A DNA stretch of 64,000 bases, taken from assembly GCA_016191845.1 (NCBI GenBank), contig JACPVF010000003.1:124001-188000 (forward strand), given 5' to 3'. The translations under genes and the position numbers were made by a program. Below are positions 1-64,000 of this stretch, piece by piece. Below the pieces are notes generated by a model. The model was not told where the DNA came from and did not search any database. It worked only from the letters and a program-made list of their open reading frames with translations. Positions within the stretch are counted from its first letter, which is position 1. Each line of letters opens with the position of its first letter. The stretch comes from Chloroflexota bacterium (GTDB taxonomy: Bacteria > Chloroflexota > Anaerolineae > Anaerolineales > Villigracilaceae).

Positions 1-739
1 AGGAGAGCCATAGCGACTGCGGCTGGTTGTAGGTCCACGGGTCTGCGCCCGAGCCTGACCAGCCGTAGGGATCCACGACCTTGAGCGCGGGGTTGCGAAC
101 CTGCAAGTGCAGGTGCGGCCCCGACGAGTTGCCCGTCGTGCCGCTGATGCCGATCATCTCACCGTGTGAGAGGTAGACACAGCCAGGCGTGGAGCAGGTC
201 TGTACGGCCACCGAACTCATGTGACCGTAGAGCGTGGTGTAGCCGTTCGAGTGATGCAGGCGTACGTAAATGCCCACGTTGGAACTATGATTCTGCGGGT
301 CCCACCAGCCCGCATAAACCACCTGGTCTGCATCGGCGGCAGCATAGACAGGGCGGTACGAGATGCCATAGTCGATGCCGTCGTGGCCGTTATAGGCCAC
401 CCAATCCCCCAGACTATACGACCAGTAGATGTTGTAGCCTGCGTCGCAGATCCCGCCCGGCGGACGTGCGCCCGCAGGCTGCGGCGAGGGACAATTCTTA
501 TACGCCGTGTTCCCGTTGAAGGTCACGATGCGGTTGTCATCGAAGCTGTAGTTCGGGGAAGTATGATCGAAGATCGAGGATTGCGAAGCGCTGCCGGGAA
601 ACGGTGGATACAGGAACGGCTCGACGGCCGCGGAGGCGGGCTGGGCCAGGGCTGCGCGCACACCGAGCAGCGCACCACCGATGATCAATATGGCAACGAT
701 GAAACGAGTGAGCCGAGTCAAGAGTCCTCCCTGCGGCAT
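1..739 (-). CDS. M23-family peptidase (LytM-like), C-terminal end cut by window edge
   Basis: Secreted zinc metallopeptidase of the M23/LytM family, expected to cut peptidoglycan peptide bridges outside the cytoplasm. The first ~30 residues hold a hydrophobic signal/anchor segment ending near ALAQPASAA. The catalytic domain shows GHDGIDYG (His and Asp zinc ligands), YGHMSSV and the closing PHLHLQVR motif. The reading frame runs off the left edge, so the C-terminus is unseen. The ATG at 739 shares one base with the TAA of the preceding lipoprotein gene. A TTG at 724 with a GGAGG just upstream is an alternative start that keeps the signal peptide. It is the last visible gene of a three-gene envelope operon. 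Family confident; substrate inferred. Confidence 0.9.
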   Translation of the reverse strand, partial: MPQGGLLTRLTRFIVAILIIGGALLGVRAALAQPASAAVEPFLYPPFPGSASQSSIFDHTSPNYSFDDNRIVTFNGNTAYKNCPSPQPAGARPPGGICDAGYNIYWSYSLGDWVAYNGHDGIDYGISYRPVYAAADADQVVYAGWWDPQNHSSNVGIYVRLHHSNGYTTLYGHMSSVAVQTCSTPGCVYLSHGEMIGISGTTGNSSGPHLHLQVRNPALKVVDPYGWSGSGADPWTYNQPQSLWLS

Positions 740-1434
740 TAGGGCTGGGGCGTGGCCTGTGAAATGGGAACGGCTTGCAGCGTGGAGAGCACCGTCAGCG
801 CATCGGTGCGGCACTCGTCGCTCAGGCCCTGGAAGTCGAGTTGGAAACCCGTGTAGATGGTGCCGTTGCTGCCCTGATAGTTGATGAAGGCCAGCGCCTC
901 GTTGACGTAAGCCATCGCCACGTCGTAGGTCAGACCGTCGATGTAGATCACGTCGTGTTCGACGCGCACGTTGGGCGGAAGTCCGCGCCCCGCCGTGGGC
1001 GTGAGCATGCAATATTCGATCTTGCGGTGCGCCAGCGCAGGCATGCCGAACTGGTCGGTGGTCAGCGCCCATAGCTCAGGGTTGTATTTCACGCGGAAAT
1101 AATAACCGGGCTGCGAGTCGCCCAGGTAAGTCGGCAGGCCGTCCCACACTTCCAGCGGCGGCGGGCTGGGCACCAGCGTGGGCAGTTCGAGCGGCGGCAG
1201 CGGTGTCGCGGTCAGGGTCGGTTCGGGGGTCGGGGAAGAGGTGGAGGTCGGCGATGGAATTGGGGTCGAGGTCTCGGTGGGCGGCGCGGGCGTGGGCGTC
1301 TCCTGCGGCAGGAGCGGCAGTTCAGTGGCGGGTTCCGTCGCAGCAGGGGCCTCCGTGGCGGCAGGCGCGGGCACAGAGCCGCAGGCGGAAACCAGCAGGG
1401 CAAGCAGGATCAGGAAGGGAATCGCACGTCGCAT
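739..1434 (-). CDS. Pro/Thr-rich lipoprotein of unknown function
   Basis: Predicted lipoprotein of 231 residues. The signal peptide ends in the lipobox LVSAC, so Cys18 would be lipidated. Residues ~20-90 are a low-complexity Ala/Thr/Pro/Glu linker, a typical surface-exposed spacer. Residues ~95-225 form a small domain of unknown function with two cysteines (EYCML, DECRT) that could pair. The gene lies 6 nt after the propeller lipoprotein gene and overlaps the M23 peptidase start by one base, so the three are probably co-transcribed. I do not recognise the C-terminal domain. Confidence 0.85.
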   Translation of the reverse strand: MRRAIPFLILLALLVSACGSVPAPAATEAPAATEPATELPLLPQETPTPAPPTETSTPIPSPTSTSSPTPEPTLTATPLPPLELPTLVPSPPPLEVWDGLPTYLGDSQPGYYFRVKYNPELWALTTDQFGMPALAHRKIEYCMLTPTAGRGLPPNVRVEHDVIYIDGLTYDVAMAYVNEALAFINYQGSNGTIYTGFQLDFQGLSDECRTDALTVLSTLQAVPISQATPQP

Positions 1435-1440
1435 TCGGCC

Positions 1441-2532
1441 TCAACGATGGAGCCAGATCGGACAGCAGGCGGGTCCCGTCAAAAGCGGCGACCCCTCACC
1501 CGAAGCCAGGTCTACGATCTGCACATCCATTCTACCATTCAGGACGAAATCGAATGCCAAAGTGTTTCCATCGGGCGACCAGACCGGTGTTTCGGCGCGG
1601 CCTTGTGTGAAATGTGTGACCTGCGTCACGGTGCGATGCTCCAGGTCGACAATGGCAATGTTGCTGAGGAGTGCGCCTTCCGAGGTGTCGGCAGCGGGGT
1701 CGTCGGGATTCGAGCGGATGACGAAGGCCAGCCGCATCCCGTCGGGTGACCAGCTTGCCGCATACCCGTGACCTGCGTCCGCATCCGCTACCTTGACCGG
1801 CAGCGACCCGTCGGCGTTCGCCACCCATAACTCCCCCACCGTGAAGGGAATCTGCGTATCGGGAATCTTGATGAAGGCCAGGCGTCGACCATCCGGCGAC
1901 CAGCGCACAAAGGAGAGATAATTCTTCGAATCCGTGAACAGTTGCTCGACCGTATGCCCGCCATCCCGCGTGGACCAGATCTCGCTGCCGAAACCAAAGC
2001 CGCGCGAGAAGGTGAAGGTGGTGAGCCCGCTGGGAGCCACGGACAGGTCGTAGGTGTAGTTGGTGATGGGAAAGCTGGCAACCTGTAACGAGTTCACGTC
2101 GACGCGGACGATGCGCGGGTTGCCGAGCGAGTCGATGCGCAGATAGGCGGATTGGTCATCTGCATCCCAGGAGAGAAAATGGCTGTCCACGTCGCCCTCG
2201 CGAATCAGCGGGGTGAACGTCCCCGTCACGGGATCCAGCAGCAGGGCGGCAGGTCCGTTGGCGCATTGAAGTTCGGCGATCAGGCGGTCACGCTGCGGCG
2301 AGGGAAAGAGTCCGCTCAGGGAGCAATTCTGCGGCAGGGACAGGGGCGTCTCGTGTTCGACGGATTTCAAATCCGCAGAGAGTTGCAAAAGTGCGGGCGG
2401 AGTGGAACGAAAGACATACAGGGCAAGAGCAGCGGGAGAGGGCGTAGGTTGCAGAACCAGGTCTGGGGTTGGGGAGATGCAGGAGGAAAGAAGAAAGAGG
2501 GAAAGGAAGAGGACGAGTGAAAAGCGATGCAT
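1441..2532 (-). CDS. Lipoprotein with TolB-like PD40 beta-propeller
   Basis: Predicted lipoprotein of 363 residues starting at the ATG at 2532, with a signal peptide ending in LLSSC. The body carries several propeller blades with the PD40/WD40-like signature WSPDG followed by LAF (near residues 240, 290 and 340). Such propellers bind proteins or glycans outside the membrane. The frame stays open upstream, but the start at 2532 is favoured because it opens directly into the signal peptide and sits 6 nt after a TATAAT box, consistent with a leaderless mRNA. First gene of the envelope operon; precise role unknown. Confidence 0.87.
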   Translation of the reverse strand: MHRFSLVLFLSLFLLSSCISPTPDLVLQPTPSPAALALYVFRSTPPALLQLSADLKSVEHETPLSLPQNCSLSGLFPSPQRDRLIAELQCANGPAALLLDPVTGTFTPLIREGDVDSHFLSWDADDQSAYLRIDSLGNPRIVRVDVNSLQVASFPITNYTYDLSVAPSGLTTFTFSRGFGFGSEIWSTRDGGHTVEQLFTDSKNYLSFVRWSPDGRRLAFIKIPDTQIPFTVGELWVANADGSLPVKVADADAGHGYAASWSPDGMRLAFVIRSNPDDPAADTSEGALLSNIAIVDLEHRTVTQVTHFTQGRAETPVWSPDGNTLAFDFVLNGRMDVQIVDLASGEGSPLLTGPACCPIWLHR

Positions 2533-2538
2533 GGAGGC

Positions 2539-2544
2539 ATTATA
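2539..2544 (-). promoter_or_regulatory. -10 box (TATAAT) for leaderless lipoprotein gene
   Basis: TATAAT on the minus strand, followed by six bases (GCCTCC) and then the ATG at 2532. No good -35 hexamer is visible. The spacing would place the transcription start at or next to the start codon. Confidence 0.6.
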
Positions 2545-2556
2545 TCGGGAGGGCGT

Positions 2557-2562
2557 TATAAT
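2557..2562 (+). promoter_or_regulatory. -10 box (TATAAT) upstream of surE
   Basis: TATAAT on the plus strand 39 nt before the surE ATG, back-to-back with the minus-strand box at 2539-2544. Together they form a compact divergent promoter. The -35 region is not recognisable. Confidence 0.5.
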
Positions 2563-2601
2563 CATAGAGGCAGACAAAAAATTGGAAAATGGAAATCGCT
2601 C

Positions 2602-3366
2602 ATGGAAATTCTTGTTACCAACGATGACGGCGTGCAAGCGCCTGGACTGCTGGCTCTGGCGCGCGAGATGCGCAAACTGGGCAGCGTGACCGTCTTTGCG
2701 CCCGACCGCAACTGGTCGGCTTCGGGGCACGTCAAGACCATGGATCGTCCGCTGCGCGTGCGTGAGACGACCCTGGCCGACGGCTCCACGGCCTACGCCT
2801 CGGATGGCGCTCCCTCAGACTGCGTGGCCCTGCCCCTGCTGGGCCTGCTGCAAAAGAAGTTCGACCTGGTGGTCTCGGGCATTAACCCCAACGCCAACAT
2901 CGGCCACGACGTGACCTACTCGGGCACTGTCACCGCCGCGATGGAGGCCGTCATCGACGGCATCCGCGGAATTGCGGTCTCGCTCGATTCGCCCGAGCGG
3001 CACAAGGGTCCGCTGGATTATTCCACGGCGGCCATCGTCGCCCGCCGCGTGGCGAAGATGGTCCTCAAGGACGGCCTGCTCGACGGCGTGGTGTTGAACG
3101 TCAATGTGCCCTACCTCAAAAAGGATGAACTCAAAGGCTACATGGTCACCCGTCAGGGACTGCGCGTCTATCGCGATGCGCTGGATGCCCGCCTCGACCC
3201 GCGCGGCAAACCGTATTACTGGATCGGCGGCGAGTCGCCTACCGGTGTGGCCGAGGAAGGCACCGACTTCGGCGCATTGAAGGCGGGCTACGTCTCCATC
3301 ACCCCGCTGCAATTGGACCTGACCCACTACAAGGCGATGGACGTGTTGAAACAGTGGAAGTTCTAG
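2602..3366 (+). CDS. surE: 5'/3'-nucleotidase SurE
   Basis: Metal-dependent survival-protein nucleotidase that removes phosphate from nucleoside monophosphates in the cytoplasm. The protein opens with ILVTNDDG, the family's metal-binding motif, followed by APDRNWSASGH (phosphate-binding Ser region) and SGINPNANIGHDVTYSGTV, which carries the conserved Asn and active-site loop. At 254 residues it is the usual SurE length. The ATG at 2602 is chosen because SurE proteins begin a few residues before the NDDG motif; an in-frame upstream ATG at 2527 would add a non-homologous tail. It starts a six-gene same-strand run. Confidence 0.96.
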   Translation: MEILVTNDDGVQAPGLLALAREMRKLGSVTVFAPDRNWSASGHVKTMDRPLRVRETTLADGSTAYASDGAPSDCVALPLLGLLQKKFDLVVSGINPNANIGHDVTYSGTVTAAMEAVIDGIRGIAVSLDSPERHKGPLDYSTAAIVARRVAKMVLKDGLLDGVVLNVNVPYLKKDELKGYMVTRQGLRVYRDALDARLDPRGKPYYWIGGESPTGVAEEGTDFGALKAGYVSITPLQLDLTHYKAMDVLKQWKF

Positions 3367-3378
3367 GGAACTTTCGAA

Positions 3379-3846
3379 ATGAACTCTGCCGCCGTCGATG
3401 CCTATTGGGATCAATTCCTCGCCAGCCTGCCTGCGGATTCGCCCTATCGTGGCAGGGGCTTCATCGCCGAGGGCTGGGGCGACGGTCCCGAGATGGCGGA
3501 TGAGCTCGGCGCGCTGATCGCCCAGGGCACCAAGACCGCCACCTGCAGCTCCGTCTGGGAGTGGGAAGCCGAAGGGCAGACTCCGCCCGGGCTCGGCACG
3601 CTGACGATCGTCCTGGATGGAAAGGGCGCCCCGCTGTGCATCGTCGAAACAGTGGAGGTTGCCGTCCGTAGATACAATGAGGTCGATGCCGATTTCGCCC
3701 GTGCAGAAGGGGAAGGCGATCTGTCCCTGGCGTACTGGCGCGACGCCCACAAGCGCTTCTTCACGCGCACAATGGCCAGGATCGGCCGCGAATTTTCAGA
3801 AGAGATGCCGCTGGTTTGTGAGCGGTTTCGAATTATTTACCCTTAG
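3379..3846 (+). CDS. ASCH-domain protein
   Basis: Small cytoplasmic protein (155 residues) of the ASCH superfamily, a PUA-like fold usually linked to RNA or modified-nucleoside binding. Supporting features are the basic strand around GTKTATCS (near residue 52) and the conserved EGEGDLSLAYWRDAH segment (residues ~114-128) seen in stand-alone ASCH proteins. It begins 12 nt after surE stops. Some ASCH relatives hydrolyse N4-acetylcytidine, but nothing here allows that assignment. Confidence 0.85.
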   Translation: MNSAAVDAYWDQFLASLPADSPYRGRGFIAEGWGDGPEMADELGALIAQGTKTATCSSVWEWEAEGQTPPGLGTLTIVLDGKGAPLCIVETVEVAVRRYNEVDADFARAEGEGDLSLAYWRDAHKRFFTRTMARIGREFSEEMPLVCERFRIIYP

Positions 3847-3857
3847 GAAGAGGTACC

Positions 3858-4850
3858 ATGCCCTATCTCGCATCAGACACTCGTTACGATAGCATGCTTT
3901 ACAACCGTGTTGGCTACAGCGGACTGAAGTTGCCCGCCATCTCGCTGGGCTGGTGGTACAACTTCGGCGGGCGCGACAACCTGGAGAACGGCCGCGCCAT
4001 CGCCCGCCGCGCCTTCGACCGAGGCGTCACACACTTCGACCTGGCCAATAACTACGGTCCGCCGCCTGGCAGCGCTGAGGAAACCTTCGGCGTGCTCTAC
4101 AAGCAGGATTTCCGTCCGTATCGCGACGAGCTGATCATCTCCACCAAGGCAGGCTACGACATGTGGCCTGGCCCGTACGGCGAATGGGGTTCGCGCAAAT
4201 ACCTGCTGGCCAGCCTCGACCAGTCTCTCAAGCGCATGGGCCTCGACTACGTGGACATCTTCTACAGCCACCGCTTCGACCCCGAGACCCCGCTCGAAGA
4301 GACCATGGGCGCGCTCGACAGCGCCGTCCGCCAGGGCAAGGCCCTGTACGTGGGCATCTCCAGCTACAGCCCCGAAAAGACCGAGGAGGCCGCCCGCATC
4401 CTCGAGAAACTGGGCACCCCCTGCCTGATCCACCAGCCCTCGTACAACATGTTCGACCGCTGGATCGAGAACGGCCTGCTGGATGTGCTGACCGAGGAAG
4501 GCATCGGCTGCATCGTCTTCTCGCCGCTCGCCCAGGGCCAGTTGACCGACCGTTACCTGAACGGCATCCCCGCTGGAGCGCGCGCCACCAAGACCGAGCG
4601 CGTCTGGCTGACGCCCGACCAGGTCAACTCGAACCTGCCCAAGGCGCTGAAACTGAACGAGATCGCCAGGGTGCGTGGACAATCGCTGGCGCAGATGGCC
4701 ATCGCCTGGGTGCTGCGCAAACCCGCCGTCACCTCCGCGCTGATTGGCGCCAGCAGCGTCCAGCAACTGGATGACAACCTGGCCGCGCTGGACAATCTCC
4801 AGTTCAGCGACGAGGAATTGAACCAGATCGAAGAGATCCTAAAAAGTTGA
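3858..4850 (+). CDS. Aldo/keto reductase, L-glyceraldehyde-3-phosphate reductase type (YghZ/Gpr)
   Basis: NADPH-dependent aldo/keto reductase, 330 residues. It closely resembles the Escherichia coli YghZ group: FDLANNYGPPPGSAEE carries the catalytic Asp and Tyr, KAGYDMWPGPYG follows the catalytic Lys, and YVDIFYSHR and LIGASSVQQL form the barrel and nucleotide-binding end. YghZ relatives reduce aldehydes such as L-glyceraldehyde 3-phosphate and methylglyoxal, so detoxification is the likely role. GAAGAGG lies upstream of the ATG at a normal spacing. A long perfect hairpin follows immediately. Confidence 0.93.
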   Translation: MPYLASDTRYDSMLYNRVGYSGLKLPAISLGWWYNFGGRDNLENGRAIARRAFDRGVTHFDLANNYGPPPGSAEETFGVLYKQDFRPYRDELIISTKAGYDMWPGPYGEWGSRKYLLASLDQSLKRMGLDYVDIFYSHRFDPETPLEETMGALDSAVRQGKALYVGISSYSPEKTEEAARILEKLGTPCLIHQPSYNMFDRWIENGLLDVLTEEGIGCIVFSPLAQGQLTDRYLNGIPAGARATKTERVWLTPDQVNSNLPKALKLNEIARVRGQSLAQMAIAWVLRKPAVTSALIGASSVQQLDDNLAALDNLQFSDEELNQIEEILKS

Positions 4851-4889
4851 TGTTATTGCGAGGAGGCATTCGGCCTCCTCGCAATAACA
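4851..4889. repeat. Perfect 17-bp hairpin between two genes
   Basis: Left arm 4851-4867 and right arm 4873-4889 are exact reverse complements around a 5-base loop; the arm core is TTATTGCGAGGAGGC. It starts directly after the aldo/keto reductase stop codon and ends 10 nt before the next ATG. There is no trailing T-run, so it is a poor intrinsic terminator and looks more like an intergenic palindromic repeat. Related sequence occurs at 18644-18662 and 20535-20619. Confidence 0.8.
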
Positions 4890-4899
4890 TGGAGGCACC

Positions 4900-5181
4900 A
4901 TGGACTTCCTCAAAAAGCTCTTCCCCGCAAGCAAACCCGCCGCTTCGCAAGGCTATTTCTACGCCTTCACGGTCCGCTGCCCGCGCTGTGGCGAGAGCAT
5001 CGAAGGCCGTGTCAACCTGGCCAATGACCTCAGCCTCAGCGAGGATGGCAGCGGATTTTACGTCCGCAAGGTGGTCATGGGCAGCGGACGCTGCTTCCAG
5101 CAGATCGAGGTCGAGCTGACCTTCGACGCCAATCGCAGGTTACAGGACAAGCAGGTCCACGGCGGAACGTTTATCGAATAA
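4900..5181 (+). CDS. Small CxxC protein of unknown function
   Basis: A 93-residue cytoplasmic protein with one CPRCGE knuckle near residue 27 and a further Cys in GSGRCFQ near residue 65. This suggests an incomplete zinc ribbon or a metal site completed by dimerisation. The rest is predicted mainly beta (RKVVMGSG, IEVELTFDA). The ATG lies just after the hairpin at 4851-4889. I do not recognise the family. Confidence 0.75.
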   Translation: MDFLKKLFPASKPAASQGYFYAFTVRCPRCGESIEGRVNLANDLSLSEDGSGFYVRKVVMGSGRCFQQIEVELTFDANRRLQDKQVHGGTFIE

Positions 5182-5263
5182 TTAATTGTACGGGCACAGC
5201 GAAACCTGAAAGGATGATCGCCCTGGATCATCCCGCTGTGCCCCAACTCAAACGGAGGATGTC

Positions 5264-5644
5264 ATGCCCTTCACCTCTCCCCCCAACCCGCAAGCCTTCA
5301 ACCAACAGGTCTGGGCGCTCGCGCGCCAGATCCCCGCTGGACGGGTGGCCACCTATGGCCAGATCGCGCTGATGCTCCCGCCGCCGATGGGCATCGAGTT
5401 CGAGGCCTATCGGGTTCAGGGTCCGCGCTGGGTGGGGGCGGCCATGGCGGCCTGTCCCGATGATGTGCCCTGGCAGCGGGTCATCAACTCGCAGGGCAAG
5501 ATCAGCCTGCGACCCGGGGCCGAACGTCAGCGCGCGCTGCTCGAAGAAGAGGGCATCGAGTTCGTCAAGGACAAGATCGACCTGAAGAAGTATGGCTGGA
5601 ATCCGAACGAGGCCGACCAGCCCAAACAGGGGCAGTTGTTTTGA
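5264..5644 (+). CDS. Alkyltransferase-like (ATL) protein of the MGMT family
   Basis: Small DNA-binding protein (126 residues) related to the C-terminal domain of O6-methylguanine-DNA methyltransferase. The helix-turn-helix and arginine-finger region GRVATYGQIALM is clear. The alkyl-accepting Cys of the PCHR motif is absent; the matching position reads PWQRVINSQG. Family members without the Cys bind O6-alkylguanine and flag it for nucleotide excision repair rather than removing the alkyl group. Known ATL proteins usually read PWHR, so the Gln is a further variation. The next gene overlaps by 4 nt. Confidence 0.88.
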   Translation: MPFTSPPNPQAFNQQVWALARQIPAGRVATYGQIALMLPPPMGIEFEAYRVQGPRWVGAAMAACPDDVPWQRVINSQGKISLRPGAERQRALLEEEGIEFVKDKIDLKKYGWNPNEADQPKQGQLF

Positions 5645-7146
5645 CTTTCCTAAAACGTTCAAACTGGCCTGTGTGGGGTGCGGCGCTCGTCTATCTGATG
5701 GCCACGGGACTTCTGGTGATTGGAACCCTTCCGCAGACGGGTGGTCAGTTGGTGTATCCCCTGGACGACACCTATATCCATATGGCAATGGCGAAGAACC
5801 TCGTTCAACACGGGGTATGGGGCGTCACGGAATATGGCTTCACCTCCAGCACCTCGTCCCCGCTGTGGACGGGGCTGTTGGCGTTGGCCTATCTGCTCAC
5901 GGGCGTCCATGCGGCCACACCGCTGATCCTGAACCTGTTCCTCGGCCTGGCCCTGGTCTTCAGCCTGGATGTCCAGTTACGCCAATCCTTTCCGTCGGGG
6001 GGGATGCGCCTGGGCTTGTTGCTCTTTTTGATCTTCGCCATTCCGCTCCCCACCCTGACCTTCCTGGGCATGGAGCATGTTCTGCATGTCCTGCTGGCGG
6101 TCTGGTTCCTGGCCCTGGCTGCTGAAAGTCTTGTCTCACAAACCAGCCCCCGCGCGCTGCTGCTGGGGCTGGCCTTCCTCCTCCCCGTCGCCCGCTACGA
6201 AAGCCTGTTCCTGATCGGCCTCACGGCGGCGCTGTTCGCCCTGCGCAGACGCTGGGGCATGGCAATTTCCCTCCTCGCGGCGGCGGGACTCTCCGTGACG
6301 GGATACGGCCTGTGGTCCGTGGCGAACGGCTGGTACTTCCTGCCCAATTCGGTGCTGGTCAAGGCTAATACCTCTGCCCTGCACCCCGAGACCCTGGGGT
6401 TGGCGCTTGGCTTTATCCTGTTGAACCTGGTCCAGGCCCCGACGATCCTGGCCCTGATCCTGCTCGCGGCACTGATGGTCCGCCCCGCCTGGGAGGAAAA
6501 ACCGCTGCGGGCGCTGATCTTCGGGCTGGTCGCCATTTGTCAGCTGCTGCTGGCGCGCACGGGCTGGCTCTATCGTTACGAGGCGTATCTGGTCGCGTTG
6601 GGTATCCTGGCCCTCGCTCCCACCTGGGCGGACCTTCCGCCTATATCCCGCCCCAAACGGATCGCGCTCCTGTCGATGGCGGCATTGGGGGTGCTTGCCT
6701 TTGCCTATCGTATGGTCGATGCGCAGGTCAAGACGGTTCAGGCCTCGCGGGATACGTTCAGGCAGCAGATTCAGATGGCGGCCTTTGTGGAACGTTACTC
6801 CCCAAACGGCCCCGTGGTCATCAACGACATCGGCGCGATCTGCTACTACACCAACGCCCCCATCGTGGACCTGGTGGGACTGGCCAACATGGACGCCGCC
6901 CGCGCCCGCCTGGAGGGGAGCCTGTCCACGCAGACCATCCGTACCTTGAGTCAGGGGGCGGACATTGCCATCGTATATGAGAACTGGTACACGCCCTTCG
7001 GCGGCCTGCCCGCGGAATGGGTCAAGGCGGGCGAGTGGACGCTGCCCGATACAGCCATGATCGGCCACACGGTGTCATTCTTCGCCGTGGACCCCGCTGA
7101 GGCGGAAAGACTGCGCACCGCCCTGGCAGAGTATCCGCAGCCCTGA
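5641..7146 (+). CDS. Multi-pass membrane glycosyltransferase-like protein (GT-C/ArnT type)
   Basis: Integral membrane protein of 501 residues with about ten hydrophobic helices and a soluble C-terminal part. The first loop contains YPLDDTYIHMAMAKNL; an acidic pair at this position is typical of GT-C transferases that use lipid-linked sugars. The C-terminal region (NDIGAICYYTNAPIVDLVGL) is conserved in such bacterial proteins of unknown specificity. Start is TTG at 5641, overlapping the previous stop as TTGA, so translation is probably coupled. Donor and acceptor cannot be read from sequence. Confidence 0.75.
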   Translation: MTFLKRSNWPVWGAALVYLMATGLLVIGTLPQTGGQLVYPLDDTYIHMAMAKNLVQHGVWGVTEYGFTSSTSSPLWTGLLALAYLLTGVHAATPLILNLFLGLALVFSLDVQLRQSFPSGGMRLGLLLFLIFAIPLPTLTFLGMEHVLHVLLAVWFLALAAESLVSQTSPRALLLGLAFLLPVARYESLFLIGLTAALFALRRRWGMAISLLAAAGLSVTGYGLWSVANGWYFLPNSVLVKANTSALHPETLGLALGFILLNLVQAPTILALILLAALMVRPAWEEKPLRALIFGLVAICQLLLARTGWLYRYEAYLVALGILALAPTWADLPPISRPKRIALLSMAALGVLAFAYRMVDAQVKTVQASRDTFRQQIQMAAFVERYSPNGPVVINDIGAICYYTNAPIVDLVGLANMDAARARLEGSLSTQTIRTLSQGADIAIVYENWYTPFGGLPAEWVKAGEWTLPDTAMIGHTVSFFAVDPAEAERLRTALAEYPQP

Positions 7147-7240
7147 CCCTTCCGCGTTGACCTGGGTCGATCGCAATCCATTCTGGCCTGTGGGGTGGCG
7201 GCGTTTGGAAGCACGTTCAATCTGGATCAAGCGACGGATT

Positions 7241-7246
7241 TATAAT
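7241..7246 (+). promoter_or_regulatory. Possible -10 box (TATAAT) for the AT-rich membrane protein
   Basis: TATAAT 31 nt before the ATG at 7278, with a weak TTCAAT about 18 bp upstream. An AGGAGG ribosome-binding site lies between it and the start codon. Confidence 0.45.
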
Positions 7247-7277
7247 TCACGTAGTCAATCAAATAGGAGGACTATAT

Positions 7278-7964
7278 ATGTTTGAATGCCTTGTTATTCC
7301 TCTAGTACTTCTTTTCAGTGTCATAGTAATCTACTCCCAAAGAGAACGGGTTGTAGGCAAGAGAATAGCTAATCGAGAATTCAACTTATCCCTTTTTATT
7401 ATCCTGGCGGTTTTTCTTTTATTCTCTATCCTGTCCTCGTTAAGATCAGATAGCTGGTGGTCAGATTCACTCACTCTGTTATTTGTTTTTCTTACGATCA
7501 GTTCTTGGATTAGCCTGTTTGCTCTCACAATTAAAAAACAGAGAGCGGGTGAAATTCTGCTGGATATGGGCCGCTCACCAGACAGCCTATTCACTGTATC
7601 GTTAGGCGTACTTAATTTGATCCTTTTTCTATTTATCGTATTTTTGGAAAAGGAAACCATTCTAAATTCAATCAAAGAACAAATTCGATGGTTTTTTATG
7701 TTATCGTCGATCCTTGTTACTATCATCAGCAGGCTGAGGAGAATGCTTTTTACTGAGACAGGCTTTTTCTGGTGGAACCTGATCCGATATGAAAACATCG
7801 CATCCTATTCCTGGGAATACGACAAACCGAACGTGCTGTCACTGGTATTGAAAAAACGGATTTGGTTTCAGGGAGTCATCAACATCCCCGTTCCTATGGA
7901 ATTAAAGAACACAGTCAAAATGATCCTGATGGGAAAAGTCGACTCTCAAAAGGCCAGTCTATGA
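7278..7964 (+). CDS. AT-rich membrane protein with PH-like C-terminal domain
   Basis: Hypothetical protein of 228 residues with about four hydrophobic segments (residues ~1-20, 38-58, 70-88, 110-150), then a soluble tail. The tail (TETGFFWWNLIRYENIASY and the following Trp-rich strands) resembles the PH-like domain of DUF5673-type membrane proteins. An AGGAGG precedes the ATG. Base composition is clearly richer in A+T than its neighbours, with codons ending in A/T, which suggests recent acquisition. Function unknown. Confidence 0.75.
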   Translation: MFECLVIPLVLLFSVIVIYSQRERVVGKRIANREFNLSLFIILAVFLLFSILSSLRSDSWWSDSLTLLFVFLTISSWISLFALTIKKQRAGEILLDMGRSPDSLFTVSLGVLNLILFLFIVFLEKETILNSIKEQIRWFFMLSSILVTIISRLRRMLFTETGFFWWNLIRYENIASYSWEYDKPNVLSLVLKKRIWFQGVINIPVPMELKNTVKMILMGKVDSQKASL

Positions 7965-8043
7965 GAGTATACTTTTGGAAAATAGAAAACATGGGTCGAA
8001 GGGGACTGGCGTTTTATTAACAGTACAATCTGCGGAGGTTTCC

Positions 8044-8478
8044 ATGATCCAGATGCTGATTCAGGTGGCGGCAGGCGCATGTGACAGGCGGATCTACAAT
8101 GAAAGGACTTTGGAATATCTGGGGACGCGGGCTGGCTCCCAACCGTATCCGTATCCCTATGGGTTTGTCGTCGGCACGAACGCGGAGGACGGCGCCTGTG
8201 TGGACTGTTACCTGATCACGAACGACAAGGTCGACGCTGGCAGCATCGTGGAGTGTGAGCCTGTCGGGCTGCTGCTGCAAGACGAGGGCGGAGAGATGGA
8301 CCATAAGGTGCTGGCCGTGCTTTCAGGACAGAACGTTACGATAGGACCAGCACTACTCCAGGAGTTACAGGAATTTATATACGGCATCTTCGCGGGCACG
8401 GATGTGCAGATCCGCGTGGGGCCGATCCTGCCGCGAGAGGCAGCGTTGGATCTTCTTCAGAACTCCAAAACTTTATGA
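8044..8478 (+). CDS. Degenerate family I inorganic pyrophosphatase homologue
   Basis: The 144-residue protein follows the family I soluble pyrophosphatase pattern: YPYPYGFVVGT (residues ~35-45), then AEDGACVD (47-54), VECEPVGLLLQDEGGEMDHK (69-88) and a C-terminal helix. Family enzymes hydrolyse PPi using three aspartates in DGDxxD. Here the middle Asp is Ala51, the N-terminal Lys/Glu pair is not recognisable, and the Tyr-Lys pair near the C-terminus is missing, while Asp80, Asp86 and Lys88 remain. Activity is therefore doubtful. The ATG at 8044 follows a GGAGG; an in-frame upstream ATG at 7975 would only add a non-homologous tail. Confidence 0.72.
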   Translation: MIQMLIQVAAGACDRRIYNERTLEYLGTRAGSQPYPYPYGFVVGTNAEDGACVDCYLITNDKVDAGSIVECEPVGLLLQDEGGEMDHKVLAVLSGQNVTIGPALLQELQEFIYGIFAGTDVQIRVGPILPREAALDLLQNSKTL

Positions 8479-8590
8479 GAGTGGAAACGATACCTGCTGT
8501 CCCATCAGCAGTAATTCCAACATCCTAGTTTGTCTACACGCAAAAATCTCTTGTTTTGCCCAAAAATCCGCCCATCTGGCCTGGGATCAT

Positions 8591-8656
8591 CCTCTATCGA
8601 ACCTCTATCGATCCTCCGTCGAACCTCTATCCATCCTCTATCGAGCCTATTTCCCC
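8591..8656. repeat. 11-bp tandem repeat, about six units
   Basis: Consecutive 11-mers with consensus CCTCTATCGAN begin at 8591, 8602, 8613, 8624 and 8635, with a degenerate sixth at 8646. The unit length is about one helical turn, so each unit faces the same side of the DNA. The repeat lies between converging genes (pyrophosphatase-like and holA), just past the end of holA. The remainder of 8479-8590 shows nothing recognisable. Confidence 0.8.
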
Positions 8657-8659
8657 GCT

Positions 8660-9628
8660 TTATCCCTGTTTGCCCAACTCCCCCACGAACATATCCAGCG
8701 CCAGGTCCAGTGAGACCTGGCTTGTTTTTGCAGCCTCGTCCATTGCCAGCAGGCGGTGGTAGATGGCCTCCAGCGTGGGCATCGGGAAGCGCTTGGCCTG
8801 ACCATAGACCTTCTCGGCCACGAACGGATGCACGCCCAGCGCCTCCTGCACGTCAGGGACCATGCCGCGCGCGTCAATCACTTCGCGGGCCTGGATCAGC
8901 AGGCGGAACTGGCGGATGACCATGCCCCACAGCGCGAAGGCGTCCTCGTTTTCGAGCAGGCGGTGCAACAGTTTCTGCGCCGCGCCCACCTTGCCCTCGG
9001 CCAGCGCGTCCACCATCGAGAAGATGTCGGGCTCGGCAGTGACGATGCTGACCATCTCCACGTCGGCCAGTTTGACGGGCCGCTCCCAGTTGACGTAGGC
9101 CAGCAGCTTGGCGATCTCCATGCCCGCCTGGCGCGTGTCCGTGCCGACCATCTCCGCCAGTTTGGCCGCCGCCGACGGTTCGAGCGCCCCGCCCTGATTC
9201 CTGGCCTCGTTGACGATCCAGCCTGGCATGTCCTTCTGGCGTGGCAGCATGAAGCCTTGCACTCTGGCCCCGCCCTTGGCAGCCCACTTGACCAGCCAGT
9301 GCCGCTCGGCCTCCTTCGGCTCGACCGACTCGTACAGTACCAGGTCCACCGTCTCGGGCGCGGCCGAGAGGAACTCTTCGAATTTTTTGCGTTCGTTGGG
9401 TTTGGAGTATTTCGCCGAAGGATTCGCCAGGATCACCAGGCGCTTCGGCGCAAGGAACGGCATGGCGTTGACCGCGTTGTTCAGGTCGTTCTCGCTCGCG
9501 CTGCGCGCTTCGAGGCGCGCCGTGTTCATATCCGCGGTGGTTGGGTCGGGGAATTCAGCTTCGAACTCCCGCACCCGCCGCGCGATGGCGAATTCGTCGT
9601 TGCCGTAGAGGAAGAAGATGTTGGGCAT
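8660..9628 (-). CDS. holA: DNA polymerase III, delta subunit
   Basis: Clamp-loader delta subunit, which opens the sliding clamp during replication. The 322-residue protein begins MPNIFFLYGNDEFAI, matching the family's N-terminal strand and degenerate nucleotide-binding region, and continues through RLVILAN and the C-terminal collar helices (FALWGMVIRQFRLLIQ, HPFVAEKVYGQAK). The ATG at 9628 is chosen because homology starts there; an in-frame upstream start (9667) would add a basic tail. It lies 40 nt downstream of the DUF6391 gene. Confidence 0.92.
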   Translation of the reverse strand: MPNIFFLYGNDEFAIARRVREFEAEFPDPTTADMNTARLEARSASENDLNNAVNAMPFLAPKRLVILANPSAKYSKPNERKKFEEFLSAAPETVDLVLYESVEPKEAERHWLVKWAAKGGARVQGFMLPRQKDMPGWIVNEARNQGGALEPSAAAKLAEMVGTDTRQAGMEIAKLLAYVNWERPVKLADVEMVSIVTAEPDIFSMVDALAEGKVGAAQKLLHRLLENEDAFALWGMVIRQFRLLIQAREVIDARGMVPDVQEALGVHPFVAEKVYGQAKRFPMPTLEAIYHRLLAMDEAAKTSQVSLDLALDMFVGELGKQG

Positions 9629-9668
9629 GTGATTCTGTAGGAGCGAGGCGGCGCCGCGCCCCTGCACG

Positions 9669-10157
9669 TTATTTCGTGATGACCCGATGCATCCCCTTGC
9701 GGATGAAGACGATGTCCACCACCTGCAGGTCGCCCATCTCCGCCTCGGTCGTGACGTTGGCCTGCAGCCACGGCCCGAGCGGTTGACTCAGCGAATAGCC
9801 GAGCACGGCGAAGGCCAGGGCCAGCGGCAGCAGCGCCAGCCGTCCCAGCGTGGACTTGCGCCCGTTTAACGGGATCCAGGCCAGGGTCCCAGCCAGCAGA
9901 ACGGTCGTCGCCAGGTTGGTGCCGCAGCCCGCATGGATGGCCAGGTTGCGCTCCCCCGCCCGCAGACGGGTCAGCGCCTGGGTCACCGCCGCCGCCACAT
10001 CCTCGGTCGGGACGTTCCCCAACAGGAAGAAGCCCGTCGGGTTGGAATGTCCCGCCAGGTGGCGGCTGGGATATTTGCCCGCCAGCACATGCAGGGAAGC
10101 ATGTTCGAGGGCGTGATTACGTCTGGTTTCGAGGATGAGGGGCAGGTCAAGGATCAT
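9669..10157 (-). CDS. DUF6391-like membrane protein
   Basis: Protein of 162 residues with an N-terminal RRNHALEHASLHVL segment and HSNPTGFFLLGN, a pattern shared with the uncharacterised DUF6391 family. A conserved HxxxH in a soluble N-terminal part is followed by two transmembrane helices (residues ~82-98 and ~108-126). The histidine pair could bind a metal, but this is untested. The ATG at 10157 is placed by a TATAAT box six bases upstream; the frame is open further up without any start signal. Confidence 0.72.
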   Translation of the reverse strand: MILDLPLILETRRNHALEHASLHVLAGKYPSRHLAGHSNPTGFFLLGNVPTEDVAAAVTQALTRLRAGERNLAIHAGCGTNLATTVLLAGTLAWIPLNGRKSTLGRLALLPLALAFAVLGYSLSQPLGPWLQANVTTEAEMGDLQVVDIVFIRKGMHRVITK

Positions 10158-10163
10158 GCCGCG

Positions 10164-10169
10164 ATTATA
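10164..10169 (-). promoter_or_regulatory. -10 box (TATAAT) for leaderless DUF6391 gene
   Basis: Minus-strand TATAAT followed by CGCGGC and the ATG at 10157. The layout matches the boxes before the genes starting at 20640 and 45565. Confidence 0.62.
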
Positions 10170-10175
10170 CCCCGC

Positions 10176-10210
10176 ACCCTCCCCCAAATTTTCAGAATTT
10201 GGGAGAGGGT
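10176..10210 (-). terminator. Inverted repeat downstream of the 7-TM gene
   Basis: Near-perfect stem: 10176-10190 pairs with 10196-10210 (ACCCTC...AAATT against AATTTGGGAGAGGGT). It lies just beyond the end of the minus-strand gene at 10222 and may end its transcript. It also resembles dispersed CCCTCTCCC-type intergenic repeats. Confidence 0.5.
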
Positions 10211-10221
10211 TGGGGAAGTGA

Positions 10222-10929
10222 CTATGCCGCTTGCTGCGCCGTGTGGATGGAACTTGTCTGGGTTTGCGTCATGACACGGTAGCCTGCCCAGATCAGGCAG
10301 ATGCCGATGAACTCGGTCACGAAGAGCACCTCCACGTAGCCGAAGCGGGTGAACGAACCGCCAATGCCAGGCAACAGTGCGCCAATGGCGATCAGCCAAT
10401 TGCCGAGTACCCGTCCGCCCGAGCCGACCTTGCGCGCGTATTGAATGGCCGACCAGGCCGCACCGCCTACCAGGAAGATCAACGAGTAGGTATTCGGTAG
10501 GATGGAGAACAAACGCGCCCAGGTCCAGGTCATGACCTTACCCGTCAGACGGGTCGGGTCCACCAGCGCCATGTCGACGGGTGAGAGCGAGATCGCCACG
10601 GCGGCGATGAGGATGTAAGCGATGAAGAACCACGAGAGCGCGTCGGCGGCCTTCTTCTTGAGCAGAAGATAGACCGTCCCCTGCGCCAGCGGGAAGGCGC
10701 CCAGCAGCGCGCCTGCGATATACCAGGCCTTCATGTTGAACTCGCTCCAGCCGAAGAGCGTGTTGATGGCCTCTGTCAGCGTGCCGATGCCGAAGAAGAA
10801 GGCACCCAGGGTCCACCACATGAGGTAGGCTGTGCCAGGCTTGCGTTGCCAATGGCGATACAAGGCCACGGTGAAGGCAAACGAAACGAGGGTGGTGAGG
10901 ATCGGGATGTAGTGCGTAAGGTTTTGCAT
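10222..10929 (-). CDS. Seven-transmembrane protein of unknown function
   Basis: Integral membrane protein of 235 residues with seven well-separated hydrophobic helices and short loops. Aromatic and charged residues lie within the membrane (YLMWWTLGAFFFGIG, TEAIN, ARLFSILPNTYSL). The ATG at 10929 has a CAGGAG ribosome-binding site 7 nt upstream. It is downstream of, and on the same strand as, a MerR regulator and a PUCC-family transporter, so a role with the same substrate is possible. I do not recognise the family. Confidence 0.72.
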   Translation of the reverse strand: MQNLTHYIPILTTLVSFAFTVALYRHWQRKPGTAYLMWWTLGAFFFGIGTLTEAINTLFGWSEFNMKAWYIAGALLGAFPLAQGTVYLLLKKKAADALSWFFIAYILIAAVAISLSPVDMALVDPTRLTGKVMTWTWARLFSILPNTYSLIFLVGGAAWSAIQYARKVGSGGRVLGNWLIAIGALLPGIGGSFTRFGYVEVLFVTEFIGICLIWAGYRVMTQTQTSSIHTAQQAA

Positions 10930-11033
10930 GAGACTGCTCCTGTGTGTGATGTGCGGCGCGGACGGAGAACACAACCGTCCAGGCCGCGAATGAACGCGTC
11001 TGGTGCTCTCCTCTCATGCAGTTGGCATCCCCC

Positions 11034-11070
11034 TATAAAGTCCGTTCGCCTGGGGGCCGTCGAACGGACT
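11034..11070 (-). terminator. Hairpin after the MerR gene
   Basis: A 10-bp perfect stem (11039-11048 with 11061-11070, AGTCCGTTCG/CGAACGGACT), followed on the minus strand by TTTATAG. It sits just past the MerR stop codon and separates it from the 7-TM gene. Confidence 0.65.
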
Positions 11071-11076
11071 CAACGA

Positions 11077-11700
11077 TCAGCTGTGATTGCCTTCCATCGT
11101 TTGATACGTTTCCAGCAGGCTGATCAGGATCTGGTCGGTGAAGCTGTGCATGCGATGCAACATGTCCTCCCAGGCGCGGGCCGAGGGGACGTTGGCTTCG
11201 CGGTACACCTTCACCACCGATTCGATCAGCACGTTGCGGAAGAACAGGAAAGCCCGCGCCGCATCCACGTAACTCAACTCATAGCGGCGGGCGCGGGCGG
11301 CATAGGAATATCCGATGGCGTGCGCCTGCGAGGCGGCGTTCTCGCCACCCGAACCGAGGTAGGCCATCAACCCCTGGAAGAGCATCTGCGCACTCTGGCG
11401 ATACTGGACGCGCGCCTCCTCGTCCAGTTTTTGGTACCAGGCCTCGGCCTCGAGCGTACCGTCAGCGATGCGCATGCGCACGTTGCGGACCACCGACTGC
11501 ACCATCGTCTCGGGGCCCACATCGGGCTGACGGCGTGCGTGCTCGGCCCACAGCTCCACTTCGGAGCGCTTGTAACGGCGGTGTCCGCCCTGGGTGCGAT
11601 GCACGGGCAAAATGCCCTTGTCGGACCAGAGCCGCACCGTGCTGGGATGCACACCCAGGATATCCGCCGCGCCCTGCAGGGAAAGCCATTCGTTCGTCAT
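11077..11700 (-). CDS. MerR-type regulator with helical C-terminal sensor domain
   Basis: DNA-binding regulator of 207 residues. Residues ~5-55 form a MerR/excisionase-type winged helix (LQGAADILGVHPSTVRLWSDKG, then RRYKRSEVELW). Residues ~85-205 form an all-helical domain resembling the RsbRD N-terminal type, probably a sensor. The ATG lies one base after the TGA of the PUCC-type transporter, so the two are translationally coupled and the regulator probably controls that transporter. The ligand is unknown; the position next to transporter and haem-protein genes suggests a tetrapyrrole or redox signal. Confidence 0.78.
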   Translation of the reverse strand: MTNEWLSLQGAADILGVHPSTVRLWSDKGILPVHRTQGGHRRYKRSEVELWAEHARRQPDVGPETMVQSVVRNVRMRIADGTLEAEAWYQKLDEEARVQYRQSAQMLFQGLMAYLGSGGENAASQAHAIGYSYAARARRYELSYVDAARAFLFFRNVLIESVVKVYREANVPSARAWEDMLHRMHSFTDQILISLLETYQTMEGNHS

Positions 11701-11701
11701 A

Positions 11702-13006
11702 TCATTCGGCGGCCAGCGCCACCTTCTCCACGAAGGCGGGTTCCTCCGCCTGCTTGCGGAAGGCGGAGACGTCGATGCGCGAGAGCATCAACACGGCAGC
11801 GAACAACATCAACGCCTCGATGCCGAACACGACCAGGTACCCGCTCAAGGCCTGACCTGTGATCTGGGTCACCGCATCGCGCAGCACTCCGCCGAGGATG
11901 GATCCCGCCAGGCGGGAGAGCGCGTTCGAGACGCCCCACGCGCCGATGTACAAACCGACCTCGCCAGGGACGGTCAGGTCGAACATGAGCGAGAGATTCG
12001 AGACCGTGGCGATGCCCGTGCCCAGGCCGAGCAGGGTCACACCCGTGTAGAAGACCGAGGTGCTGTGCACAAATCCGCTGGCGACGATGACCAGGAATCC
12101 CGCCAGTGCGCCGAGGTTGCCTGCCTGCGCCACGGTCCGCTTGGGGACACGACCTTCGAGCGCGCCCGCGATCAAGATGGCGACCAGCACGAACGTGCCC
12201 CAGATGGACGTGATACGCGTGGTCTGCGTGACCGTCAGGCCGAAGGCCTCCGCGCCGAAGGGCTCAAGCAACACGTCCTGGCCGAGGATGGCGGCCAGCA
12301 ACAGGAAGAGGTAAACGAAGAAGGTCTTGCCGACAGGATTGCGTGTGACCGCCTCGGTCATTTGCTTGAAGGTATAGGCTTCTGCGGTGGCTTGCGCCGA
12401 ATCCGCCTGAGAGCGAGGTTCCAGCCAAAGCAGGCCGAGCAGGCCCAGGATCAGGGCGGCGATGCCGATCATGCTGAAGGCGCGCATCAACGCTTCGGGG
12501 GTGTAGGGATCCACCATGCGGCTGAGTCCGATGGCCGTTGCAATGATGCTGACGATCATCATGAACCACATCACGGCAATGGTCCTGCCGCGTCCGTTCT
12601 CGCCCGAGAGTTCGGATGCCAGCGAGAGGTACGACACGCTGGACAGGTTATAGCCCATGCCCCAGGCGCCGAAGGCGAAGACTCCCGCCAGGATGCCGAG
12701 CCAGAAATTCTGCGAGAGCAGAAAGGCCACCTGCGGGGAGACCACAACCCCGATCACACATAGGATCAACCCCGCGAGGATGTAGGGCGTGCGGCGCAGC
12801 CCGAAGATGGGATGACGGTCGGAGTAGGAGCCGATGGCCACCTGGATGGGCGAGAACAGATAAGGCAGTGATGCCAGGATGGCTACCAGTGTGGCAGAGA
12901 GCGCGAGCTCCTTGATCATCACGCGGTTGAGCGTGCTGTTGATCGGAACCAGGGTCATGGCGACCGCAACGTGGACGAGACCGAGCTGCAAACGTTTGAG
13001 GAACAT
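11702..13006 (-). CDS. PUCC/BCD-family major facilitator transporter
   Basis: Twelve-helix transporter of 434 residues. The opening stretch (LQLGLVHVAVAMTLV, then STLNRVMIKELALSATLV and SDRHPIFGLRRTPYI) matches the PUCC branch of the major facilitator superfamily, named for PucC and bacteriochlorophyll delivery in phototrophs. No photosynthesis gene is visible here, so the substrate is probably another tetrapyrrole or an unrelated compound. The ATG at 13006 follows AAAGGA; a longer in-frame start would add about 50 non-homologous residues and run through the hutX terminator. Coupled to merR. Confidence 0.85.
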   Translation of the reverse strand: MFLKRLQLGLVHVAVAMTLVPINSTLNRVMIKELALSATLVAILASLPYLFSPIQVAIGSYSDRHPIFGLRRTPYILAGLILCVIGVVVSPQVAFLLSQNFWLGILAGVFAFGAWGMGYNLSSVSYLSLASELSGENGRGRTIAVMWFMMIVSIIATAIGLSRMVDPYTPEALMRAFSMIGIAALILGLLGLLWLEPRSQADSAQATAEAYTFKQMTEAVTRNPVGKTFFVYLFLLLAAILGQDVLLEPFGAEAFGLTVTQTTRITSIWGTFVLVAILIAGALEGRVPKRTVAQAGNLGALAGFLVIVASGFVHSTSVFYTGVTLLGLGTGIATVSNLSLMFDLTVPGEVGLYIGAWGVSNALSRLAGSILGGVLRDAVTQITGQALSGYLVVFGIEALMLFAAVLMLSRIDVSAFRKQAEEPAFVEKVALAAE

Positions 13007-13127
13007 GGAAATCCTTTGGCAATGACGGAAAAGAACGGGGCGAATGTACCAAAAGGAAGGGGCCAAGTCAATGTAGATTTGCATAGATTTCAAAGACTGC
13101 CTCTTCTGTTTTTGGGCCGAAACTGAG

Positions 13128-13151
13128 AAAAAAGCCGCCAATTTCGGCGGC
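13128..13151 (-). terminator. Intrinsic terminator of the hutX-like gene
   Basis: Minus-strand stem GCCGCC/GGCGGC with a 6-base loop followed by TTTTTT, 8 nt beyond the hutX-like stop codon. It suggests that the PUCC gene has its own promoter or depends on partial readthrough. Confidence 0.85.
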
Positions 13152-13158
13152 CTCTGGG

Positions 13159-13689
13159 TCACTTCGCAAACTGGCGAATCAATTGCTCGTAGCGTTCCAG
13201 CACCTCGGGGGCAGGGTCATGCCCGCCAAAGGTCAGGAAGACCTTGAAGGCGCAATCGCCCCGCTGGTCGAAGAACTGGAAGCTGAGCGCTTCGCGCCCG
13301 TCGGTGTGACTCGGCTTACGGAAGGCAAAGACCGAGGCCAGCTCCCAGCTGCGGATGTGCATATCCAAAGATTTGGTCTGGACGTTGAAAAAACCATCGG
13401 TCTTGGAGAATTTGCCGAACTGCCCGAAGGCCTCCAGCGTGGTGGCTCCATTGGAGACGATGACGTGCACGTTGCCCAAAGCCTCAAAGGCGCGGATGAT
13501 CCGTTCCCAGCGCGAGGAATCCAATTCGTAGGCCAGCTCCCCTTGCAAGGCGCGGATCACCTCCACTTCGGGCAATTGCATCTGACGGGCCAGCATCAGC
13601 GTCATCTGGGAACGATCGGCATGGAAGGCTTCACGGACAGCCGCATAACGGTCTTCGGTAATGGCAAGGGTGGATGCGGGTTGGGGCAT
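13159..13689 (-). CDS. ChuX/HutX-like haem-handling protein
   Basis: Cytosolic protein of 176 residues resembling the ChuX/HutX family, which carries haem after uptake and passes it to degrading enzymes. The characteristic strands are visible: VHVIVSNGATTLEAFGQF, then FFNVQTKSLDMHI and the closing ALSFQFFDQRG..AFKVFLTF. AGGAGA precedes the ATG at 13689. The upstream region is strikingly AT-rich. The gene has its own terminator and sits before a PUCC-type transporter; a HugZ-like protein lies at 46904-47377. Haem binding is inferred from the family. Confidence 0.83.
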   Translation of the reverse strand: MPQPASTLAITEDRYAAVREAFHADRSQMTLMLARQMQLPEVEVIRALQGELAYELDSSRWERIIRAFEALGNVHVIVSNGATTLEAFGQFGKFSKTDGFFNVQTKSLDMHIRSWELASVFAFRKPSHTDGREALSFQFFDQRGDCAFKVFLTFGGHDPAPEVLERYEQLIRQFAK

Positions 13690-13710
13690 GGTTCATTCTC
13701 CTGTGTTTTT

Positions 13711-13744
13711 ATAATTTTTATATAAAATTTAATAAATATTATCA
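13711..13744 (-). promoter_or_regulatory. AT-only stretch with palindrome upstream of the hutX-like gene
   Basis: 34 bases of A and T, containing AATTTT (13713-13718) and AAAATT (13724-13729) as inverted arms around TATAT. It lies 24 bases before the ATG, where a promoter or an iron/haem-responsive operator would be expected. It has a Fur-box-like texture but no clear match, so the regulator is unknown. Confidence 0.4.
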
Positions 13745-13826
13745 TGCGCCCCAGACAAGCGTCAAGATTTCGGAGTAACTTGTCCGAATTTAGCGTTGAA
13801 ACAATGAATTTTGGTAGCGTGAGGAG

Positions 13827-14528
13827 TTAGTCTGTGCGCGGCTCGAATCGGTACCCACGTCCCCGCTGGGTGTGGATGTACTGGTGGCCGTGCCGTCCAT
13901 CTTCCAGTTTGTTGCGCAGGTAGAACACGTACAGTGATACCATGGAGATATCGTCGATGTACGAATCTCCCCACACCTCGCGCAACAGTTCGCGGTGAGA
14001 CACGACATTGCCCTGCTGGCGCAACAGGCAGGCCAGCAATTCATACTCGCGCGGCGAAAGATCAAGTGACTTACCAAGCAGGCTGACAGACCGGGAAGCC
14101 AAATCGATGTTCAGGATCGGGTCCGAATAGATCTGGGCGGGTGCCGATGGGGCCCTGGAATTTTCTTCGGCCCGCCGCAACAAGGCACGGACACGGGCCC
14201 CCAATTCCCCGCCTTTGAACGGCTTCTTGACGAAATCATCCACACCTGCGTTGAAGCCGCGCACGATATCCACATCCGAGTTTCTGGCGGTCAGCATGAG
14301 GATGGGGGCGGAGGTCATCTCACGCAGGCGCGAACATACGTCGAATCCATCCATGCCTGGCATCATCACATCCAGGACGATCAAGTCGGGATGAAGGTCG
14401 TAGGAGCGCTGCAGGCCTTCGGTCCCAGAATAGGCTTGAAGGACCGTCAGGTCCATCGGCCGCAGGATGGCTTCCACCAATTTTCCCACTTCGGGATCAT
14501 CGTCAATGACCAGAATCTTTTTGGACAT
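13827..14528 (-). CDS. OmpR/PhoB-type response regulator
   Basis: Two-domain response regulator of 233 residues. The receiver domain has VIDDDPE (acidic pocket), LIVLDVMMPGMDG (phospho-acceptor Asp near residue 53) and the conserved Lys in VKKPFKGGE. The C-terminal winged-helix DNA-binding domain shows LSPREYELLACLLRQQGN and the terminal RGRGYRFEP. GAAGG precedes the ATG. No histidine kinase is adjacent, so it is an orphan within this window and its targets are unknown. Confidence 0.93.
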   Translation of the reverse strand: MSKKILVIDDDPEVGKLVEAILRPMDLTVLQAYSGTEGLQRSYDLHPDLIVLDVMMPGMDGFDVCSRLREMTSAPILMLTARNSDVDIVRGFNAGVDDFVKKPFKGGELGARVRALLRRAEENSRAPSAPAQIYSDPILNIDLASRSVSLLGKSLDLSPREYELLACLLRQQGNVVSHRELLREVWGDSYIDDISMVSLYVFYLRNKLEDGRHGHQYIHTQRGRGYRFEPRTD

Positions 14529-14629
14529 CCTTCAACCCTCTCATGCAATGATAAAGAAGATGCCGTCAAAACATATCTGCCATAATAGCACACGAAATAC
14601 GTATGGACAATAAGAGATTCTTCCCAAAC

Positions 14630-14657
14630 AAAAACTTCCCCGTGCGGAGAAGTTTTC
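14630..14657 (-). terminator. Intrinsic terminator after recN
   Basis: Minus-strand hairpin with AACTTC and GGAAGTT arms around TCCGCACG, followed by a T-run. It lies just downstream of the recN stop codon. Confidence 0.75.
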
Positions 14658-14661
14658 CATT

Positions 14662-16395
14662 CTATTTCTCAGCCTTGGACATCTGTCGCGCCAGTTGTAA
14701 TAACTCGTGCGCGGACCGCAACGTGCCCTCCCCCACCTCGCCGAGCATCTGTGAGAGTTCCAACATGCGCGCGTCGCCATCCAGTTTTTCGACGCGGGTC
14801 AGAGTGCGACCCTTGTCCACCACCTTCTGGACTTGATAATGTTGCTCGCCAAAGGCAGCCAACTGCGGCAGGTGTGTCACACAGAAGACCTGGTGATTGC
14901 GAGCCAGCTTCCACAACTTCTGGCCGACGATGGTGCCCACACGTCCGCCAATGCCCTGGTCGATCTCATCGAAGATCAAGCTGGGGACCTGGTCGGCGCG
15001 GGCCAGGACGTTCTTGAGCGCCAACATCAGGCGCGAGGTCTCGCCGCCCGAGGCAATCTTGACCAACGGCTTGAGGCCTTCGCCCGGGTTGGGCGCGATC
15101 AGGAACTCCACGCGGTCGAGGCCGTTCTGGTCGAAGGCGATGCGCGAGCCGTCGGGCAGTGGAACCCCATTCGGGTCGGGTCGGGTCTGGAAGTCCACAC
15201 CGAACTGGGCCGAGGCCATCTTTAGTTCGTCGAGTTCCACTTCGATGCCCTTGCCGAGCAGTTCCGCCGCGGACTTGCGCCTGGTCGTCAGCACCGCACC
15301 TTGCCTGGCTAATTGCGCCAGAAGCTTGGACTCTTCCGCCGACAGGCTGGCGATGCGGTCGGCTGCGCCCGTCAGGGTTTCGAGCTGCTTGCGGGCATCC
15401 GCGCCGTAAGCGACCACGGCAGGGATGCTGCCGCCATATTTGCGCGTCAGTCGATGAATCAGGTCGAGTCGTTCTTCGACCTCGTCCAGCCGCTTGGGGT
15501 TGAACTCGATGGCTTCGAGATAATCGCGCAAACTGCGGACCAGGTCCGCGAGGGCGTCTTCCAGCAGGTTGGCCTGGTTCGAGAGCTCGGCCTGAGCCGA
15601 GTCGATGCGGGCCAGGCCTGCCAGCGCCTGTGCAGCCTGCCCCACCAGGTCCCCGGCGGAGGGCGCATCGGGCGATCCGTCTTCGAGCACAGCCAGCGCC
15701 TGCTGGGCATACTCGGCCAAAGACTCGGCATTGGCAAGGCGGTCGCGCTCCTTGCGCAATTCCTCGTCCTCGCCGACTTTCAGACGCGCGGCCTCGATCT
15801 CCTCGGCGGCGTAGGTTAACATCTCCATGCGGCGGTCGGAGTCGGCCTGGGCCTGACGCAGGTCATTCAACTCGCGCCGCAGGTTGAGCAACGCGTGATA
15901 GGTCTGGCGGTATTCACTCAGGGGTTTGGACACCTCGGCGTAACGGTCGAGCAGGCCGAGATGGGCGCGCGGATCAAGCAGCGAGAGATGCTCCGATTGG
16001 CCGTGGATGTCCACCAGTGCGGCACCCAGCTCCCTGAGCAGGGCCACGCCCACGGTCCGCCCGTTGACGCGGGCCACGCTGCGGCCTTCGCGCCGTACCT
16101 CGCGGGTGAGCGTCACATAATCGGGATCGTCGAGCAGTTCCTCGCGGTTGAGGATGTCGTGCACCGTTTCGCGCTCTGGACCCTTGAGCTGGAACACGCC
16201 TTCGACGAAGGCTGTCTCCGCCTCGGCGCGGACCACGCTCGCGTCGGCGCGGCCGCCCAACAACATCACGACCGCATCCAAAATGATGGATTTACCCGCG
16301 CCCGTCTCACCCGTGAGGATGATCAGGCCGGGCCCAAAGCGCAGGTCGAGGCTGTCGATGATGGCGAAATTATGGATGCGGAGTTCGGTCAACAT
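14662..16395 (-). CDS. recN: DNA repair protein RecN
   Basis: SMC-like ATPase of double-strand break repair, 577 residues. The N-terminal half carries Walker A (LTGETGAGKSIILDA, near residue 30) and the strap FVEGVF. The middle is coiled-coil with an R/E-rich zipper. The C-terminal half has the ABC signature region ASGGETSRLMLALK and Walker B PSLIFDEIDQGIGG. Length and order are typical. The ATG at 16395 lies 3 nt after the stop of the B-box protein, so the gene is in an operon with nadK, a frequent pairing in bacteria. Confidence 0.97.
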   Translation of the reverse strand: MLTELRIHNFAIIDSLDLRFGPGLIILTGETGAGKSIILDAVVMLLGGRADASVVRAEAETAFVEGVFQLKGPERETVHDILNREELLDDPDYVTLTREVRREGRSVARVNGRTVGVALLRELGAALVDIHGQSEHLSLLDPRAHLGLLDRYAEVSKPLSEYRQTYHALLNLRRELNDLRQAQADSDRRMEMLTYAAEEIEAARLKVGEDEELRKERDRLANAESLAEYAQQALAVLEDGSPDAPSAGDLVGQAAQALAGLARIDSAQAELSNQANLLEDALADLVRSLRDYLEAIEFNPKRLDEVEERLDLIHRLTRKYGGSIPAVVAYGADARKQLETLTGAADRIASLSAEESKLLAQLARQGAVLTTRRKSAAELLGKGIEVELDELKMASAQFGVDFQTRPDPNGVPLPDGSRIAFDQNGLDRVEFLIAPNPGEGLKPLVKIASGGETSRLMLALKNVLARADQVPSLIFDEIDQGIGGRVGTIVGQKLWKLARNHQVFCVTHLPQLAAFGEQHYQVQKVVDKGRTLTRVEKLDGDARMLELSQMLGEVGEGTLRSAHELLQLARQMSKAEK

Positions 16396-16398
16396 GGG

Positions 16399-16923
16399 TT
16401 ACGATTTAAAGAGTTGCAATCCAGACAGGCGGTAGTACATCACGGGAACGGCAATGACCAGATAGATGCCCAGCGAGATCAGGCTGTAAATATCGAACAT
16501 GATCAGGCTGATGATGATCATCGGCGCGGCCCCCAACACCATACCCGCCACCACGGTCAGGTAGAGTCTGCGCGAGCGGTGTCGGCGCGTGACGAAACGG
16601 GCCGCTTCGGCGATGACCACCCCCACTGTGGAGGAGGCGGCGGCAATGAGGAAAAAGAGAAAGAACCCAAATCCGCTGACCAGCATGGCCAACAGGCTGG
16701 TGATCAGCGAGAGGATGCCCGCCACCGAAAAGCCGAAGAGGTAATCGAACCATTCGGCCGTGTCGAACTTCTTCTGCTGGCCCTTGACACATTCCTTGCA
16801 GCGATAGCCCGTGGGCGTGCGGATGGCACACGAGGTGCAAATGGGACGGTCGCACTGATTGCAGCGCAGGGTCGTCTCACGGCTGGGATGAACGTAGCAA
16901 ACGGTGGCGGAGGTCTCGGTCAT
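16399..16923 (-). CDS. B-box zinc-finger membrane protein
   Basis: Protein of 174 residues. The N-terminal ~45 residues contain a B-box-like set of metal ligands (CYVH, CNQCDRPICTSC and YRCKEC). Four transmembrane helices follow. Bacterial B-box-plus-membrane proteins are common in Chloroflexota and Actinomycetota but uncharacterised. The ATG overlaps the nadK stop by four bases and recN follows after 3 nt, so the three are co-translated. Function unknown. Confidence 0.8.
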   Translation of the reverse strand: MTETSATVCYVHPSRETTLRCNQCDRPICTSCAIRTPTGYRCKECVKGQQKKFDTAEWFDYLFGFSVAGILSLITSLLAMLVSGFGFFLFFLIAAASSTVGVVIAEAARFVTRRHRSRRLYLTVVAGMVLGAAPMIIISLIMFDIYSLISLGIYLVIAVPVMYYRLSGLQLFKS

Positions 16924-17786
16924 CGTGATAATCCAAAGGAACGATTTTGATTCATATGCGCAGTCAGATTGCGGTAGAAATATCCCGCATCACCAAAGCG
17001 GACGAACTTGGCCGTGTACTCGGCAGCGCGGACGTCCACGCGGTCGTCTTCGATCAGGCCGATCGGCACCTGACCATCCACGCTCAAGACAGCGTTGTCG
17101 CCGTGAACACCGATACTAACGGAAGAACCCTCCGCCACCACCACAGCGCGGTCCACCGAGAGGTGCGGGGCGATGGGCACGATCAGGATGTTGCGAAGTT
17201 CGGGCGGCAGGATGGGTCCGCCCGCGGCCAGGGCATAGGCGGTGGACCCCGTGGGCGTGGAGGCGATTAGGCCATCGGCCACGTAGGTGGTCAGCAGGTG
17301 ACCATCCGCCGAGGCCGAGAGACGGATCGGGCGGAGATATTGTCCACGGCTGACGACCACTTCGTTGAGCGCATGCCAGTTGCCCGCAGGTTCATCCGCG
17401 CGGACCAACTCGGTGCGCAACATCATGCGATTTTCGATCCAGGCCTCGCCCGCCAACAGGCGATCAAACATCGCGCGCCAATCGCTGCGCTCGACCTGAA
17501 TGAGGAATCCCAACCGACCCAAATTTACGCCCAAGATGGGCACACCGCAGGGGGCGCACAGATGCCCCGCCCTGAGCATGGTCCCGTCGCCGCCGACGGC
17601 CACCAGCATATCGAACTCGCCGCGCTTGACGCGCTTGCGCAGAGATTCGTCGTAAAGCGATCCCGCAGGCGCTTCGATGCCCTTTTCCTTGAAATACTCG
17701 GCGATCAGTTCCGCTTCACGGACGGCCTCGGGCATTTTCGGGTAGGAGGTGACCACAGGGCGCTGCGGGATGAAGAGTGCGGACAT
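16920..17786 (-). CDS. nadK: NAD kinase
   Basis: Phosphorylates NAD to NADP using ATP or polyphosphate in the cytoplasm. Diagnostic motifs are VAVGGDGTMLRA (GGDG, near residue 60), GVNLGRLGFL, and LIASTPTGSTAYALAAGGPI, with the conserved NE (ALNEVVV) between them. At 288 residues it is typical. The ATG at 17786 is preferred over a TTG at 17795 because a TATAAT box ends at 17795 and overlaps the TTG, leaving 8 nt to the ATG. First gene of the nadK/B-box/recN operon. Confidence 0.95.
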   Translation of the reverse strand: MSALFIPQRPVVTSYPKMPEAVREAELIAEYFKEKGIEAPAGSLYDESLRKRVKRGEFDMLVAVGGDGTMLRAGHLCAPCGVPILGVNLGRLGFLIQVERSDWRAMFDRLLAGEAWIENRMMLRTELVRADEPAGNWHALNEVVVSRGQYLRPIRLSASADGHLLTTYVADGLIASTPTGSTAYALAAGGPILPPELRNILIVPIAPHLSVDRAVVVAEGSSVSIGVHGDNAVLSVDGQVPIGLIEDDRVDVRAAEYTAKFVRFGDAGYFYRNLTAHMNQNRSFGLSR

Positions 17787-17794
17787 ATTGGGCA

Positions 17795-17800
17795 ATTATA
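17795..17800 (-). promoter_or_regulatory. -10 box (TATAAT) for leaderless nadK operon
   Basis: Minus-strand TATAAT followed by eight bases (TGCCCAAT) and the ATG at 17786. Transcription would begin at or within two bases of the start codon. Confidence 0.6.
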
Positions 17801-17818
17801 CTCTCCAACCCCCGCATA

Positions 17819-18331
17819 TCACACCAGGGACTGGTCACAGGCCTTCTTGAATCCACAGCGGGCACAGCGGGCAGCCTGTTCGTGCGAACGCTCGACTTCG
17901 CGCTTCAACTCGTCACGGCGCATCTCGGCCAGCAGGTCGAGCAATGAGGACTCCAACTCAGGGGTGTAATCCACGGCGAAATCGCGGTTTTCGTAATGGA
18001 TGATTCCATACGGGGGGCGCTTGCCATAACTCTTTTCCACCAACAGACAATAGGCCGCCAACTGGTAAATGTGCGAGTCATACGGTGACTCGGGCGCGCG
18101 TCCGCTTTTGACCTCGACGGGGATGATCTGTCCCTTCTCCTGAACAAGGTAATCGGGCTTGCCCGTCAACCCGAGCAGGTCGTTATACAGCGGGCGCTCC
18201 AACTTGCCCCATCCGCGCGTATCAGTGTAGATGACCCGTCCGCCCGGCAGGCCCGCCTCTTTCCGCTGGCGTCCGCTTTGCCAGAAGAAGATGAGGGCGA
18301 GGAAGAATAAAAGAAGAATGGCGTAGATCAT
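17819..18331 (-). CDS. Cas4-like nuclease, membrane-anchored C-terminal half
   Basis: Protein of 170 residues carrying most of a Cas4/RecB-type PD-(D/E)XK nuclease. Residues 2-17 form a transmembrane anchor. Then come Asp60 (GKPDYL), Glu73 and Lys75 (VEVKSG), and Gln90/Tyr94 (QLAAYCLL). Three C-terminal cysteines follow (CARCGFKKAC, Cys156, 159 and 165). Cas4 uses four cysteines to hold a [4Fe-4S] cluster; the missing N-terminal Cys and the motif-I His are encoded by the gene just upstream (18355-18594), in another frame. No CRISPR array or cas1/cas2 is nearby, so a non-CRISPR DNA end-processing role is more likely. Substrate unknown. Confidence 0.78.
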   Translation of the reverse strand: MIYAILLLFFLALIFFWQSGRQRKEAGLPGGRVIYTDTRGWGKLERPLYNDLLGLTGKPDYLVQEKGQIIPVEVKSGRAPESPYDSHIYQLAAYCLLVEKSYGKRPPYGIIHYENRDFAVDYTPELESSLLDLLAEMRRDELKREVERSHEQAARCARCGFKKACDQSLV

Positions 18332-18354
18332 AGGGGCGGAGTTGGGCTTCGGAA

Positions 18355-18594
18355 TTAGGACATGAACTGCAAAGCGAGATAAACGGTCAGCAAAACAAAC
18401 GCGATCAACAGCAGAAACATGGCTGCGCCACGTAACAGGCCCGCCGCCAGCACCTTGCGTCCGTGGCGGCGGTGCAGGTCTGTCCCTGCCGCCAGTTCGG
18501 CCTTGTTCTCAGACGGCACGCCTTGTTTGCGATACCACCAGGCACGGCGGCAATACAGATAGTTTCCGATGTCGGAGGCGCGGATCACAGGCAT
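18355..18594 (-). CDS. Cas4-like nuclease, N-terminal half with membrane anchor
   Basis: A 79-residue protein matching the beginning of Cas4-type nucleases: SDIGNYLYCRRAWW provides the first Fe-S cysteine (Cys15) and GTDLHRRH provides the motif-I histidine (His41). Residues ~53-76 are a transmembrane helix, then a TAA stop. The nuclease half starts 23 nt later in a different frame with its own transmembrane helix. A single base error could not join them, because both a stop and a frame change intervene. The ATG at 18594 is six bases after a TATACT box. The two products probably assemble in the membrane. Confidence 0.75.
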   Translation of the reverse strand: MPVIRASDIGNYLYCRRAWWYRKQGVPSENKAELAAGTDLHRRHGRKVLAAGLLRGAAMFLLLIAFVLLTVYLALQFMS

Positions 18595-18600
18595 GGGCAA

Positions 18601-18606
18601 AGTATA
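18601..18606 (-). promoter_or_regulatory. -10 box (TATACT) for the split Cas4-like pair
   Basis: Minus-strand TATACT followed by TTGCCC and the ATG at 18594. It supports the short start and a leaderless transcript covering both halves. Confidence 0.58.
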
Positions 18607-18761
18607 GCACAAATTTTCTATCTCATTATTCGCCGTCGCTGCACTCCTCCTCGCAATGGCGTCAGGCTGTGACAAATTTCCCAGGCGGACTGCGCCATGT
18701 TTCCTTTCGGGAATCCCACGGGGCCGAGATAATGAAGGCGTACCAGGAAATGGAGGCAGAC

Positions 18762-19736
18762 ATGGCCGATGAACTGATTGTCAAATTTTGGGGCGTACGT
18801 GGAAGTTACCCGACCCCTGGGGAGGCTACCGTCAAATTCGGCGGGAACACCGCCTGCGTGGAGGTCCGCGCGGGAGAACACGTGCTGATCTTCGATGCAG
18901 GCACAGGCATCATCCCGCTCGGGCGGGACCTGGCACGACGGGCCCGCTCCACCGATCAGCCGCTGGAGGTTGCGCTGTTCTTCAGTCATCTGCACCATGA
19001 CCACACACAGGGATTTCCGTTCTTTCTGCCCGCCTTCCTGCCGAACGCGCGACTGCACATCTTCGGCCCGGGCGCCACGCCCGAAACGCTGGAACGCGTG
19101 CTGGAGTCGAACCAGTCGCCCACCACGTTCCCCGTCAGCCTGAGGGACATGGCCGCCTGGAAAGACATCCGCTCGGTACGGGAAACGGAGGTCATCGTTT
19201 GGGATGCGGATGGAGTCCGTTTGGCGGAGTCAGGCCGCGGTCTCAGCGATGAGGCGGTCGTGATCTGCATCCACCGCTCGTATGCGCATCCTGGCGGCGT
19301 GTACGTTTATCGCATCCAGTGGCGCGGAAAGTCGGTGGTGTACGCCACGGACACGGAAGGCTATGTGGGCGTGGACCGTCGGCTGGCGCAGTTCGCACGG
19401 GATGCGGACGTGCTGATCCACGACGCGCAATACAGCGAGGAACATTATCGCGGTGTGCTGGCGGGCTTCCCGTCCACGCAGGGCTACGGCCATTCGACCG
19501 TCAATATGGCCTGCGAACTGGCCGCTGCGGCAGAGGCCGATCGGCTGGTACTGTTCCACCATGAGCCTGCCTACGATGATGAGCAGATATCTGAGATGGA
19601 GTTCATCGCGCGGATGCTTTTCCCCGAGTCAATTGCAGCGCGCGAGAGCATGGAGATCAAGGTCAAGACGGTGCCATCGCTGCAAACCACGCTCGGGGTA
19701 GGCAAGCCAGTCAAAACAACTAACGCAAAAGTTTAG
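18762..19736 (+). CDS. Metallo-beta-lactamase-fold hydrolase
   Basis: Cytoplasmic metal-dependent hydrolase of 324 residues, of the ribonuclease Z/phosphodiesterase-like MBL branch. Metal-binding motifs: FDAGTGI, SHLHHDHTQGF (His76, His78, Asp80, His81), later ATDTEG (bridging Asp) and FHHEPAYDD (distal His). The ATG at 18762 follows GGAGG at a good spacing; upstream in-frame ATGs exist at 18669 and 18732. A terminator hairpin follows. Substrate (RNA end, cyclic nucleotide or other) cannot be told. Confidence 0.86.
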   Translation: MADELIVKFWGVRGSYPTPGEATVKFGGNTACVEVRAGEHVLIFDAGTGIIPLGRDLARRARSTDQPLEVALFFSHLHHDHTQGFPFFLPAFLPNARLHIFGPGATPETLERVLESNQSPTTFPVSLRDMAAWKDIRSVRETEVIVWDADGVRLAESGRGLSDEAVVICIHRSYAHPGGVYVYRIQWRGKSVVYATDTEGYVGVDRRLAQFARDADVLIHDAQYSEEHYRGVLAGFPSTQGYGHSTVNMACELAAAAEADRLVLFHHEPAYDDEQISEMEFIARMLFPESIAARESMEIKVKTVPSLQTTLGVGKPVKTTNAKV

Positions 19737-19742
19737 CAGTAG

Positions 19743-19806
19743 ACCTCGGAAGTCTACAGAAGTCTTCCTGACAGAGAGCCATCATGGCAGACTTCCGAGG
19801 TTTTTT
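19743..19806 (+). terminator. Intrinsic terminator between the MBL gene and the Crp-type gene
   Basis: Arms 19743-19755 and 19789-19801 (ACCTCGGAAGTCT/AGACTTCCGAGGT) form a 13-bp perfect stem ending in a T-run at 19801-19806. The 33-nt loop contains an ATG that is in frame with the next gene, which argues against that ATG being the start. Confidence 0.8.
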
Positions 19807-19816
19807 CAAAGGGAAG

Positions 19817-19822
19817 TACAAT
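19817..19822 (+). promoter_or_regulatory. -10 box (TACAAT) for the Crp-type regulator
   Basis: TACAAT directly before the ATG at 19823 and nine bases before the ATG at 19832. It lies just after the upstream terminator, so the regulator seems to have its own near-leaderless promoter. Confidence 0.5.
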
Positions 19823-19831
19823 ATGTTGAGA

Positions 19832-20533
19832 ATGACCAACCTCCAGAACGACAACACCCGCAACATCCTCTCGGACATTCGCCTGTTCGAAGGCCTCAGC
19901 TCGGCACAACTGGACTGGGTCTCGCGGCGCGCACATCGACGCATATTTCCCGCAGGTGCGAACGTGATGACCGCCGAGCAACCGGGCGAAGCAGTGTACA
20001 TCGTGCTGCATGGGACGGTCAAGATCCATGTGGAGCAGGCCGACGGGCGGGACGTAATCCTGGCCCTGCTGGGCAGCGGCGACCTGCTGGGCGAGATGAG
20101 CCTGATCGACAGCGTCGGCCGTTCAGCCAGCGTGACCACACTCGAAAATTCGCTGATGCTGTGGATGGGCAAGGAAACCTTCCAGGAAATGCTGGACACC
20201 TTCCCGCCCGTGGCGCGCAACCTGGTGAAGATCCTCTCGTCGCGGGTACGCCTCTCGGACCAGTTGATCCAGGCGCTGGCCTCGCTCGATGTGTACGGAC
20301 GGGTGGCCCGTCAACTGCTGGCCTTCGCTGAGAAATATGGCCATCCGCGCGAGAACGGCATCCAGATCCGCATCCTCTTCACTCAGGGCGACATGGCCGA
20401 TCTGGTCGGGGCCTCGCGCAAACGAGTCAATCAGGTAATGGTCTCGTTCAAGGAACAGGGGCTGATCTGTAATGATGCGGAGGGCCGCGTCATTATTTCA
20501 GATCGTGAGGGGTTGGCGAAGTTTTGTCGGTGA
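19832..20533 (+). CDS. Crp/Fnr-family transcription regulator
   Basis: Regulator of 233 residues. Residues ~15-135 form a cyclic-nucleotide-binding fold (FPAGANVMTAEQPGEAVYIVLHG, LLGEMSLID, RSASVTT). Residues ~150-225 form a winged helix with LFTQGDMADLVGASRKRVNQVM as the recognition segment. There is no cysteine cluster, so it is not an Fe-S oxygen sensor of the Fnr type. The Arg of a classical cAMP pocket is replaced in the RSASVTT region, so the ligand is uncertain. The start is chosen after the promoter; 19823 is possible, while 19784 lies inside the preceding terminator. Confidence 0.88.
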   Translation: MTNLQNDNTRNILSDIRLFEGLSSAQLDWVSRRAHRRIFPAGANVMTAEQPGEAVYIVLHGTVKIHVEQADGRDVILALLGSGDLLGEMSLIDSVGRSASVTTLENSLMLWMGKETFQEMLDTFPPVARNLVKILSSRVRLSDQLIQALASLDVYGRVARQLLAFAEKYGHPRENGIQIRILFTQGDMADLVGASRKRVNQVMVSFKEQGLICNDAEGRVIISDREGLAKFCR

Positions 20534-20534
20534 C

Positions 20535-20619
20535 ATGTCATTGCGAGCCGCACTTTTGCGGCGAAGCAATCTCCCGTTGAATATCGGGATTGTTTCGCGC
20601 TGACGCGCTTGCAATGACA
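20535..20619. repeat. Fold-back intergenic repeat with TGTCATTGC ends
   Basis: The element begins TGTCATTGCGAG and ends CTTGCAATGACA, its imperfect reverse complement. Inside are two smaller stems: GCCGC...GCGGC, and AAGCAATCTCCCG...CGGGATTGTTT around TTGAATAT. Such cruciform-forming elements are dispersed between genes in many environmental bacteria. It separates the Crp-type gene from the thioesterase promoter; no T-run. Confidence 0.75.
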
Positions 20620-20627
20620 GCTGACGG

Positions 20628-20633
20628 TATAAT
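20628..20633 (+). promoter_or_regulatory. -10 box (TATAAT) for leaderless thioesterase gene
   Basis: TATAAT, then CGCCGC, then the ATG at 20640. The same 15-base arrangement occurs before the methyltransferase gene at 45565. Confidence 0.68.
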
Positions 20634-20639
20634 CGCCGC

Positions 20640-21074
20640 ATGAACAACGACTTCCGCTTCTATCATCCCACCGAGGTCCGCTATGGCGACCTGGACCCGC
20701 AGGGCCATCTCAACAACGCCAAGCATCTGACCTACTTCGAGCAGGCCCGCGTTCAATACGTGGTGAACCTGGGCATGTTCGGCAAGGATCAGTCCTTCAT
20801 GGAGATCGGCTTCATCGTGGCCGACATCCATATCACCTATCATGCGCCCGTCCATTGGGGCGACCCGATCAAGGTCGGCGTGCGCACCTCGAAGATCGGC
20901 AACAAGTCGATGGTGATGGAACAGGCCATCGTCAACAGCGAAACGGGCGAAGTCTATTCGAGCGGGACGGTCATCGCGGTCACGTATGATTACGCTGCCA
21001 AACAGACCATGTCCGTGCCGCAGGAATGGCGGGAAAAGATCACCAATTTTGAAGGTCGGAAGGTTGAAGGATAA
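20640..21074 (+). CDS. Acyl-CoA thioesterase, YbgC/4-hydroxybenzoyl-CoA type
   Basis: Single hotdog-fold thioesterase of 144 residues. The active-site segment GDLDPQGHLNNAKHLTYFEQARVQY carries the catalytic Asp and the N-terminal end of the hotdog helix, as in 4-hydroxybenzoyl-CoA thioesterases. It hydrolyses acyl-CoA to free acid in the cytoplasm; chain specificity cannot be deduced. The TAA is one base before the M42 peptidase ATG, so the two are coupled. Confidence 0.92.
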   Translation: MNNDFRFYHPTEVRYGDLDPQGHLNNAKHLTYFEQARVQYVVNLGMFGKDQSFMEIGFIVADIHITYHAPVHWGDPIKVGVRTSKIGNKSMVMEQAIVNSETGEVYSSGTVIAVTYDYAAKQTMSVPQEWREKITNFEGRKVEG

Positions 21075-21075
21075 T

Positions 21076-22125
21076 ATGTCCCTGCCCCAGATCGATACAC
21101 AATATCTCACTGAGTTCCTCGTCCGCCTGTTGAACACGCTCTCGCCCACAGGCATGGCCGAGCCTGCCATCGAGTTGATCGAAGAAGAGCTCGCTCAATT
21201 CCCACAGTTGACTCTGACCCGCACGCGCAAGGGCGCGCTGGTGGCACACTGGGATGCAGGCAACGACCTGCCGCCCGTGGCACTCACCGCCCACGCCGAC
21301 ACGCTCGGCGCGATGGTCAAGGCCATTAAACCCAACGGCCGTTTGCAGATCACGCGCATCGGCGGGCTGCTGCTCAACGCCGTCGAGACCGAAGGCTGTT
21401 GGGTGTTCGCCTCCAACGGCGAGAAAATCCGCGGCTCGCTGCTGACCAACGCCGCCTCGGCACATGTCTTCGGTGCGCAATCAGTCGAGATGAAGCGCGA
21501 CGAAGAACACATGGAAGTGCGCCTGGATGCGGTCACCACATCGGCCAAGCAGACCGAGGATCTGGGGATCCGCGTCGGCGACTTCGTGGCCTTCGACCCG
21601 CGCGTGGAACTGACCAACGGCTTCATCCGCTCCCGCCACCTGGACGATAAGGCCTGTGTCGCCGCTATCCTGGCCGCCATCCGCGCCTTGAGCGAATCCC
21701 GTCAAACGCCCGCCCGTAGTGTGTACTTCCACTTCAGCAACTACGAGGAAGTCGGCCACGGCGCGGCGGCGGGGATTCCGCCCGAGGTGAGCGAGCTCGT
21801 CGCCGTGGACATGGCCGCCGTCGGCCCAGGCCAGGAGTCGGACGAGTTCTCGGTCACCATCTGCCTCAAGGATTCGGGCGGCCCATATCATCACGGTCTC
21901 TCGAACAAACTGCGCACCATCGCCGATATGAACAACATCCCGTACAAGACCGACATCTATCCGTTCTACGGCTCGGACGGCGAAGCCTTTTGGCGCGCGG
22001 GCGGCGACGTGGCTGTGGCGCTGATCGGCCCAGGCATCGACGCCTCGCACAACTACGAACGCACCCACACCGATTCGCTGGTCGCCACCACGAATTGGAT
22101 TCTGGCGTATTTGTTAAGCGATTAA
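21076..22125 (+). CDS. M42-family metallopeptidase
   Basis: Cytoplasmic dinuclear-metal aminopeptidase of the M42 group, 349 residues. Visible metal and catalytic elements are TAHADTLGAM, RHLDDKACVAAIL (bridging Asp), NYEEVGHGAA (catalytic Glu pair), VAVDMA and a late GIDASHNYERTH. The sequence resembles the M42 peptidases linked to the NAGGN compatible-solute system, but no other gene of that system is nearby. The start follows the thioesterase stop by one base. Confidence 0.88.
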   Translation: MSLPQIDTQYLTEFLVRLLNTLSPTGMAEPAIELIEEELAQFPQLTLTRTRKGALVAHWDAGNDLPPVALTAHADTLGAMVKAIKPNGRLQITRIGGLLLNAVETEGCWVFASNGEKIRGSLLTNAASAHVFGAQSVEMKRDEEHMEVRLDAVTTSAKQTEDLGIRVGDFVAFDPRVELTNGFIRSRHLDDKACVAAILAAIRALSESRQTPARSVYFHFSNYEEVGHGAAAGIPPEVSELVAVDMAAVGPGQESDEFSVTICLKDSGGPYHHGLSNKLRTIADMNNIPYKTDIYPFYGSDGEAFWRAGGDVAVALIGPGIDASHNYERTHTDSLVATTNWILAYLLSD

Positions 22126-22183
22126 ACACAAAGGGCACAAAGTACACGAAGGAAGACTCCTTTCCACTTTGTGCCCTTTGTGT
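22126..22183. repeat. Perfect 18-bp inverted repeat after the M42 gene
   Basis: Arms 22126-22143 and 22166-22183 (ACACAAAGGGCACAAAGT and its reverse complement) enclose a 22-nt spacer that holds a smaller stem (AAGGA/TCCTT). It starts at the base after the TAA and ends 24 nt before the next ATG. No T-run follows, so it is more likely a mobile palindromic repeat, possibly affecting mRNA stability, than a terminator. Confidence 0.8.
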
Positions 22184-22207
22184 CCTTTGTGGTGAAAAGG
22201 ATTTGAA

Positions 22208-23206
22208 ATGAAATTCGATGCCGCCCTGCCCCCCACCCATCTGAAAGATGTCCCTGCCATTGCAAAATGCGCCGAGGACCTTGGCTTCGACGCACTGTGG
22301 ACTCAGGAGACGCAGCATGACCCGTTCCTGCCGTTCCCGTTGATCGCGGAGCATACCTCGCGGCTCAAGATGGGCACGGCGATTGCGGTCTCGTTCGCGC
22401 GGTCCCCTGCCAACCTGGCCTACACCGCCTGGGACCTGGCCGCGCAATCAGACGGGCGCTTCATGCTCGGGCTGGGCACGCAGGTCAAGGCACACATCGA
22501 GCGCAGGTTCGGGCAGGTGTGGCCCGAGTCGGTCACGGGCAAGCTGCGGGAGCAGATCCAGGTCATTCGCGGGTTGTGGGATTGCTGGCAAAACGGGACC
22601 AAGCTCAACGTCCGCGGGGAGTATTACAAGATCACGCTCATGTCGCCGTTCTTCAATCCAGGGCCCATCGAACATCCCAATATCCCCATCTACATCGCAG
22701 GCGTCAACACGGGGCTGGCCAGGCTGGCGGGCGAGATGTGCGACGGCTTCCACGTGCATCCGTTTCACACGCCGCGATATTTGAATGAGGTTCTTCTGCC
22801 TGCCATCGACGAGGGCGCGCAAAAAGAAAGCAGAAAGAGGAAAGATGTGGCCGTGTCGGTGACTGCTTTTGTGGCGACCACGCCCGAGGACGCCAACTTC
22901 GCCCGCGCGCAGATCGCTTTCTACGCCTCGACCCCGTCCTACCGCGTCGTGATGGACCTGCACGGCTGGGGCGCGACCGCCGAGCAACTGTCGGCGCACG
23001 CCGCCAAAGGCGAGTGGGCTGAGATGCCGATGCTCATCAACGACGAGATGCTGAACGAATTCTGTCTCGTGACCGATGAGGCGCACCTGGCCGCCGCGCT
23101 GAAGTCGCGCTACGCAGGCATCGCCGACCGACTGGCACTGTATACGCCCTTCGTCCCTGGTGAAAAGGACAACTTCTGGAAAAACTGCGCACAATCCTTT
23201 GCTTGA
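22208..23206 (+). CDS. LLM-class F420-dependent oxidoreductase
   Basis: Luciferase-like monooxygenase-fold protein of 332 residues, probably using reduced F420 or a flavin. Features: LGFDALWTQETQHDPFLP near the N-terminus, LKMGTAIAVSFARSP, GRFMLGLGTQVKAHIERRFG, and IYIAGVNTGLARLAGEMCDGFHVHPF, as in the TIGR03617 subgroup. Substrate unknown. A long inverted repeat lies directly upstream. The gene begins a short run with a VOC protein and a MazG-like enzyme. Confidence 0.9.
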   Translation: MKFDAALPPTHLKDVPAIAKCAEDLGFDALWTQETQHDPFLPFPLIAEHTSRLKMGTAIAVSFARSPANLAYTAWDLAAQSDGRFMLGLGTQVKAHIERRFGQVWPESVTGKLREQIQVIRGLWDCWQNGTKLNVRGEYYKITLMSPFFNPGPIEHPNIPIYIAGVNTGLARLAGEMCDGFHVHPFHTPRYLNEVLLPAIDEGAQKESRKRKDVAVSVTAFVATTPEDANFARAQIAFYASTPSYRVVMDLHGWGATAEQLSAHAAKGEWAEMPMLINDEMLNEFCLVTDEAHLAAALKSRYAGIADRLALYTPFVPGEKDNFWKNCAQSFA

Positions 23207-23218
23207 TGGAGCAACCCC

Positions 23219-23620
23219 ATGACACCCAGATATGATTTCACCCGTCTGCTCGTGACCCATTTCAAGGAATGTTTCCACTTCTATCGTGATGTGATGGGCT
23301 TCAAACCTGGCTTCGGCACAGAGAATGATACCTATGCCGATTTCGAGGTTGGCGCGGTGAACATCTCGATCTTCGACAAAAATGAGATGAGCGCCGTGCT
23401 CGGGACGACCACACTGCCAGTGCGTGCTCCATCCCAGGATTCGGCCTGCTTCACATTTGCCGTCGAAAACGTGGATGCCTTCTGCGAGTACGTGCGCGAG
23501 ATGGGCGTCAACCTGCTGACCGAACCCACTGACCACCCAGACTGGGGCATCCGCACCGCTCATTTCCGCGACCCTGATGGAAACCTGATCGAAATCAACC
23601 AACAATTGAAAAGAGAATAA
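23219..23620 (+). CDS. VOC-family (glyoxalase/dioxygenase fold) protein
   Basis: Small 133-residue protein with two beta-alpha-beta-beta-beta modules. FHFYRDVMGFKPGF is the classical first module and FRDPDGNLIEINQQ the closing strand with the conserved Glu ligand. Members include metal-dependent lyases, dioxygenases and antibiotic-binding proteins; this one cannot be assigned further. It lies 12 nt after the LLM oxidoreductase and 3 nt before the MazG-like gene. Confidence 0.87.
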   Translation: MTPRYDFTRLLVTHFKECFHFYRDVMGFKPGFGTENDTYADFEVGAVNISIFDKNEMSAVLGTTTLPVRAPSQDSACFTFAVENVDAFCEYVREMGVNLLTEPTDHPDWGIRTAHFRDPDGNLIEINQQLKRE

Positions 23621-23623
23621 ATT

Positions 23624-23953
23624 ATGGACTTTAACGAATATCAAAAGAAATCACGCGTCACTGCCAAATATCCTGCCATCGGGCATCCCATCATCTATCC
23701 CATGCTGGGACTGGTCAACGAGGCAGGCGAGGTGGCAGGCAAGGTCAAGAAGGTCTTCCGCGATAAAGGCGGCGAGATCAGCCCCGAGACACGCGAAGCC
23801 CTTAAAGCCGAACTGGGCGACGTGTTGTGGTACCTGGCCCAGGTCAGCACGGAACTAGGACTTCCGCTCGACGAAGTGGCTGAATCCAATATTGCCAAAC
23901 TGTACGATCGCCTGGAACGCGGGGTCATTCAGGGGGACGGGGATGACCGCTAA
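23624..23953 (+). CDS. MazG-like nucleotide pyrophosphohydrolase
   Basis: A 109-residue all-helical NTP-PPase. The metal-binding pattern is GLVNEAGEVAGKVKK (EXXE with preceding Glu) and ELGDVLWYLAQV (ExxD). It cleaves nucleoside triphosphates to monophosphate and PPi, usually to clear damaged or non-canonical nucleotides. It is the last gene of a three-gene run and is followed by a strong terminator. Confidence 0.9.
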   Translation: MDFNEYQKKSRVTAKYPAIGHPIIYPMLGLVNEAGEVAGKVKKVFRDKGGEISPETREALKAELGDVLWYLAQVSTELGLPLDEVAESNIAKLYDRLERGVIQGDGDDR

Positions 23954-23971
23954 AGGCGTCAAACACATGGC

Positions 23972-24010
23972 AGAGGATGGCATTTTTCACAGAATGCCAT
24001 CCTCTTTTTT
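23972..24010 (+). terminator. Intrinsic terminator after the MazG-like gene
   Basis: AGAGGATGGCATT pairs with AATGCCATCCTCT around an 8-nt loop, followed by a run of T. Located 19 nt after the stop codon. Confidence 0.9.
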
Positions 24011-24056
24011 ATCCTTACAAGAACTTATCAGTCCATTCTCTTGTCAGATAATCGTG

Positions 24057-24062
24057 TATAAT
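24057..24062 (+). promoter_or_regulatory. -10 box (TATAAT) for the coiled-coil gene pair
   Basis: TATAAT in an AT-rich stretch 72 nt before the ATG at 24135. A TTGTCA lies upstream, but at only 10 bp, too close for a standard -35. Confidence 0.45.
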
Positions 24063-24134
24063 TTCACTATTCAGACGGGAAGTTTTTTTTGAAGGTGGAG
24101 AGAGTCTAATTTCTGCAAGACAAGGGAGCTCAAA

Positions 24135-24716
24135 ATGGAAGAACAGTCAAAAGGTATGGAGGCCACTCCATCCCCCCAAATGCCCATTCCTGTACCCACC
24201 AAACGGACAGGAGTGCTTGGCAAGGTCCTCGTTGGTCTGTTCATTTTCGTCCTTCTAGCCATTGCAACGGGCCTGGGGTATTGGGATTACACATTGAATC
24301 AATCCCTGACCTTAACCAACAGCCAAATTGCCGACTGGCAAAGCAAGTACGAAACCCTGCAGAACGAGAATAAGCAGCTTAATCTTGACTTCACTGCGGC
24401 AAAGGATGAACTCAAAAAAGCCACAGCCGACCTTAACAAAACCCAAGGGGAAACCAAGGAAACACAAAAGAACGCGGACGTGGTCGATACCCGCATGAAG
24501 TTCACGCTCCAACTATTCGATGTTGCAAACGCGCTGATCATTGAGCAGGCGGATTTTGACGTCGTGGAACAAAAGATCGTGGCGACAAAGGATGCAAAGC
24601 TACTCGAACTGTGGGAGAAGGTAAAGAGCGGGCAAAGGCAGGAAGATCTGGACAGCTTCCTTTTCTATCTTTTCAGAATCATCTCTGAAAATGTGGACAA
24701 AGAAGTTTCATACTAG
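24135..24716 (+). CDS. Single-pass membrane protein with cytoplasm-distal coiled coil (paralogue A)
   Basis: Hypothetical protein of 193 residues. A short Pro-rich N-terminus (PSPQMPIPVPTKR) precedes one transmembrane helix (residues ~28-50). A heptad-type coiled coil of ~60 residues follows (ENKQL, KDELKKATADLNK), then a helical C-terminal domain (LLELWEKVKSGQRQEDLDSFLFYLF). It shares architecture and C-terminal pattern with the next gene, 8 nt downstream, so the pair probably arose by duplication. The orientation of the coiled coil is uncertain. Function unknown. Confidence 0.8.
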   Translation: MEEQSKGMEATPSPQMPIPVPTKRTGVLGKVLVGLFIFVLLAIATGLGYWDYTLNQSLTLTNSQIADWQSKYETLQNENKQLNLDFTAAKDELKKATADLNKTQGETKETQKNADVVDTRMKFTLQLFDVANALIIEQADFDVVEQKIVATKDAKLLELWEKVKSGQRQEDLDSFLFYLFRIISENVDKEVSY

Positions 24717-24724
24717 GAGCGAAC

Positions 24725-25354
24725 ATGGAAACCGAATCTGCAAATACCCAAGAAGCCCTTCAGCCTGATTCCTTGAATGCCAACGAGATACCTGGTCCTG
24801 AAGTTCAGCCTGCTCCAAGTACAGAATCACCGGTGACACCGCCATCCGCAAAGAAAAAGGGAGCGGCAGGCAAAATCCTCCTTATCCTCTTCATTGTCCT
24901 CTTATTGGGAGGGATCGGCTACCTTGGATACAGAGGTTACACCCATTACAACGAACTGAAGGCGGCCCAAGCCCAATTGGCCGACATCCAGGAGAAGCAC
25001 AACAAACTAAAGGCCGAAAACGAAGATCTCAGTCAACAACTTTCTCAAACCAAGGATAAGACAGCCACCACAATCAAGGACACTGAGACTGCACAAAAGG
25101 ATCTAACAGATTTAAAGGATAAGGCCAAGAAGATTGAAGCCAATCTAAAAGAAGCCAGGCCCTACTCCGAAATCCTTTACTCGATATTTGTGCAGCGAGA
25201 AAATGTACTCGTGATCGGTCTTCGGGTTATTATAAATACTGACGACGAGAAACTTGCTGATCTGTACAGTGCATATCTGAAAAGTCATTCAGACAAAGAA
25301 CTGGTAGCCTTCCTGGATTACCTCTTCCAACAGGTCAGCACCAAGTTAGAATAA
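24725..25354 (+). CDS. Single-pass membrane protein with coiled coil (paralogue B)
   Basis: Hypothetical protein of 209 residues with the same plan as its upstream neighbour: a Pro-rich N-terminus, a basic patch (AKKKGAAGK), a transmembrane helix (~residues 50-70), a coiled coil with repeated Lys/Glu/Asp heptads, and a helical end (LADLYSAYLKSHSDKELVAFLDYLFQ). The C-terminal pattern of leucines with a final FLxYLF matches paralogue A. A strong terminator follows. Hetero-oligomerisation through the coiled coils is plausible. Confidence 0.8.
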   Translation: METESANTQEALQPDSLNANEIPGPEVQPAPSTESPVTPPSAKKKGAAGKILLILFIVLLLGGIGYLGYRGYTHYNELKAAQAQLADIQEKHNKLKAENEDLSQQLSQTKDKTATTIKDTETAQKDLTDLKDKAKKIEANLKEARPYSEILYSIFVQRENVLVIGLRVIINTDDEKLADLYSAYLKSHSDKELVAFLDYLFQQVSTKLE

Positions 25355-25369
25355 CGTTTCCAGCCCTTA

Positions 25370-25405
25370 AAAACGCCGCACATTGAACTAATGTGCGGCG
25401 TTTTT
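25370..25405 (+). terminator. Intrinsic terminator after the coiled-coil pair
   Basis: AAAACGCCGCACAT pairs with ATGTGCGGCGTTTT around TGAACTA, ending in TTTTT. The remaining 25406-25542 before clpC shows a possible TAAAAT box near 25494 but no recognised heat-shock operator. Confidence 0.92.
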
Positions 25406-25542
25406 GCACTTTTTCGTGAAACCTCGTACATAATTTTCCCGCTTCAGAAAACTCTAACCTTTTTCCTACGCGGACTCATCCCCCTTTTTGGTAAAATCCA
25501 CCCAGACCCGTCCTATTCGAATGGGTCGAGGAGAAACTGATT

Positions 25543-28035
25543 ATGGCAAGCATGGAAAGATTTACCCAGCGGGCAAGGCGAGTCCTGAGCCTGGCGCACC
25601 AGGAGGCTGAGCGCGCCCGCCAGAGCAATATTGGAACCGAACATCTTCTGCTTGGTTTAATGGATGAAGAAGGCGGAGTGGCGGGGCGCGTCCTGCGCGA
25701 ACTGGGTATGACGTCCAGCCGCGTGCGCGAAATTATCGAGCGCGTCACCAGTGCGGATCCCACCTTCGACCCGTCGAAGATCGAATTGGCGGTCGACACC
25801 CAACAGGTGCTCGAATTCGCCGTGGACGAGGCGCGTCGCCTCGGGCATCATTACATCGGCACTGAGCACATCCTGCTGGGCCTCGTCCGCGTGGACGGCA
25901 CCGCCATGGAAGTGTTGCGCCGCCTGGGCGTGACGCCCGATCAGATCCGCCGCCAGACCCGCCGCGTGCTGAACGAGTCGACCTCCTCCCCATCTGCCGC
26001 CGCCCCGGCTGGCCCTCAACAGCAGAACCGCGGTGGCCCCCAGGCCAATAACCCCAAGACCCCGCTCGTCGATCAACTCGCCAGCGACCTGACCTCCAAG
26101 GCCGAGGAGAAAAAGCTCGACCCGGTCATTGGCCGCCAGATGGAAATCGAACGCGTCATCCAAATTCTGGCGCGCCGCACCAAGAACAATCCCGCCCTGA
26201 TCGGTGAACCGGGCGTGGGCAAGACCGCCATTGTGGAAGGCCTGGCCCAACGCATCACCGAAGGCGATGTTCCCGCACCGCTGATGAACAAGCGCGTCCT
26301 GCAACTGGACGTCGGCTCGCTGGTGGCGGGGACGATGTACCGTGGCCAGTTCGAGGAGCGCCTCAAGCGCGTCATCGACGAGTTGAAGCAGTCGGGCGCG
26401 ATCCTCTTCATCGACGAGGTGCACATGCTGGTGGGCGCGGGCGCGGCGGGATCCTCCGTCGACGCGGCCAACATCCTCAAGCCCGCCCTGTCGCGCGGCG
26501 AGTTGCAGGTCATCGGCGCGACTACGCTGGACGAATATCGCAAACACATCGAATCCGATGCAGCCCTCGAGCGCCGTTTTCAACCCGTCATTGTAGATGA
26601 GCCCTCCGAGGAGGAGACCATCGAGATCCTCAAGGGTGTGCGTGGCGCCTACGAGGAGCACCATCACCTCGTGATCTCAGACGAGGCCCTCGAAGCGGCT
26701 GCCCACCTCTCGTCGAGGTATGTCACCGAACGCTTCCTGCCCGACAAGGCCATTGATCTGATCGATGAGTCCTCGTCGCGCGTGCGCATGTACAAATCCC
26801 CTGCCGCCAAACAGGCCAAGGACCTCTTCAGTCAACTGCGCCAGGCGCGCCAGAACCGCTCGCTTGCGCAAGAAGAAGGCAATACCGAGGATGTGAAAGA
26901 GTGGGAAGAGCGCGAACTGGAACTGAGCGAGCAGATCGAACGCCTGCGCTCGGGCTGGGATCGCGCCAGCAGCCCCGTCGTTTCGGCCGAGGACATTGCC
27001 GAAGTCGTCTCGATGTGGACAGGCGTCCCGCTGATGCAGCTTGCGGAGGAAGAGTCCCAGCGCCTGCTCAAGATGGAAGATGAGTTGCACAAGGCCATCA
27101 TCGGCCAGGAAGATGCCATCGTCGCCATCTCGCGCGCGGTACGCCGTGCCCGTGCGGGCCTCAAGGACCCGAAGCGCCCGATCGGTTCGTTTATGTTCCT
27201 CGGGCCGACCGGCGTGGGCAAGACTGAGTTGACCAAGGCCCTGGCCAAATTCATGTTTGGCAGCGAAGAAGCCGCCATCCAGTTGGACATGTCCGAGTTC
27301 ATGGAGCGTCACACCGCCAGCCGTCTGGTCGGCGCCCCTCCAGGATACGTCGGCTATGAGGATGCAGGCCAGCTCACCGAGGCCCTGCGCCGCCGTCCCT
27401 ACTCCATCGTGGTGTTCGACGAGGTCGAGAAGGCGCATCCCGAAGTCCACAACATGCTGTTGCAGATCATGGAAGAAGGTCACCTCTCGGATGCGAAGGG
27501 CCGCAAGGTGGACTTCCGCAACGCCATCATTGTGATGACCTCCAACATCGGCGCGGACATGATCAAGAAGCAGACCTCGCTCGGCTTCCAACTCAAGCGC
27601 GACGAAGCCACCGAGGAGAAGGTCTCGTATGACGAGATGCGCAAGCGTCTGAACGACTCGCTCAAGCGTGCCTTCCGCCCCGAGTTCCTCAACCGTCTGG
27701 ATGCCACGGTCATCTTCCGCTCGCTGAACAAGGAAGATATCCAGCAGATCGTCTCGCTGGAACTGCACAAGGTGGCCGAGCGTCTGGTGGAACATAACCT
27801 CAAGTTGACCGCCACACCCGAGGCCTTGTCCCTGCTGGCGGAGTTGGGCTTTGACGCTGAGTTCGGCGCGCGTCCGCTGCGCCGCGTGATCCAGCAGAAG
27901 GTCGAGGATCCGCTATCGGACAAGCTGTTGGCTGGCGAGTTCAATGACGGGGCGGCCATCCTGGTCAACGTCAGCGAGGACGGCGAGATCGCCCTCGAAC
28001 ACGAAACCGAAACGGCCGAAGCGCCCGCTGTGTAA
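25543..28035 (+). CDS. clpC: ATP-dependent Clp protease ATP-binding subunit ClpC
   Basis: Hsp100 unfoldase that feeds substrates to ClpP, 830 residues. Two N-terminal Clp repeats (GTEHLLLGL near residue 28, GTEHILLGL near 107), a Pro/Gln linker (~residues 145-175), AAA+ domain 1 (GEPGVGKTA near 222, Walker B FIDEVH), a helical middle domain (~425-475), and AAA+ domain 2 (GPTGVGKTE near 555, [10 protein letters not shown]) closed by a ClpB-type D2-small domain. GAGGAG precedes the ATG. It is followed by its own terminator, so it is monocistronic. Confidence 0.97.
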
Positions 28036-28048
28036 TTTACAATCAACC

Positions 28049-28083
28049 AAAACGTCCAACGGAGATCCCGTTGGACGTTTTTG
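28049..28083 (+). terminator. Intrinsic terminator after clpC
   Basis: AAAACGTCCAACGG pairs with CCGTTGGACGTTTT around AGATC, ending in T residues, 13 nt after the clpC stop. Confidence 0.92.
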
Positions 28084-28163
28084 ATTCCGCAGCGGAGTCC
28101 CACCATTGGGTGACATCCGCACTTACCGATTCTTGGATTGTGTTTTACAATTTTCGCCTGCCT

Positions 28164-29813
28164 ATGGACGAAACACCCATCTACCGAAAATCGTGGTTCT
28201 TCCTGTCAATCTGGGGAGTATTCTGGCTGTTGATTTACGGATTCCTGTCCGTCCCACATTACTGGGCGGAGACCGCCGCATCAGGGAATCTCTTCGTTCT
28301 GGTCAAGGCTCTTGCCCTGGACGGCTGTCTGTTCGGTGCGTCCCTGCTGGTGTGGGTGGCCTTCTTTGCCCAGTTCGTCCTGCCCGTGCGGACGTTCAAG
28401 GAGCGCCAGAAAATCTTCGACCGTTTGATGGCATACGTCTTCGGGTTCCGTGGACCCGCCATCTCCATCAAGAATGGGCGCATCGTCGAGCATTCTGGCG
28501 AAGCCCAACGCGACGGCGCAGGCGTGGTCTGGCTGGACTCTGCCAGCGCAGCGGTCACCCACGAGGATATTGCCTTCAAACAGGTCATCGGACCCGGGGT
28601 CCACTTTACGGAGAAGGGCGAGAAGATCTCCCAACGAAACGTGGTGGACCTGCACATCCAGTCGCAGGGGATCGGTCCGCGCGAAAAGGAAGATCCCTTT
28701 GCTCCCCCGGACAAAGCCCCCAGCGAAGAAGAATACAGGGAGATCCAGAAGCGCCGCGTCATGACCAGCGCCTGGACCCGCGACGGCATCGAGGTAGTGC
28801 CGAACATCTCGGTCACCTTCAAGATCGATGCGGACCCGGTCAAGGGCAACCAGCCCGGGTCGCATTTTGGGTTCAGCGAAGAAGCGGTCCGCAAGGCTGT
28901 CATCGGGCAGGCTGTCAACTATAGCATGTACGAATCCCGCATGGCCTGGAATGAACTGCCTGCCTACGTCGCCGCCGACCTGTGGCGCGAGTACATGGGG
29001 AAATTCAGGCTCAAGCAATTGTTCGAAAATGACCCTGACCAGTATTCAGCACTTGTGATCGAATTTGAAACCTCTGTAAGAGAAGCTCCGAAGACAGAGG
29101 GGATTCCACCTGTCCGCAGAGATACAGGCAAGTCGGATCTTGTCAGCGGTCTGGCCGATATGCTGCACGTAATCAATAATTGGCTGTTGCGCTTCGCCGA
29201 GCGGTGCGAAAAAGAGGAAGAAGAAAAGAGAAAGAAGGAAAACAAACTCGACGGAAGCGAAGACGAGGGCAAGCCGCCTGCCGGGCCAAGAACACCCAGC
29301 GAAAATGCGAAAACAGCCCTGACCCTGATCAATGACATGATCAAACAGCGTATGACTCGCGAACTCGTGTACGTGTTCGACCGCAATGGACAGGTACAAG
29401 CAGAAAGCGAAAAAAGCCGCGAATACAAATTACTCAAAGACTGTGGGATTCGCATCCTTTCGGTGAGTGTCAATAACTTGCGTTTCTCTCCCGAGGTGGA
29501 AAAACAAATCCTCACCCAGTGGAGCGCCAACTGGCTGGACAATGCCCAAAAGGAACGCGAGCGCATTGAAACCGCCCGCAGCTATGCCGCCCTTGATGGA
29601 CAGGAACGAGCTGTGAAGGAATATGCGGATGACATGGCCGAGCACACCCTGAAAGCCAGGGATGAGCAAAAGGCCTTGAAGCAGACCGTCCAGGCGTTGC
29701 TCCTCCGCTCGCGCACGATGCTCATCCGCAGTGACCGCATGCATCGCCGCGCCAGCAACGAACTCCACGAACTCGAAGACGCCCTGCAATGGCTGGAGAG
29801 CGACCAGACATGA
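28164..29813 (+). CDS. SPFH/band-7 membrane protein, first of a tandem pair
   Basis: Large membrane scaffold-type protein of 549 residues. Two transmembrane helices lie near residues 12-30 and 45-70. An SPFH-like domain follows (ISIKNGRIVEHSG, RRVMTSAWTRDGIEVV near residue 205, VTFKID). A charged insert (EEEEKRKKENK) leads to the second SPFH segment (RELVYVFDRNG, GIRILSVSVNNLRFSPEVEKQIL) and a helical tail. Known SPFH proteins oligomerise into membrane cages around proteases or cell-wall machinery. The ATG at 28164 has TACAAT 12 nt upstream. The next gene overlaps by four bases. Confidence 0.77.
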   Translation: MDETPIYRKSWFFLSIWGVFWLLIYGFLSVPHYWAETAASGNLFVLVKALALDGCLFGASLLVWVAFFAQFVLPVRTFKERQKIFDRLMAYVFGFRGPAISIKNGRIVEHSGEAQRDGAGVVWLDSASAAVTHEDIAFKQVIGPGVHFTEKGEKISQRNVVDLHIQSQGIGPREKEDPFAPPDKAPSEEEYREIQKRRVMTSAWTRDGIEVVPNISVTFKIDADPVKGNQPGSHFGFSEEAVRKAVIGQAVNYSMYESRMAWNELPAYVAADLWREYMGKFRLKQLFENDPDQYSALVIEFETSVREAPKTEGIPPVRRDTGKSDLVSGLADMLHVINNWLLRFAERCEKEEEEKRKKENKLDGSEDEGKPPAGPRTPSENAKTALTLINDMIKQRMTRELVYVFDRNGQVQAESEKSREYKLLKDCGIRILSVSVNNLRFSPEVEKQILTQWSANWLDNAQKERERIETARSYAALDGQERAVKEYADDMAEHTLKARDEQKALKQTVQALLLRSRTMLIRSDRMHRRASNELHELEDALQWLESDQT

Positions 29814-31423
29814 ACTCGCGCAATCCCAACCTGGCCGTCCTCGCCTACGAGTTCAAGGCCTTCGCAGACAATTTCCGCCGCGCTCGCAATTGCGTGCTCA
29901 ACCGCACCTTCGACCTGTCAATCGGGGGAGCCAAAGGCCGCAGGTATTTGCTGATCGGGTTGGTATTCCTGATCCTGCTGATCCTGGTCCTTTCCACGCA
30001 GCCAGCGAGCCTCTGGGTGCGGATGCTGGTGGACGTTCTCGGCATCCTGTTCATCCCCGGTTCAGCTTTGGACTCCGATATCAACTATAAGGCGATCGGG
30101 CTTGGGGTCGTGTGGCAATTCATCCGCTTTCTGCCGCTTCTCCTCTTCCCTTATCAGATCGCGTTCCGCCGAGCCTCGCTCTATCTGGCAGACATCTTCG
30201 AAAAGCCCGAGCAGACCGCCCGCGCCTTCATGCGCGACGTGGCCCTGGGCGGTGCCAGTGAAACCCTGCGCATTCGGGATGGCAAAGTGCTGGAGGCGGA
30301 TGACGGCGGCGAGTCACCCATCCTGGCCTTTGGCGGACCCGGCTACGTGGAACTGGATCACAACTCGGTGGCCCTGTTCGAAAAAGCCGACGGCCGCCCG
30401 CGTGTGATCGGCCCTACGTTATTCGACCCCATCCCCCTGGATGGGTTCGAACGCTTCCGCACGGCCCTCGACCTGCGCGAACAGCACATCGACCTGCGCG
30501 AACAAAGCAACAACGAGATTCCCGGCCGCAGCCTGGACGGCATCAAGGTCAGTGCGCTGGACGTTTCGGCACGCTTCAGCCTCTGGCGCGGAGAGAAGGA
30601 GCGCACGCTCGGCGCGCCCAACCCCTATCGAAACGGGAAAATGATCGAGGGCATGGTGTACAGCCAGTCGCGCCCCATCAACACCATCCCGGAATCCGCG
30701 CGGCGTGATTTGGCCTACCCGGTCGACAAGGCCATGGAGGGCTTCATCCGCGGCGCCTTGCGTCAGTTCATGAGCGAGAACAAGTTGACCGAGTTCCTGG
30801 CCAGCCCGGGCTCCCCCGAGATCAATGCGGCCCAGAGGCAGGTAGCCAGGATCATTGCCGAAAGCAGGAGGGTGATCCCCCGCGGCGAAGAGGGACCCAA
30901 CCCGAACGTCCCCAACGAACCACCCTTCACGCCGCGCTCCGATATTACGACACGGTTCTACAAAGAGATCGCCGACAAGGCCAATGATCGTGGTCTGGAA
31001 CTTGATTGGATCGATATCGGCACCTGGAAGACGCCCGACGTCGTCATCAACGAAAAGCATCTCGAAGCCTGGAAGTTGAGCGCCGAGAATGCCACCCGCG
31101 ACGACGAACGGGCCATCGAAGGTGCAAGAAACGATGCACGCCAGCAAAGGACGGTCCAGATCATCCAGGAAGTGCCGCTCCAGCGCTATTATGAAAATCT
31201 GAAGGCGAACCGTCCCCATCCCGAGGCGGTCAAGCGCCTGCTTGCCAGTTACCTTGAACAGATGACCGAAACATACGAATTGCTTGTCAAAAAAGATCAT
31301 CTTGAAGATCGAGACCTGATCCAAAAACTGTACAAGGCCATCCAGCATCTCAGAAAGTTGCTTGGCTGGGATGCGCATTTTGTCGGAAACAATGACAATA
31401 ACCCCACTTCATTTACTTCATAG
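29810..31423 (+). CDS. SPFH/band-7-like membrane protein, second of a tandem pair
   Basis: Protein of 537 residues with an N-terminal amphipathic stretch and hydrophobic segments near residues 44-62, 65-85 and 98-115. It shares with its upstream partner the LRIRDGKVLEADDGG segment, the GPGYVELDHNSVALFEKADGRPRVIGP strand block and a DGIKVSALDVSARFSL SPFH core. A long insert (PRGEEGPNPNVPNEPPF) and DWIDIGTWKTPDVV near the second SPFH lobe follow. ATG overlaps the previous TGA (ATGA), so the products are made in fixed ratio. A hetero-oligomeric membrane assembly is inferred; function unknown. Confidence 0.75.
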   Translation: MNSRNPNLAVLAYEFKAFADNFRRARNCVLNRTFDLSIGGAKGRRYLLIGLVFLILLILVLSTQPASLWVRMLVDVLGILFIPGSALDSDINYKAIGLGVVWQFIRFLPLLLFPYQIAFRRASLYLADIFEKPEQTARAFMRDVALGGASETLRIRDGKVLEADDGGESPILAFGGPGYVELDHNSVALFEKADGRPRVIGPTLFDPIPLDGFERFRTALDLREQHIDLREQSNNEIPGRSLDGIKVSALDVSARFSLWRGEKERTLGAPNPYRNGKMIEGMVYSQSRPINTIPESARRDLAYPVDKAMEGFIRGALRQFMSENKLTEFLASPGSPEINAAQRQVARIIAESRRVIPRGEEGPNPNVPNEPPFTPRSDITTRFYKEIADKANDRGLELDWIDIGTWKTPDVVINEKHLEAWKLSAENATRDDERAIEGARNDARQQRTVQIIQEVPLQRYYENLKANRPHPEAVKRLLASYLEQMTETYELLVKKDHLEDRDLIQKLYKAIQHLRKLLGWDAHFVGNNDNNPTSFTS

Positions 31424-31432
31424 AAAGGCAAG

Positions 31433-32350
31433 ATGACAACCTTCACCCCATCTTCTGAAATCGCGCGGGCACTGAAGCTTGCGCTCCCTATTGTCGCCCT
31501 CGAATCGACCGTCGTCACACACGGGCTGCCGCATCCAGAAAACCTTCACCTGGCGCGGGACATGGAGTCCGCCGTCCAGGAGGAGGGCGCCATTCCCGCC
31601 ACCATCGCCATCCTCAACGGGCAGGTCCGTGTGGGGTTGACCCAGGCCGAGGTCGAGGAACTGTCGAAAGCCAAGGCCATCAAGGTCAGCCGCCGCGACT
31701 TCGCCACCGCCATCGTCAAGAAGACGCACGGCGGCACGACTGTGGCAGGTACCATGCTCGTGGCGCAGCAGGCGGGCATCCAGGTCTTTGCCACGGGCGG
31801 GATCGGCGGAGTCCATCGCGAAGCCCCGTTCGACATCTCCACCGACCTGCAGTCCCTGGCCGACACGCCCATGATCGTGGTTTGTGCGGGCGCAAAGGCC
31901 ATCCTCGACCTGCCCGCCACGTTGGAATACCTCGAAACGATGGGCGTGCCCGTGGTCGGCTACCAGACCGAGGAGTTCCCCGCCTTCTACTCGCGCGAGA
32001 GCGGACTCAAGGTCAGCGTGAAATTGGATTCCCCCGAGGAGATCGCCGCTTTCGCCAAAGCGCACTGGAGCATGGGATTGAAAAGCGCCGTGCTTGTCAC
32101 CAACCCCATCCCCAAGTTGACGGCCATCCCCAAAAAAGAGATGGACCCGGTCATCGAAAAAGCTTCAGAGGAGGCCAAGCAAAAGGGCGTCCACGGTCAG
32201 GCCCTGACCCCCTTCCTGCTCCAGCGCATCAACGAGTTGACCGACGGGAGATCCTTGCAGGCGAATCTGTCGCTGCTGTTGAACAATGCGCGGCTGGCGG
32301 CACAGATCGCCCGCGTGTTGGCCTTACAGGCACGGACGCGCACCGTATAA
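31433..32350 (+). CDS. psuG: Pseudouridine-5'-phosphate glycosidase
   Basis: Cleaves pseudouridine 5'-phosphate to uracil and ribose 5-phosphate, part of pseudouridine salvage. Characteristic blocks: VALESTVVTHGLPHPENL near the N-terminus, GGTTVAGTML (catalytic Lys is just upstream in VKKTHGG), FATGGIGGVHR, and GVPVVGYQTEEFPAFY. Length 305 is standard. No psuK kinase is adjacent. A strong terminator follows. Confidence 0.96.
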   Translation: MTTFTPSSEIARALKLALPIVALESTVVTHGLPHPENLHLARDMESAVQEEGAIPATIAILNGQVRVGLTQAEVEELSKAKAIKVSRRDFATAIVKKTHGGTTVAGTMLVAQQAGIQVFATGGIGGVHREAPFDISTDLQSLADTPMIVVCAGAKAILDLPATLEYLETMGVPVVGYQTEEFPAFYSRESGLKVSVKLDSPEEIAAFAKAHWSMGLKSAVLVTNPIPKLTAIPKKEMDPVIEKASEEAKQKGVHGQALTPFLLQRINELTDGRSLQANLSLLLNNARLAAQIARVLALQARTRTV

Positions 32351-32365
32351 CGGTACACAAAAAGC

Positions 32366-32398
32366 AACGGGCGGGACCTTGGGTCCCGCCCGTTTTTT
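32366..32398 (+). terminator. Intrinsic terminator after psuG
   Basis: AACGGGCGGGACC pairs with GGTCCCGCCCGTT around TTG, followed by TTTT. It is symmetric enough to serve the converging thioesterase gene as well. Confidence 0.93.
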
Positions 32399-32888
32399 AT
32401 CCCTGATCCTTTATCAAGTCTTCGACCAGCTGATCTGGCACCTGCACAGCGATGACCTCTCCGCGCACGGTGACAATGTCGCCTGCCATCAGCCGCTCCT
32501 CGACCACCACCTTGCGGCCCTTGATCTCCTTGGCCGTGGCGCGGATCACCAGTTCGATGCCCAGCGGAGTGGGCTTGAGGAAATCCACCTTCAGCGAGGC
32601 GGTCAGGTAACGCAGGGCGGGCAGGCTGTCCATGGGGCGATTCTCGGCGCGATAGGCCACCGCCGAAGCCGTGCCCGTGCCGTGGCAGTCGATCAGCGAG
32701 GCCAGCAGCCCGCCGTAGACGTAGCCAGGGATGGCGATGTGATATGGCTTGGGCGTGAAGCGTGCCACCACCTCGTCGCCTTCCCAGTAACTTTCGATGT
32801 GAAGGCCAAATTCGTTCATACGGCCGCAGCCGTAGCAGTGTGCAAGCGCATCGGGATAGTAATACTGGGAGGGGAACTGGTCAGTCAT
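32397..32888 (-). CDS. PaaI-type hotdog thioesterase
   Basis: Single hotdog-domain protein of 163 residues. CYGCGRMNEFGLHI near residue 18 and GYVYGGLLASLIDCHGTGTA (active-site helix with conserved Gly-Gly and Asp) match the PaaI/YbaW-like acyl-CoA thioesterases. The CxxC near the N-terminus is common in this subgroup. Its stop lies inside the shared terminator region. Substrate unknown. Confidence 0.88.
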   Translation of the reverse strand: MTDQFPSQYYYPDALAHCYGCGRMNEFGLHIESYWEGDEVVARFTPKPYHIAIPGYVYGGLLASLIDCHGTGTASAVAYRAENRPMDSLPALRYLTASLKVDFLKPTPLGIELVIRATAKEIKGRKVVVEERLMAGDIVTVRGEVIAVQVPDQLVEDLIKDQG

Positions 32889-32898
32889 GGAGAATCAC

Positions 32899-33768
32899 CT
32901 ATGGGGTCGAAGTAGGATTGGGCGTACGAGAAGAGGTTGCAGTGGAGACAGGGATCTCCGTCAAGGTCGGGACCTTGGTGGGGGTCGGAGAAAGAGTCGG
33001 CGAAGGCGTTGGCAGGTCACCCTGGACCAGGAACTGGTCCACCACCTTCCACTCCAGGCCGACGAAAATCTGCACCACGTAGGTGCCAGGCTGCCAGCCG
33101 CCGATGGGATCGGTGCATTCGGAGAAGCCGTAGCCGCCCGTGGTGCCATCCCACGGAAGGGTCTCATAGCAGACCAGATCGCCGTCGCGCATCCACAGCG
33201 CCGTCCACTGCGCGCCTGGGACCATCTGGTCGTAGGAATACACCGCGCAAATCGTCTTGAGCGGATTCTCGAAGACCGTGGCGGCCTCATAATTTCCCAG
33301 GTCGGCGCAGTTCTCGGTGAACTGGAGCGGGCTGAAGATGGCCGCGGGATTGGGCGTCACCTCGCTGGAGAAGAGCGCTTCGATGGCGGGCGGCAGGAAG
33401 GGCGTGGTAGTGGGCGTAAGTGTATCCGTCACCGACGGGGTGTTGGTGATGGTCGGCGAAGGCGTGATGGAAGGTGTGAGGGTGATGGTGGGCGTGAGGG
33501 TGATGGTGGGCGTCAACGTGATGGTCGGCGAGGGCGGGAAGAAGGTATAGGCCACAGGCTCGCCATAGCGGGTGAGGATGACCCCTAAAATGAACAACAG
33601 CACCCCGATGCCAATGGAACGCCAGGCCGAACCAATGCGTTGGGAGCGCAGCCGATAAAAGGTCAATTTGCGGGAGGCCATGTACGTGCGAATACCCAAC
33701 TGCACGAAGAAAAAGGCGCCCGCGGCAATGATCAGGATCGTGGCGATGATGCCAGCGCGGATGTCCAT
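32899..33768 (-). CDS. Membrane protein with Thr/Pro repeat linkers
   Basis: Protein of 289 residues. Two transmembrane helices (~residues 5-24 and 50-68) are followed by a low-complexity Thr/Pro linker (TITLTP repeats), then a compact domain of ~110 residues with four cysteines (ENCADLG, KTICAVY, DLVCYET, SECTDP), and a second Thr/Pro-rich tail. The domain end (PGTYVVQIFVGLEWKVVDQFLV) resembles an extracellular beta sandwich. The ATG at 33768 is set by a TATAAT box 7 nt upstream; the frame is open to 34065 but overlaps the divergent isopentenyl phosphate kinase gene. Confidence 0.8.
   Translation of the reverse strand: MDIRAGIIATILIIAAGAFFFVQLGIRTYMASRKLTFYRLRSQRIGSAWRSIGIGVLLFILGVILTRYGEPVAYTFFPPSPTITLTPTITLTPTITLTPSITPSPTITNTPSVTDTLTPTTTPFLPPAIEALFSSEVTPNPAAIFSPLQFTENCADLGNYEAATVFENPLKTICAVYSYDQMVPGAQWTALWMRDGDLVCYETLPWDGTTGGYGFSECTDPIGGWQPGTYVVQIFVGLEWKVVDQFLVQGDLPTPSPTLSPTPTKVPTLTEIPVSTATSSRTPNPTSTP
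33476..33529. repeat. 18-bp tandem repeat coding for a Thr/Pro linker
   Basis: Units 33476-33493 and 33494-33511 are identical; a third at 33512-33529 is diverged. On the minus strand they encode the hexapeptide TITLTP type repeat. Slippage here could change linker length. Confidence 0.75.
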
Positions 33769-33775
33769 GAGGCAA

Positions 33776-33781
33776 ATTATA
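33776..33781 (-). promoter_or_regulatory. -10 box (TATAAT) for the Thr/Pro membrane protein
   Basis: Minus-strand TATAAT followed by TTGCCTC (7 nt) and the ATG at 33768, which fits a leaderless message. Confidence 0.6.
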
Positions 33782-33838
33782 GCATGGGCAGGCGGACGCC
33801 CTGCCTCACGGGAGGTTGCGGCCTGCGCGGGGAAGTGG

Positions 33839-33844
33839 TAAAAC
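33839..33844 (+). promoter_or_regulatory. Possible weak -10 box (TAAAAC) for isopentenyl phosphate kinase
   Basis: TAAAAC, then CAACTC, then the ATG at 33851. The spacing equals that of the clear leaderless promoters, but the hexamer is weak. Confidence 0.35.
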
Positions 33845-33850
33845 CAACTC

Positions 33851-34648
33851 ATGAATGAACTCGTCCTGCTCAAACTCGGCGGCTCGCTGATCACCGACAA
33901 GACCCGCCCATATACCCCGCGCCGCAACAAACTGGCCGACCTGGCCGCGCAGATCGCTTCGGTGCGTGCGGGCGGCAGCGGGATGCGGCTGGTGCTGGGG
34001 CATGGCTCGGGTTCCTTCGGCCACACCGCAGCGAAAGAGTACGGCACGCGCGACGGCGTGCGCAAGGCAGAAGACTGGAAGGGCTTTGCCGAGGTTCACT
34101 TTCAGGCCGCACAGTTGAACCAGTTCGTGATGGAGGCGTTGCACCACGCGGGCATTTCCGCACTGGCCTTTCCGCCCTCGGGCACGGTCATTGCCAGCGA
34201 TGGGAAGGTTTCGATCTGGGACACGACGCCGATCCGCATGGCGCTCGCCAACGGGATCCTGCCCGTGGTGTACGGCGACGTGGTCTTCGACGAAGTGCGC
34301 GGCGGCACCATCCTCTCGACCGAGGACCTGTTCCAGCACCTCGCGCGTCAACTCACCCCCGAGCGGATTCTGCTGGCGGGCCTGGAGGCGGGGGTGTGGG
34401 CCGACTTCCCAGCCAGGAAACACCTGTTAAGCGGAATCAACCCGCAATCCTACGAAGATTTGAAGGCAAGCGTGGGTGCGTCGCACGGGGCCGACGTCAC
34501 CGGCGGGATGGAGTCCAAGGTCGGGCAGATGCTTGCGCTCGTCCAGGCCATCCCCGGGCTGGAGGCGGTCATCTTCTCGGCAGAGGAGCCGGGCAACCTG
34601 GCGCGCGCGCTGACGGGCGAGGCACTGGGGACCAGGATCTCGGCATGA
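33851..34648 (+). CDS. Isopentenyl phosphate kinase
   Basis: Amino-acid-kinase-fold enzyme that phosphorylates isopentenyl phosphate to isopentenyl diphosphate in the alternative mevalonate pathway. The N-terminus [15 protein letters not shown] holds the phosphate-binding Lys and Gly pair. [10 protein letters not shown] (His58) carries the His diagnostic of this kinase over other family members. [16 protein letters not shown] closes the ATP site. This archaeal-type enzyme is found in many Chloroflexota. 265 residues, normal length. It supports isoprenoid synthesis through mevalonate phosphate in this organism; the partner decarboxylase is not in the window. Confidence 0.93.
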
Positions 34649-34742
34649 CAAACAACCCAGTCACGGGGGATGGAAGGCTATTGCCTTAAGGGTAAAAATC
34701 GTCCAAAATAAATCTGAATTTCCATTTCAGCGAGGAGCAAAA

Positions 34743-36734
34743 ATGGCAACAAAAGCGAAGAAGACCAAACCTGATGCTAAAAAGGTCGTGGCAAAAAAGA
34801 AGGCTGTCGTGAAACAGGCTGCGCCCAAGAAGGGCTTCCAGCCGACGAAGTTGAAGCTGCTGCGTCCTGTCCCCTCGGACATCGAGATCGCGCAGGCGGG
34901 CAAACTCAAGCCCATCACCCAGGTGGCGGAGGAACTTGGGTTGAAGCCGAACGAATTGGAATTATTCGGCCCCTACAAGGCCAAGATCAAACTGGAGGCC
35001 TACGAGCGCCTCAAGAACCGTCCCGACGGAAAGTACATCGATGTGACGGCCATCACCCCCACCCCGCTGGGCGAGGGCAAGACCACCACCACGGTGGGAC
35101 TCTCGCAGGCGCTGGGCGCGCACCTGGGGAAGAAGGTCATCACGGCCATCCGCCAGCCCTCGCAGGGGCCGACCTTCGGTATCAAGGGCGGTGCGGCAGG
35201 CGGCGGCTACTCACAGGTCATCCCGATGGAGGATTTCAACCTGCATCTGACGGGCGACATCCACGCCATCACAGCGGCGCACAACCTGGTGGCTGCTGCG
35301 CTGGACGCGCGCGTGCTGCATGAGAAACAGCAGGATGACGAGAAATTGTTCAACGCGCTGTGTCCCGCCGACAAGAAGGGCAACCGCCGCTTCTCGCCCA
35401 GCATGCTGCGCCGTCTGAAGAAACTCGGCATCGATAAGACCGATCCCAACGCCCTGACGCCCGAAGAGCGCGTCCGCTTTGCGCGCCTCGACATCGACGA
35501 GAGCACCATCACCTGGCGGCGCGTGATCGACGTCAACGACCGCTTCTTGCGCGAGGTCGAGGTTGGTCTGGGCAAGGACGAAGCGGGCTTCGAGCATCGC
35601 TCGGGCTACGACATCACCGTCGCCTCGGAGATCATGGCCGTGCTGGCGTTGACCACCTCGCTGGAGGACATGCGCGAGCGCTTCGGCCGCATGGTGGTGG
35701 CGACGAATAAACGCGGCGAGGCTGTCACCGTGGAAGACCTGGGTGCGGCAGGCGCGGTGACCGTGCTGATGAAGGACGCCATCAAGCCCAACCTGATGCA
35801 GACCCTGGAGGGTACGCCCGCCCTGGTCCATGCGGGACCGTTCGCCAACATCGCGCACGGACAGTCCTCGATCATTGCAGACAAGATCGCGCTCAAGCTG
35901 GTCGGCAAGAACGGCTACGTCGTGACGGAGTCAGGCTTCGGCGCGGACATCGGCATGGAGAAGTTCTTCGGCATCAAGTGCCGCTACAGCGGGCTGATCC
36001 CGCAGGTGGTGGTCCTGGTGGCCACCGTCCGTGCGTTGAAGATGCACGGCGGCGGGCCGAAGGTGGTGGCGGGCAAACCGCTGGCCGCCGAGTACACCGA
36101 GGAAAATCTCGACCTGCTGCGCAAGGGCCTGCCCAACATGGAGCAACACATCCAGAACGCGCTCAAGTATGGCGTGAACGTGGTGGTGGCGGTCAACTCG
36201 TTCGCCGCGGACACCCCCGCCGAGGTGGAGATCGTGCGCCAGGCGGCGCTGGCGGCAGGCGCGATGGACGCAGTCGTTTCGACACACTGGGCCGACGGCG
36301 GCAAGGGCGCGATCCAACTGGCCGAGGCGGTCATCCGCGCGGCGGAGAAGCCCAGCAGTTTCAAGCAACTATACCCGGTGGAGATGTCCATCAAGGAGAA
36401 GATCGAGACCATCGCCCGCGAGATCTACCGCGCCGATGGCGTGGACTACAGCCCCGAGGCCGAGGCGCAGATCCAGCGCTATAACCGTCTGGGCTTCGAC
36501 AACCTGCCGATCTGCATGGCCAAGACGCACCTGTCCTTCTCGACGGATGCCGCGCTCAAGGGTGCGCCAACGGGATTCCGCGTGAGTGTGCGCGAGATTC
36601 GCGCCAGTGTGGGAGCGGGCTTCCTGTACCCGATCCTGGGCGACATGCGCACCATGCCTGGCCTGCCGACGCGGCCCGTGTTCTATGATGTGGACCTGGA
36701 TCTGAAGACGGGGAAGGTAGTGGGATTGTTCTAG
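34743..36734 (+). CDS. fhs: Formate-tetrahydrofolate ligase with Lys-rich N-terminal tail
   Basis: Joins formate to tetrahydrofolate with ATP, giving 10-formyl-THF for one-carbon metabolism. Clear motifs: [20 protein letters not shown] (P-loop-like, near residue 105), [42 protein letters not shown], and [15 protein letters not shown]. At 663 residues it exceeds the usual ~560. The excess is mostly an N-terminal extension whose first ~30 residues are almost only Lys, Ala and Val, resembling a histone-like tail, plus a slightly longer middle. GAGGAG precedes the ATG. Terminator follows. Confidence 0.96.
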
Positions 36735-36744
36735 CAGAAAGAGG

Positions 36745-36781
36745 ATAGAAGCGGCCCGCGCGATGCGCGGGCCGCTTCTAT
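36745..36781 (+). terminator. Hairpin after fhs
   Basis: A 17-bp perfect stem: 36745-36761 with 36765-36781 around GAT, located 11 nt after the fhs stop. Its T-run is short. The rest of the 36735-37071 gap holds a degenerate direct-repeat copy (36881-36972) and a small CTCGGAT/ATCCGAG stem at 37050-37066; no gene is evident. Confidence 0.75.
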
Positions 36782-36880
36782 GTTGTACCGCCTGTCCCAT
36801 CCATGTACCGCACACGGTCACAATCGGGATGCCGCGCAATAAAATATTAACCCAAATCCGTGGCTTCGTCGCTAACATAG

Positions 36881-36972
36881 GAATACTGTCCCGTAAAGGT
36901 GTTGCGCGTGGGCAGGGGTTGGTGGTCAATCTCATCACCTGGCGCGCGTGAAGGTACCTGGCAACAAAGTGG
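36881..36972. repeat. Diverged direct repeat, copy A
   Basis: Begins GAATACTGTCCCGTAAAGGT and ends GGCAACAAAGTGG. It aligns along its length with 38305-38398 at roughly three quarters identity. The two copies enclose the AT-rich WD40 gene. The sharp GAATACTGTCCC start looks like the end of a transposable element, but no transposase is present. Confidence 0.7.
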
Positions 36973-37071
36973 ATTACAACGAACATGTACTGCCCTTCAT
37001 CTTTCCAGAGTTGATGTTAGTTTGTGAAGTTGTTATTAGATTAAGCAGTCTCGGATAAATCCGAGGCTTTA

Positions 37072-38280
37072 TTACCTGGGTACCCCCCAAAAATGAACAT
37101 TGCCTTCTGAGTCACCCCAGACTAACAAGCGGTTATCTGGGGCGAAATATAAAAATACCACATTGCCAACGTCTAACGTTGAAACCAGTTCACCCCTTTT
37201 CATACTAAAAATGCTAATACCATCTTGGGTAGCAAGGGCAAGAATATTTCCAGTTCTGTCAAAAGAAATCATATTTCCATTCTTTATAGGTCTAACAATA
37301 TAACGAGAAAATATGAGTTTCTGTAAACTCCATGTTACTAATTCCTTATCTGTTAAAGCGGCTAACCAAATATTACTTGGATCAAAAGCCAGATCACGTA
37401 AAGAGTCGAATTTACTGGGTATCGCTAGACGTGTTTCAATAATGTTTTTGTCTCCTGGAGATTGCGTTGAAATTTCACTCCCTGTATTTATATCAATATT
37501 TGCGAACATGCTGAAATCTTGGATGCTTATGCTGCCGTCGGATCGAGCGATGGCAATGTATTTTTTAGAGGGAGCAATTGCTATGCGGCTAATCGATTCA
37601 AGGTCAGGGGCGCTGTATCCACTAGGAAATCCATATTCTTTTACAACGGGTACTATTCTAATACTCTGATTATGATAAGAAATCAATAACTTTCCATTTT
37701 GTAACAGAAAGAGACCATCGATTGGGAAATCATTTACAGACTCTTCTTCAATGTTGTCGTTGCATTTAGGTGAAGCATAGCATGAGACTAAATTTCCGTA
37801 TTTCGTGCCGAAAAGCTGGTACCCTCCTTTGTCCCCAGCATCATCACCACTCTTTATAAGGCCTCCATAAGTGAAAACAAGTGAACCATCTTCATTAAAC
37901 CCTGAATATTTACGATCGGCTGCTGATAGATTAAATTCGGCTACTATTTTATTTAGTACATTGTCCCACTTAATGAGCTTGCCGTCTGAAAATAAGATTA
38001 ATAATGTTTTGTCATCAGAACTCTCTGATAACCCAACTATAACCCCATAATCTTCCTTTATGGCAATTTGGGAAATTTCTTGCAGATCTCCAATGTTATC
38101 AGTGCGCAACATCATCAAATCAGATGTAAATTCGTTTGGGTTATCTATTTGAACTTCGCTGTTGGAAATCATGAGATGGCCATGCATTAAAGTCAGTAAG
38201 AATATACCCAAGGTGGTGATACATAACGCGGCTAATATTATTAGCGTTGTTTTCGGTCGTAAGAATATTTTGTTTCTCAT
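37072..38280 (-). CDS. AT-rich membrane-anchored WD40/propeller protein
   Basis: Protein of 402 residues. An N-terminal transmembrane anchor (residues ~9-32) is followed by a WD40-like beta propeller. Recurring blades read as LILFSDGKLIKWD, RIAIAPSKKYIAIARSDGSISI, LAFDPSNIWLAALTDKELVTWS and LYFAPDNRLLVWGDSEGNVHFW. GGAG precedes the ATG. The codons are far more AT-rich than those of the flanking genes, and the gene lies between two copies of a diverged direct repeat, so recent acquisition is likely. Binding partner unknown. Confidence 0.8.
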   Translation of the reverse strand: MRNKIFLRPKTTLIILAALCITTLGIFLLTLMHGHLMISNSEVQIDNPNEFTSDLMMLRTDNIGDLQEISQIAIKEDYGVIVGLSESSDDKTLLILFSDGKLIKWDNVLNKIVAEFNLSAADRKYSGFNEDGSLVFTYGGLIKSGDDAGDKGGYQLFGTKYGNLVSCYASPKCNDNIEEESVNDFPIDGLFLLQNGKLLISYHNQSIRIVPVVKEYGFPSGYSAPDLESISRIAIAPSKKYIAIARSDGSISIQDFSMFANIDINTGSEISTQSPGDKNIIETRLAIPSKFDSLRDLAFDPSNIWLAALTDKELVTWSLQKLIFSRYIVRPIKNGNMISFDRTGNILALATQDGISIFSMKRGELVSTLDVGNVVFLYFAPDNRLLVWGDSEGNVHFWGVPR

Positions 38281-38304
38281 ATTAGTGTCTCCTGATAGTT
38301 GTCA

Positions 38305-38398
38305 GAATACTGTCCCATAAAGGTTTTGTGCATGGGCAGGGTCGGGTTGGTGATCTTCATCGTCTACCGCGTGTGAAAATCTTCTGGCAACATGGTGG
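38305..38398. repeat. Diverged direct repeat, copy B
   Basis: Begins GAATACTGTCCCATAAAGGT and ends GGCAACATGGTGG, matching copy A. It lies between the lipoprotein pseudogene and the WD40 gene, in the same orientation relative to the upstream minus-strand gene as copy A. Confidence 0.7.
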
Positions 38399-38429
38399 CC
38401 TGGACGATATACCGCTGATCCAATCATCT

Positions 38430-38972
38430 TTACGGGAGAATGGTAAAGGTTTCCTCATTCGAACGAATCGACCCGATCCAGGAAGGACTTTCCATGCCAC
38501 CAATGGTTTGGGGCGCCTCAATGTCATTTTGATAAACAGCCATGATAGTGTAAGTCTCTCCCTTTTTAAACATGTCCGCATAAAACTCATGGTAAAGCTA
38601 AATCTTCTTCCTAATTTGTTCTTCGGGCTTTATCACACTCAATGTATCCCCCAAAGGCAAATCATAGCGAGATGTATAATATTCATTATATATGAGGTTC
38701 CCGAAAGAATCGGAGATCATCAGATATACTTCGCTCATAGCTGGGGGAGCGGAAAAGGGTAGGCTAAGCAAGCAACGATGCACAAGCAAGTCTGCATCGC
38801 CCTGATTTGACAGGATAATCTGACCTTGAATATCATCAATAGAATAAACCGCTCGTGGTGTAATTTCCAAAGTTAGGGTAAGAGGATTTGTATTGCCTGG
38901 CTGCGAAGATTCCATGTTACAGGCAGTCAACAGCACCGCCCATAGAACAAACCCGATGAACAACTTGCGCAT
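38430..38972 (-). pseudogene. Lipoprotein gene interrupted by an in-frame amber codon
   Basis: The intact part (38598-38972) encodes 124 residues: signal peptide, lipobox LLTAC, then a beta-rich domain (LTLEITPRAVYSIDDIQGQI). After ...EEQIRKKI the frame meets TAG at 38598-38600. It then continues without a frame change for 55 sense codons (LYHEFYADMFKKGETYTIMA ... SNEETFTILP) to a TAA at 38430. The continuation reads as normal protein and completes the fold, so a single nonsense change broke a ~180-residue lipoprotein. Programmed readthrough is possible but has no other support. Low GC, like its neighbour. Confidence 0.8.
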
Positions 38973-39010
38973 GAAATACTTCTCCCTTCTTACTTCTCAC
39001 TTTTTTCTGT

Positions 39011-40576
39011 TTACTTCCCACTCACCCTATAGATCTGCCCATCGTCATCCTCATAGATTAACTCCAGATGAGCCAGTTCCTTTAAGTCCTCGATGGGAGC
39101 CAGGTACTTGTATTCGTTGGGTGTATACCAGATGATGTAACCCGTCTCCGCGCCAGGCCAGCCTGGGTAGGTCTCGCGCAGGATGGCGAGACGCTGGTCC
39201 TGGGGCAGATCATTGTTCACGGCGGGCAGCGGATGGATGGGTCGCTTATACTGGAACCACAGCAGGTTGACGTAGTTGGTGTAGAACGTGGCGCTCGGGT
39301 CGGCGGCGGCGAGCTGACGTCCCTTGCGCGTGACGGCCATGTCCATGAAGTGGGTGGAGTTGTAGATGTTGTAATTGCTCGGCTCGCCATTGACCAGCGC
39401 CAGGCGCAGATATTCCTGCATGGAATAGGCAGGATAGACGAACCAAACCAGCGCCACGAGCAGGATGCCTACGTGCAAGGCTTTTGGAGTTAGCAAAGGC
39501 GCGACCAGATGCTCGTAGCTTAAGAACAGGAAGATCAGAATCAGCGGGAAGATGATGATGTAATAACGGTCCGAGGTCAGATCGCGGTGGTCGATGGTGT
39601 TGACGGTATAGGCCAGCAGGAAGTAGTACACCACGGCGAAGACCAGCGCGGGCCAGACGAAACGTCCCGTCAGCGCCCTGCCCCACGCGGACCAATTCTC
39701 CCGCCGCCTGAAGTTGATCAGCGCCACGACGGCGGCCAGCGGCAGGAGCAGGGTCCACGGCTGGAGCATCAGCGGCTTGAGGCCCGGCAGATAGGGCAGG
39801 AACCAGTGCAGAACCTTGGTCAACGAGAGGCTGATGTTTTCGAGCGGCCACATCTCGTTGTATTCGCGCGGACCAAAGACCGTCTGATAGCGCAGATAGT
39901 TGTGCAGGAACAACCAGGCCACCGTCGGCAGGAAGCTCAGGATGGCGGGAGCGATCAGCTTCGGGAGTCCGCGCCAGCCGTGACGGACCAGCACCACCAG
40001 TCCGCCCACGCCGAATAGCACCACGCCCAGATAGCGCTGCAAAATGGACAGCCCCGCGATGACGAACATCCACCACAGGCTGCGGGTCGACGGCGCTTCA
40101 AGATAATCAGCGGCGACCAGGAAGAACAGGATCATGGTCGTCACGAACAGCGGGTCGGAGGCGATGTTGGCGTAGATGCGCAACATCGAGGTCGAGATGA
40201 CCGTGGCGGCGTTGATCCACAAGGCGTAGTGCAGCTTCTCGGGGAAGATACGCTCGAGCAGAAATCCCCATAACACCACATTTAACGGGAACAGGATCAG
40301 GTTCAGGGTCCAGCCCACGTGGAAGACGTCCAGCCGCGTGAGGAAACTGAGTCCCGCAAGGATCATCGGATAAAGCGGCGGCCAGTGGACGTAGGGCGCG
40401 CCGATATTGTCCACGAAACCTTTGCCTGCCAGCAGACTTTCCGCGGTGCCCAGCGCACGGACGGCATCTGAGGAGACGCCCGCGCCGAACTTCCAGGTGG
40501 TGATGAGGGTGAAGAGGAATCCAAGCAAGGCCAGTACTGCCAGCCCAATGCGGTGGGTGCGAAGGGTGATTTTCAT
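39011..40576 (-). CDS. GT39/ArnT-like membrane glycosyltransferase
   Basis: Integral membrane protein of 521 residues with about ten helices. The first periplasmic loop, FGAGVSSDAVRALGTAESLL, then APYVHWPPLYPMILAGLSF, matches the PMT/ArnT-type pattern of polyprenyl-phosphate-sugar transferases, although the classical DD is replaced by SSD. A soluble C-terminal segment (TNYVNLLWFQYKRPIHPLP, then YIIWYTPNEYKYLAP) follows. The ATG at 40576 has TATAAT nine bases upstream; a longer reading frame would run into the divergent kinase gene. Confidence 0.75.
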   Translation of the reverse strand: MKITLRTHRIGLAVLALLGFLFTLITTWKFGAGVSSDAVRALGTAESLLAGKGFVDNIGAPYVHWPPLYPMILAGLSFLTRLDVFHVGWTLNLILFPLNVVLWGFLLERIFPEKLHYALWINAATVISTSMLRIYANIASDPLFVTTMILFFLVAADYLEAPSTRSLWWMFVIAGLSILQRYLGVVLFGVGGLVVLVRHGWRGLPKLIAPAILSFLPTVAWLFLHNYLRYQTVFGPREYNEMWPLENISLSLTKVLHWFLPYLPGLKPLMLQPWTLLLPLAAVVALINFRRRENWSAWGRALTGRFVWPALVFAVVYYFLLAYTVNTIDHRDLTSDRYYIIIFPLILIFLFLSYEHLVAPLLTPKALHVGILLVALVWFVYPAYSMQEYLRLALVNGEPSNYNIYNSTHFMDMAVTRKGRQLAAADPSATFYTNYVNLLWFQYKRPIHPLPAVNNDLPQDQRLAILRETYPGWPGAETGYIIWYTPNEYKYLAPIEDLKELAHLELIYEDDDGQIYRVSGK

Positions 40577-40585
40577 ACGGTGCAA

Positions 40586-40591
40586 ATTATA
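40586..40591 (-). promoter_or_regulatory. -10 box (TATAAT) for the membrane glycosyltransferase
   Basis: Minus-strand TATAAT followed by nine bases and the ATG at 40576; a leader of only a few bases is expected. Confidence 0.5.
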
Positions 40592-40654
40592 GTTGGGTTT
40601 GCCCGCAACGCAAACGCATATCATCCTCTTACACTCTCCGTTCGCGCCCGATGA

Positions 40655-40660
40655 TAAAAT
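40655..40660 (+). promoter_or_regulatory. -10 box (TAAAAT) for leaderless kinase gene
   Basis: TAAAAT, then AATCGC, then the ATG at 40667. Same 6-nt spacing as the other leaderless genes. Confidence 0.55.
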
Positions 40661-40666
40661 AATCGC

Positions 40667-42211
40667 ATGCTGCCCGATTTCCGCATCCGTCAACGCGATT
40701 ACATGCTCGAACTGGCCCGCGCCCTGACCCAGGAACTCGACCTGGAGAAATTATTGGCGCGCGTGCTGCGCATCTCCATCGAAATGCTGGCAGGCCAGGC
40801 GGGCCTGATCGCGCTCAAGGAGTCCGACGGATGGCGCGTGGCGGCGGCTTTCGGCATTCCACCCGCCTTCCTCAGTTATCTCACGCCATTGCTGGCCGAG
40901 GAAAAGGTCCGTGAGCTGGACATCCTCGAGCTCAACCGTATGTTGAAGGACCTCACCTACACCGCCAGCATGGGCCTGCTCAACGGCACGGGCCTGCCCC
41001 TGGCCGCCCACGGACAGGTCATCGGCGTGATCTTTATCTTCCGCAGTTATCCCGACCTCTTCTCCCACAACGACCGCACCCTGCTGCAAGCCTTTGCCGA
41101 CCAGGCTGCCATTGCCGTGTATAACGCGCGGCTGTACGGACAGGTTACCTATGAAAAGCAGCGGCTGGATGCCCTGTTGGATTCCGCTGCGGATGGGATC
41201 ATCATCCTCAACACCGACCTGACGGTCGAGCGTGCCAACGACGCATTCGAGCATCTCTACGGCCAGACACTCGACCAGTTGGTGGGCCGCCCGCACGATG
41301 AGATCATCCGCTGGGATGGGGAACCGCAGGGCGCCACCTTGAACGAATCCATCGCAAGCGGCTGGCCGCTGACCCCCAACGCCACACTCTACGTGGAAGG
41401 CGACCTCAAACGCGAATTTCCCTCGCCCCTGCCCGTGGGCGTGACCTACGCCCCGCTGCTCTCCGCCGAAGGCAAGCTGCGCAACGTTATCGTCAGCGTG
41501 CGCGACATCACACACTTCCGCACCGCCGAGCAGATCAAGTCCACCTTCATTTCGGTGGTCAGCCACGAGCTGCGCACGCCCGTGGCGTTGATCAAAGGTT
41601 ATGCATCCACGCTGCGGCGTGACGACGCCAAATGGGACAAGCACACCATCAGCGACTCACTGGCCGTCATCGAAGAAGAAGCTGACCGCCTCTCGAAGAT
41701 GATCGACGACCTGCTGGATGCCTCGCGGCTGCAGGCGGGCGGCCTGAGCATCAACCGCGCCGACGTGTCGCTGTCCGCCGTGGCAGCGCGCGTGGCCGAG
41801 CGCTTTGCCTCGCAGACGAAGAAACACACCATCGTCACCGATTTCCCCGAGAAATTCCCGATCCTCCTGGCCGACGAGACCCGCCTCGAACAGGTCCTCT
41901 CGAACCTGGTCTCGAACGCCATCAAGTACGCGCCCAAAGGTGAGATCAAGATCAGCGGCAGCCTGCGACCTGAGCAGATCATCGTGTGCGTCAGCGACGA
42001 AGGTCCAGGCATTGACGCCCGCGACCTGCCGCACATCTTCGACCGCTTCTACCGCTCCACGACCGCCGTCAAGCACACCAAAGGCGCAGGTCTCGGCCTC
42101 TACCTGGCGCGCGCCATCGTCGAAGCCCACGGCGGACGCATCTGGGCCGACGCCTCCAACGGCACCAAGTCCGAGACGGGGGCGAGGATCTGTTTCTCCC
42201 TGCCGCGTTAA
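40667..42211 (+). CDS. Cytoplasmic GAF-PAS sensor histidine kinase
   Basis: Soluble histidine kinase of 514 residues with no transmembrane helix. GAF domain at ~residues 15-155, PAS domain ~165-285 (LDSAADGIIILNTDLTVERAND). The HisKA phospho-acceptor lies in ISVVSHELRTPVALIKGYAS (His near residue 299). HATPase boxes: NLVSNAIKYAP (N), DEGPGIDARDLPHIFDRFYR (G1/F), GAGLGLYLAR (G2). No response regulator is adjacent, so the partner is unknown. A signal sensed in the cytoplasm is inferred. Confidence 0.93.
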   Translation: MLPDFRIRQRDYMLELARALTQELDLEKLLARVLRISIEMLAGQAGLIALKESDGWRVAAAFGIPPAFLSYLTPLLAEEKVRELDILELNRMLKDLTYTASMGLLNGTGLPLAAHGQVIGVIFIFRSYPDLFSHNDRTLLQAFADQAAIAVYNARLYGQVTYEKQRLDALLDSAADGIIILNTDLTVERANDAFEHLYGQTLDQLVGRPHDEIIRWDGEPQGATLNESIASGWPLTPNATLYVEGDLKREFPSPLPVGVTYAPLLSAEGKLRNVIVSVRDITHFRTAEQIKSTFISVVSHELRTPVALIKGYASTLRRDDAKWDKHTISDSLAVIEEEADRLSKMIDDLLDASRLQAGGLSINRADVSLSAVAARVAERFASQTKKHTIVTDFPEKFPILLADETRLEQVLSNLVSNAIKYAPKGEIKISGSLRPEQIIVCVSDEGPGIDARDLPHIFDRFYRSTTAVKHTKGAGLGLYLARAIVEAHGGRIWADASNGTKSETGARICFSLPR

Positions 42212-42215
42212 TCGT

Positions 42216-42247
42216 AGGGGCGATCCGACAGGTCGCCCCTGCATATT
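42216..42247 (+). terminator. Hairpin after the GAF-PAS kinase gene
   Basis: AGGGGCGA pairs with TCGCCCCT around a 9-nt loop; a loose T-rich tail (GCATATTTTT) follows after a few bases. Weak terminator or dispersed repeat. Confidence 0.55.
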
Positions 42248-42265
42248 TTTGAAAGGAATCTCCCC

Positions 42266-44068
42266 ATGCCCACCACCCTCCCCGCTCGCAGTGAGATCAG
42301 CAAGGACTTTACCTGGAACGCCGAATCCGTCTTCGCCAACCCGCAGGCTTTCGAGGCCGAAGTGGATTCCATCCTGGCAGCCCTGCCACAGGTCAAGGCC
42401 TATCAAGGCAGGCTGGCCGAGTCACCGTCCACGCTGGTGGATGCCTTCATCCTGATCGAAAGCCTGATGGCGCGCGCCTCGCAAGCCTACGTCTATGCGG
42501 GCTTCGCCTACAGCGTGGACACGGGCGACCAGTCCGCGGCGGCCATGAGCAGCAAGGCCCAGGGCATGTACGGACAGTTACTGGCAGCCAGTTCCTTCCT
42601 CAATCCCGAACTGATCGCCATCGGGCAGGAGACCCTGGTTGAGTGGGCGCTGTCCGAGCCGCGCCTGGCCAGGTACGGACAGTACTTCGCCAACCTGTTC
42701 CGCAAGCAGGCGCATGTCCGCTCGGCCGAGGTGGAGGAAGTGCTGGGGATGTTGAGCGATCCCTTCGGCGGAGCGGGGTCCGCTGCCAGCCTGCTGACCA
42801 ACGCTGACATGCGCATCCCACCCGTGGCCGACAGCCAGGGTCAGCCCATCGAGTTGAATGAAGCCATCATCTGGCGCTTGATGTCGGAGGAAGATCGTGG
42901 CCTGCGCCAGCGTTCGTGGGATAACTATCACAACACCCTGCTTGGTTTCAAGAACACGCTGGCCGAGCACTTATCCACCTCCATCAAACAGAGCGTCTTT
43001 CAGAGCCGTGTACGTAAGCACGAGAACGTGCTGGAAATGAAGTTGCACGAACATAATATCCCCGTCTCGGTCTTCCATAACCTGCTCGACACCTTCAAGA
43101 AGAACCTGCCCATCTGGCATCGCTACTTCGAGATCCGCCGCAAGGCCCTGGGCGTGGACACGCTCGAACCGTACGACCTGTGGGCGCCGCTGGTCAAGGA
43201 CCGCGTCAAGATCCCTTATCACCAGGCCGTGGAATGGATCTCCGAGGGTCTGCTGCCGATGGGCAAGGACTATGTCGCCATTCTGCGCAACGGCTGCCTC
43301 GAAGACCGCTGGGTGGACGTGTATCCCAACAAGGGCAAGCGCAGCGGCGCCTTCTCGTGGGGCTCGCAGGGGACGCATCCCTTCATCATGATCTCCTACA
43401 CCGACGAGATCTTCAGCCTGTCCACGCTGGCGCATGAACTGGGTCACTCGATGCACTCCTATCTGACGTGGCAGAACCAGCCTTTCGTCTATGCGGATTA
43501 TTCGCTGTTCGCCGCCGAGGTGGCCTCCAACTTCCACCAGGCGATGGTGCGCGCACACCTGCTCAAGGCTCATCCCGAGCGCGACTTCCAGATCTCGGTC
43601 ATCGAAGAGGCCATGGCGAATTTCTACCGTTACTTTTTCATCATGCCGACTTTGGCTCGCTTCGAACTGGAGACGCATACCCGCGTCGAGCAGGGCCAGC
43701 CGCTGACGGCGGATTCGCTCATCACGCTGATGGCCGACCTGTTCAGCGAAGGCTACGGTGACAAGGTCCACGTGGACCGCGAGCAGGTGGGCATCACCTG
43801 GGCGCGCTTCGGCCACCTGTACAGCGACTATTACGTCTATGCCTATGCCACGGGCATTGCGGGCGCCAACGCCCTGGCGGGACGCATCCAGCGCGGCGAG
43901 CCCAACGCCGTGGAAGATTACCTCGGCTTCCTCAAAGCGGGCTGCTCCGACTATCCGCTGGACGTGCTCAAACGCGCGGGCGTGGACTTGACCACCCCGC
44001 AGCCTGTCGAAGCGGCCTTCGCCGTCATGGCCGATTACGTGGATCGGCTGGAAAAATTGCTCGGCTAG
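42266..44068 (+). CDS. Oligoendopeptidase F-like M3-family peptidase
   Basis: Cytoplasmic zinc oligopeptidase, 600 residues. The metal site is LAHELGHSMHSYL (HExxH near residue 391), with the third ligand Glu in FAAEVASNFHQA about 27 residues later, as in M3 enzymes. The N-terminal helical half matches the PepF group and FSWGSQGTHPFIMISYTDEI precedes the active site. It degrades peptides of roughly 6-18 residues, in line with a protein-recycling role. Confidence 0.93.
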   Translation: MPTTLPARSEISKDFTWNAESVFANPQAFEAEVDSILAALPQVKAYQGRLAESPSTLVDAFILIESLMARASQAYVYAGFAYSVDTGDQSAAAMSSKAQGMYGQLLAASSFLNPELIAIGQETLVEWALSEPRLARYGQYFANLFRKQAHVRSAEVEEVLGMLSDPFGGAGSAASLLTNADMRIPPVADSQGQPIELNEAIIWRLMSEEDRGLRQRSWDNYHNTLLGFKNTLAEHLSTSIKQSVFQSRVRKHENVLEMKLHEHNIPVSVFHNLLDTFKKNLPIWHRYFEIRRKALGVDTLEPYDLWAPLVKDRVKIPYHQAVEWISEGLLPMGKDYVAILRNGCLEDRWVDVYPNKGKRSGAFSWGSQGTHPFIMISYTDEIFSLSTLAHELGHSMHSYLTWQNQPFVYADYSLFAAEVASNFHQAMVRAHLLKAHPERDFQISVIEEAMANFYRYFFIMPTLARFELETHTRVEQGQPLTADSLITLMADLFSEGYGDKVHVDREQVGITWARFGHLYSDYYVYAYATGIAGANALAGRIQRGEPNAVEDYLGFLKAGCSDYPLDVLKRAGVDLTTPQPVEAAFAVMADYVDRLEKLLG

Positions 44069-44081
44069 AAACCCCGAATGG

Positions 44082-44087
44082 TACAAT
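44082..44087 (+). promoter_or_regulatory. Possible -10 box (TACAAT) before the CpXC-protein gene
   Basis: TACAAT 50 nt before the ATG at 44138; no convincing -35 hexamer. Confidence 0.35.
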
Positions 44088-44137
44088 AAGGCCCTGTTTT
44101 TTCACTCGCAAATCCAGATCGAAAATCGGAATTCCTC

Positions 44138-45502
44138 ATGCCCAAGACTCAAATTTCCTGTCCGCGCTGCCGCCAGCCCATCACTGCCGACGTCGAACAA
44201 CTCTTCGATGTGACCCAGGATCCGCAGGCCAAACAGCGTCTGCTCAATGGCGGTTCGAACATGGCACGCTGTCCGCACTGCGGATACGAAGGCCGCCTAG
44301 CCACGCCCATCGTCTATCACGACAACGACAAAGAACTGCTGTTGACCTTCTTCCCGCCTGAGATGGGCGTGCCCGTCAACGAGCAGGAGAAACTCTTCGG
44401 TCCGCTCATCAAGAAGGTGATGGACAGCCTGCCTGCCGAAAAGCGCAAAGGCTACCTGCTGCGTCCGCAGGCCAACCTGACCTTCGAGTCGATGATCGAG
44501 ACCATCCTCGGCAAGGACGGCATCACGCCTGAGATGATCAAGGCCCAGCAGGACCGCGTCATGCTGATGGAACGTCTGTTGCAGGCAAGTGCGCCCGATG
44601 TGCGCAGCGAGATCATCAAGCAGAACCTGTCCATGTTCGATGAGCAGTTCTTCGCGCTCTTCAGCCGCCTGGCCCAGAGCGCCATGGCGGGCGGACAGCA
44701 AGCCATCGCCCAGCAGATGATGGAGTTGCAGAAACAACTCCTTGCCGAGACCGAGTTTGGGCGCGGCTTGCAGGCCTCCGTCGTGGAACTGGAAACCGCC
44801 ACCAAGACCCTGCAGGAAGCGGGTCAGTCCCTCACCCGCGAGAAGCTGCTCGACTTCGTCATCGAAGCGCCCAACGAAGCGCGCATCCGCGCCTATGTGT
44901 CACTGGCGCGCGGCGGCATGGACTACAACTTCTTCCAGCTGCTCTCCGACAAGATCGAAAAGGCCTCGGGCGACGAGAAGACCAAACTGGAAGCCGTCCG
45001 CGAAAAATTGCTGGAATTCACCAACGAGATCGACCGTCAGCTCGAGGCGCGCTACAAACAGGCACAAAGTTTCGTCGAGCAGATCCTCGCACAGGACGAT
45101 ATTGAAAACGCCACGCGCGCCAACCTGGAAGGTTTCTCGCAGGAGGTCATCGAGATCGTCGAGACCATGCTGCGTCAGGCCTCCGAGAAGAACGATTATG
45201 CGCGCATGGGCAAACTGCAAAAGATGGTCCAGGTGTTGCAGGAAGCCAGCGCCCCGCCCGCCGAGGTGGCCTTCATCGAACAACTGCTCGACACACCCGA
45301 TGACGCTGCCATCGAAAAGATGCTCAACGACAATGCCGCCGTGGTCAACGACGGCTTCATGGAAGCGCTCAACAACCTGGTGGCCCAGGTCGAGTCCGCT
45401 GCGGCGCAGGGCAATCCCGAGGCCAAGGCACTTGGCGATAAGTTGAGCCAGGTCTACAAGGTGGCGCTGAAGTTCTCGATGAAAAAGAACATGATGGGCT
45501 AG
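44138..45502 (+). CDS. CpXC-domain protein with long helical C-terminal region
   Basis: Protein of 454 residues. The first ~100 residues form a CpXC domain: CPRCRQPI and CPHCGYEG are the two zinc knuckles. The remaining ~350 residues are almost entirely helical and rich in Glu, Gln and Ala (EKLLDFVIEAPNEARIRAYV, LSDKIEKASGDEKTKLEAV), probably coiled coil or helical repeats. CpXC proteins are common in Chloroflexota and Clostridia, but their function is unknown. A terminator follows. Confidence 0.83.
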   Translation: MPKTQISCPRCRQPITADVEQLFDVTQDPQAKQRLLNGGSNMARCPHCGYEGRLATPIVYHDNDKELLLTFFPPEMGVPVNEQEKLFGPLIKKVMDSLPAEKRKGYLLRPQANLTFESMIETILGKDGITPEMIKAQQDRVMLMERLLQASAPDVRSEIIKQNLSMFDEQFFALFSRLAQSAMAGGQQAIAQQMMELQKQLLAETEFGRGLQASVVELETATKTLQEAGQSLTREKLLDFVIEAPNEARIRAYVSLARGGMDYNFFQLLSDKIEKASGDEKTKLEAVREKLLEFTNEIDRQLEARYKQAQSFVEQILAQDDIENATRANLEGFSQEVIEIVETMLRQASEKNDYARMGKLQKMVQVLQEASAPPAEVAFIEQLLDTPDDAAIEKMLNDNAAVVNDGFMEALNNLVAQVESAAAQGNPEAKALGDKLSQVYKVALKFSMKKNMMG

Positions 45503-45507
45503 AAACA

Positions 45508-45537
45508 CAAAACTCCTCGGCAACGGGGAGTTTTTTC
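45508..45537 (+). terminator. Intrinsic terminator after the CpXC gene
   Basis: AAAACTCC pairs with GGAGTTTT around TCGGCAACGG, ending in a T-run. Confidence 0.88.
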
Positions 45538-45552
45538 TTGCAGGGAAGCAGA

Positions 45553-45558
45553 TATAAT
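45553..45558 (+). promoter_or_regulatory. -10 box (TATAAT) for leaderless methyltransferase gene
   Basis: TATAAT, then CGCCGC, then the ATG at 45565, the same arrangement as at 20628-20640. It follows directly on the upstream terminator. Confidence 0.66.
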
Positions 45559-45564
45559 CGCCGC

Positions 45565-46362
45565 ATGGAATTCTTCGCCAACGAGTCATTCCGTCTGCTG
45601 CATGACGACATCCTCACCACACGGGACATTCCAGCCGCCAGTGTGGACCTGGTCGTCACCTCGCCGCCCTACAACGTGGACATCCAGTACAACTCTCACA
45701 AGGACGACTCCGACTACAACTCCTACCTGGACTTCAGCCTGGCCTGGTTGACGAAGGTCTTTTCCCTGGCCCACAGCGGGGGACGCCTATGCCTCAATGT
45801 CCCGCTCGACAAGAACAAGGGTGGACAGCAGTCCGTGGCCGCAGACCTGACGACGCTGGCTAAGCGAGTCGGCTGGAAGTATCACTCCACGATCATCTGG
45901 AACGAACAGAATATTTCCCGCCGTACGGCCTGGGGCTCGTGGATGAAGGCCTCCGCGCCCTACGTCATTGCGCCTGTAGAGGTCATCCTCGTGCTGTACA
46001 AGGACGAGTGGAAGCGCGATGCTACGGGCCGCACCTCCGACATCACCCGCGACGAATTCATCGCCTGGACCAACGGCATGTGGAATTTCAACGGCGAGTC
46101 GAAGAAACGTGTCGGGCATCCTGCGCCCTTCCCTATCGAACTACCGCGCCGCTGCATCAAGTTGTTTTCCTTCGTCGGCGACACCGTCCTCGATCCCTTC
46201 CTCGGTTCTGGCACCACGGCCATCGCCGCCCTGCAGAATCAGCGCAACATGATCGGTGTGGAAGTGGACAAGAAATACTGTCAACTGGCGATCAAGCGCC
46301 TCGAAGAAAATGTCGAGACCGTAAAACCCGCAAAGAAAAGGATGTCGCGCAAGGCGTCATGA
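45565..46362 (+). CDS. Site-specific DNA methyltransferase (beta class, N4-cytosine/N6-adenine)
   Basis: Amino-methyltransferase of 265 residues. The catalytic motif TSPPY (residues 32-36) comes before the AdoMet motif DPFLGSGTT (210-218), the order of the beta class. The Ser in SPPY leans toward N4-cytosine but does not exclude adenine. The target-recognition region lies between (residues ~90-190). The TGA overlaps the ATG of the next gene, which encodes a PD-(D/E)XK-like protein, giving a compact methyltransferase/endonuclease pair that looks like a type II restriction-modification system. Recognition sequence unknown. Confidence 0.92.
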   Translation: MEFFANESFRLLHDDILTTRDIPAASVDLVVTSPPYNVDIQYNSHKDDSDYNSYLDFSLAWLTKVFSLAHSGGRLCLNVPLDKNKGGQQSVAADLTTLAKRVGWKYHSTIIWNEQNISRRTAWGSWMKASAPYVIAPVEVILVLYKDEWKRDATGRTSDITRDEFIAWTNGMWNFNGESKKRVGHPAPFPIELPRRCIKLFSFVGDTVLDPFLGSGTTAIAALQNQRNMIGVEVDKKYCQLAIKRLEENVETVKPAKKRMSRKAS

Positions 46363-46862
46363 CCCACAACCACGACTCCTTCGAACTTGGCCGTCGCGCC
46401 GAAGAACTCTTCGTTGCCCTTGCTCAACGTGAAGGCTGGAGCGTCACGCCCGCATCGAAAGATGCCAACATCCACGAGCACTGGGATTTCGAGATCGTCA
46501 AGGACGGTTACCGCCGCAAGGTCGAGGTTAAGGCGCTCAAACGGCAGAGTCGGGGCGACGATGTGCTGAATCAAGACTGGGTGTGGATCGAGTTCCGCAA
46601 CGTGCGCGGTGAGGTGGGCTGGTTATTCGGCAAATCCAACTGGATCGCCTTCGAGACCGAGACTACCTTCCTCATCGTGGACCGTCACGACCTGTACCAG
46701 CTCGTCCGCCGCGTGGTGGACCGCACCGCCAGCGTCGGCTCGGCCAAGGATGCCAAATACAAAACCTACACCCGCGCAGGCCGTCCCGACCAGATCGCGC
46801 AGGTGCAGTTGAGCGATATTCAGAAGATCAAGAAACTAGAGTGGGAAAAAGAAACGTTGTAA
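46359..46862 (+). CDS. Putative PD-(D/E)XK endonuclease paired with the methyltransferase
   Basis: A 167-residue protein starting ATGA over the methyltransferase stop. The N-terminal helix FELGRRAEELF (Glu15/16) is followed by HWDFEIVKDGYRRKVEVKALK, giving Asp43, Glu56 and Lys58 with the D-x12-ExK spacing of restriction-type nucleases. The rest is basic and mixed alpha/beta (VWIEFRNVRGEVGWLFGKSN). The overlap with a methyltransferase gene makes a type II restriction enzyme the best guess. I do not recognise a named family, so activity is inferred from the motif and context only. Confidence 0.7.
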   Translation: MTHNHDSFELGRRAEELFVALAQREGWSVTPASKDANIHEHWDFEIVKDGYRRKVEVKALKRQSRGDDVLNQDWVWIEFRNVRGEVGWLFGKSNWIAFETETTFLIVDRHDLYQLVRRVVDRTASVGSAKDAKYKTYTRAGRPDQIAQVQLSDIQKIKKLEWEKETL

Positions 46863-46899
46863 AAAAGAGGCGGTCACATTCACAGTGACCGCCTCTTAT
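46862..46899. terminator. Bidirectional terminator between converging genes
   Basis: AGAGGCGGTCAC pairs with GTGACCGCCTCT around ATTCACA. An A-run on the left and a short T stretch on the right let it serve both the endonuclease gene and the minus-strand gene at 46904. Confidence 0.85.
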
Positions 46900-46903
46900 G
46901 CTC

Positions 46904-47377
46904 TTAAGTCCTGGCTGCTTCCAACAACGAATCCGCCGTCAGGTTGAATGCCTTGGCAAAGCCTGCCACGTAGCGCCCGCCTTTGGGGGTGATGCGCCAC
47001 AGGCCAAAATCCCCGAACTCGAACATTGGCTCCGAACGCGGAAAACGTGCCAGGTACAACTCACGGGCGGGCATGTAGCCAGGCACACCCATCGGCAGGA
47101 CTTCCGCGTTTCCGCGAACAGTCACGCGGGCCAGGGTCTGCGGGTCATCCCGTCCATCGTCCGTTTCGTAGACCATCAGGCTGACGTGTTTATCCTTCTC
47201 CATGTCCTGCGTATGTTGGGCCAGGTGACTGACATGCAGGTAGATGGCGGAAAAGTCGTCAGCGATGGCGTAGGTCACCATCGAAACGGACGGCGCCCCG
47301 TTGCGGAGGGTGCCAAGCGCGGCAATACGGTTCCCGCGCAGGGTCTGTGCGAGCTTTTGCTGAAGTTCGAGTTCCAA
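46904..47377 (-). CDS. HugZ-like pyridoxamine-phosphate-oxidase-fold protein
   Basis: Split-barrel flavin/haem-type protein of 157 residues. The first strands (NRIAALGTLRNGAPSVSMVTYA) and DKHVSLMVYE are typical of the PPOX fold. The tail FGDFGLWRITPKGGRYVAGFAKA matches the HugZ branch, some members of which degrade haem. Together with the HutX-like protein at 13159 this suggests haem turnover. It follows the FHA regulator after 2 nt, so the two are co-transcribed. Whether it binds flavin or haem is not known. Confidence 0.83.
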   Translation of the reverse strand: MELELQQKLAQTLRGNRIAALGTLRNGAPSVSMVTYAIADDFSAIYLHVSHLAQHTQDMEKDKHVSLMVYETDDGRDDPQTLARVTVRGNAEVLPMGVPGYMPARELYLARFPRSEPMFEFGDFGLWRITPKGGRYVAGFAKAFNLTADSLLEAART

Positions 47378-47379
47378 TG

Positions 47380-48039
47380 CTAATCACCTGGGGGTGGATT
47401 GTCGAAGCGGACGCCGTGTCCGCGTACGGTGTCGATATATTGATGCGTGGGGTCGAGCGCCGACAGGCGATCGCGCAGGCGGCGAATAAGCGCGTCTAAC
47501 GCCTGATCCGAGACGCCCGCCGACTGGTCCTCGCCCCACACGGCAGAGACCAGGTCCACGCGGCTGACGACCTGTCCCTGATTCGAGTACAGCATCCACA
47601 GCAGTTTGAATTGCTGGGCCGAAAGCGGCGGGACGAGTTGTTGCTGGTTGACCCATACACGGCGCGACTTCTGGTCCATCATCAGGCGACCGGGGCGTTC
47701 GGTCCCCTCGGTCAACGGCACGGTGGCATCCGAGGTCAGGAAGATGAACTGCTGTGCAAGGGCAACGCCGATCAGGTCGCCATCCTGCAACATGACGGGA
47801 GTCGAGAGTTCCACACCGTTATGGTTGGTGCCGTTCTTGCTGCCCAGGTCCTCGAGCATCACCCCCTCGGAGGTGGGCGTGATGCGGGCATGGAAGCGCG
47901 AGACCTGACGGTCCAACACCACCACATCGCAGGTGGCTTCGCGCCCCATCACGACGGTATGATTCAACACCCAGCGCTGACCCTTGAGCGGGCCCTCCTG
48001 GGCGACCAACAGCGGGAACTCTCCGAGATTCAAGTCCAT
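47380..48039 (-). CDS. FHA-domain winged-helix transcription factor
   Basis: Protein of 219 residues. The N-terminal FHA domain (VVMGREATCDVVV, SRFHARI, LGSKNGTNHNG) binds phosphothreonine. The C-terminal OmpR-type winged helix (LSAQQFKLLWMLYSNQGQVVSR, RGHGVRFD) binds DNA. FHA plus DNA-binding domain is the EmbR-like plan, in which a Ser/Thr kinase controls transcription. A Ser/Thr kinase is divergently encoded next door, a fitting partner. The ATG at 48039 follows AGGGAG. Confidence 0.9.
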   Translation of the reverse strand: MDLNLGEFPLLVAQEGPLKGQRWVLNHTVVMGREATCDVVVLDRQVSRFHARITPTSEGVMLEDLGSKNGTNHNGVELSTPVMLQDGDLIGVALAQQFIFLTSDATVPLTEGTERPGRLMMDQKSRRVWVNQQQLVPPLSAQQFKLLWMLYSNQGQVVSRVDLVSAVWGEDQSAGVSDQALDALIRRLRDRLSALDPTHQYIDTVRGHGVRFDNPPPGD

Positions 48040-48094
48040 CAAAACTCCCTTGGCTCTCCTGACTAAAATCAACCATAATGCGAACAAAGACGTT

Positions 48095-48100
48095 TATAAT
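48095..48100 (+). promoter_or_regulatory. -10 box (TATAAT) between the FHA and kinase genes
   Basis: TATAAT on the plus strand 72 nt before the kinase start; the overlapping TATATT on the minus strand (48103-48098) could serve the FHA gene. -35 regions are unclear. Confidence 0.45.
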
Positions 48101-48172
48101 ATAGCAGAAAATTGCGTTTCTGTGCAGAATTCAACGCCGAGATGATTGCACCGATTCGCGTAAAGGAGAAGA

Positions 48173-49165
48173 GTGCCCCTGTCTTTGAAGAACGGGGAGG
48201 TCCTGCGCAGCCGATACAAGGTCCGTGAACGGATCGGCCAGGGCGGGATGGGCAGCATCTACCTGGCGGATGACCTCCGCCTGGAAGGCCGTCTGTGCGC
48301 GTTGAAGGAAGTCGAATACGACCGCGCCCTCCCACAAAAGGTTGTCGATGAAGGCCGCGAGCAATTTTTGCGCGAGGCGACTGTTCTTGCGCGCCTCGAC
48401 CACCCCAACCTCCCCAAAGTCTCGGACTTCTTCTCGCTCGGTGCACGCGATTATCTCGTCATGGATTATGTGCCTGGCAAGGATCTACGCGAGCTGATGC
48501 TGGAGGCGCGCCGTACCAAGATCTTCCTCGATGAGGATCAGGTGCTCGGCTGGGCCAAACAACTGGCCGATGCGCTTGCCTACTTGCATAATCAAAACCC
48601 GCCCATCATCCACCGCGATATCAAACCCAGCAACCTCAAGGTCATGCCGAACGGCCTGCTCAAACTGGTGGACTTCGGCCTGGTCAAGATTCTTGCGCCC
48701 GACGAGGTGACCATCACCATCATCCAGGGGCAAGGCACCGCGCTGTATACGCCGCTTGAGCAATACGGCGGCGACGACTCGCATACCGACATCCGAGCCG
48801 ACATCTACTCCTTCGGCTCGACGCTCTATCACCTGCTGACGAACGAACCTCCCACCGAGGCGCGCAAGCGCTTCCTGGACCCCATCAGCCTGGTCCCGCC
48901 TCGACAGATCAACTCCACCCTCTCGCCGCGCACCGAACGCGCCATCCTATGGGCCATGGCCCTCCACCCCGATGACCGCCCCAAGTCGATGGAAGATCTG
49001 GGCACCGTGTTGTTCGGCACGCGCGACTTCCCCACAGGCCCGCTTCCGCGCCGCGCCATGCAGCGCTCGGCCTGGGAGTATCTCACCACCCCGCCCGAGA
49101 GTAATCTCGCGCTCGCGGCAGGCGGTTTGCTTCTGCTCAGCTTGTTGGTGACTTTGCTGCGGTAG
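48173..49165 (+). CDS. Membrane-anchored Ser/Thr protein kinase
   Basis: Hanks-type kinase of 330 residues. Glycine loop IGQGGMGSIY, catalytic Lys in ALKEVE, catalytic loop IIHRDIKPSNLK, metal-binding DFG in LVDFGLVK, and activation-loop end TPLEQYGG. One transmembrane helix at the very C-terminus (ALAAGGLLLLSLLVTLL) and almost no extracellular part, so sensing is probably cytoplasmic. Start is GTG at 48173 with AAAGGAG upstream. The last 29 bases overlap the converging GH3 gene. The divergent FHA regulator is a likely substrate. Confidence 0.93.
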   Translation: MPLSLKNGEVLRSRYKVRERIGQGGMGSIYLADDLRLEGRLCALKEVEYDRALPQKVVDEGREQFLREATVLARLDHPNLPKVSDFFSLGARDYLVMDYVPGKDLRELMLEARRTKIFLDEDQVLGWAKQLADALAYLHNQNPPIIHRDIKPSNLKVMPNGLLKLVDFGLVKILAPDEVTITIIQGQGTALYTPLEQYGGDDSHTDIRADIYSFGSTLYHLLTNEPPTEARKRFLDPISLVPPRQINSTLSPRTERAILWAMALHPDDRPKSMEDLGTVLFGTRDFPTGPLPRRAMQRSAWEYLTTPPESNLALAAGGLLLLSLLVTLLR

Positions 49166-51977
49166 CGCGGCGCATCCACAACCAGGCGCATACCGCTCCC
49201 GTCAATTCCCCCAAGAACGTAAAAAAGAGAATACCCGACATGCCTTGTGCAGAGGCAAAGGTCTGGCTGCCTGGCAGTCCCAGCGTCAGATAAGTGTAGG
49301 CAGCCGCACCGCCCAACAACACGCACGCCGCCCAACGGACACCCTCACGCGTCCCCTTGAAACGGCTGAGCGCCCAGTAGGCCAGCCAGGAACCGCCCAG
49401 CAAAAACAGGAAAACCACAAACCACGCGTTGAAGCGCGGATAACCATCCACTGTCACGAACTCGTTCTCTTCCACGGGAGGAGTCGCAGTGGGCGTGGGG
49501 ATGGGAGTCTCGGTGATGATCACAGGGGTTACCACGATCACGGCCGCCGCGCCCGCTGAGGAGACATCCAATTGCAGCACTTCGGACAGGGTGGCAGGGT
49601 CGCTCGCCGCGCGGATCTGCAGCAGCCCGGGCTTGTCGAGGCCGAAGGAGGCACGCGCCACGCCTTGTGCCGTGGCCGACTCGACCTGCTGCAAGATGCC
49701 GCCGCCCTCACCCGTCAACACCATCGAGAAGCGTACCACCGTCCCATCGGGCACGGGATGTCCATTATGGTCGCGGATGACGCCCGTGCGCAGGGCAATG
49801 GTATCGCCGATGCGGAAGAGCGGATTGGGAGTAGGGCCCGGGGTGGGCGTTTCGCCCGTCGTATCGGTGACAGGCTGAAGGTCCAGGGCCAGCGGGATGA
49901 TTTGACTCGGGTCGGGGGTCATAGCCGTGATAAGGTCATATCCGATCCCGGGGATGGAGACGGGTGAAGCACCTGAGGGAGTCAGTTCCTGAAAGAGCAG
50001 ACGCGCAGCCACATCCACCACCGGGGCTTCCTTGCTGTAGAGAGTGTAATAGGCCGTGAGTTTGGAAATATCGGTGGCATCGAGATAGTAAGGTGCGCCG
50101 AAGGAGAATAGAATCACGCGGCGGTCGCGCAGGGTGTTCTGAAGTTCGGTGAGAAAACGGCTGACGAGTTGAGGCTGACCACGGCTGGCATCGGACATGG
50201 ACAGCACGATCCAGTTGGCGCGACTGAGGTCCTCTTCGATGTAGGGCGGACTGGAACCATCCAGCATTTGCTGGAGGTGATCGAAGGTATAGGAAGAGGC
50301 GCGGAAAGTGGAGGTCTGGTTATCGCCCTCGGGACCGTACAGGCGCAGCACGGCATTCTCGAATGCGTTCATCTCGAACGTGGCCTGTTCGGGGCAGGTA
50401 CTGCACTGCTTGACCATCAGCGTATCGGTAATGAAGACCAGGCGTTCGCGCACCTGCGGCGGATTGGGCAGCACGGTGGCCAGGTCCGACACCGACGGGC
50501 TGACCAGGGTGGCGCCACGGCGGGCGATGTCGAAGGTCAGGTCTTTCGATTGGCCGATGCCCTCGATCGCAGTTTGCGAGGTGAGGACGTTGGCCAGAAC
50601 AAAATCAGGATACAGGCGGTACTTGGCAGCCAAAATGCGCAGCACGGCGGCATCCACCTGCTGGGCAAAGGCGGGGTCATCCCGATATTTGCCCGTGAAA
50701 TAATCCAACACTTGCAAGACGGTGGAGTAATTGTCGGAGGTGTCGCTGGAAACGATCTGACCGAGATCGAGCAGGTCGTTGCCCGCCAGAAAGGCATCAC
50801 GCGCCACGGTGCGGGCTGTCAGCGGCTGGCCGCCCAGGGTGTAGAAATCGCGCACAGCACGCGTGCCCAGGTCATCGCTGACGATCAGCCCGCCCGCGGT
50901 GCGCCAGTTCGTGAACTGTGGCAGGCCGAGGATCTGGGCGAGTGCCTGCCCGTCAAAACTGACGGGACGGGTGGTCACGCGGATGTTGCCCTGAAATCCC
51001 TGATAACGGATGTGCGAAACGAGCAGGCCGTCGGCTGTCGCCTCGACGCTGGGCGCATTGCCTGTCACCGCAAAAAACGGATACAACTCGATCTGCTTCA
51101 ACTGCTCCAACGACTTACGTACGGTGGAGACTTCATCTTCAGGCGGGCGGTCAGAATCGCCCCGCCCGGGGAAATGCTTGGCAACCACGGCCATCTGATT
51201 TTGGCTGCCCGTGTGCAAGCCCGCGATGTAAGCGCGCCCCATCTCGCCGACCCAATAGGGGTCGCCGCCGAAGACCCGCGTGCCCATGTCACTGCTGGCG
51301 GTGGAGCTGGGTGCATCGAGCACGTCGAGCGAAGGACCCAGATACAGGTTCACGCCCAGGGCCGAGAGTTCACGTCCCTGCACCTCGCCCACCTGGCGGG
51401 CAATATCAGGATTCCATGTGGCGCCGATCGCCATCGGCGAGGGCAACGGAGACAGTCCGCTCAGGATCTGGTCACTGGGATAGCCGTTGCCCTCCTGCGA
51501 GAGGCCGATCCACAACGGTATGTAATTCTGGCTGGATTCCTGTCCCAGGGTTGGGTCCGACGCGGATGAAGCGGAGCTCTCCCATTCCACCCGTTGCAGA
51601 TTCTCAATCAGCGTGTGGGCATCGGCCACGGTGTTGGGCGCGGCGGTGAAATTGTCATTGGCGCTTTGCAGCACCACGCCGCCCACGTGACGCTTGGCGA
51701 TCAGGTTGTAGATTTGGGCATCGGGCCCCACGTCAGTACCCTGGAAGGTAACCAGGAACAACTGTCCCACCCGCTCTTCGGGTGTCATCCTGGCGAACAG
51801 GGACTGGACTTCGGGTTGGGGCGTGGGAGTCTGGGCCTGCACTCCGAAACTGGGTGCAAACGAGACGGACAGCAACGCCGCCAGGAGCAGGCAGGAAAAC
51901 ACCCGCCGCGCGTTCACAGAGAACGTGCGGCGGCTGGTCTTGCCTGGACCTTGCGCCTGCTTCCGCCAAACGGACAT
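49137..51977 (-). CDS. Membrane-anchored GH3-like protein with altered acid/base site
   Basis: Protein of 946 residues. A signal/anchor is at ~27-48, and a GH3 N-terminal barrel at ~55-450 related to beta-N-acetylhexosaminidase NagZ: MTPEERVGQLFLV, KHFPGRGD (267-274) and GGLIVSDDL (nucleophile region, 362-370). NagZ has KHFPGHGD followed by DSH, whose Asp-His dyad is the acid/base. Here Arg replaces the His, and the dyad segment reads EDEV. A GH3-C-like region, an Ig-like domain (~725-800), a Pro/Thr linker and three C-terminal transmembrane helices follow. It starts one base inside the glycerophosphodiesterase stop. Sugar hydrolysis is uncertain. Confidence 0.8.
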   Translation of the reverse strand: MSVWRKQAQGPGKTSRRTFSVNARRVFSCLLLAALLSVSFAPSFGVQAQTPTPQPEVQSLFARMTPEERVGQLFLVTFQGTDVGPDAQIYNLIAKRHVGGVVLQSANDNFTAAPNTVADAHTLIENLQRVEWESSASSASDPTLGQESSQNYIPLWIGLSQEGNGYPSDQILSGLSPLPSPMAIGATWNPDIARQVGEVQGRELSALGVNLYLGPSLDVLDAPSSTASSDMGTRVFGGDPYWVGEMGRAYIAGLHTGSQNQMAVVAKHFPGRGDSDRPPEDEVSTVRKSLEQLKQIELYPFFAVTGNAPSVEATADGLLVSHIRYQGFQGNIRVTTRPVSFDGQALAQILGLPQFTNWRTAGGLIVSDDLGTRAVRDFYTLGGQPLTARTVARDAFLAGNDLLDLGQIVSSDTSDNYSTVLQVLDYFTGKYRDDPAFAQQVDAAVLRILAAKYRLYPDFVLANVLTSQTAIEGIGQSKDLTFDIARRGATLVSPSVSDLATVLPNPPQVRERLVFITDTLMVKQCSTCPEQATFEMNAFENAVLRLYGPEGDNQTSTFRASSYTFDHLQQMLDGSSPPYIEEDLSRANWIVLSMSDASRGQPQLVSRFLTELQNTLRDRRVILFSFGAPYYLDATDISKLTAYYTLYSKEAPVVDVAARLLFQELTPSGASPVSIPGIGYDLITAMTPDPSQIIPLALDLQPVTDTTGETPTPGPTPNPLFRIGDTIALRTGVIRDHNGHPVPDGTVVRFSMVLTGEGGGILQQVESATAQGVARASFGLDKPGLLQIRAASDPATLSEVLQLDVSSAGAAAVIVVTPVIITETPIPTPTATPPVEENEFVTVDGYPRFNAWFVVFLFLLGGSWLAYWALSRFKGTREGVRWAACVLLGGAAAYTYLTLGLPGSQTFASAQGMSGILFFTFLGELTGAVCAWLWMRRATAAKSPTS

Positions 51978-52729
51978 TATCCCCGCCCTCTCAATGCACG
52001 GACAGCCGTCTGCGGGTCGTCGGTAAAGATGCCGTCCACGCCCCAGTTCTTAAGGCGTGTGACTTCTTCGACAGAATTCGCCGTCCACACATGGATGCGG
52101 CGCTTGAGTTGGTGCACACGCGAAACCTGCGGCGCATTGACGTCCGTGATGTACGGATGCATGGCCTGATAGTCGCCGAACATGAAGCCGAACGAACGCG
52201 CCCAGACACCCTTCCAGCCATCGAGGGCTAGAAGTCCGCGCGGGACGGAAGGCAGGAGCGCGGCGGCCTTCTTCAGGTTGCCCGCAAAGAACGACGAAAA
52301 CAGGATGCGATCCTGCAACGCATGCCGCTCGACCAATGCACAGACCTTCTCCACCAACGCGTCGCGCGGGGTGGCATAGTTGGTCAGTTCCACGTTGATG
52401 ACACAACGTTTGCCGATGGCCTCGAAGACCTCGTCCAGCGTGGGCGCTTTCGTACCGCGATAGGATTCGGAATACCAGCTGCCCGCGTCGAGCTTGCGGA
52501 AGTCGGCCAGGCTCAGGTCACGGACACGGCCGTGACCGTCGGTGGTGCGGTCTACGGTGGGGTCGTGCATGACGATGACGTGGCCGTCGGTGGTCAATTT
52601 GACGTCGAGTTCCACGCCGTCCGCGCCCTGCTGGAGGGCCAATTCAAAGGCAGGCAGCGTGTTCTCAGGAGCGTGCGCCGAAGCGCCGCGGTGGGCAAAG
52701 AGGACAGGGTTGGGAAAATTCTCAAACAT
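51977..52729 (-). CDS. Glycerophosphodiester phosphodiesterase
   Basis: Hydrolyses glycerophosphodiesters to glycerol 3-phosphate and an alcohol. TIM-barrel of 250 residues with the signature FAHRGASAHAPENTLPAF (catalytic His and Arg/Glu), GVELDVKLTTDGHVIVMHDPTVDRTTDG (metal ligands and second His), and WTANSVEEVTRLKNWGVDGIFTDDP at the end. No signal peptide, so cytoplasmic. Between an AAA ATPase gene (17 nt upstream) and the GH3-like gene, with which it overlaps by one base. Confidence 0.95.
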   Translation of the reverse strand: MFENFPNPVLFAHRGASAHAPENTLPAFELALQQGADGVELDVKLTTDGHVIVMHDPTVDRTTDGHGRVRDLSLADFRKLDAGSWYSESYRGTKAPTLDEVFEAIGKRCVINVELTNYATPRDALVEKVCALVERHALQDRILFSSFFAGNLKKAAALLPSVPRGLLALDGWKGVWARSFGFMFGDYQAMHPYITDVNAPQVSRVHQLKRRIHVWTANSVEEVTRLKNWGVDGIFTDDPQTAVRALRGRG

Positions 52730-52746
52730 CGGAATCAGGGGAAGGG

Positions 52747-54078
52747 TCAGAGTTCGACGAAGTAGGCCTGGGCGGCGCGATCGAGCATCTCACGCGTCAT
52801 CTGCGGCTTGATCGCTAGATAGGAACCAATATCGATGATCTGGTCGCACAGGTCGCGCGGATGCGAGGCGCGCAGCTTGCGGTTGCGCTTGATGTACCAT
52901 TCCTGCAGGAGATAGGCCAGACCCTGATCGCTGTATTCCACTTTCTTGTCGGCGGCCACGCGGCGGAAGATCTCGCGATATTCTTCGTAGGTGGGGTCAC
53001 CGATCTCGATCTTGTGGCGCAGGCGGCGCAGAAAGGCCTCGTCGACCAGGTCCTTCGGGGGCAGGTTGGTGGAAAAGACGATCAACACGTCGAAGGGAAC
53101 TTCCACCTTGCGGCCGTTGGCCAGCTTGAGGAAGTCCACGCGGTTTTCGAGCGGGACGATCCAGCGGTTGAGCAGGTCGCGCGGGCGGACCTGCTGGCGG
53201 CCGAAGTCGTCGATCAGCAGGATGCCGCCATTGGCCTTGACCTGGAACGGGGCTTCGTAATATTTATGTGTCTCGTCGTAGACCAGGTCCAGGCCTTCGA
53301 GGGTCAGTTCGCCGCCGACCACGATGAACGGACGACGGATCTTCACCCAACGCGGGTCGCGGCGGATGCTGGTACGCAGCGTGCCCGTGGTCTGTCCGTT
53401 GGAGGCGTCGCCGCCCTCGGGTGCCAATTTGTGGCTGACCGCATCATAGACCTTGATCACCTGTCCATCGAGATACAGGGCATAGGGAATGTACATGGTC
53501 TGGCTGAGCACCAGGTTGCCGAAGGAGCGCGCGATACTGGTCTTGCCGTTACCGGGAGGGCCGTACATGAAGATGGACGTGCCCGAGTTCAGGGCGGGGC
53601 CAAGCCGCTGAAAGGTCGACTCAGAGATGACCAGCTGAGAGAGGATCTGGCGCATGGTCCGCGTGGTGACGGTCATGCGTCCGCTCTTCTGGCGGCGGAT
53701 GGCGTCGTTATACACGTCGAACGGAACCGGCGCGGGACCCGCATACTGACTGCGTTCCAGCGCCTCTCGCGCGCGCGTAATGCCCGCGCCCGTGATGCCG
53801 TATGTATACGCACCCTCGCCCAAACCGCCCGCCGAGGATTTGATCTCGATCAGTTTCTCCTGCTTGAGCGGCGTAAGAATCTGGTCCACGATGCCTGCAA
53901 AGGGCAGGCACAGTTCCTCGGCAATGCGGAAACCCGTCAGGTAGCCGCGGAAGTAGAGCAGTTTCAGGCTCAGGTCTTGCAGCCAGAGCGGCGAAAGCCC
54001 CGTGTCTTCCAGGCTGTTGATTTGGGGGGGGACAAAGCCCGAAGAATTGCTCGAGGTTGCGCCCAATGGATTGGTCAT
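52747..54078 (-). CDS. AAA ATPase with N-terminal winged-helix region
   Basis: Cytoplasmic ATPase of 443 residues. Residues ~30-120 form a winged-helix-like domain (LTGFRIAEELCLPFAGIVDQILTPL). The AAA core has Walker A GPPGNGKTS (near residue 174), Walker B GGILLIDDFGR and sensor-1 FSTNLPP, then a lid with FLRRLRHKIEI. Such proteins occur in Chloroflexota and Cyanobacteria without an assigned role; a chaperone or regulator task is possible. First gene of a three-gene minus-strand operon. Confidence 0.82.
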   Translation of the reverse strand: MTNPLGATSSNSSGFVPPQINSLEDTGLSPLWLQDLSLKLLYFRGYLTGFRIAEELCLPFAGIVDQILTPLKQEKLIEIKSSAGGLGEGAYTYGITGAGITRAREALERSQYAGPAPVPFDVYNDAIRRQKSGRMTVTTRTMRQILSQLVISESTFQRLGPALNSGTSIFMYGPPGNGKTSIARSFGNLVLSQTMYIPYALYLDGQVIKVYDAVSHKLAPEGGDASNGQTTGTLRTSIRRDPRWVKIRRPFIVVGGELTLEGLDLVYDETHKYYEAPFQVKANGGILLIDDFGRQQVRPRDLLNRWIVPLENRVDFLKLANGRKVEVPFDVLIVFSTNLPPKDLVDEAFLRRLRHKIEIGDPTYEEYREIFRRVAADKKVEYSDQGLAYLLQEWYIKRNRKLRASHPRDLCDQIIDIGSYLAIKPQMTREMLDRAAQAYFVEL

Positions 54079-54196
54079 GGAACCTCCAATAATGGAAGGG
54101 GGAATGAAAATAAAGCTGAAAAGCAGGTCTGATTATACTTCCCATTGGCGCGGGCCACATCGATTCCGCCGTGCTGTTTCATATCAAGAGACCCGT

Positions 54197-54244
54197 CCTG
54201 TCCACCTGACCAGTGCCAAACTCCCCCCGTGGCGGGGGAGGTTT
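54197..54244 (+). repeat. Hairpin repeat, copy 1 of 3
   Basis: Begins CCTGTCCACCTGACCAGTG and contains AACTCCCCC...GGGGGAGGTT. It lies between divergent genes, so it does not end any upstream plus-strand gene. TATCAT (54259-54264) follows about 59 nt after its start. Confidence 0.82.
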
Positions 54245-54292
54245 CACCGTAAGGGCGCTATCATGCGGTCATTATCAAATTCAGGAGCGACC

Positions 54293-55150
54293 ATGAAATA
54301 CCAATCCGCTTTGAAATGGATGATCCCGCTCATCGGCGCGCTGGCGCTGATCGCCACCGGACTGGGCCTGTTCGACCCGCACCCGGGCCAGCCCATCCCC
54401 TATACCAACCACCGCGGTGAGACCGTGTCCCTCAACGGACAGGGTTTGTACTACTATGATACGGTCAGTTCGGCCGCGCAAATGCAGGCGAACGATCTGA
54501 TCACGCTGATTGTTGGTCTGCCCCTGCTGGCAATCTCGACCTGGCTGGCCTTCCGCGGCTCCCTGCGCGGACGGCTGCTGCTGACAGGCACGCTCGGCTT
54601 CTTCCTTTATACCTACCTGTCGATGGCCACGCTGACAGCCTACAACGCCCTGTTCCTTGTGTACGTCGCCTTGTTCACGCTCAGCCTGTACGCCTTCATC
54701 CTCAGTATGATGTCCATCGACCTGGTCAGCCTGCCCACACACTTCTCCGAACGCCTGCCACGCGGATGGATCGCCGCGTTGATGTTCGTCGTCGGTGGCT
54801 TTCTTACGCTGGCCTGGATGGGGCGCATCCTCACCCCGTTGATGCAGGGCGTGGACCCCGCGCTCGAGAATACCACCACGCTGGTCATCCAATTCATGGA
54901 CTTGAGTCTGATCGCCCCCGCCGCCATTCTGGGCGGAATCCTGCTCCTGCGGCGGAATGCCTGGGGCTACCTGCTCGCCTCGGTCATGCTGACCAAGGGA
55001 GTCACGCTCGGGCTGGGCGTCAGTACGATGGCCGTCAACATGTCATTGCGCGGCGTTCCAGACAGCCTCGGCATCATGATCCCCTTCCTCATCATCACGC
55101 TCGCCAATCTCCTCCTGACCGTGGTGATGCTCAGAAACATTCGCGAATAA
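54293..55150 (+). CDS. Eight-helix membrane protein of unknown function
   Basis: Integral membrane protein of 285 residues with about eight hydrophobic helices. A short extracytoplasmic loop after helix 1 contains HRGETVSLNGQGLYYYDTVSS, and the last helices are rich in Leu/Ile. The ATG at 54293 follows TCAGGAGCG. Frames open further upstream would run through copy 1 of the hairpin repeat and are rejected. The next gene begins 2 nt later. Function unknown. Confidence 0.72.
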   Translation: MKYQSALKWMIPLIGALALIATGLGLFDPHPGQPIPYTNHRGETVSLNGQGLYYYDTVSSAAQMQANDLITLIVGLPLLAISTWLAFRGSLRGRLLLTGTLGFFLYTYLSMATLTAYNALFLVYVALFTLSLYAFILSMMSIDLVSLPTHFSERLPRGWIAALMFVVGGFLTLAWMGRILTPLMQGVDPALENTTTLVIQFMDLSLIAPAAILGGILLLRRNAWGYLLASVMLTKGVTLGLGVSTMAVNMSLRGVPDSLGIMIPFLIITLANLLLTVVMLRNIRE

Positions 55151-55152
55151 CC

Positions 55153-55446
55153 ATGACCACTTCCACTTTTTCCGATACTGAATCCAAGAACCTTTCGTCC
55201 ACTGCGGGCCGCCTCTGCCTGTGCCTGTTCCTGCTCCCGCTGACCCTGCTCCTGGCTCTGCTCACCCTCGCGCTGATTTTCATCCCGCTGGGCGTAATCG
55301 TCGACTGGTACAGCATCACCTTCTTCGGCTGGGAGATCGACACGCTGGCTCAAACCCTGCCACTGATGGCCTTTGGCCTCCTGCTCGGAATTTGTGCCTG
55401 GTCCACGGCCAAAAGCATGGCCCACCTGTTGAAGTCACTCCAGTGA
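55153..55446 (+). CDS. Small two-helix membrane protein
   Basis: A 97-residue protein with two strongly hydrophobic segments (~residues 22-48 and ~64-82) separated by DWYSITFFGWEID. The ATG lies 2 nt after the upstream stop, so it is translationally linked to the eight-helix protein and may be its small partner. No recognised family. Hairpin copy 2 starts 3 nt after its stop. Confidence 0.68.
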   Translation: MTTSTFSDTESKNLSSTAGRLCLCLFLLPLTLLLALLTLALIFIPLGVIVDWYSITFFGWEIDTLAQTLPLMAFGLLLGICAWSTAKSMAHLLKSLQ

Positions 55447-55449
55447 TAG

Positions 55450-55500
55450 CCTGTCCAACTGACCAGTTCCGAACTCCCCCCACGACGGGGGGGTTCGTTT
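55450..55500 (+). repeat. Hairpin repeat, copy 2 of 3
   Basis: Begins CCTGTCCAACTGACCAGTT and contains AACTCCCCC...GGGGGGGTT. It directly follows a stop codon, with TACAAT (55510-55515) 60 nt after its start and the next ATG at 55546. It could end one transcript and start the next. Confidence 0.82.
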
Positions 55501-55545
55501 TGCGGCCCATACAATCGAAGTATCAACTTTGAAGGATGATCTCCC

Positions 55546-56163
55546 ATGAAAAATTTTCTAAAAGCTCTCGGCGTTCTGGCTGCCATCATCGTATTGACCA
55601 TCATCGCCGTAAAACTGTCCACCCCGTGGATGGATCGCTGGGGCGCGACCGATGCAGAAATCAACGCAGTCTACCCGGGCGATGAACTCGTCCCTGCACC
55701 CGCCAGCTTCGTCAACCGCGCTGTGCCCATCCAGGCCAGCCCTGAGCAGATCTATCCGTGGCTGGTACAACTGGGCGCAGGAAAGGGCGGATTGTATAGC
55801 TACACCGTCTTCGAGTCGCTGATCGGCTGCCCGCTGGTCAACGCAGACCGCATCCACGAGGAATGGCAAAACCTGAAGGTCGGTGACAAGGTCGAGATGT
55901 GCCCCAACGGCACACCACCTGCCTACGTTGTCGCGCAGATCGTTCCCAACCAAGCCATCGTGATGGGACATCAGGAGAACGGTCAATGGGTGGACCTGTG
56001 GCAGTTCATCCTCGTGCCGCAGACAGACGGGTCCACGCGCCTGATCCTGCGCACGCGCACCATGATGGTCGGCGGCTTCTGGGACGTCATCCACCCGGGC
56101 GTGTTCATCATGGAGCGTGGCCTGCTGTTGGGAATCAAGGAACGCGCCGAAGCCATCCCATAA
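55546..56163 (+). CDS. SRPBCC-fold (START-like) protein with membrane anchor
   Basis: Protein of 205 residues. An N-terminal transmembrane segment (residues ~5-24) is followed by an SRPBCC/Bet v1-like domain: VNRAVPIQASPEQIYPWLVQLG is the usual first strand-helix, and GSTRLILRTRTMM is the long antiparallel strand. The fold binds hydrophobic ligands; the ligand here is unknown. Flanked by copies 2 and 3 of the hairpin repeat. Confidence 0.82.
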   Translation: MKNFLKALGVLAAIIVLTIIAVKLSTPWMDRWGATDAEINAVYPGDELVPAPASFVNRAVPIQASPEQIYPWLVQLGAGKGGLYSYTVFESLIGCPLVNADRIHEEWQNLKVGDKVEMCPNGTPPAYVVAQIVPNQAIVMGHQENGQWVDLWQFILVPQTDGSTRLILRTRTMMVGGFWDVIHPGVFIMERGLLLGIKERAEAIP

Positions 56164-56167
56164 AACA

Positions 56168-56218
56168 CCTATCCACTTGACCAGTGCCAAACTCCCCCCG
56201 TGGCGGGGGAGTTTTCTT
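56168..56218 (+). repeat. Hairpin repeat, copy 3 of 3
   Basis: Begins CCTATCCACTTGACCAGTG and contains AACTCCCCC...GGGGGAGTT, then TTCTTTG. It follows the SRPBCC stop by 4 nt; the next ATG is 34 nt further on. Confidence 0.82.
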
Positions 56219-56252
56219 TGGGGCGGATTTATCCTTAAGACAGGAGCCAACC

Positions 56253-57179
56253 ATGAAATTGACCATGCGCAAATACCAACACGATGATGATCACTGGAAG
56301 ATCCGTCAGTTTCTGCGCGAAGTATTCCTGCTCAACAACCGCCACGAATTCTCCTGGCCGCTTTATCGGTGGGATTATTGGCGCTGGCACGTCAACGAGA
56401 ATATCTTCCAGTTCAACCTGGAGGCCGCCATCTTCCTGTGGGAAACGGCAGACGGCAGACTTGTGGCGGCGCTGCATCCCGATGGCCCGGGCGAGTCTTT
56501 CTTACAGGTACATCCCGCCTTCCGCTCGCCTGAACTCGAGGTGGAAATGATGTCGGTGGCGGAAACGCAATTCGCCACCACCCAGGCCGAAGGTCGGCAA
56601 AGGTTGGTCTTGTGGGCGCACGCCACCGATCCACTGCGGCAGGATTTGCTTACCCGTCGCGGCTACACCAAAGGCAAACATCCCGAGTACCAGCGCCGCC
56701 GCGATATGGGTGCCCCCATCCCCCAGGTAGACACCCCCGCTGGATATTCCATCCGTGCGATGGGCGACGAGAGCGAACATCCCGCCCGCAGTTGGGTCTC
56801 GTGGAAGGCGTTCCATCCCGACGAGCCCGACGGCAAATACCAGGGCTGGACCTGGTACCGCAACGTGCAACGTGCGCCGCTCTACCGCCGCGACCTCGAC
56901 CTGGTGGCCGTGGCCCCAAACGGAGAGTTCGCCGCCTTCTGCACACTCTGGTTCGACGATGTAACCCGCACCGCCGCTTTCGAGCCCGTGGGGACGCATC
57001 CTGACCATCAGCGCAAAGGACTGGGCAAAACCCTCATGGCCGAGGGACTGCGTCGCGTGCGCGACCTGGGTGCCACCTTGTGTACCGTGGGATCCTACTC
57101 TGAAGGCGCAGGCGCGCTGTACGCTTCGTTGGGATTCACGGAATATGACCTGAGCGAACCGTGGGTCAAAGAATGGTAG
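56253..57179 (+). CDS. GNAT-family N-acetyltransferase
   Basis: Protein of 308 residues with two GNAT-like lobes. The C-terminal lobe is complete: AAFCTLWFDDVTRTAAFEPVGTHPDHQRKGLGKTLM holds the acetyl-CoA pyrophosphate loop, and the following SYSEGAGALYASLGF closes the fold. The N-terminal lobe (residues ~1-150) is more diverged. Members acetylate amines on small molecules or proteins; substrate unknown. The ATG at 56253 follows CAGGAG. Confidence 0.87.
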   Translation: MKLTMRKYQHDDDHWKIRQFLREVFLLNNRHEFSWPLYRWDYWRWHVNENIFQFNLEAAIFLWETADGRLVAALHPDGPGESFLQVHPAFRSPELEVEMMSVAETQFATTQAEGRQRLVLWAHATDPLRQDLLTRRGYTKGKHPEYQRRRDMGAPIPQVDTPAGYSIRAMGDESEHPARSWVSWKAFHPDEPDGKYQGWTWYRNVQRAPLYRRDLDLVAVAPNGEFAAFCTLWFDDVTRTAAFEPVGTHPDHQRKGLGKTLMAEGLRRVRDLGATLCTVGSYSEGAGALYASLGFTEYDLSEPWVKEW

Positions 57180-57236
57180 CTCGAAATGTGACGAACATCT
57201 GTCGAGGTGGTGACGACGTTGCCCGCCTGCGTTTGC

Positions 57237-57242
57237 TACAAT
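57237..57242 (+). promoter_or_regulatory. Possible -10 box (TACAAT) for the giant sensor kinase
   Basis: TACAAT 25 nt before the ATG at 57268; a -35 element is not clear. Confidence 0.4.
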
Positions 57243-57267
57243 CAAAAAGAATTCCCCTGCTCCGCCC

Positions 57268-60200
57268 ATGCGCCGACTTCTCCTAACCCTGCTCCTGGTT
57301 CCCTTCCTGCTCGTCCAGCCCGCCTCCGCAAAAGAAGCGGGCGCGACTCTTTATCCAGGGGTGAGCCTGCGCTTCGAGCACCTCACCATCGATGACGGGC
57401 TTTCACAAAGCGCAGGTTTGGCCTTGTTACAGGACAGTCAGGGTTATCTGTGGATCGGTTCCCAGGATGGTTTGAATCGCTACGACGGGTACCACATCAC
57501 CCAGTTCAAGCATGACCCCGAAAACCCCGACACGCTCGGATTCAACAGCATCATCGAATTGTACGAAAGCTCCGATGGCTTCCTATGGATCGGCACCTGG
57601 GGCGGCGGCCTGGATCGATATGACCCGCACACAGGCAAGTTCAGTCATTATCGGCCCGGTGACGATCCCTCCTCTGCAGTGGTGACCGCCATCGTCGAGG
57701 TGGATGGCGCTTTATGGGTCGGCTCCCTCGGCGGCCTGTCCCGCTTCGACCTCAAGAGCGGATCCTTCACCCCCTACCCCAGCGACCCCGCCGATCCTTC
57801 CACCCTGAGCAGCAACGCCATCTCGGCCATCGTCCCCGCTGAGGATGGTCAGCTATGGGTCGGCACGGGCGCGTACGGCACCGAAGGTGCGGGCCTCAAT
57901 CTCTTCGACCCGCGCACAGGAAAAGCCAAACGCATTCCCGCTACAGGCCAATGCCTGCGTTCGCCCAATATCTCCAAGATCCTGACCACCCCACAAGGTC
58001 CACTGTGGATCGCTCTGGGTGGATATGCCGTCTCCGGGGGCGGCATCGACCGCTTCGACCCTACGAGCGGGTCCTGTACTCATTACGAGAACGTTTCGGC
58101 CTTCGGCAATCAGATTACTGATAACAACTTTACTGACCTGCTGCTCGACAGCGACGGCGCCCTGTGGGCCTCTTCCTGGTCGAGCGGGGTCTGGCGCATG
58201 GACCTCAGCCGCCCCGGCCGCTTCGACGGCATCCGCCACAACCCGGCCGACCCCGACAGCCTTTCGAACGACAACACTTTCAGCCTGCTGCAAGACCATT
58301 CCGGTGTGGTGTGGATCGGCACGCTCAGCGCGGGCATCAACAAGTTCAACCCCGCCAGCCTGCAATTCCGCACCTATCGGAACGATGCCTCCAACCCCAA
58401 CAGCCTTCCCAGCAATCATGTCGGCTCCTTCGCCGAAACCAGCGATGGCAGCCTGTGGGTCGGCACCTGGGAGAACGGGTTGGCGCACTTCAATCCGTTT
58501 AGCGGCTCCTTTCAGCGCTATCAAAGCCACCCCGAAGATCCCGAGAGCCTGTCCAGCGACCTGGTCATGTCATTATATGCCGACGCCGACGGCACATTAT
58601 GGATCGGCACCCTCGGCGGTGGCCTGAATCATTTCGACCCGCGCACAGAGAAATTCATCCGTTATCAGAAAGACCCCGCCCATCCCAACAGCCTGCTCGA
58701 CGACCAGGTGACCAACATCACACGCGATGTCCAGGGGCGCCTGTGGGTGGCCACCATGTCCGGGTTGTCACGACTCGACCCAGGTCGAAGCGACTTCGTC
58801 AACTATCCGATGTCCGCTCCCGCGGTACAGGTCAGGATCATCGACAACCTTCTGTGGATTGGCACCTGGGGAGGCGGAGTCTCCCGCCTGGATCTGTCCG
58901 ACACGGCCAGCCTGGATCCTGCCAAAGCAACCTTCACCACACTGACGAATGATCCCGCCAATCCGAACTCGTTGAGCGAGAACAGTGTGTGGGCCATCCA
59001 TCGTACCGCCGACAGCTTGATGTGGTTCGGCACTCAGGGCGGACTCAGCCGCTACGATCCGCAGACCGGGGATTTCAAGACCTATACCGAAAAGGATGGC
59101 CTGCGCAACGCCACCATCCTCGGCATCATGGAAGACGCCAAAGGTAATCTGTGGTTGACCACCAACAACGGATTGGCGCGGTTCGATCCACGCACCGAAA
59201 CCTTCCGCATCTACGATAAAAGCGACGGCCTGCAAGGCAACGAGTTCAACTCGAATGGCTGGTACCTCAGTCCCAGCACAGGCGACATATACGTGGGCGG
59301 CGTGAGCGGATTCAGCGTCTTCGACCCGCAGACCCTGCGCGGTGATTCCGTTGCTCCCAACATCGTCATCACCGATTTCTCGGTGTTCAACACGCCGCAC
59401 GAATTTGACTCCACGGGACAGAGTCCCATTCGACTCAATTACGACCAGAACTTCATCTCATTCGAATTTGCCGCGCTGGACTTCCAATCTCCGCGTAAAA
59501 ACCAATATGCCTACAAGCTTGAAGGCTTCGACAAGGATTGGGTGCAGACAGGGACGCGCAACTATGCCAGCTACACCAACCTGCCCGGCGGTGAATACAC
59601 CTTCCGTGTGAAGGCTGCCAACAGCGACGGCATCTGGAATGAGGAAGGCACTTCCCTCAAGCTGACGGTCATCCCACCCTTCTGGCAGACTCGGCCCTTC
59701 CAGGTTGGAGCCATCCTTGGGTTGATCCTGCTCGTTGTGGCAGGCTTCCAATGGCGCATCCGCGCAGTGCGTGAACAGAACGCCCGTCTGCAGCAAATGG
59801 TGGACGACCAGAAACGCGTCGAGGCCGAACTGCGTGAATCCGAGGCGCGCTTCAAGGCCATGTTCGAGCATGCCGCCATGGGCATCGCCTTGATCGGACT
59901 GGACCGTCGTCCCATTGCCATCAACGATGCCTTCATCAAAATGACCGGCTACAGCCGCGAAGAATCCGCTCATCTCAGCGGCGCGGACCTGACTTATCCG
60001 CCCGATGCACATATCGGCGAAGTGGAACGACAGGCTGTGCTCGAAAACAAACTGGATGTGTACCAGATCGAGAAGCGCTACATTCACAAAGATGGACATA
60101 TCTTCTGGGTCCGCATCACCACTTCGGTTGTACGTGAAGCCGATGGCACCGCCAAATATGTATTGACTATGACCGAGGATATCGACGAGCGTAAACGCAA

Positions 60201-61299
60201 GAATGAAGAACTGCGCGAGTCGGAAGCGCGCTTCCGCTCGATGTTCGATAACGCCGCCGTAGGTGTGGCCGTCATGTCGCTTGACCGTCACATTACACAG
60301 GTCAATCAGACCGCTACACGGATCACGGGCTACTCCGCTGCGGAGCTTATGTCGGGTGATCCCACCTGGATGGCCGTGGATGAGGATAAAGCCATCGACC
60401 GCGACCTGTTCGCCGAGTTGGTGGCCGGGAAGCGGGACCAGTACACGGTCGAGAAGCGGTACACCCGCAAGGACGGCAACATCTTCTGGGGTCGCGTCAA
60501 TTTCTCGGCCGTGCGCGGCATGGACGGGCATCCGCTTTACATCATCGGCATCATCGAAGACATCAGCGAGGAAAAGCGCGCCGCCGAACGACTGGCCGCC
60601 CAGGAAGCCGAGCATCGCCGCCTACTTGAGCAGCGTATCACCGAACGCACCCAGGAATTGAACCTGGCTAACGAGCGCCTGCGCGAGAAGGCCGCCCAGG
60701 ATGCCGTGACCGCCGAGCGCACCCGCCTGGCACGCGACCTGCACGATGCCGTTACGCAAACGCTCTTCTCCACCACTCTGATCGCAGACGTGCTGCCCGA
60801 CTTGTGGGAGATGAATCCCGCCGAAGGTCATCGCCGCCTCGAAGAAGTTCGTCAGCTCACGCGCGGTGCCCTGGCCGAGATGCGCACCCTGCTGGTGGAG
60901 TTGCGCCCCAATGCGCTGGTCGAGGTGCCGCTGCCCACGCTGTTGCGTCAGTTGACCGAGGCCCTGGCGGGGCGGGCGCGCATCCACATTCAGCTTAGCG
61001 CGGAAGGGGAACGCAAACTGCCCGCCGACGTGCAGGTCGGGTTGTACCGCATCGCGCAGGAGGCCTTGAACAATGTCTTCAAACATGCCAAGGCCAGCCA
61101 GGCCGTGGTGACTCTGCGTCTGGGCGAGAGTGTGCGCCTGACCATCGCCGATGACGGCGCGGGCTTCGATCCGTCCACCGTCACCGCCGACCATCTGGGC
61201 GTCAAGATCATGCGCGAACGCGCCGAAGCCATCGGCGCAAAATTCAGCATCTACAGCGAACCTGGGGAAGGGACGCAGATTTCAGTCGTTTGGTCGTAA
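57268..61299 (+). CDS. Two-component propeller sensor histidine kinase (Reg_prop, Y_Y_Y, PAS-PAS, HisKA_3)
   Basis: Sensor kinase of 1343 residues. Signal peptide at 1-22. About twelve propeller repeats of the LWIGT/GLxRFDP type (residues ~40-690) should form two seven-bladed propellers outside the membrane. A Y_Y_Y Ig-like domain (~705-800) and one transmembrane helix (~809-830) follow. Then two PAS domains (~858-980 and ~985-1105), a NarX-type HisKA_3 (RDLHDAVTQTLFS, His near 1158) and an HATPase (EALNNVFKHAKA, IADDGAGFD). In Bacteroidota such hybrids sense polysaccharide breakdown products. The response regulator follows directly. Ligand unknown. Confidence 0.95.
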   Translation: MRRLLLTLLLVPFLLVQPASAKEAGATLYPGVSLRFEHLTIDDGLSQSAGLALLQDSQGYLWIGSQDGLNRYDGYHITQFKHDPENPDTLGFNSIIELYESSDGFLWIGTWGGGLDRYDPHTGKFSHYRPGDDPSSAVVTAIVEVDGALWVGSLGGLSRFDLKSGSFTPYPSDPADPSTLSSNAISAIVPAEDGQLWVGTGAYGTEGAGLNLFDPRTGKAKRIPATGQCLRSPNISKILTTPQGPLWIALGGYAVSGGGIDRFDPTSGSCTHYENVSAFGNQITDNNFTDLLLDSDGALWASSWSSGVWRMDLSRPGRFDGIRHNPADPDSLSNDNTFSLLQDHSGVVWIGTLSAGINKFNPASLQFRTYRNDASNPNSLPSNHVGSFAETSDGSLWVGTWENGLAHFNPFSGSFQRYQSHPEDPESLSSDLVMSLYADADGTLWIGTLGGGLNHFDPRTEKFIRYQKDPAHPNSLLDDQVTNITRDVQGRLWVATMSGLSRLDPGRSDFVNYPMSAPAVQVRIIDNLLWIGTWGGGVSRLDLSDTASLDPAKATFTTLTNDPANPNSLSENSVWAIHRTADSLMWFGTQGGLSRYDPQTGDFKTYTEKDGLRNATILGIMEDAKGNLWLTTNNGLARFDPRTETFRIYDKSDGLQGNEFNSNGWYLSPSTGDIYVGGVSGFSVFDPQTLRGDSVAPNIVITDFSVFNTPHEFDSTGQSPIRLNYDQNFISFEFAALDFQSPRKNQYAYKLEGFDKDWVQTGTRNYASYTNLPGGEYTFRVKAANSDGIWNEEGTSLKLTVIPPFWQTRPFQVGAILGLILLVVAGFQWRIRAVREQNARLQQMVDDQKRVEAELRESEARFKAMFEHAAMGIALIGLDRRPIAINDAFIKMTGYSREESAHLSGADLTYPPDAHIGEVERQAVLENKLDVYQIEKRYIHKDGHIFWVRITTSVVREADGTAKYVLTMTEDIDERKRKNEELRESEARFRSMFDNAAVGVAVMSLDRHITQVNQTATRITGYSAAELMSGDPTWMAVDEDKAIDRDLFAELVAGKRDQYTVEKRYTRKDGNIFWGRVNFSAVRGMDGHPLYIIGIIEDISEEKRAAERLAAQEAEHRRLLEQRITERTQELNLANERLREKAAQDAVTAERTRLARDLHDAVTQTLFSTTLIADVLPDLWEMNPAEGHRRLEEVRQLTRGALAEMRTLLVELRPNALVEVPLPTLLRQLTEALAGRARIHIQLSAEGERKLPADVQVGLYRIAQEALNNVFKHAKASQAVVTLRLGESVRLTIADDGAGFDPSTVTADHLGVKIMRERAEAIGAKFSIYSEPGEGTQISVVWS

Positions 61300-61334
61300 G
61301 GCGGGAGGATATCCCGTCCTACAGGAGATATTTC

Positions 61335-61964
61335 ATGGACAACAAAATCCGCATCATGCTCGTGGACGATCACGCCGTGGTCCGCTCGGGGTTGAGCGCC
61401 TTCCTGAGCGTCAACCCCGACCTGGAACTGGTCGGTGAGGCCGAAAACGGTGAGCAGGCCGTGGTGCGCGCCAACGCCCTCAAGCCAGACGTCATCCTCA
61501 TGGATTTGATGATGCCCGTCATGGACGGCGTGGCCGCCACGATGGCGATCAAGAAGCAGAACCCAGCCATCCAGATCATCGCGCTGACCAGCTTTCAGGA
61601 AGACGAATTGGTGCAGAGTGCGCTCAGGGCAGGCGCGGTCGGCTACCTGATGAAGAACGTCACCGCCCGCGAGCTGGCGACTGCCATCAAGTCGGCGCGG
61701 GATGGCAGAATGACGCTCTCCCCCGAGGCGGCTCAGGCGCTGGTCCGCGCCAGCCAACAGGCGGAAGAGACCGAGGTCCTGACCGACCGCGAGCGCGAGG
61801 TCCTCAGGCTGATGGTGGACGGCCTGAACAACGCCGAGATCGCCGAACGGTTGGTGGTCAGCCTTTCGACCGTCAAATATCACATCAGCAATATCCTGAT
61901 GAAGCTGGGTGTGGATAACCGCGTAGCGGCAGTGACAATGGCCTTGCAGAAGAAACTGGTCTGA
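61335..61964 (+). CDS. NarL/LuxR-type response regulator
   Basis: Response regulator of 209 residues: receiver with VDDHAVVRSGL and VILMDLMMPVMDG (phospho-acceptor Asp near 54), then a LuxR helix-turn-helix (TDREREVLRLMVDGLNNAEIAERLVVSLSTVKYHISNIL). Pairing of HisKA_3 kinases with NarL regulators is standard, and the gene lies 35 nt behind such a kinase, so they form one two-component system. Start at 61335 follows AGGAG. Confidence 0.96.
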   Translation: MDNKIRIMLVDDHAVVRSGLSAFLSVNPDLELVGEAENGEQAVVRANALKPDVILMDLMMPVMDGVAATMAIKKQNPAIQIIALTSFQEDELVQSALRAGAVGYLMKNVTARELATAIKSARDGRMTLSPEAAQALVRASQQAEETEVLTDREREVLRLMVDGLNNAEIAERLVVSLSTVKYHISNILMKLGVDNRVAAVTMALQKKLV

Positions 61965-61980
61965 CCAGCGACCCCAAGAA

Positions 61981-62013
61981 AAAAGAGCGCAGAGAAAATC
62001 TCTGCGCTCTTTT
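61981..62013. terminator. Bidirectional terminator between converging genes
   Basis: AAAAGAGCGCAGAGA pairs perfectly with TCTCTGCGCTCTTTT around AAA. It serves the response regulator on the plus strand and the uracil-DNA glycosylase on the minus strand. Confidence 0.93.
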
Positions 62014-62026
62014 CGTTAGAACGAAC

Positions 62027-62653
62027 TTACTTCACCAACTCATCGTACTTGCGCCGCACCTCACGGATATCGTCCCACATCTGCGCCTTGGGCGAACCAG
62101 GCTCCTTCGACGGATTGCGCAGCAAATACGAGGGATGATAGATCGGCATGATCCAGCGGCCGCCGCTCTCGGTCCACTTGCCGCGCAGGCTGGTGATGCC
62201 CGTCTTGCGCAGGATCGAGTAACAGGCCACGTTGCCCGTCAGCAGCATGATCTTCGGGTCGATCAGGCGGATGATCTCCAGCACGAACGGACGATAAAAA
62301 TCCGTCTCGGCATCGGTCGGCTTGCGGAAGGCCTTGCCGTCCTCACCGGGCGGCAGGCGGAAGACCGAGTTGGTAATGTACACATCCTGCTGGGGGTCGA
62401 AATCCACCGACTGCAAGACCTTGTCGAGCATCTGGCCCGCCCGCCCTACGAACGGCTTGCCCTGGATGTTTTCCTCGGGCCCGGGCGCCTCGCCGATGAT
62501 CAGTAATTTCGCGTTCGGGTTTCCGCGACTGATGACGATGTTCGTGCCCGCGTTCGCCAGCGGATCATCGGTCATGCGCCTCATCACGCCAAAGAGTTCA
62601 TCGAGCGAAGCATATTGTTTCGGCCCCGGGTTGTTGAAATCAAGTTGGGACAT
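62027..62653 (-). CDS. Family 4-like uracil-DNA glycosylase lacking Fe-S cysteines
   Basis: Base-excision repair enzyme of 208 residues. Motif 1 is GEAPGPEEN (54-62), followed by GKPFVGRAGQMLD, and motif 2 is HPSYLLR (173-179), as in family 4 and related Fe-S uracil-DNA glycosylases. Those enzymes hold a [4Fe-4S] cluster with four cysteines, two near the N-terminus and two later. This protein has a single cysteine (Cys144), and YITNSVFRLPPG replaces the usual Cys-bearing segment. It should therefore fold without the cluster. GAGGAAGG precedes the ATG at 62653; TAGAAT at 62691-62686 is a likely -10 box. Confidence 0.88.
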   Translation of the reverse strand: MSQLDFNNPGPKQYASLDELFGVMRRMTDDPLANAGTNIVISRGNPNAKLLIIGEAPGPEENIQGKPFVGRAGQMLDKVLQSVDFDPQQDVYITNSVFRLPPGEDGKAFRKPTDAETDFYRPFVLEIIRLIDPKIMLLTGNVACYSILRKTGITSLRGKWTESGGRWIMPIYHPSYLLRNPSKEPGSPKAQMWDDIREVRRKYDELVK

Positions 62654-62723
62654 GCGCGCCTTCCTCACATAAAATGGATGCCGCGATTCTACTCCATTCC
62701 TTTGCGCCGCAAACAACTCAGCC

Positions 62724-62729
62724 TATACT
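62724..62729 (+). promoter_or_regulatory. -10 box (TATACT) for leaderless glycerate kinase gene
   Basis: TATACT, then TGAAGC, then the ATG at 62736. Same 6-nt spacing as the other leaderless genes. Confidence 0.56.
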
Positions 62730-62735
62730 TGAAGC

Positions 62736-63974
62736 ATGAACTTCCTCTCCTCGTCGTTACAAGACCCGCGCGTTGTGCGCATCCTGCAAGCCGCCTTCGA
62801 TGCCGCCGACCCGTCCCGTGCGGTGCGTGAATATCTGCGCGCACATCCATTGACCGAGACCCAACGCATCTTCGTCTTCGGATTGGGAAAAGCGGCTTGT
62901 GCGATGGTGGACGGCCTGACCGACCTGCCGAACATCGCCGACACGCTGATCGTCACCAAGCACGCGGCGCGCGTGGATCGTCAGCCTGTTACCGTTATGG
63001 AAGGGAATCATCCCGTCCCCGGCGAGGCCAGCCTCGCGGCGGGCCGCGCCGCGCTGGAGTTTGTCTCGCGCCTCACGCCCGACGACCTGCTGCTGTGCCT
63101 GATCTCGGGCGGCGGCTCCGCGCTGATGACCGCGCCCATCCTCCCGCTGACCGAGTTGCAGGCGCTGACGTCCACGCTGCTGGCGAAGGGCGCGCGCATC
63201 GACGAGATCAACACCCTGCGCCGTCACCTCGACCTGCTCAAAGGCGGAGGCCTGGCTCAGGCGGCGCAGGGCGCGCGCGTCGTCAGCCTGATCCTCTCGG
63301 ACGTGGTCGGTGACCCATTGGAGGCCATCGCCTCGGGGCCGACTGCGCCCGACCCGTCCACGCGCGCGCAGGCCGAGGCGCTAGCCGCCCGCTTTAGCAG
63401 AGTCCGCTTCCCGTTCCGCGAAACGCTCAAAACCGACGATCCGCTCTTCACGCGGGTCCAGAACCGCGTCATCGCCAGCAACGACATCGCTTTGCGCGCT
63501 GCGCAATATCAGGCCGAGATCGAAGGCTTCGACGCGCAGGTCATCGCCTCAGGCCTGCAGGGCGAAGCCCGCGAAGTGGGGCGTCATCTGGCTGAAGCGC
63601 TGCGCGAGGCGGCTGTGTCGCGCGCGCGGCCATTCTGCCTGCTGGCGGGCGGAGAGACCACCGTCACCCTGCATGGCAGCGGACGCGGCGGCCGCAATCA
63701 GGAACTGGTCCTTGGCGCAGTCGAGTCCCTGCGCGGGCTAAAAGATGTATTGTTCATCTCTATTGCCACGGACGGCGAGGATGGTCCCACCGACGCGGCG
63801 GGCGCTGTCGCCACGGGCGAGACCGCCTCACGTGCCGGGACGCTCGGGGTGAGCGCTGAAGCTTATCTGGCCAAGAGCAATTCCTACGCTTACTTCGCCG
63901 CGCTCGACGATCTGCTGAGACCAGGCCCCAGCGGCACCAACGTCAACGACCTGATGCTGTTGTTCGGCCTGTGA
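62736..63974 (+). CDS. Glycerate 2-kinase (MOFRL family)
   Basis: Phosphorylates D-glycerate to 2-phosphoglycerate with ATP in the cytoplasm, 412 residues. The N-terminal domain shows IFVFGLGKAACAM and LLCLISGGGSALM (nucleotide-binding Gly-rich loop), then RRHLDLLKGGGLA and LILSDVVGDPLEAIASGPTAPDP. The C-terminal MOFRL domain has LLAGGETTVTLHGSGRGGRNQELVL and ATDGEDGPTDAAGA, ending TNVNDLMLL. This matches the GckA/TtuD group of glyoxylate and serine-cycle metabolism. Complete within the window. Confidence 0.95.
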   Translation: MNFLSSSLQDPRVVRILQAAFDAADPSRAVREYLRAHPLTETQRIFVFGLGKAACAMVDGLTDLPNIADTLIVTKHAARVDRQPVTVMEGNHPVPGEASLAAGRAALEFVSRLTPDDLLLCLISGGGSALMTAPILPLTELQALTSTLLAKGARIDEINTLRRHLDLLKGGGLAQAAQGARVVSLILSDVVGDPLEAIASGPTAPDPSTRAQAEALAARFSRVRFPFRETLKTDDPLFTRVQNRVIASNDIALRAAQYQAEIEGFDAQVIASGLQGEAREVGRHLAEALREAAVSRARPFCLLAGGETTVTLHGSGRGGRNQELVLGAVESLRGLKDVLFISIATDGEDGPTDAAGAVATGETASRAGTLGVSAEAYLAKSNSYAYFAALDDLLRPGPSGTNVNDLMLLFGL

Positions 63975-64000
63975 GCGCGGATGAATAGGGCGCATAGTGC

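Follow-up and report, generated by a model that had tools for sequence, protein, structure and literature searches.

Two neighbouring genes in the window, the 64,000-nucleotide stretch of Chloroflexota DNA analysed here, probably encode the two subunits of one Cas4-type nuclease residing in the cytoplasmic membrane; its assembly, metal cluster and activity are inferred. As far as the sequence can tell, a Cas4 domain is divided after motif I between the two genes, a predicted membrane helix stands at each cut end, and the residues of both the nuclease site and the cluster are kept. A split Cas4-type membrane nuclease, found in many Chloroflexota and on a few plasmids of two other phyla, is the best explanation of the data presented below.

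A Cas4 domain divided between two genes

Gene A (18355..18594, minus strand) encodes 79 residues from an ATG, comprising the Cas4 N-terminal lobe, with the motifs LYCRRAW and GTDLHRRH, and a C-terminal transmembrane helix. Gene B (17819..18331, minus strand) encodes 170 residues, with an N-terminal transmembrane helix, the PD-(D/E)XK core and three C-terminal cysteines. The two are 23 nt apart and in different frames. The first-pass annotation of this DNA had proposed such a division, assigning Cys15 and His41 to A and Asp60, Glu73, Lys75, Gln90 and Cys156/159/165 to B, and its lengths, coordinates, frames and residue positions all agree with what we find. On the minus strand, the first cysteine of the Cas4 Fe-S set, Cys15, is encoded at 18550..18552 and the motif I His41 at 18472..18474; in B, Asp60 of motif II maps to 18152..18154, Glu73-x-Lys75 of motif III to 18107..18115, and the three cysteines to 17837..17866.

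These residues are invariant among close relatives. From 110 loci (L003-L112), with identical sequences collapsed and with A proteins outside 70–90 aa or without a start and B proteins shorter than 160 aa left out (for example L069, L010 and L103), C15, R17, W19, N30, G37 and H41 are identical in 91/91 distinct A sequences, and D60, E73, K75, Q90, Y94, C156, C159 and C165 in 93/93 distinct B sequences. The PD-(D/E)XK motif set of Cas4 (His, GxxD, ExK and QxxxY) is hence complete, but spread over two chains. Likewise, all four cysteines of the Cas4 Fe-S module are present, C15 in A and C156/159/165 in B, the cluster itself being inferred. Compared with the relative L033, dN/dS is 0.102/1.00 for A and 0.047/1.06 for B; purifying selection acts on both genes.

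Profile searches locate the cut. Against the NCBIfam model TIGR00372 (cas4), B alone matches positions 60-178 with 71.4 bits (E 8e-20) and passes the cut-off of 65, and A alone matches positions 2-45 under the cut-off (23.9 bits, E 3e-5); the read-through chain of the relative L079 scores 98.5 bits. Together, the two matches describe one Cas4 domain cut between motifs I and II. The best E-values against the PADLOC Cas4 models are 1.1e-6 for A and 1.9e-20 for B. The model for the TM0106-type RecB-like nuclease (TIGR03491, cut-off 97.45) is not met by B (17.3 bits) or by the read-through chain (30.1 bits). Among PDB sequences, the B profile recovers the Cas4 entry 8d3l (E 1.5e-4), and the A profile nothing meaningful. 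In PHROGs, the window's B matches a Cas4-type family; neither A, from the window or from a Bacillus plasmid described below, nor the Bacillus B matches there. No match with P0001, P0003 and P0004 was obtained in phages, and the 12 pattern matches in viral contigs include no relative. The window has no Rfam match at gathering scores; a short repeat array with a period of 18/36 nt lies at 33445-33536.

The helices, at about residues 56-76 of A (18367..18429, minus strand) and 2-18 of B (18278..18328, minus strand), were assigned by hydropathy, and the relatives bear out their placement in the first-pass annotation at the end of A and the start of B. Thus, the best 17-residue hydropathy of the A C-terminal helix is at least 2.04 in 76 of 77 A proteins (L069 left out), and that of the B N-terminal helix is at least 2.22 (80 B proteins), with the remainder of B at 1.21 or less. 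A membrane helix therefore stands at each cut end of the Cas4 domain. Next to each helix, the soluble side carries a net charge that averages about +2 and is never negative, which places the soluble parts of both A and B in the cytoplasm.

A model of the L079 read-through chain, in which the stop was read as Gly and the 47-row alignment included 13 rows of joined chains, reached a pLDDT of 86.3 and a pTM of 0.78. Its helices 30-78 and 84-110, which correspond to those at the end of A and the start of B, form a presumed membrane hairpin. The Cas4 fold is the best match to this predicted joined chain: Foldseek puts Cas4 first (8d3l, E 5.5e-6), as does VIA-align (7mi4, Z 13.9, 138 aligned, rmsd 5.0; 8d3l, Z 12.3), which further lists AdnAB (Z 10.4), MGME1 (Z 10.0), EXO5 (Z 9.6), SSO0001 (4ic1, Z 8.4) and unrelated helical rows up to Z 9.8. 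By the tool's own caution, a largely helical model can score Z 13-14 even when it has no relatives; we therefore rest the fold match on Foldseek and sequence, and count it only as an addition to the sequence evidence. Two features of the model limit its use for the shared site. First, joining the chain across the stop forces the A and B lobes near each other. Second, residues 231-254, which hold the three cysteines, have pLDDT values of 53/48/34, too uncertain to place Cys15; with this tail below 60, the model does not show a shared cluster. A second fold, of L106 (13 paired rows), gave the same helix order with a pLDDT of 73.7 and a pTM of 0.68.

We propose that the A and B helices would pair as a hairpin whose outward loop was cut. 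The lobe of A in the cytoplasm, with Cys15 and His41, would then come to lie on the core of B, with Asp60, Glu73, Lys75, Gln90 and the three cysteines, so that the metal site and the Fe-S cluster might each be completed across two chains, and the resulting enzyme would act as a DNA nuclease at the inner face of the membrane.

Natural fusions carrying a two-helix insertion, which the first-pass annotation regarded as a check on its proposal, do exist: L169 (339 aa) and L207 (330 aa) each run from A through two membrane helices into B as a single open frame. Catalytic residues are altered in both: Asp60 is changed in each, L169 also carries E73D, and L207 also lacks the motif I His; the two are consequently no evidence for an active fused enzyme. 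They do, nonetheless, support the hairpin model. In the tree, fused L169 stands beside split L203 (SH-aLRT 98), with L207 near them (91); L203 and L204 are the split close relatives of the fusions, and the tree requires two split/fused changes, with the caveat of long branches at the outgroup. The intact gene pairs and these two fusions support the first-pass reading of a two-chain, membrane-tethered Cas4-type nuclease; activity and end-processing are inferred.

Occurrence in Chloroflexota and on plasmids

Within the source family, B is present in 90 of 100 genomes. Among 80 named Chloroflexota loci, the best 80 of 107 relatives found, A lies upstream of B on the same strand and in its own open frame in 77. 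The distance between them ranges from -4 to more than 1300 nt: 14 pairs overlap by 1-4 nt, 23 are 0-60 nt apart, 8 are 61-200 nt apart, 30 are 400-800 nt apart, and 2 exceed 1000 nt. The three loci without a local A are L040 and L082, where B is near a contig edge, and L104, whose A is on another contig; in the L040 and L082 genomes, A was not found at E 0.01. At L069, the A frame extends past its expected end to 150 aa and lacks the usual helix.

Of 13 widely spaced loci that were picked, nine code for a protein of some 210 aa in the space separating A from B, L034 has a different gene there, and L007, L032 and L092 have no sense-strand gene between the two. The intervening protein, located at L035:3353-3985 and equivalent positions, is duplicated in L037 and L060. 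In Pfam, two of these repeat-type proteins resemble Adaptin/HEAT, below cut-offs. This helical-repeat gene may be a partner or a passenger.

The wider phylum gives a consistent picture. In 301 Chloroflexota genomes, the A profile matches 72 at E 1e-3, and the B profile 107 at E 1e-5, weaker ordinary Cas4s included. By hand tally, B is present in 71 of the 72 A-bearing genomes, the exception being G156, which is 82% complete. In family f28, A is more divergent and was found locally beside B. The two genes are also found unlinked: they lie 2.8 Mb apart on one contig in G295 (about 0.5 Mb if the contig is circular), 0.9 Mb apart on one contig in G371, and on different contigs in G133, G240, G346, G359, G366 and G027. 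The first-pass annotation looked to relatives for conserved occurrence of the two genes, and the intact pair, adjacent or apart, indeed recurs across family and phylum.

For other phyla, only plasmid records were searched. The joined chain retrieved 17 records, four of which were inspected beside the match and three also along the record (for the Bacillus plasmid, the first 50,000 of 63,590 bases). Three carry an intact split pair: Bacillus subtilis NRS6116_2 (L229; 81 + 162 aa, 4 nt apart), Paludisphaera PALBO2 (91 + 169 aa, 4-nt overlap) and Singulisphaera pSINAC03 (88 + 169 aa, 4-nt overlap). Both helices are present in all three pairs (hydropathy 2.35-3.27), and the Chloroflexota profiles match all six proteins at E 1.4e-8 or better (search space set to 1000). 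The Bacillus pair divides TIGR00372 at 44/61, with E 1.8e-4 and 9.7e-16, both below cut-off; the Paludisphaera A has no NCBIfam match. In Planctomyces SH-PL62, B is disrupted and no A was seen. Two more B. subtilis plasmids have a B that is 95-96% identical.

Conjugation-type genes occur on all three intact-pair plasmids, of which PLSDB types pSINAC03 as conjugative, and NRS6116_2 and PALBO2 as non-mobilizable. On NRS6116_2, the pair lies between a helicase gene and Hfq/thermonuclease/toprim genes, and pilus-type genes are on the plasmid too. In two annotated plasmids, B is labelled generically as 'Dna2/Cas4 domain-containing protein' or 'PD-(D/E)XK nuclease family protein', and A as 'hypothetical protein', so the enzyme is easily overlooked.

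Neighbouring genes and competing readings

Downstream of the pair, and likewise on the minus strand, are a NAD kinase (16920..17795), often kept in the family and no part of the enzyme, a 174-aa B-box-like zinc finger and membrane protein (16399..16923; often kept, below the Pfam cut-off), and RecN (14662..16395; TIGR00634, 543.7 bits), another neighbour often kept. Across 141 loci (80 family-type, 60 distant and the window), RecN is nearby in 70, the NAD kinase in 68 and the 174-aa protein in 64. Such company would fit chromosomal double-strand-break repair, with end resection tied to RecN and the membrane as a platform, a reading that we consider unlikely but the most viable of the alternatives. 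Against it, nearly all these occurrences are family-type: the link is seen at 0-1 of the 60 distant loci, many of which are short, and other lineages have other neighbours. Thus, a gene of the RseP cluster precedes A in L184, L185, L188 and L189, preceded in L189 by an rpsB-tsf-pyrH-frr-uppS-cdsA run (named by eye), and an HDIG protein and an ornithine cyclodeaminase recur at f28 loci. Moreover, a NAD kinase beside RecN is a common arrangement in bacteria. No neighbour is common to all lineages among the loci compared, and a role in DNA traffic therefore rests on the membrane placement and the three plasmids.

One could also imagine that A, as a small membrane protein, assists or regulates B, and that B acts alone or with another chain, without a common site. 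The distant lineages bear on this point. Of 47 B rows, 33 retain D60, E73, K75 and the three cysteines. The full set is not kept in L169, L170, L176, L178, L203, L204, L207, L209, L173 (D60E) and L219, nor in L172, L177, L208 and L213, which are short or damaged. The motif I His of A, judged by eye, is gone in L168, L170, L176, L178, L203, L204, L207 and L209. With five short or damaged B rows (L172, L177, L208, L213 and L219) excluded from the table and the trees, His and D/E/K are both kept in 62 of 71 rows and both changed in 7. The two mismatches are L168, which lacks only the His, and L169, in which only D/E are changed; scoring L173 (D60E) as changed gives 61, 7, 1 and 2. Joint change of this kind is what one shared site would predict, but the rows reduce to no more than 2-3 independent events (sign test p 0.5, significance unreachable), so the support is suggestive and not significant.

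A without a common site can draw on the unlinked genes and on Cys15, which is retained in all aligned A rows, including those without the motif I His. It has to contend, on the other hand, with A being the very N-terminal piece missing from the Cas4 model, with the co-occurrence of A and B described above, and with a His that is mostly lost when B loses D/E/K. We thus regard it as improbable, and retain two subunits sharing one site. In L170, L176, L178, L203, L204 and L209, the catalytic residues are altered in both genes, and the cysteines and membrane helices are retained; lineages that have both genes with altered catalytic residues suggest a second, non-catalytic role.

A slightly weaker contender would have the pair assist spacer acquisition by CRISPR in trans. 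By hand tally, Cas1 is found in 58/72 A-bearing genomes versus 67/229 others, with phylogeny and genome size uncontrolled. The first-pass annotation had stated that there is no CRISPR locus. This stands for the window's contig insofar as no Cas1 match was found on it (no CRISPR detector was run), but not for the genome, which has one Cas1 on contig C13, beside a single-chain Cas4, and a second on C14. The A/B pair is separate from that Cas1-linked Cas4. Furthermore, in a sample of the source family the pair is present in 18/18 genomes and Cas1 in 11/18 (not found in 7/18), and the neighbours that were identified, a subset, are no cas genes. Little room is left for a CRISPR accessory.

Could both genes still yield one chain, by programmed frameshifting or stop read-through? 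The overlaps of 1-4 nt in 14 of the 80 loci, and several others in frame with one stop between, would permit it; the intervening genes, gaps of more than 600 nt, varied stop codons and frames, and unlinked genes make it very improbable. A frameshift, sequencing error or decaying single gene, by which the first-pass annotation could have been refuted and to which the closeness and different frames of the window's genes might point, is rejected with near certainty, as A and B are split in 77 of 80 named loci, are intact when separated by other genes, far apart or on different contigs, and have low dN/dS.

Function and relation to known systems

With two subunits of one membrane nuclease as the preferred reading, the architecture links a Cas4-type nuclease that is not part of CRISPR to the membrane and so limits the candidate roles to DNA uptake, conjugation, phage entry or membrane-associated repair. 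The job that we tentatively infer, without strong conviction, is to process or degrade DNA on its way in or out at the membrane, through conjugation, uptake or phage entry. ComEC does not help here: it is present in 270/301 genomes and in 71/72 A-bearing ones (missing in G322; hand tally), and being near-universal it cannot discriminate A-bearing genomes.

The broader picture, which we find attractive though we stop short of favouring it, is a widely distributed nuclease of two subunits, in which two separately encoded membrane proteins jointly build both the catalytic site and the Fe-S cluster, active only at the membrane and handling DNA that crosses the envelope, inherited through much of Chloroflexota and also carried on Bacillota and Planctomycetota plasmids with conjugation-type genes. 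If true, a site and a metal cluster common to two membrane chains would be an unusual way to make a nuclease conditional on assembly and place.

Literature on Cas4 outside CRISPR gives some context. According to the main text of PMC5704561, solo-Cas4 is common in archaea and some bacteria, with its role open; most Thermoanaerobacteriales and many Chloroflexi have it, as a monophyletic group, and conjugative plasmids of Burkholderiales carry a clade of Cas4. The published Chloroflexi solo-Cas4 is possibly the same family as our pair. That main text uses 'membrane' once, in a gene name, and contains no 'transmembrane', 'split' or 'heterodimer'. For a split or membrane Cas4, nothing relevant was among the matches listed in the open-licence literature, supplements excluded.

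Compared with known systems, the closest likeness is to Cas4 and solo-Cas4 (PF01930 / TIGR00372), with which the pair shares the motif I His, GxxD, ExK, QxxxY and four cysteines. Like solo-Cas4, it is not beside cas1 in the source genome, and it does not meet the CAS-Cas4 criterion of lying in or with a cas adaptation module. DruK of Druantia also matches B by profile (PADLOC, E 1.1e-11), but more weakly than Cas4 does. AddB, AdnA, MGME1 and EXO5, Fe-S or RecB-type nucleases, are related through the structural matches of the L079 model (AdnAB, MGME1 and EXO5); to our knowledge, their nuclease domains each consist of one chain and lack a membrane hairpin, and some are joined to a helicase. The pair resembles MGE-Cas4 in that some pairs are on plasmids with conjugation-type genes, but differs in being split and membrane-anchored. 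Finally, whereas Cas4 structures consist of one continuous soluble chain, the present pair has two genes, with a membrane helix at each cut end.
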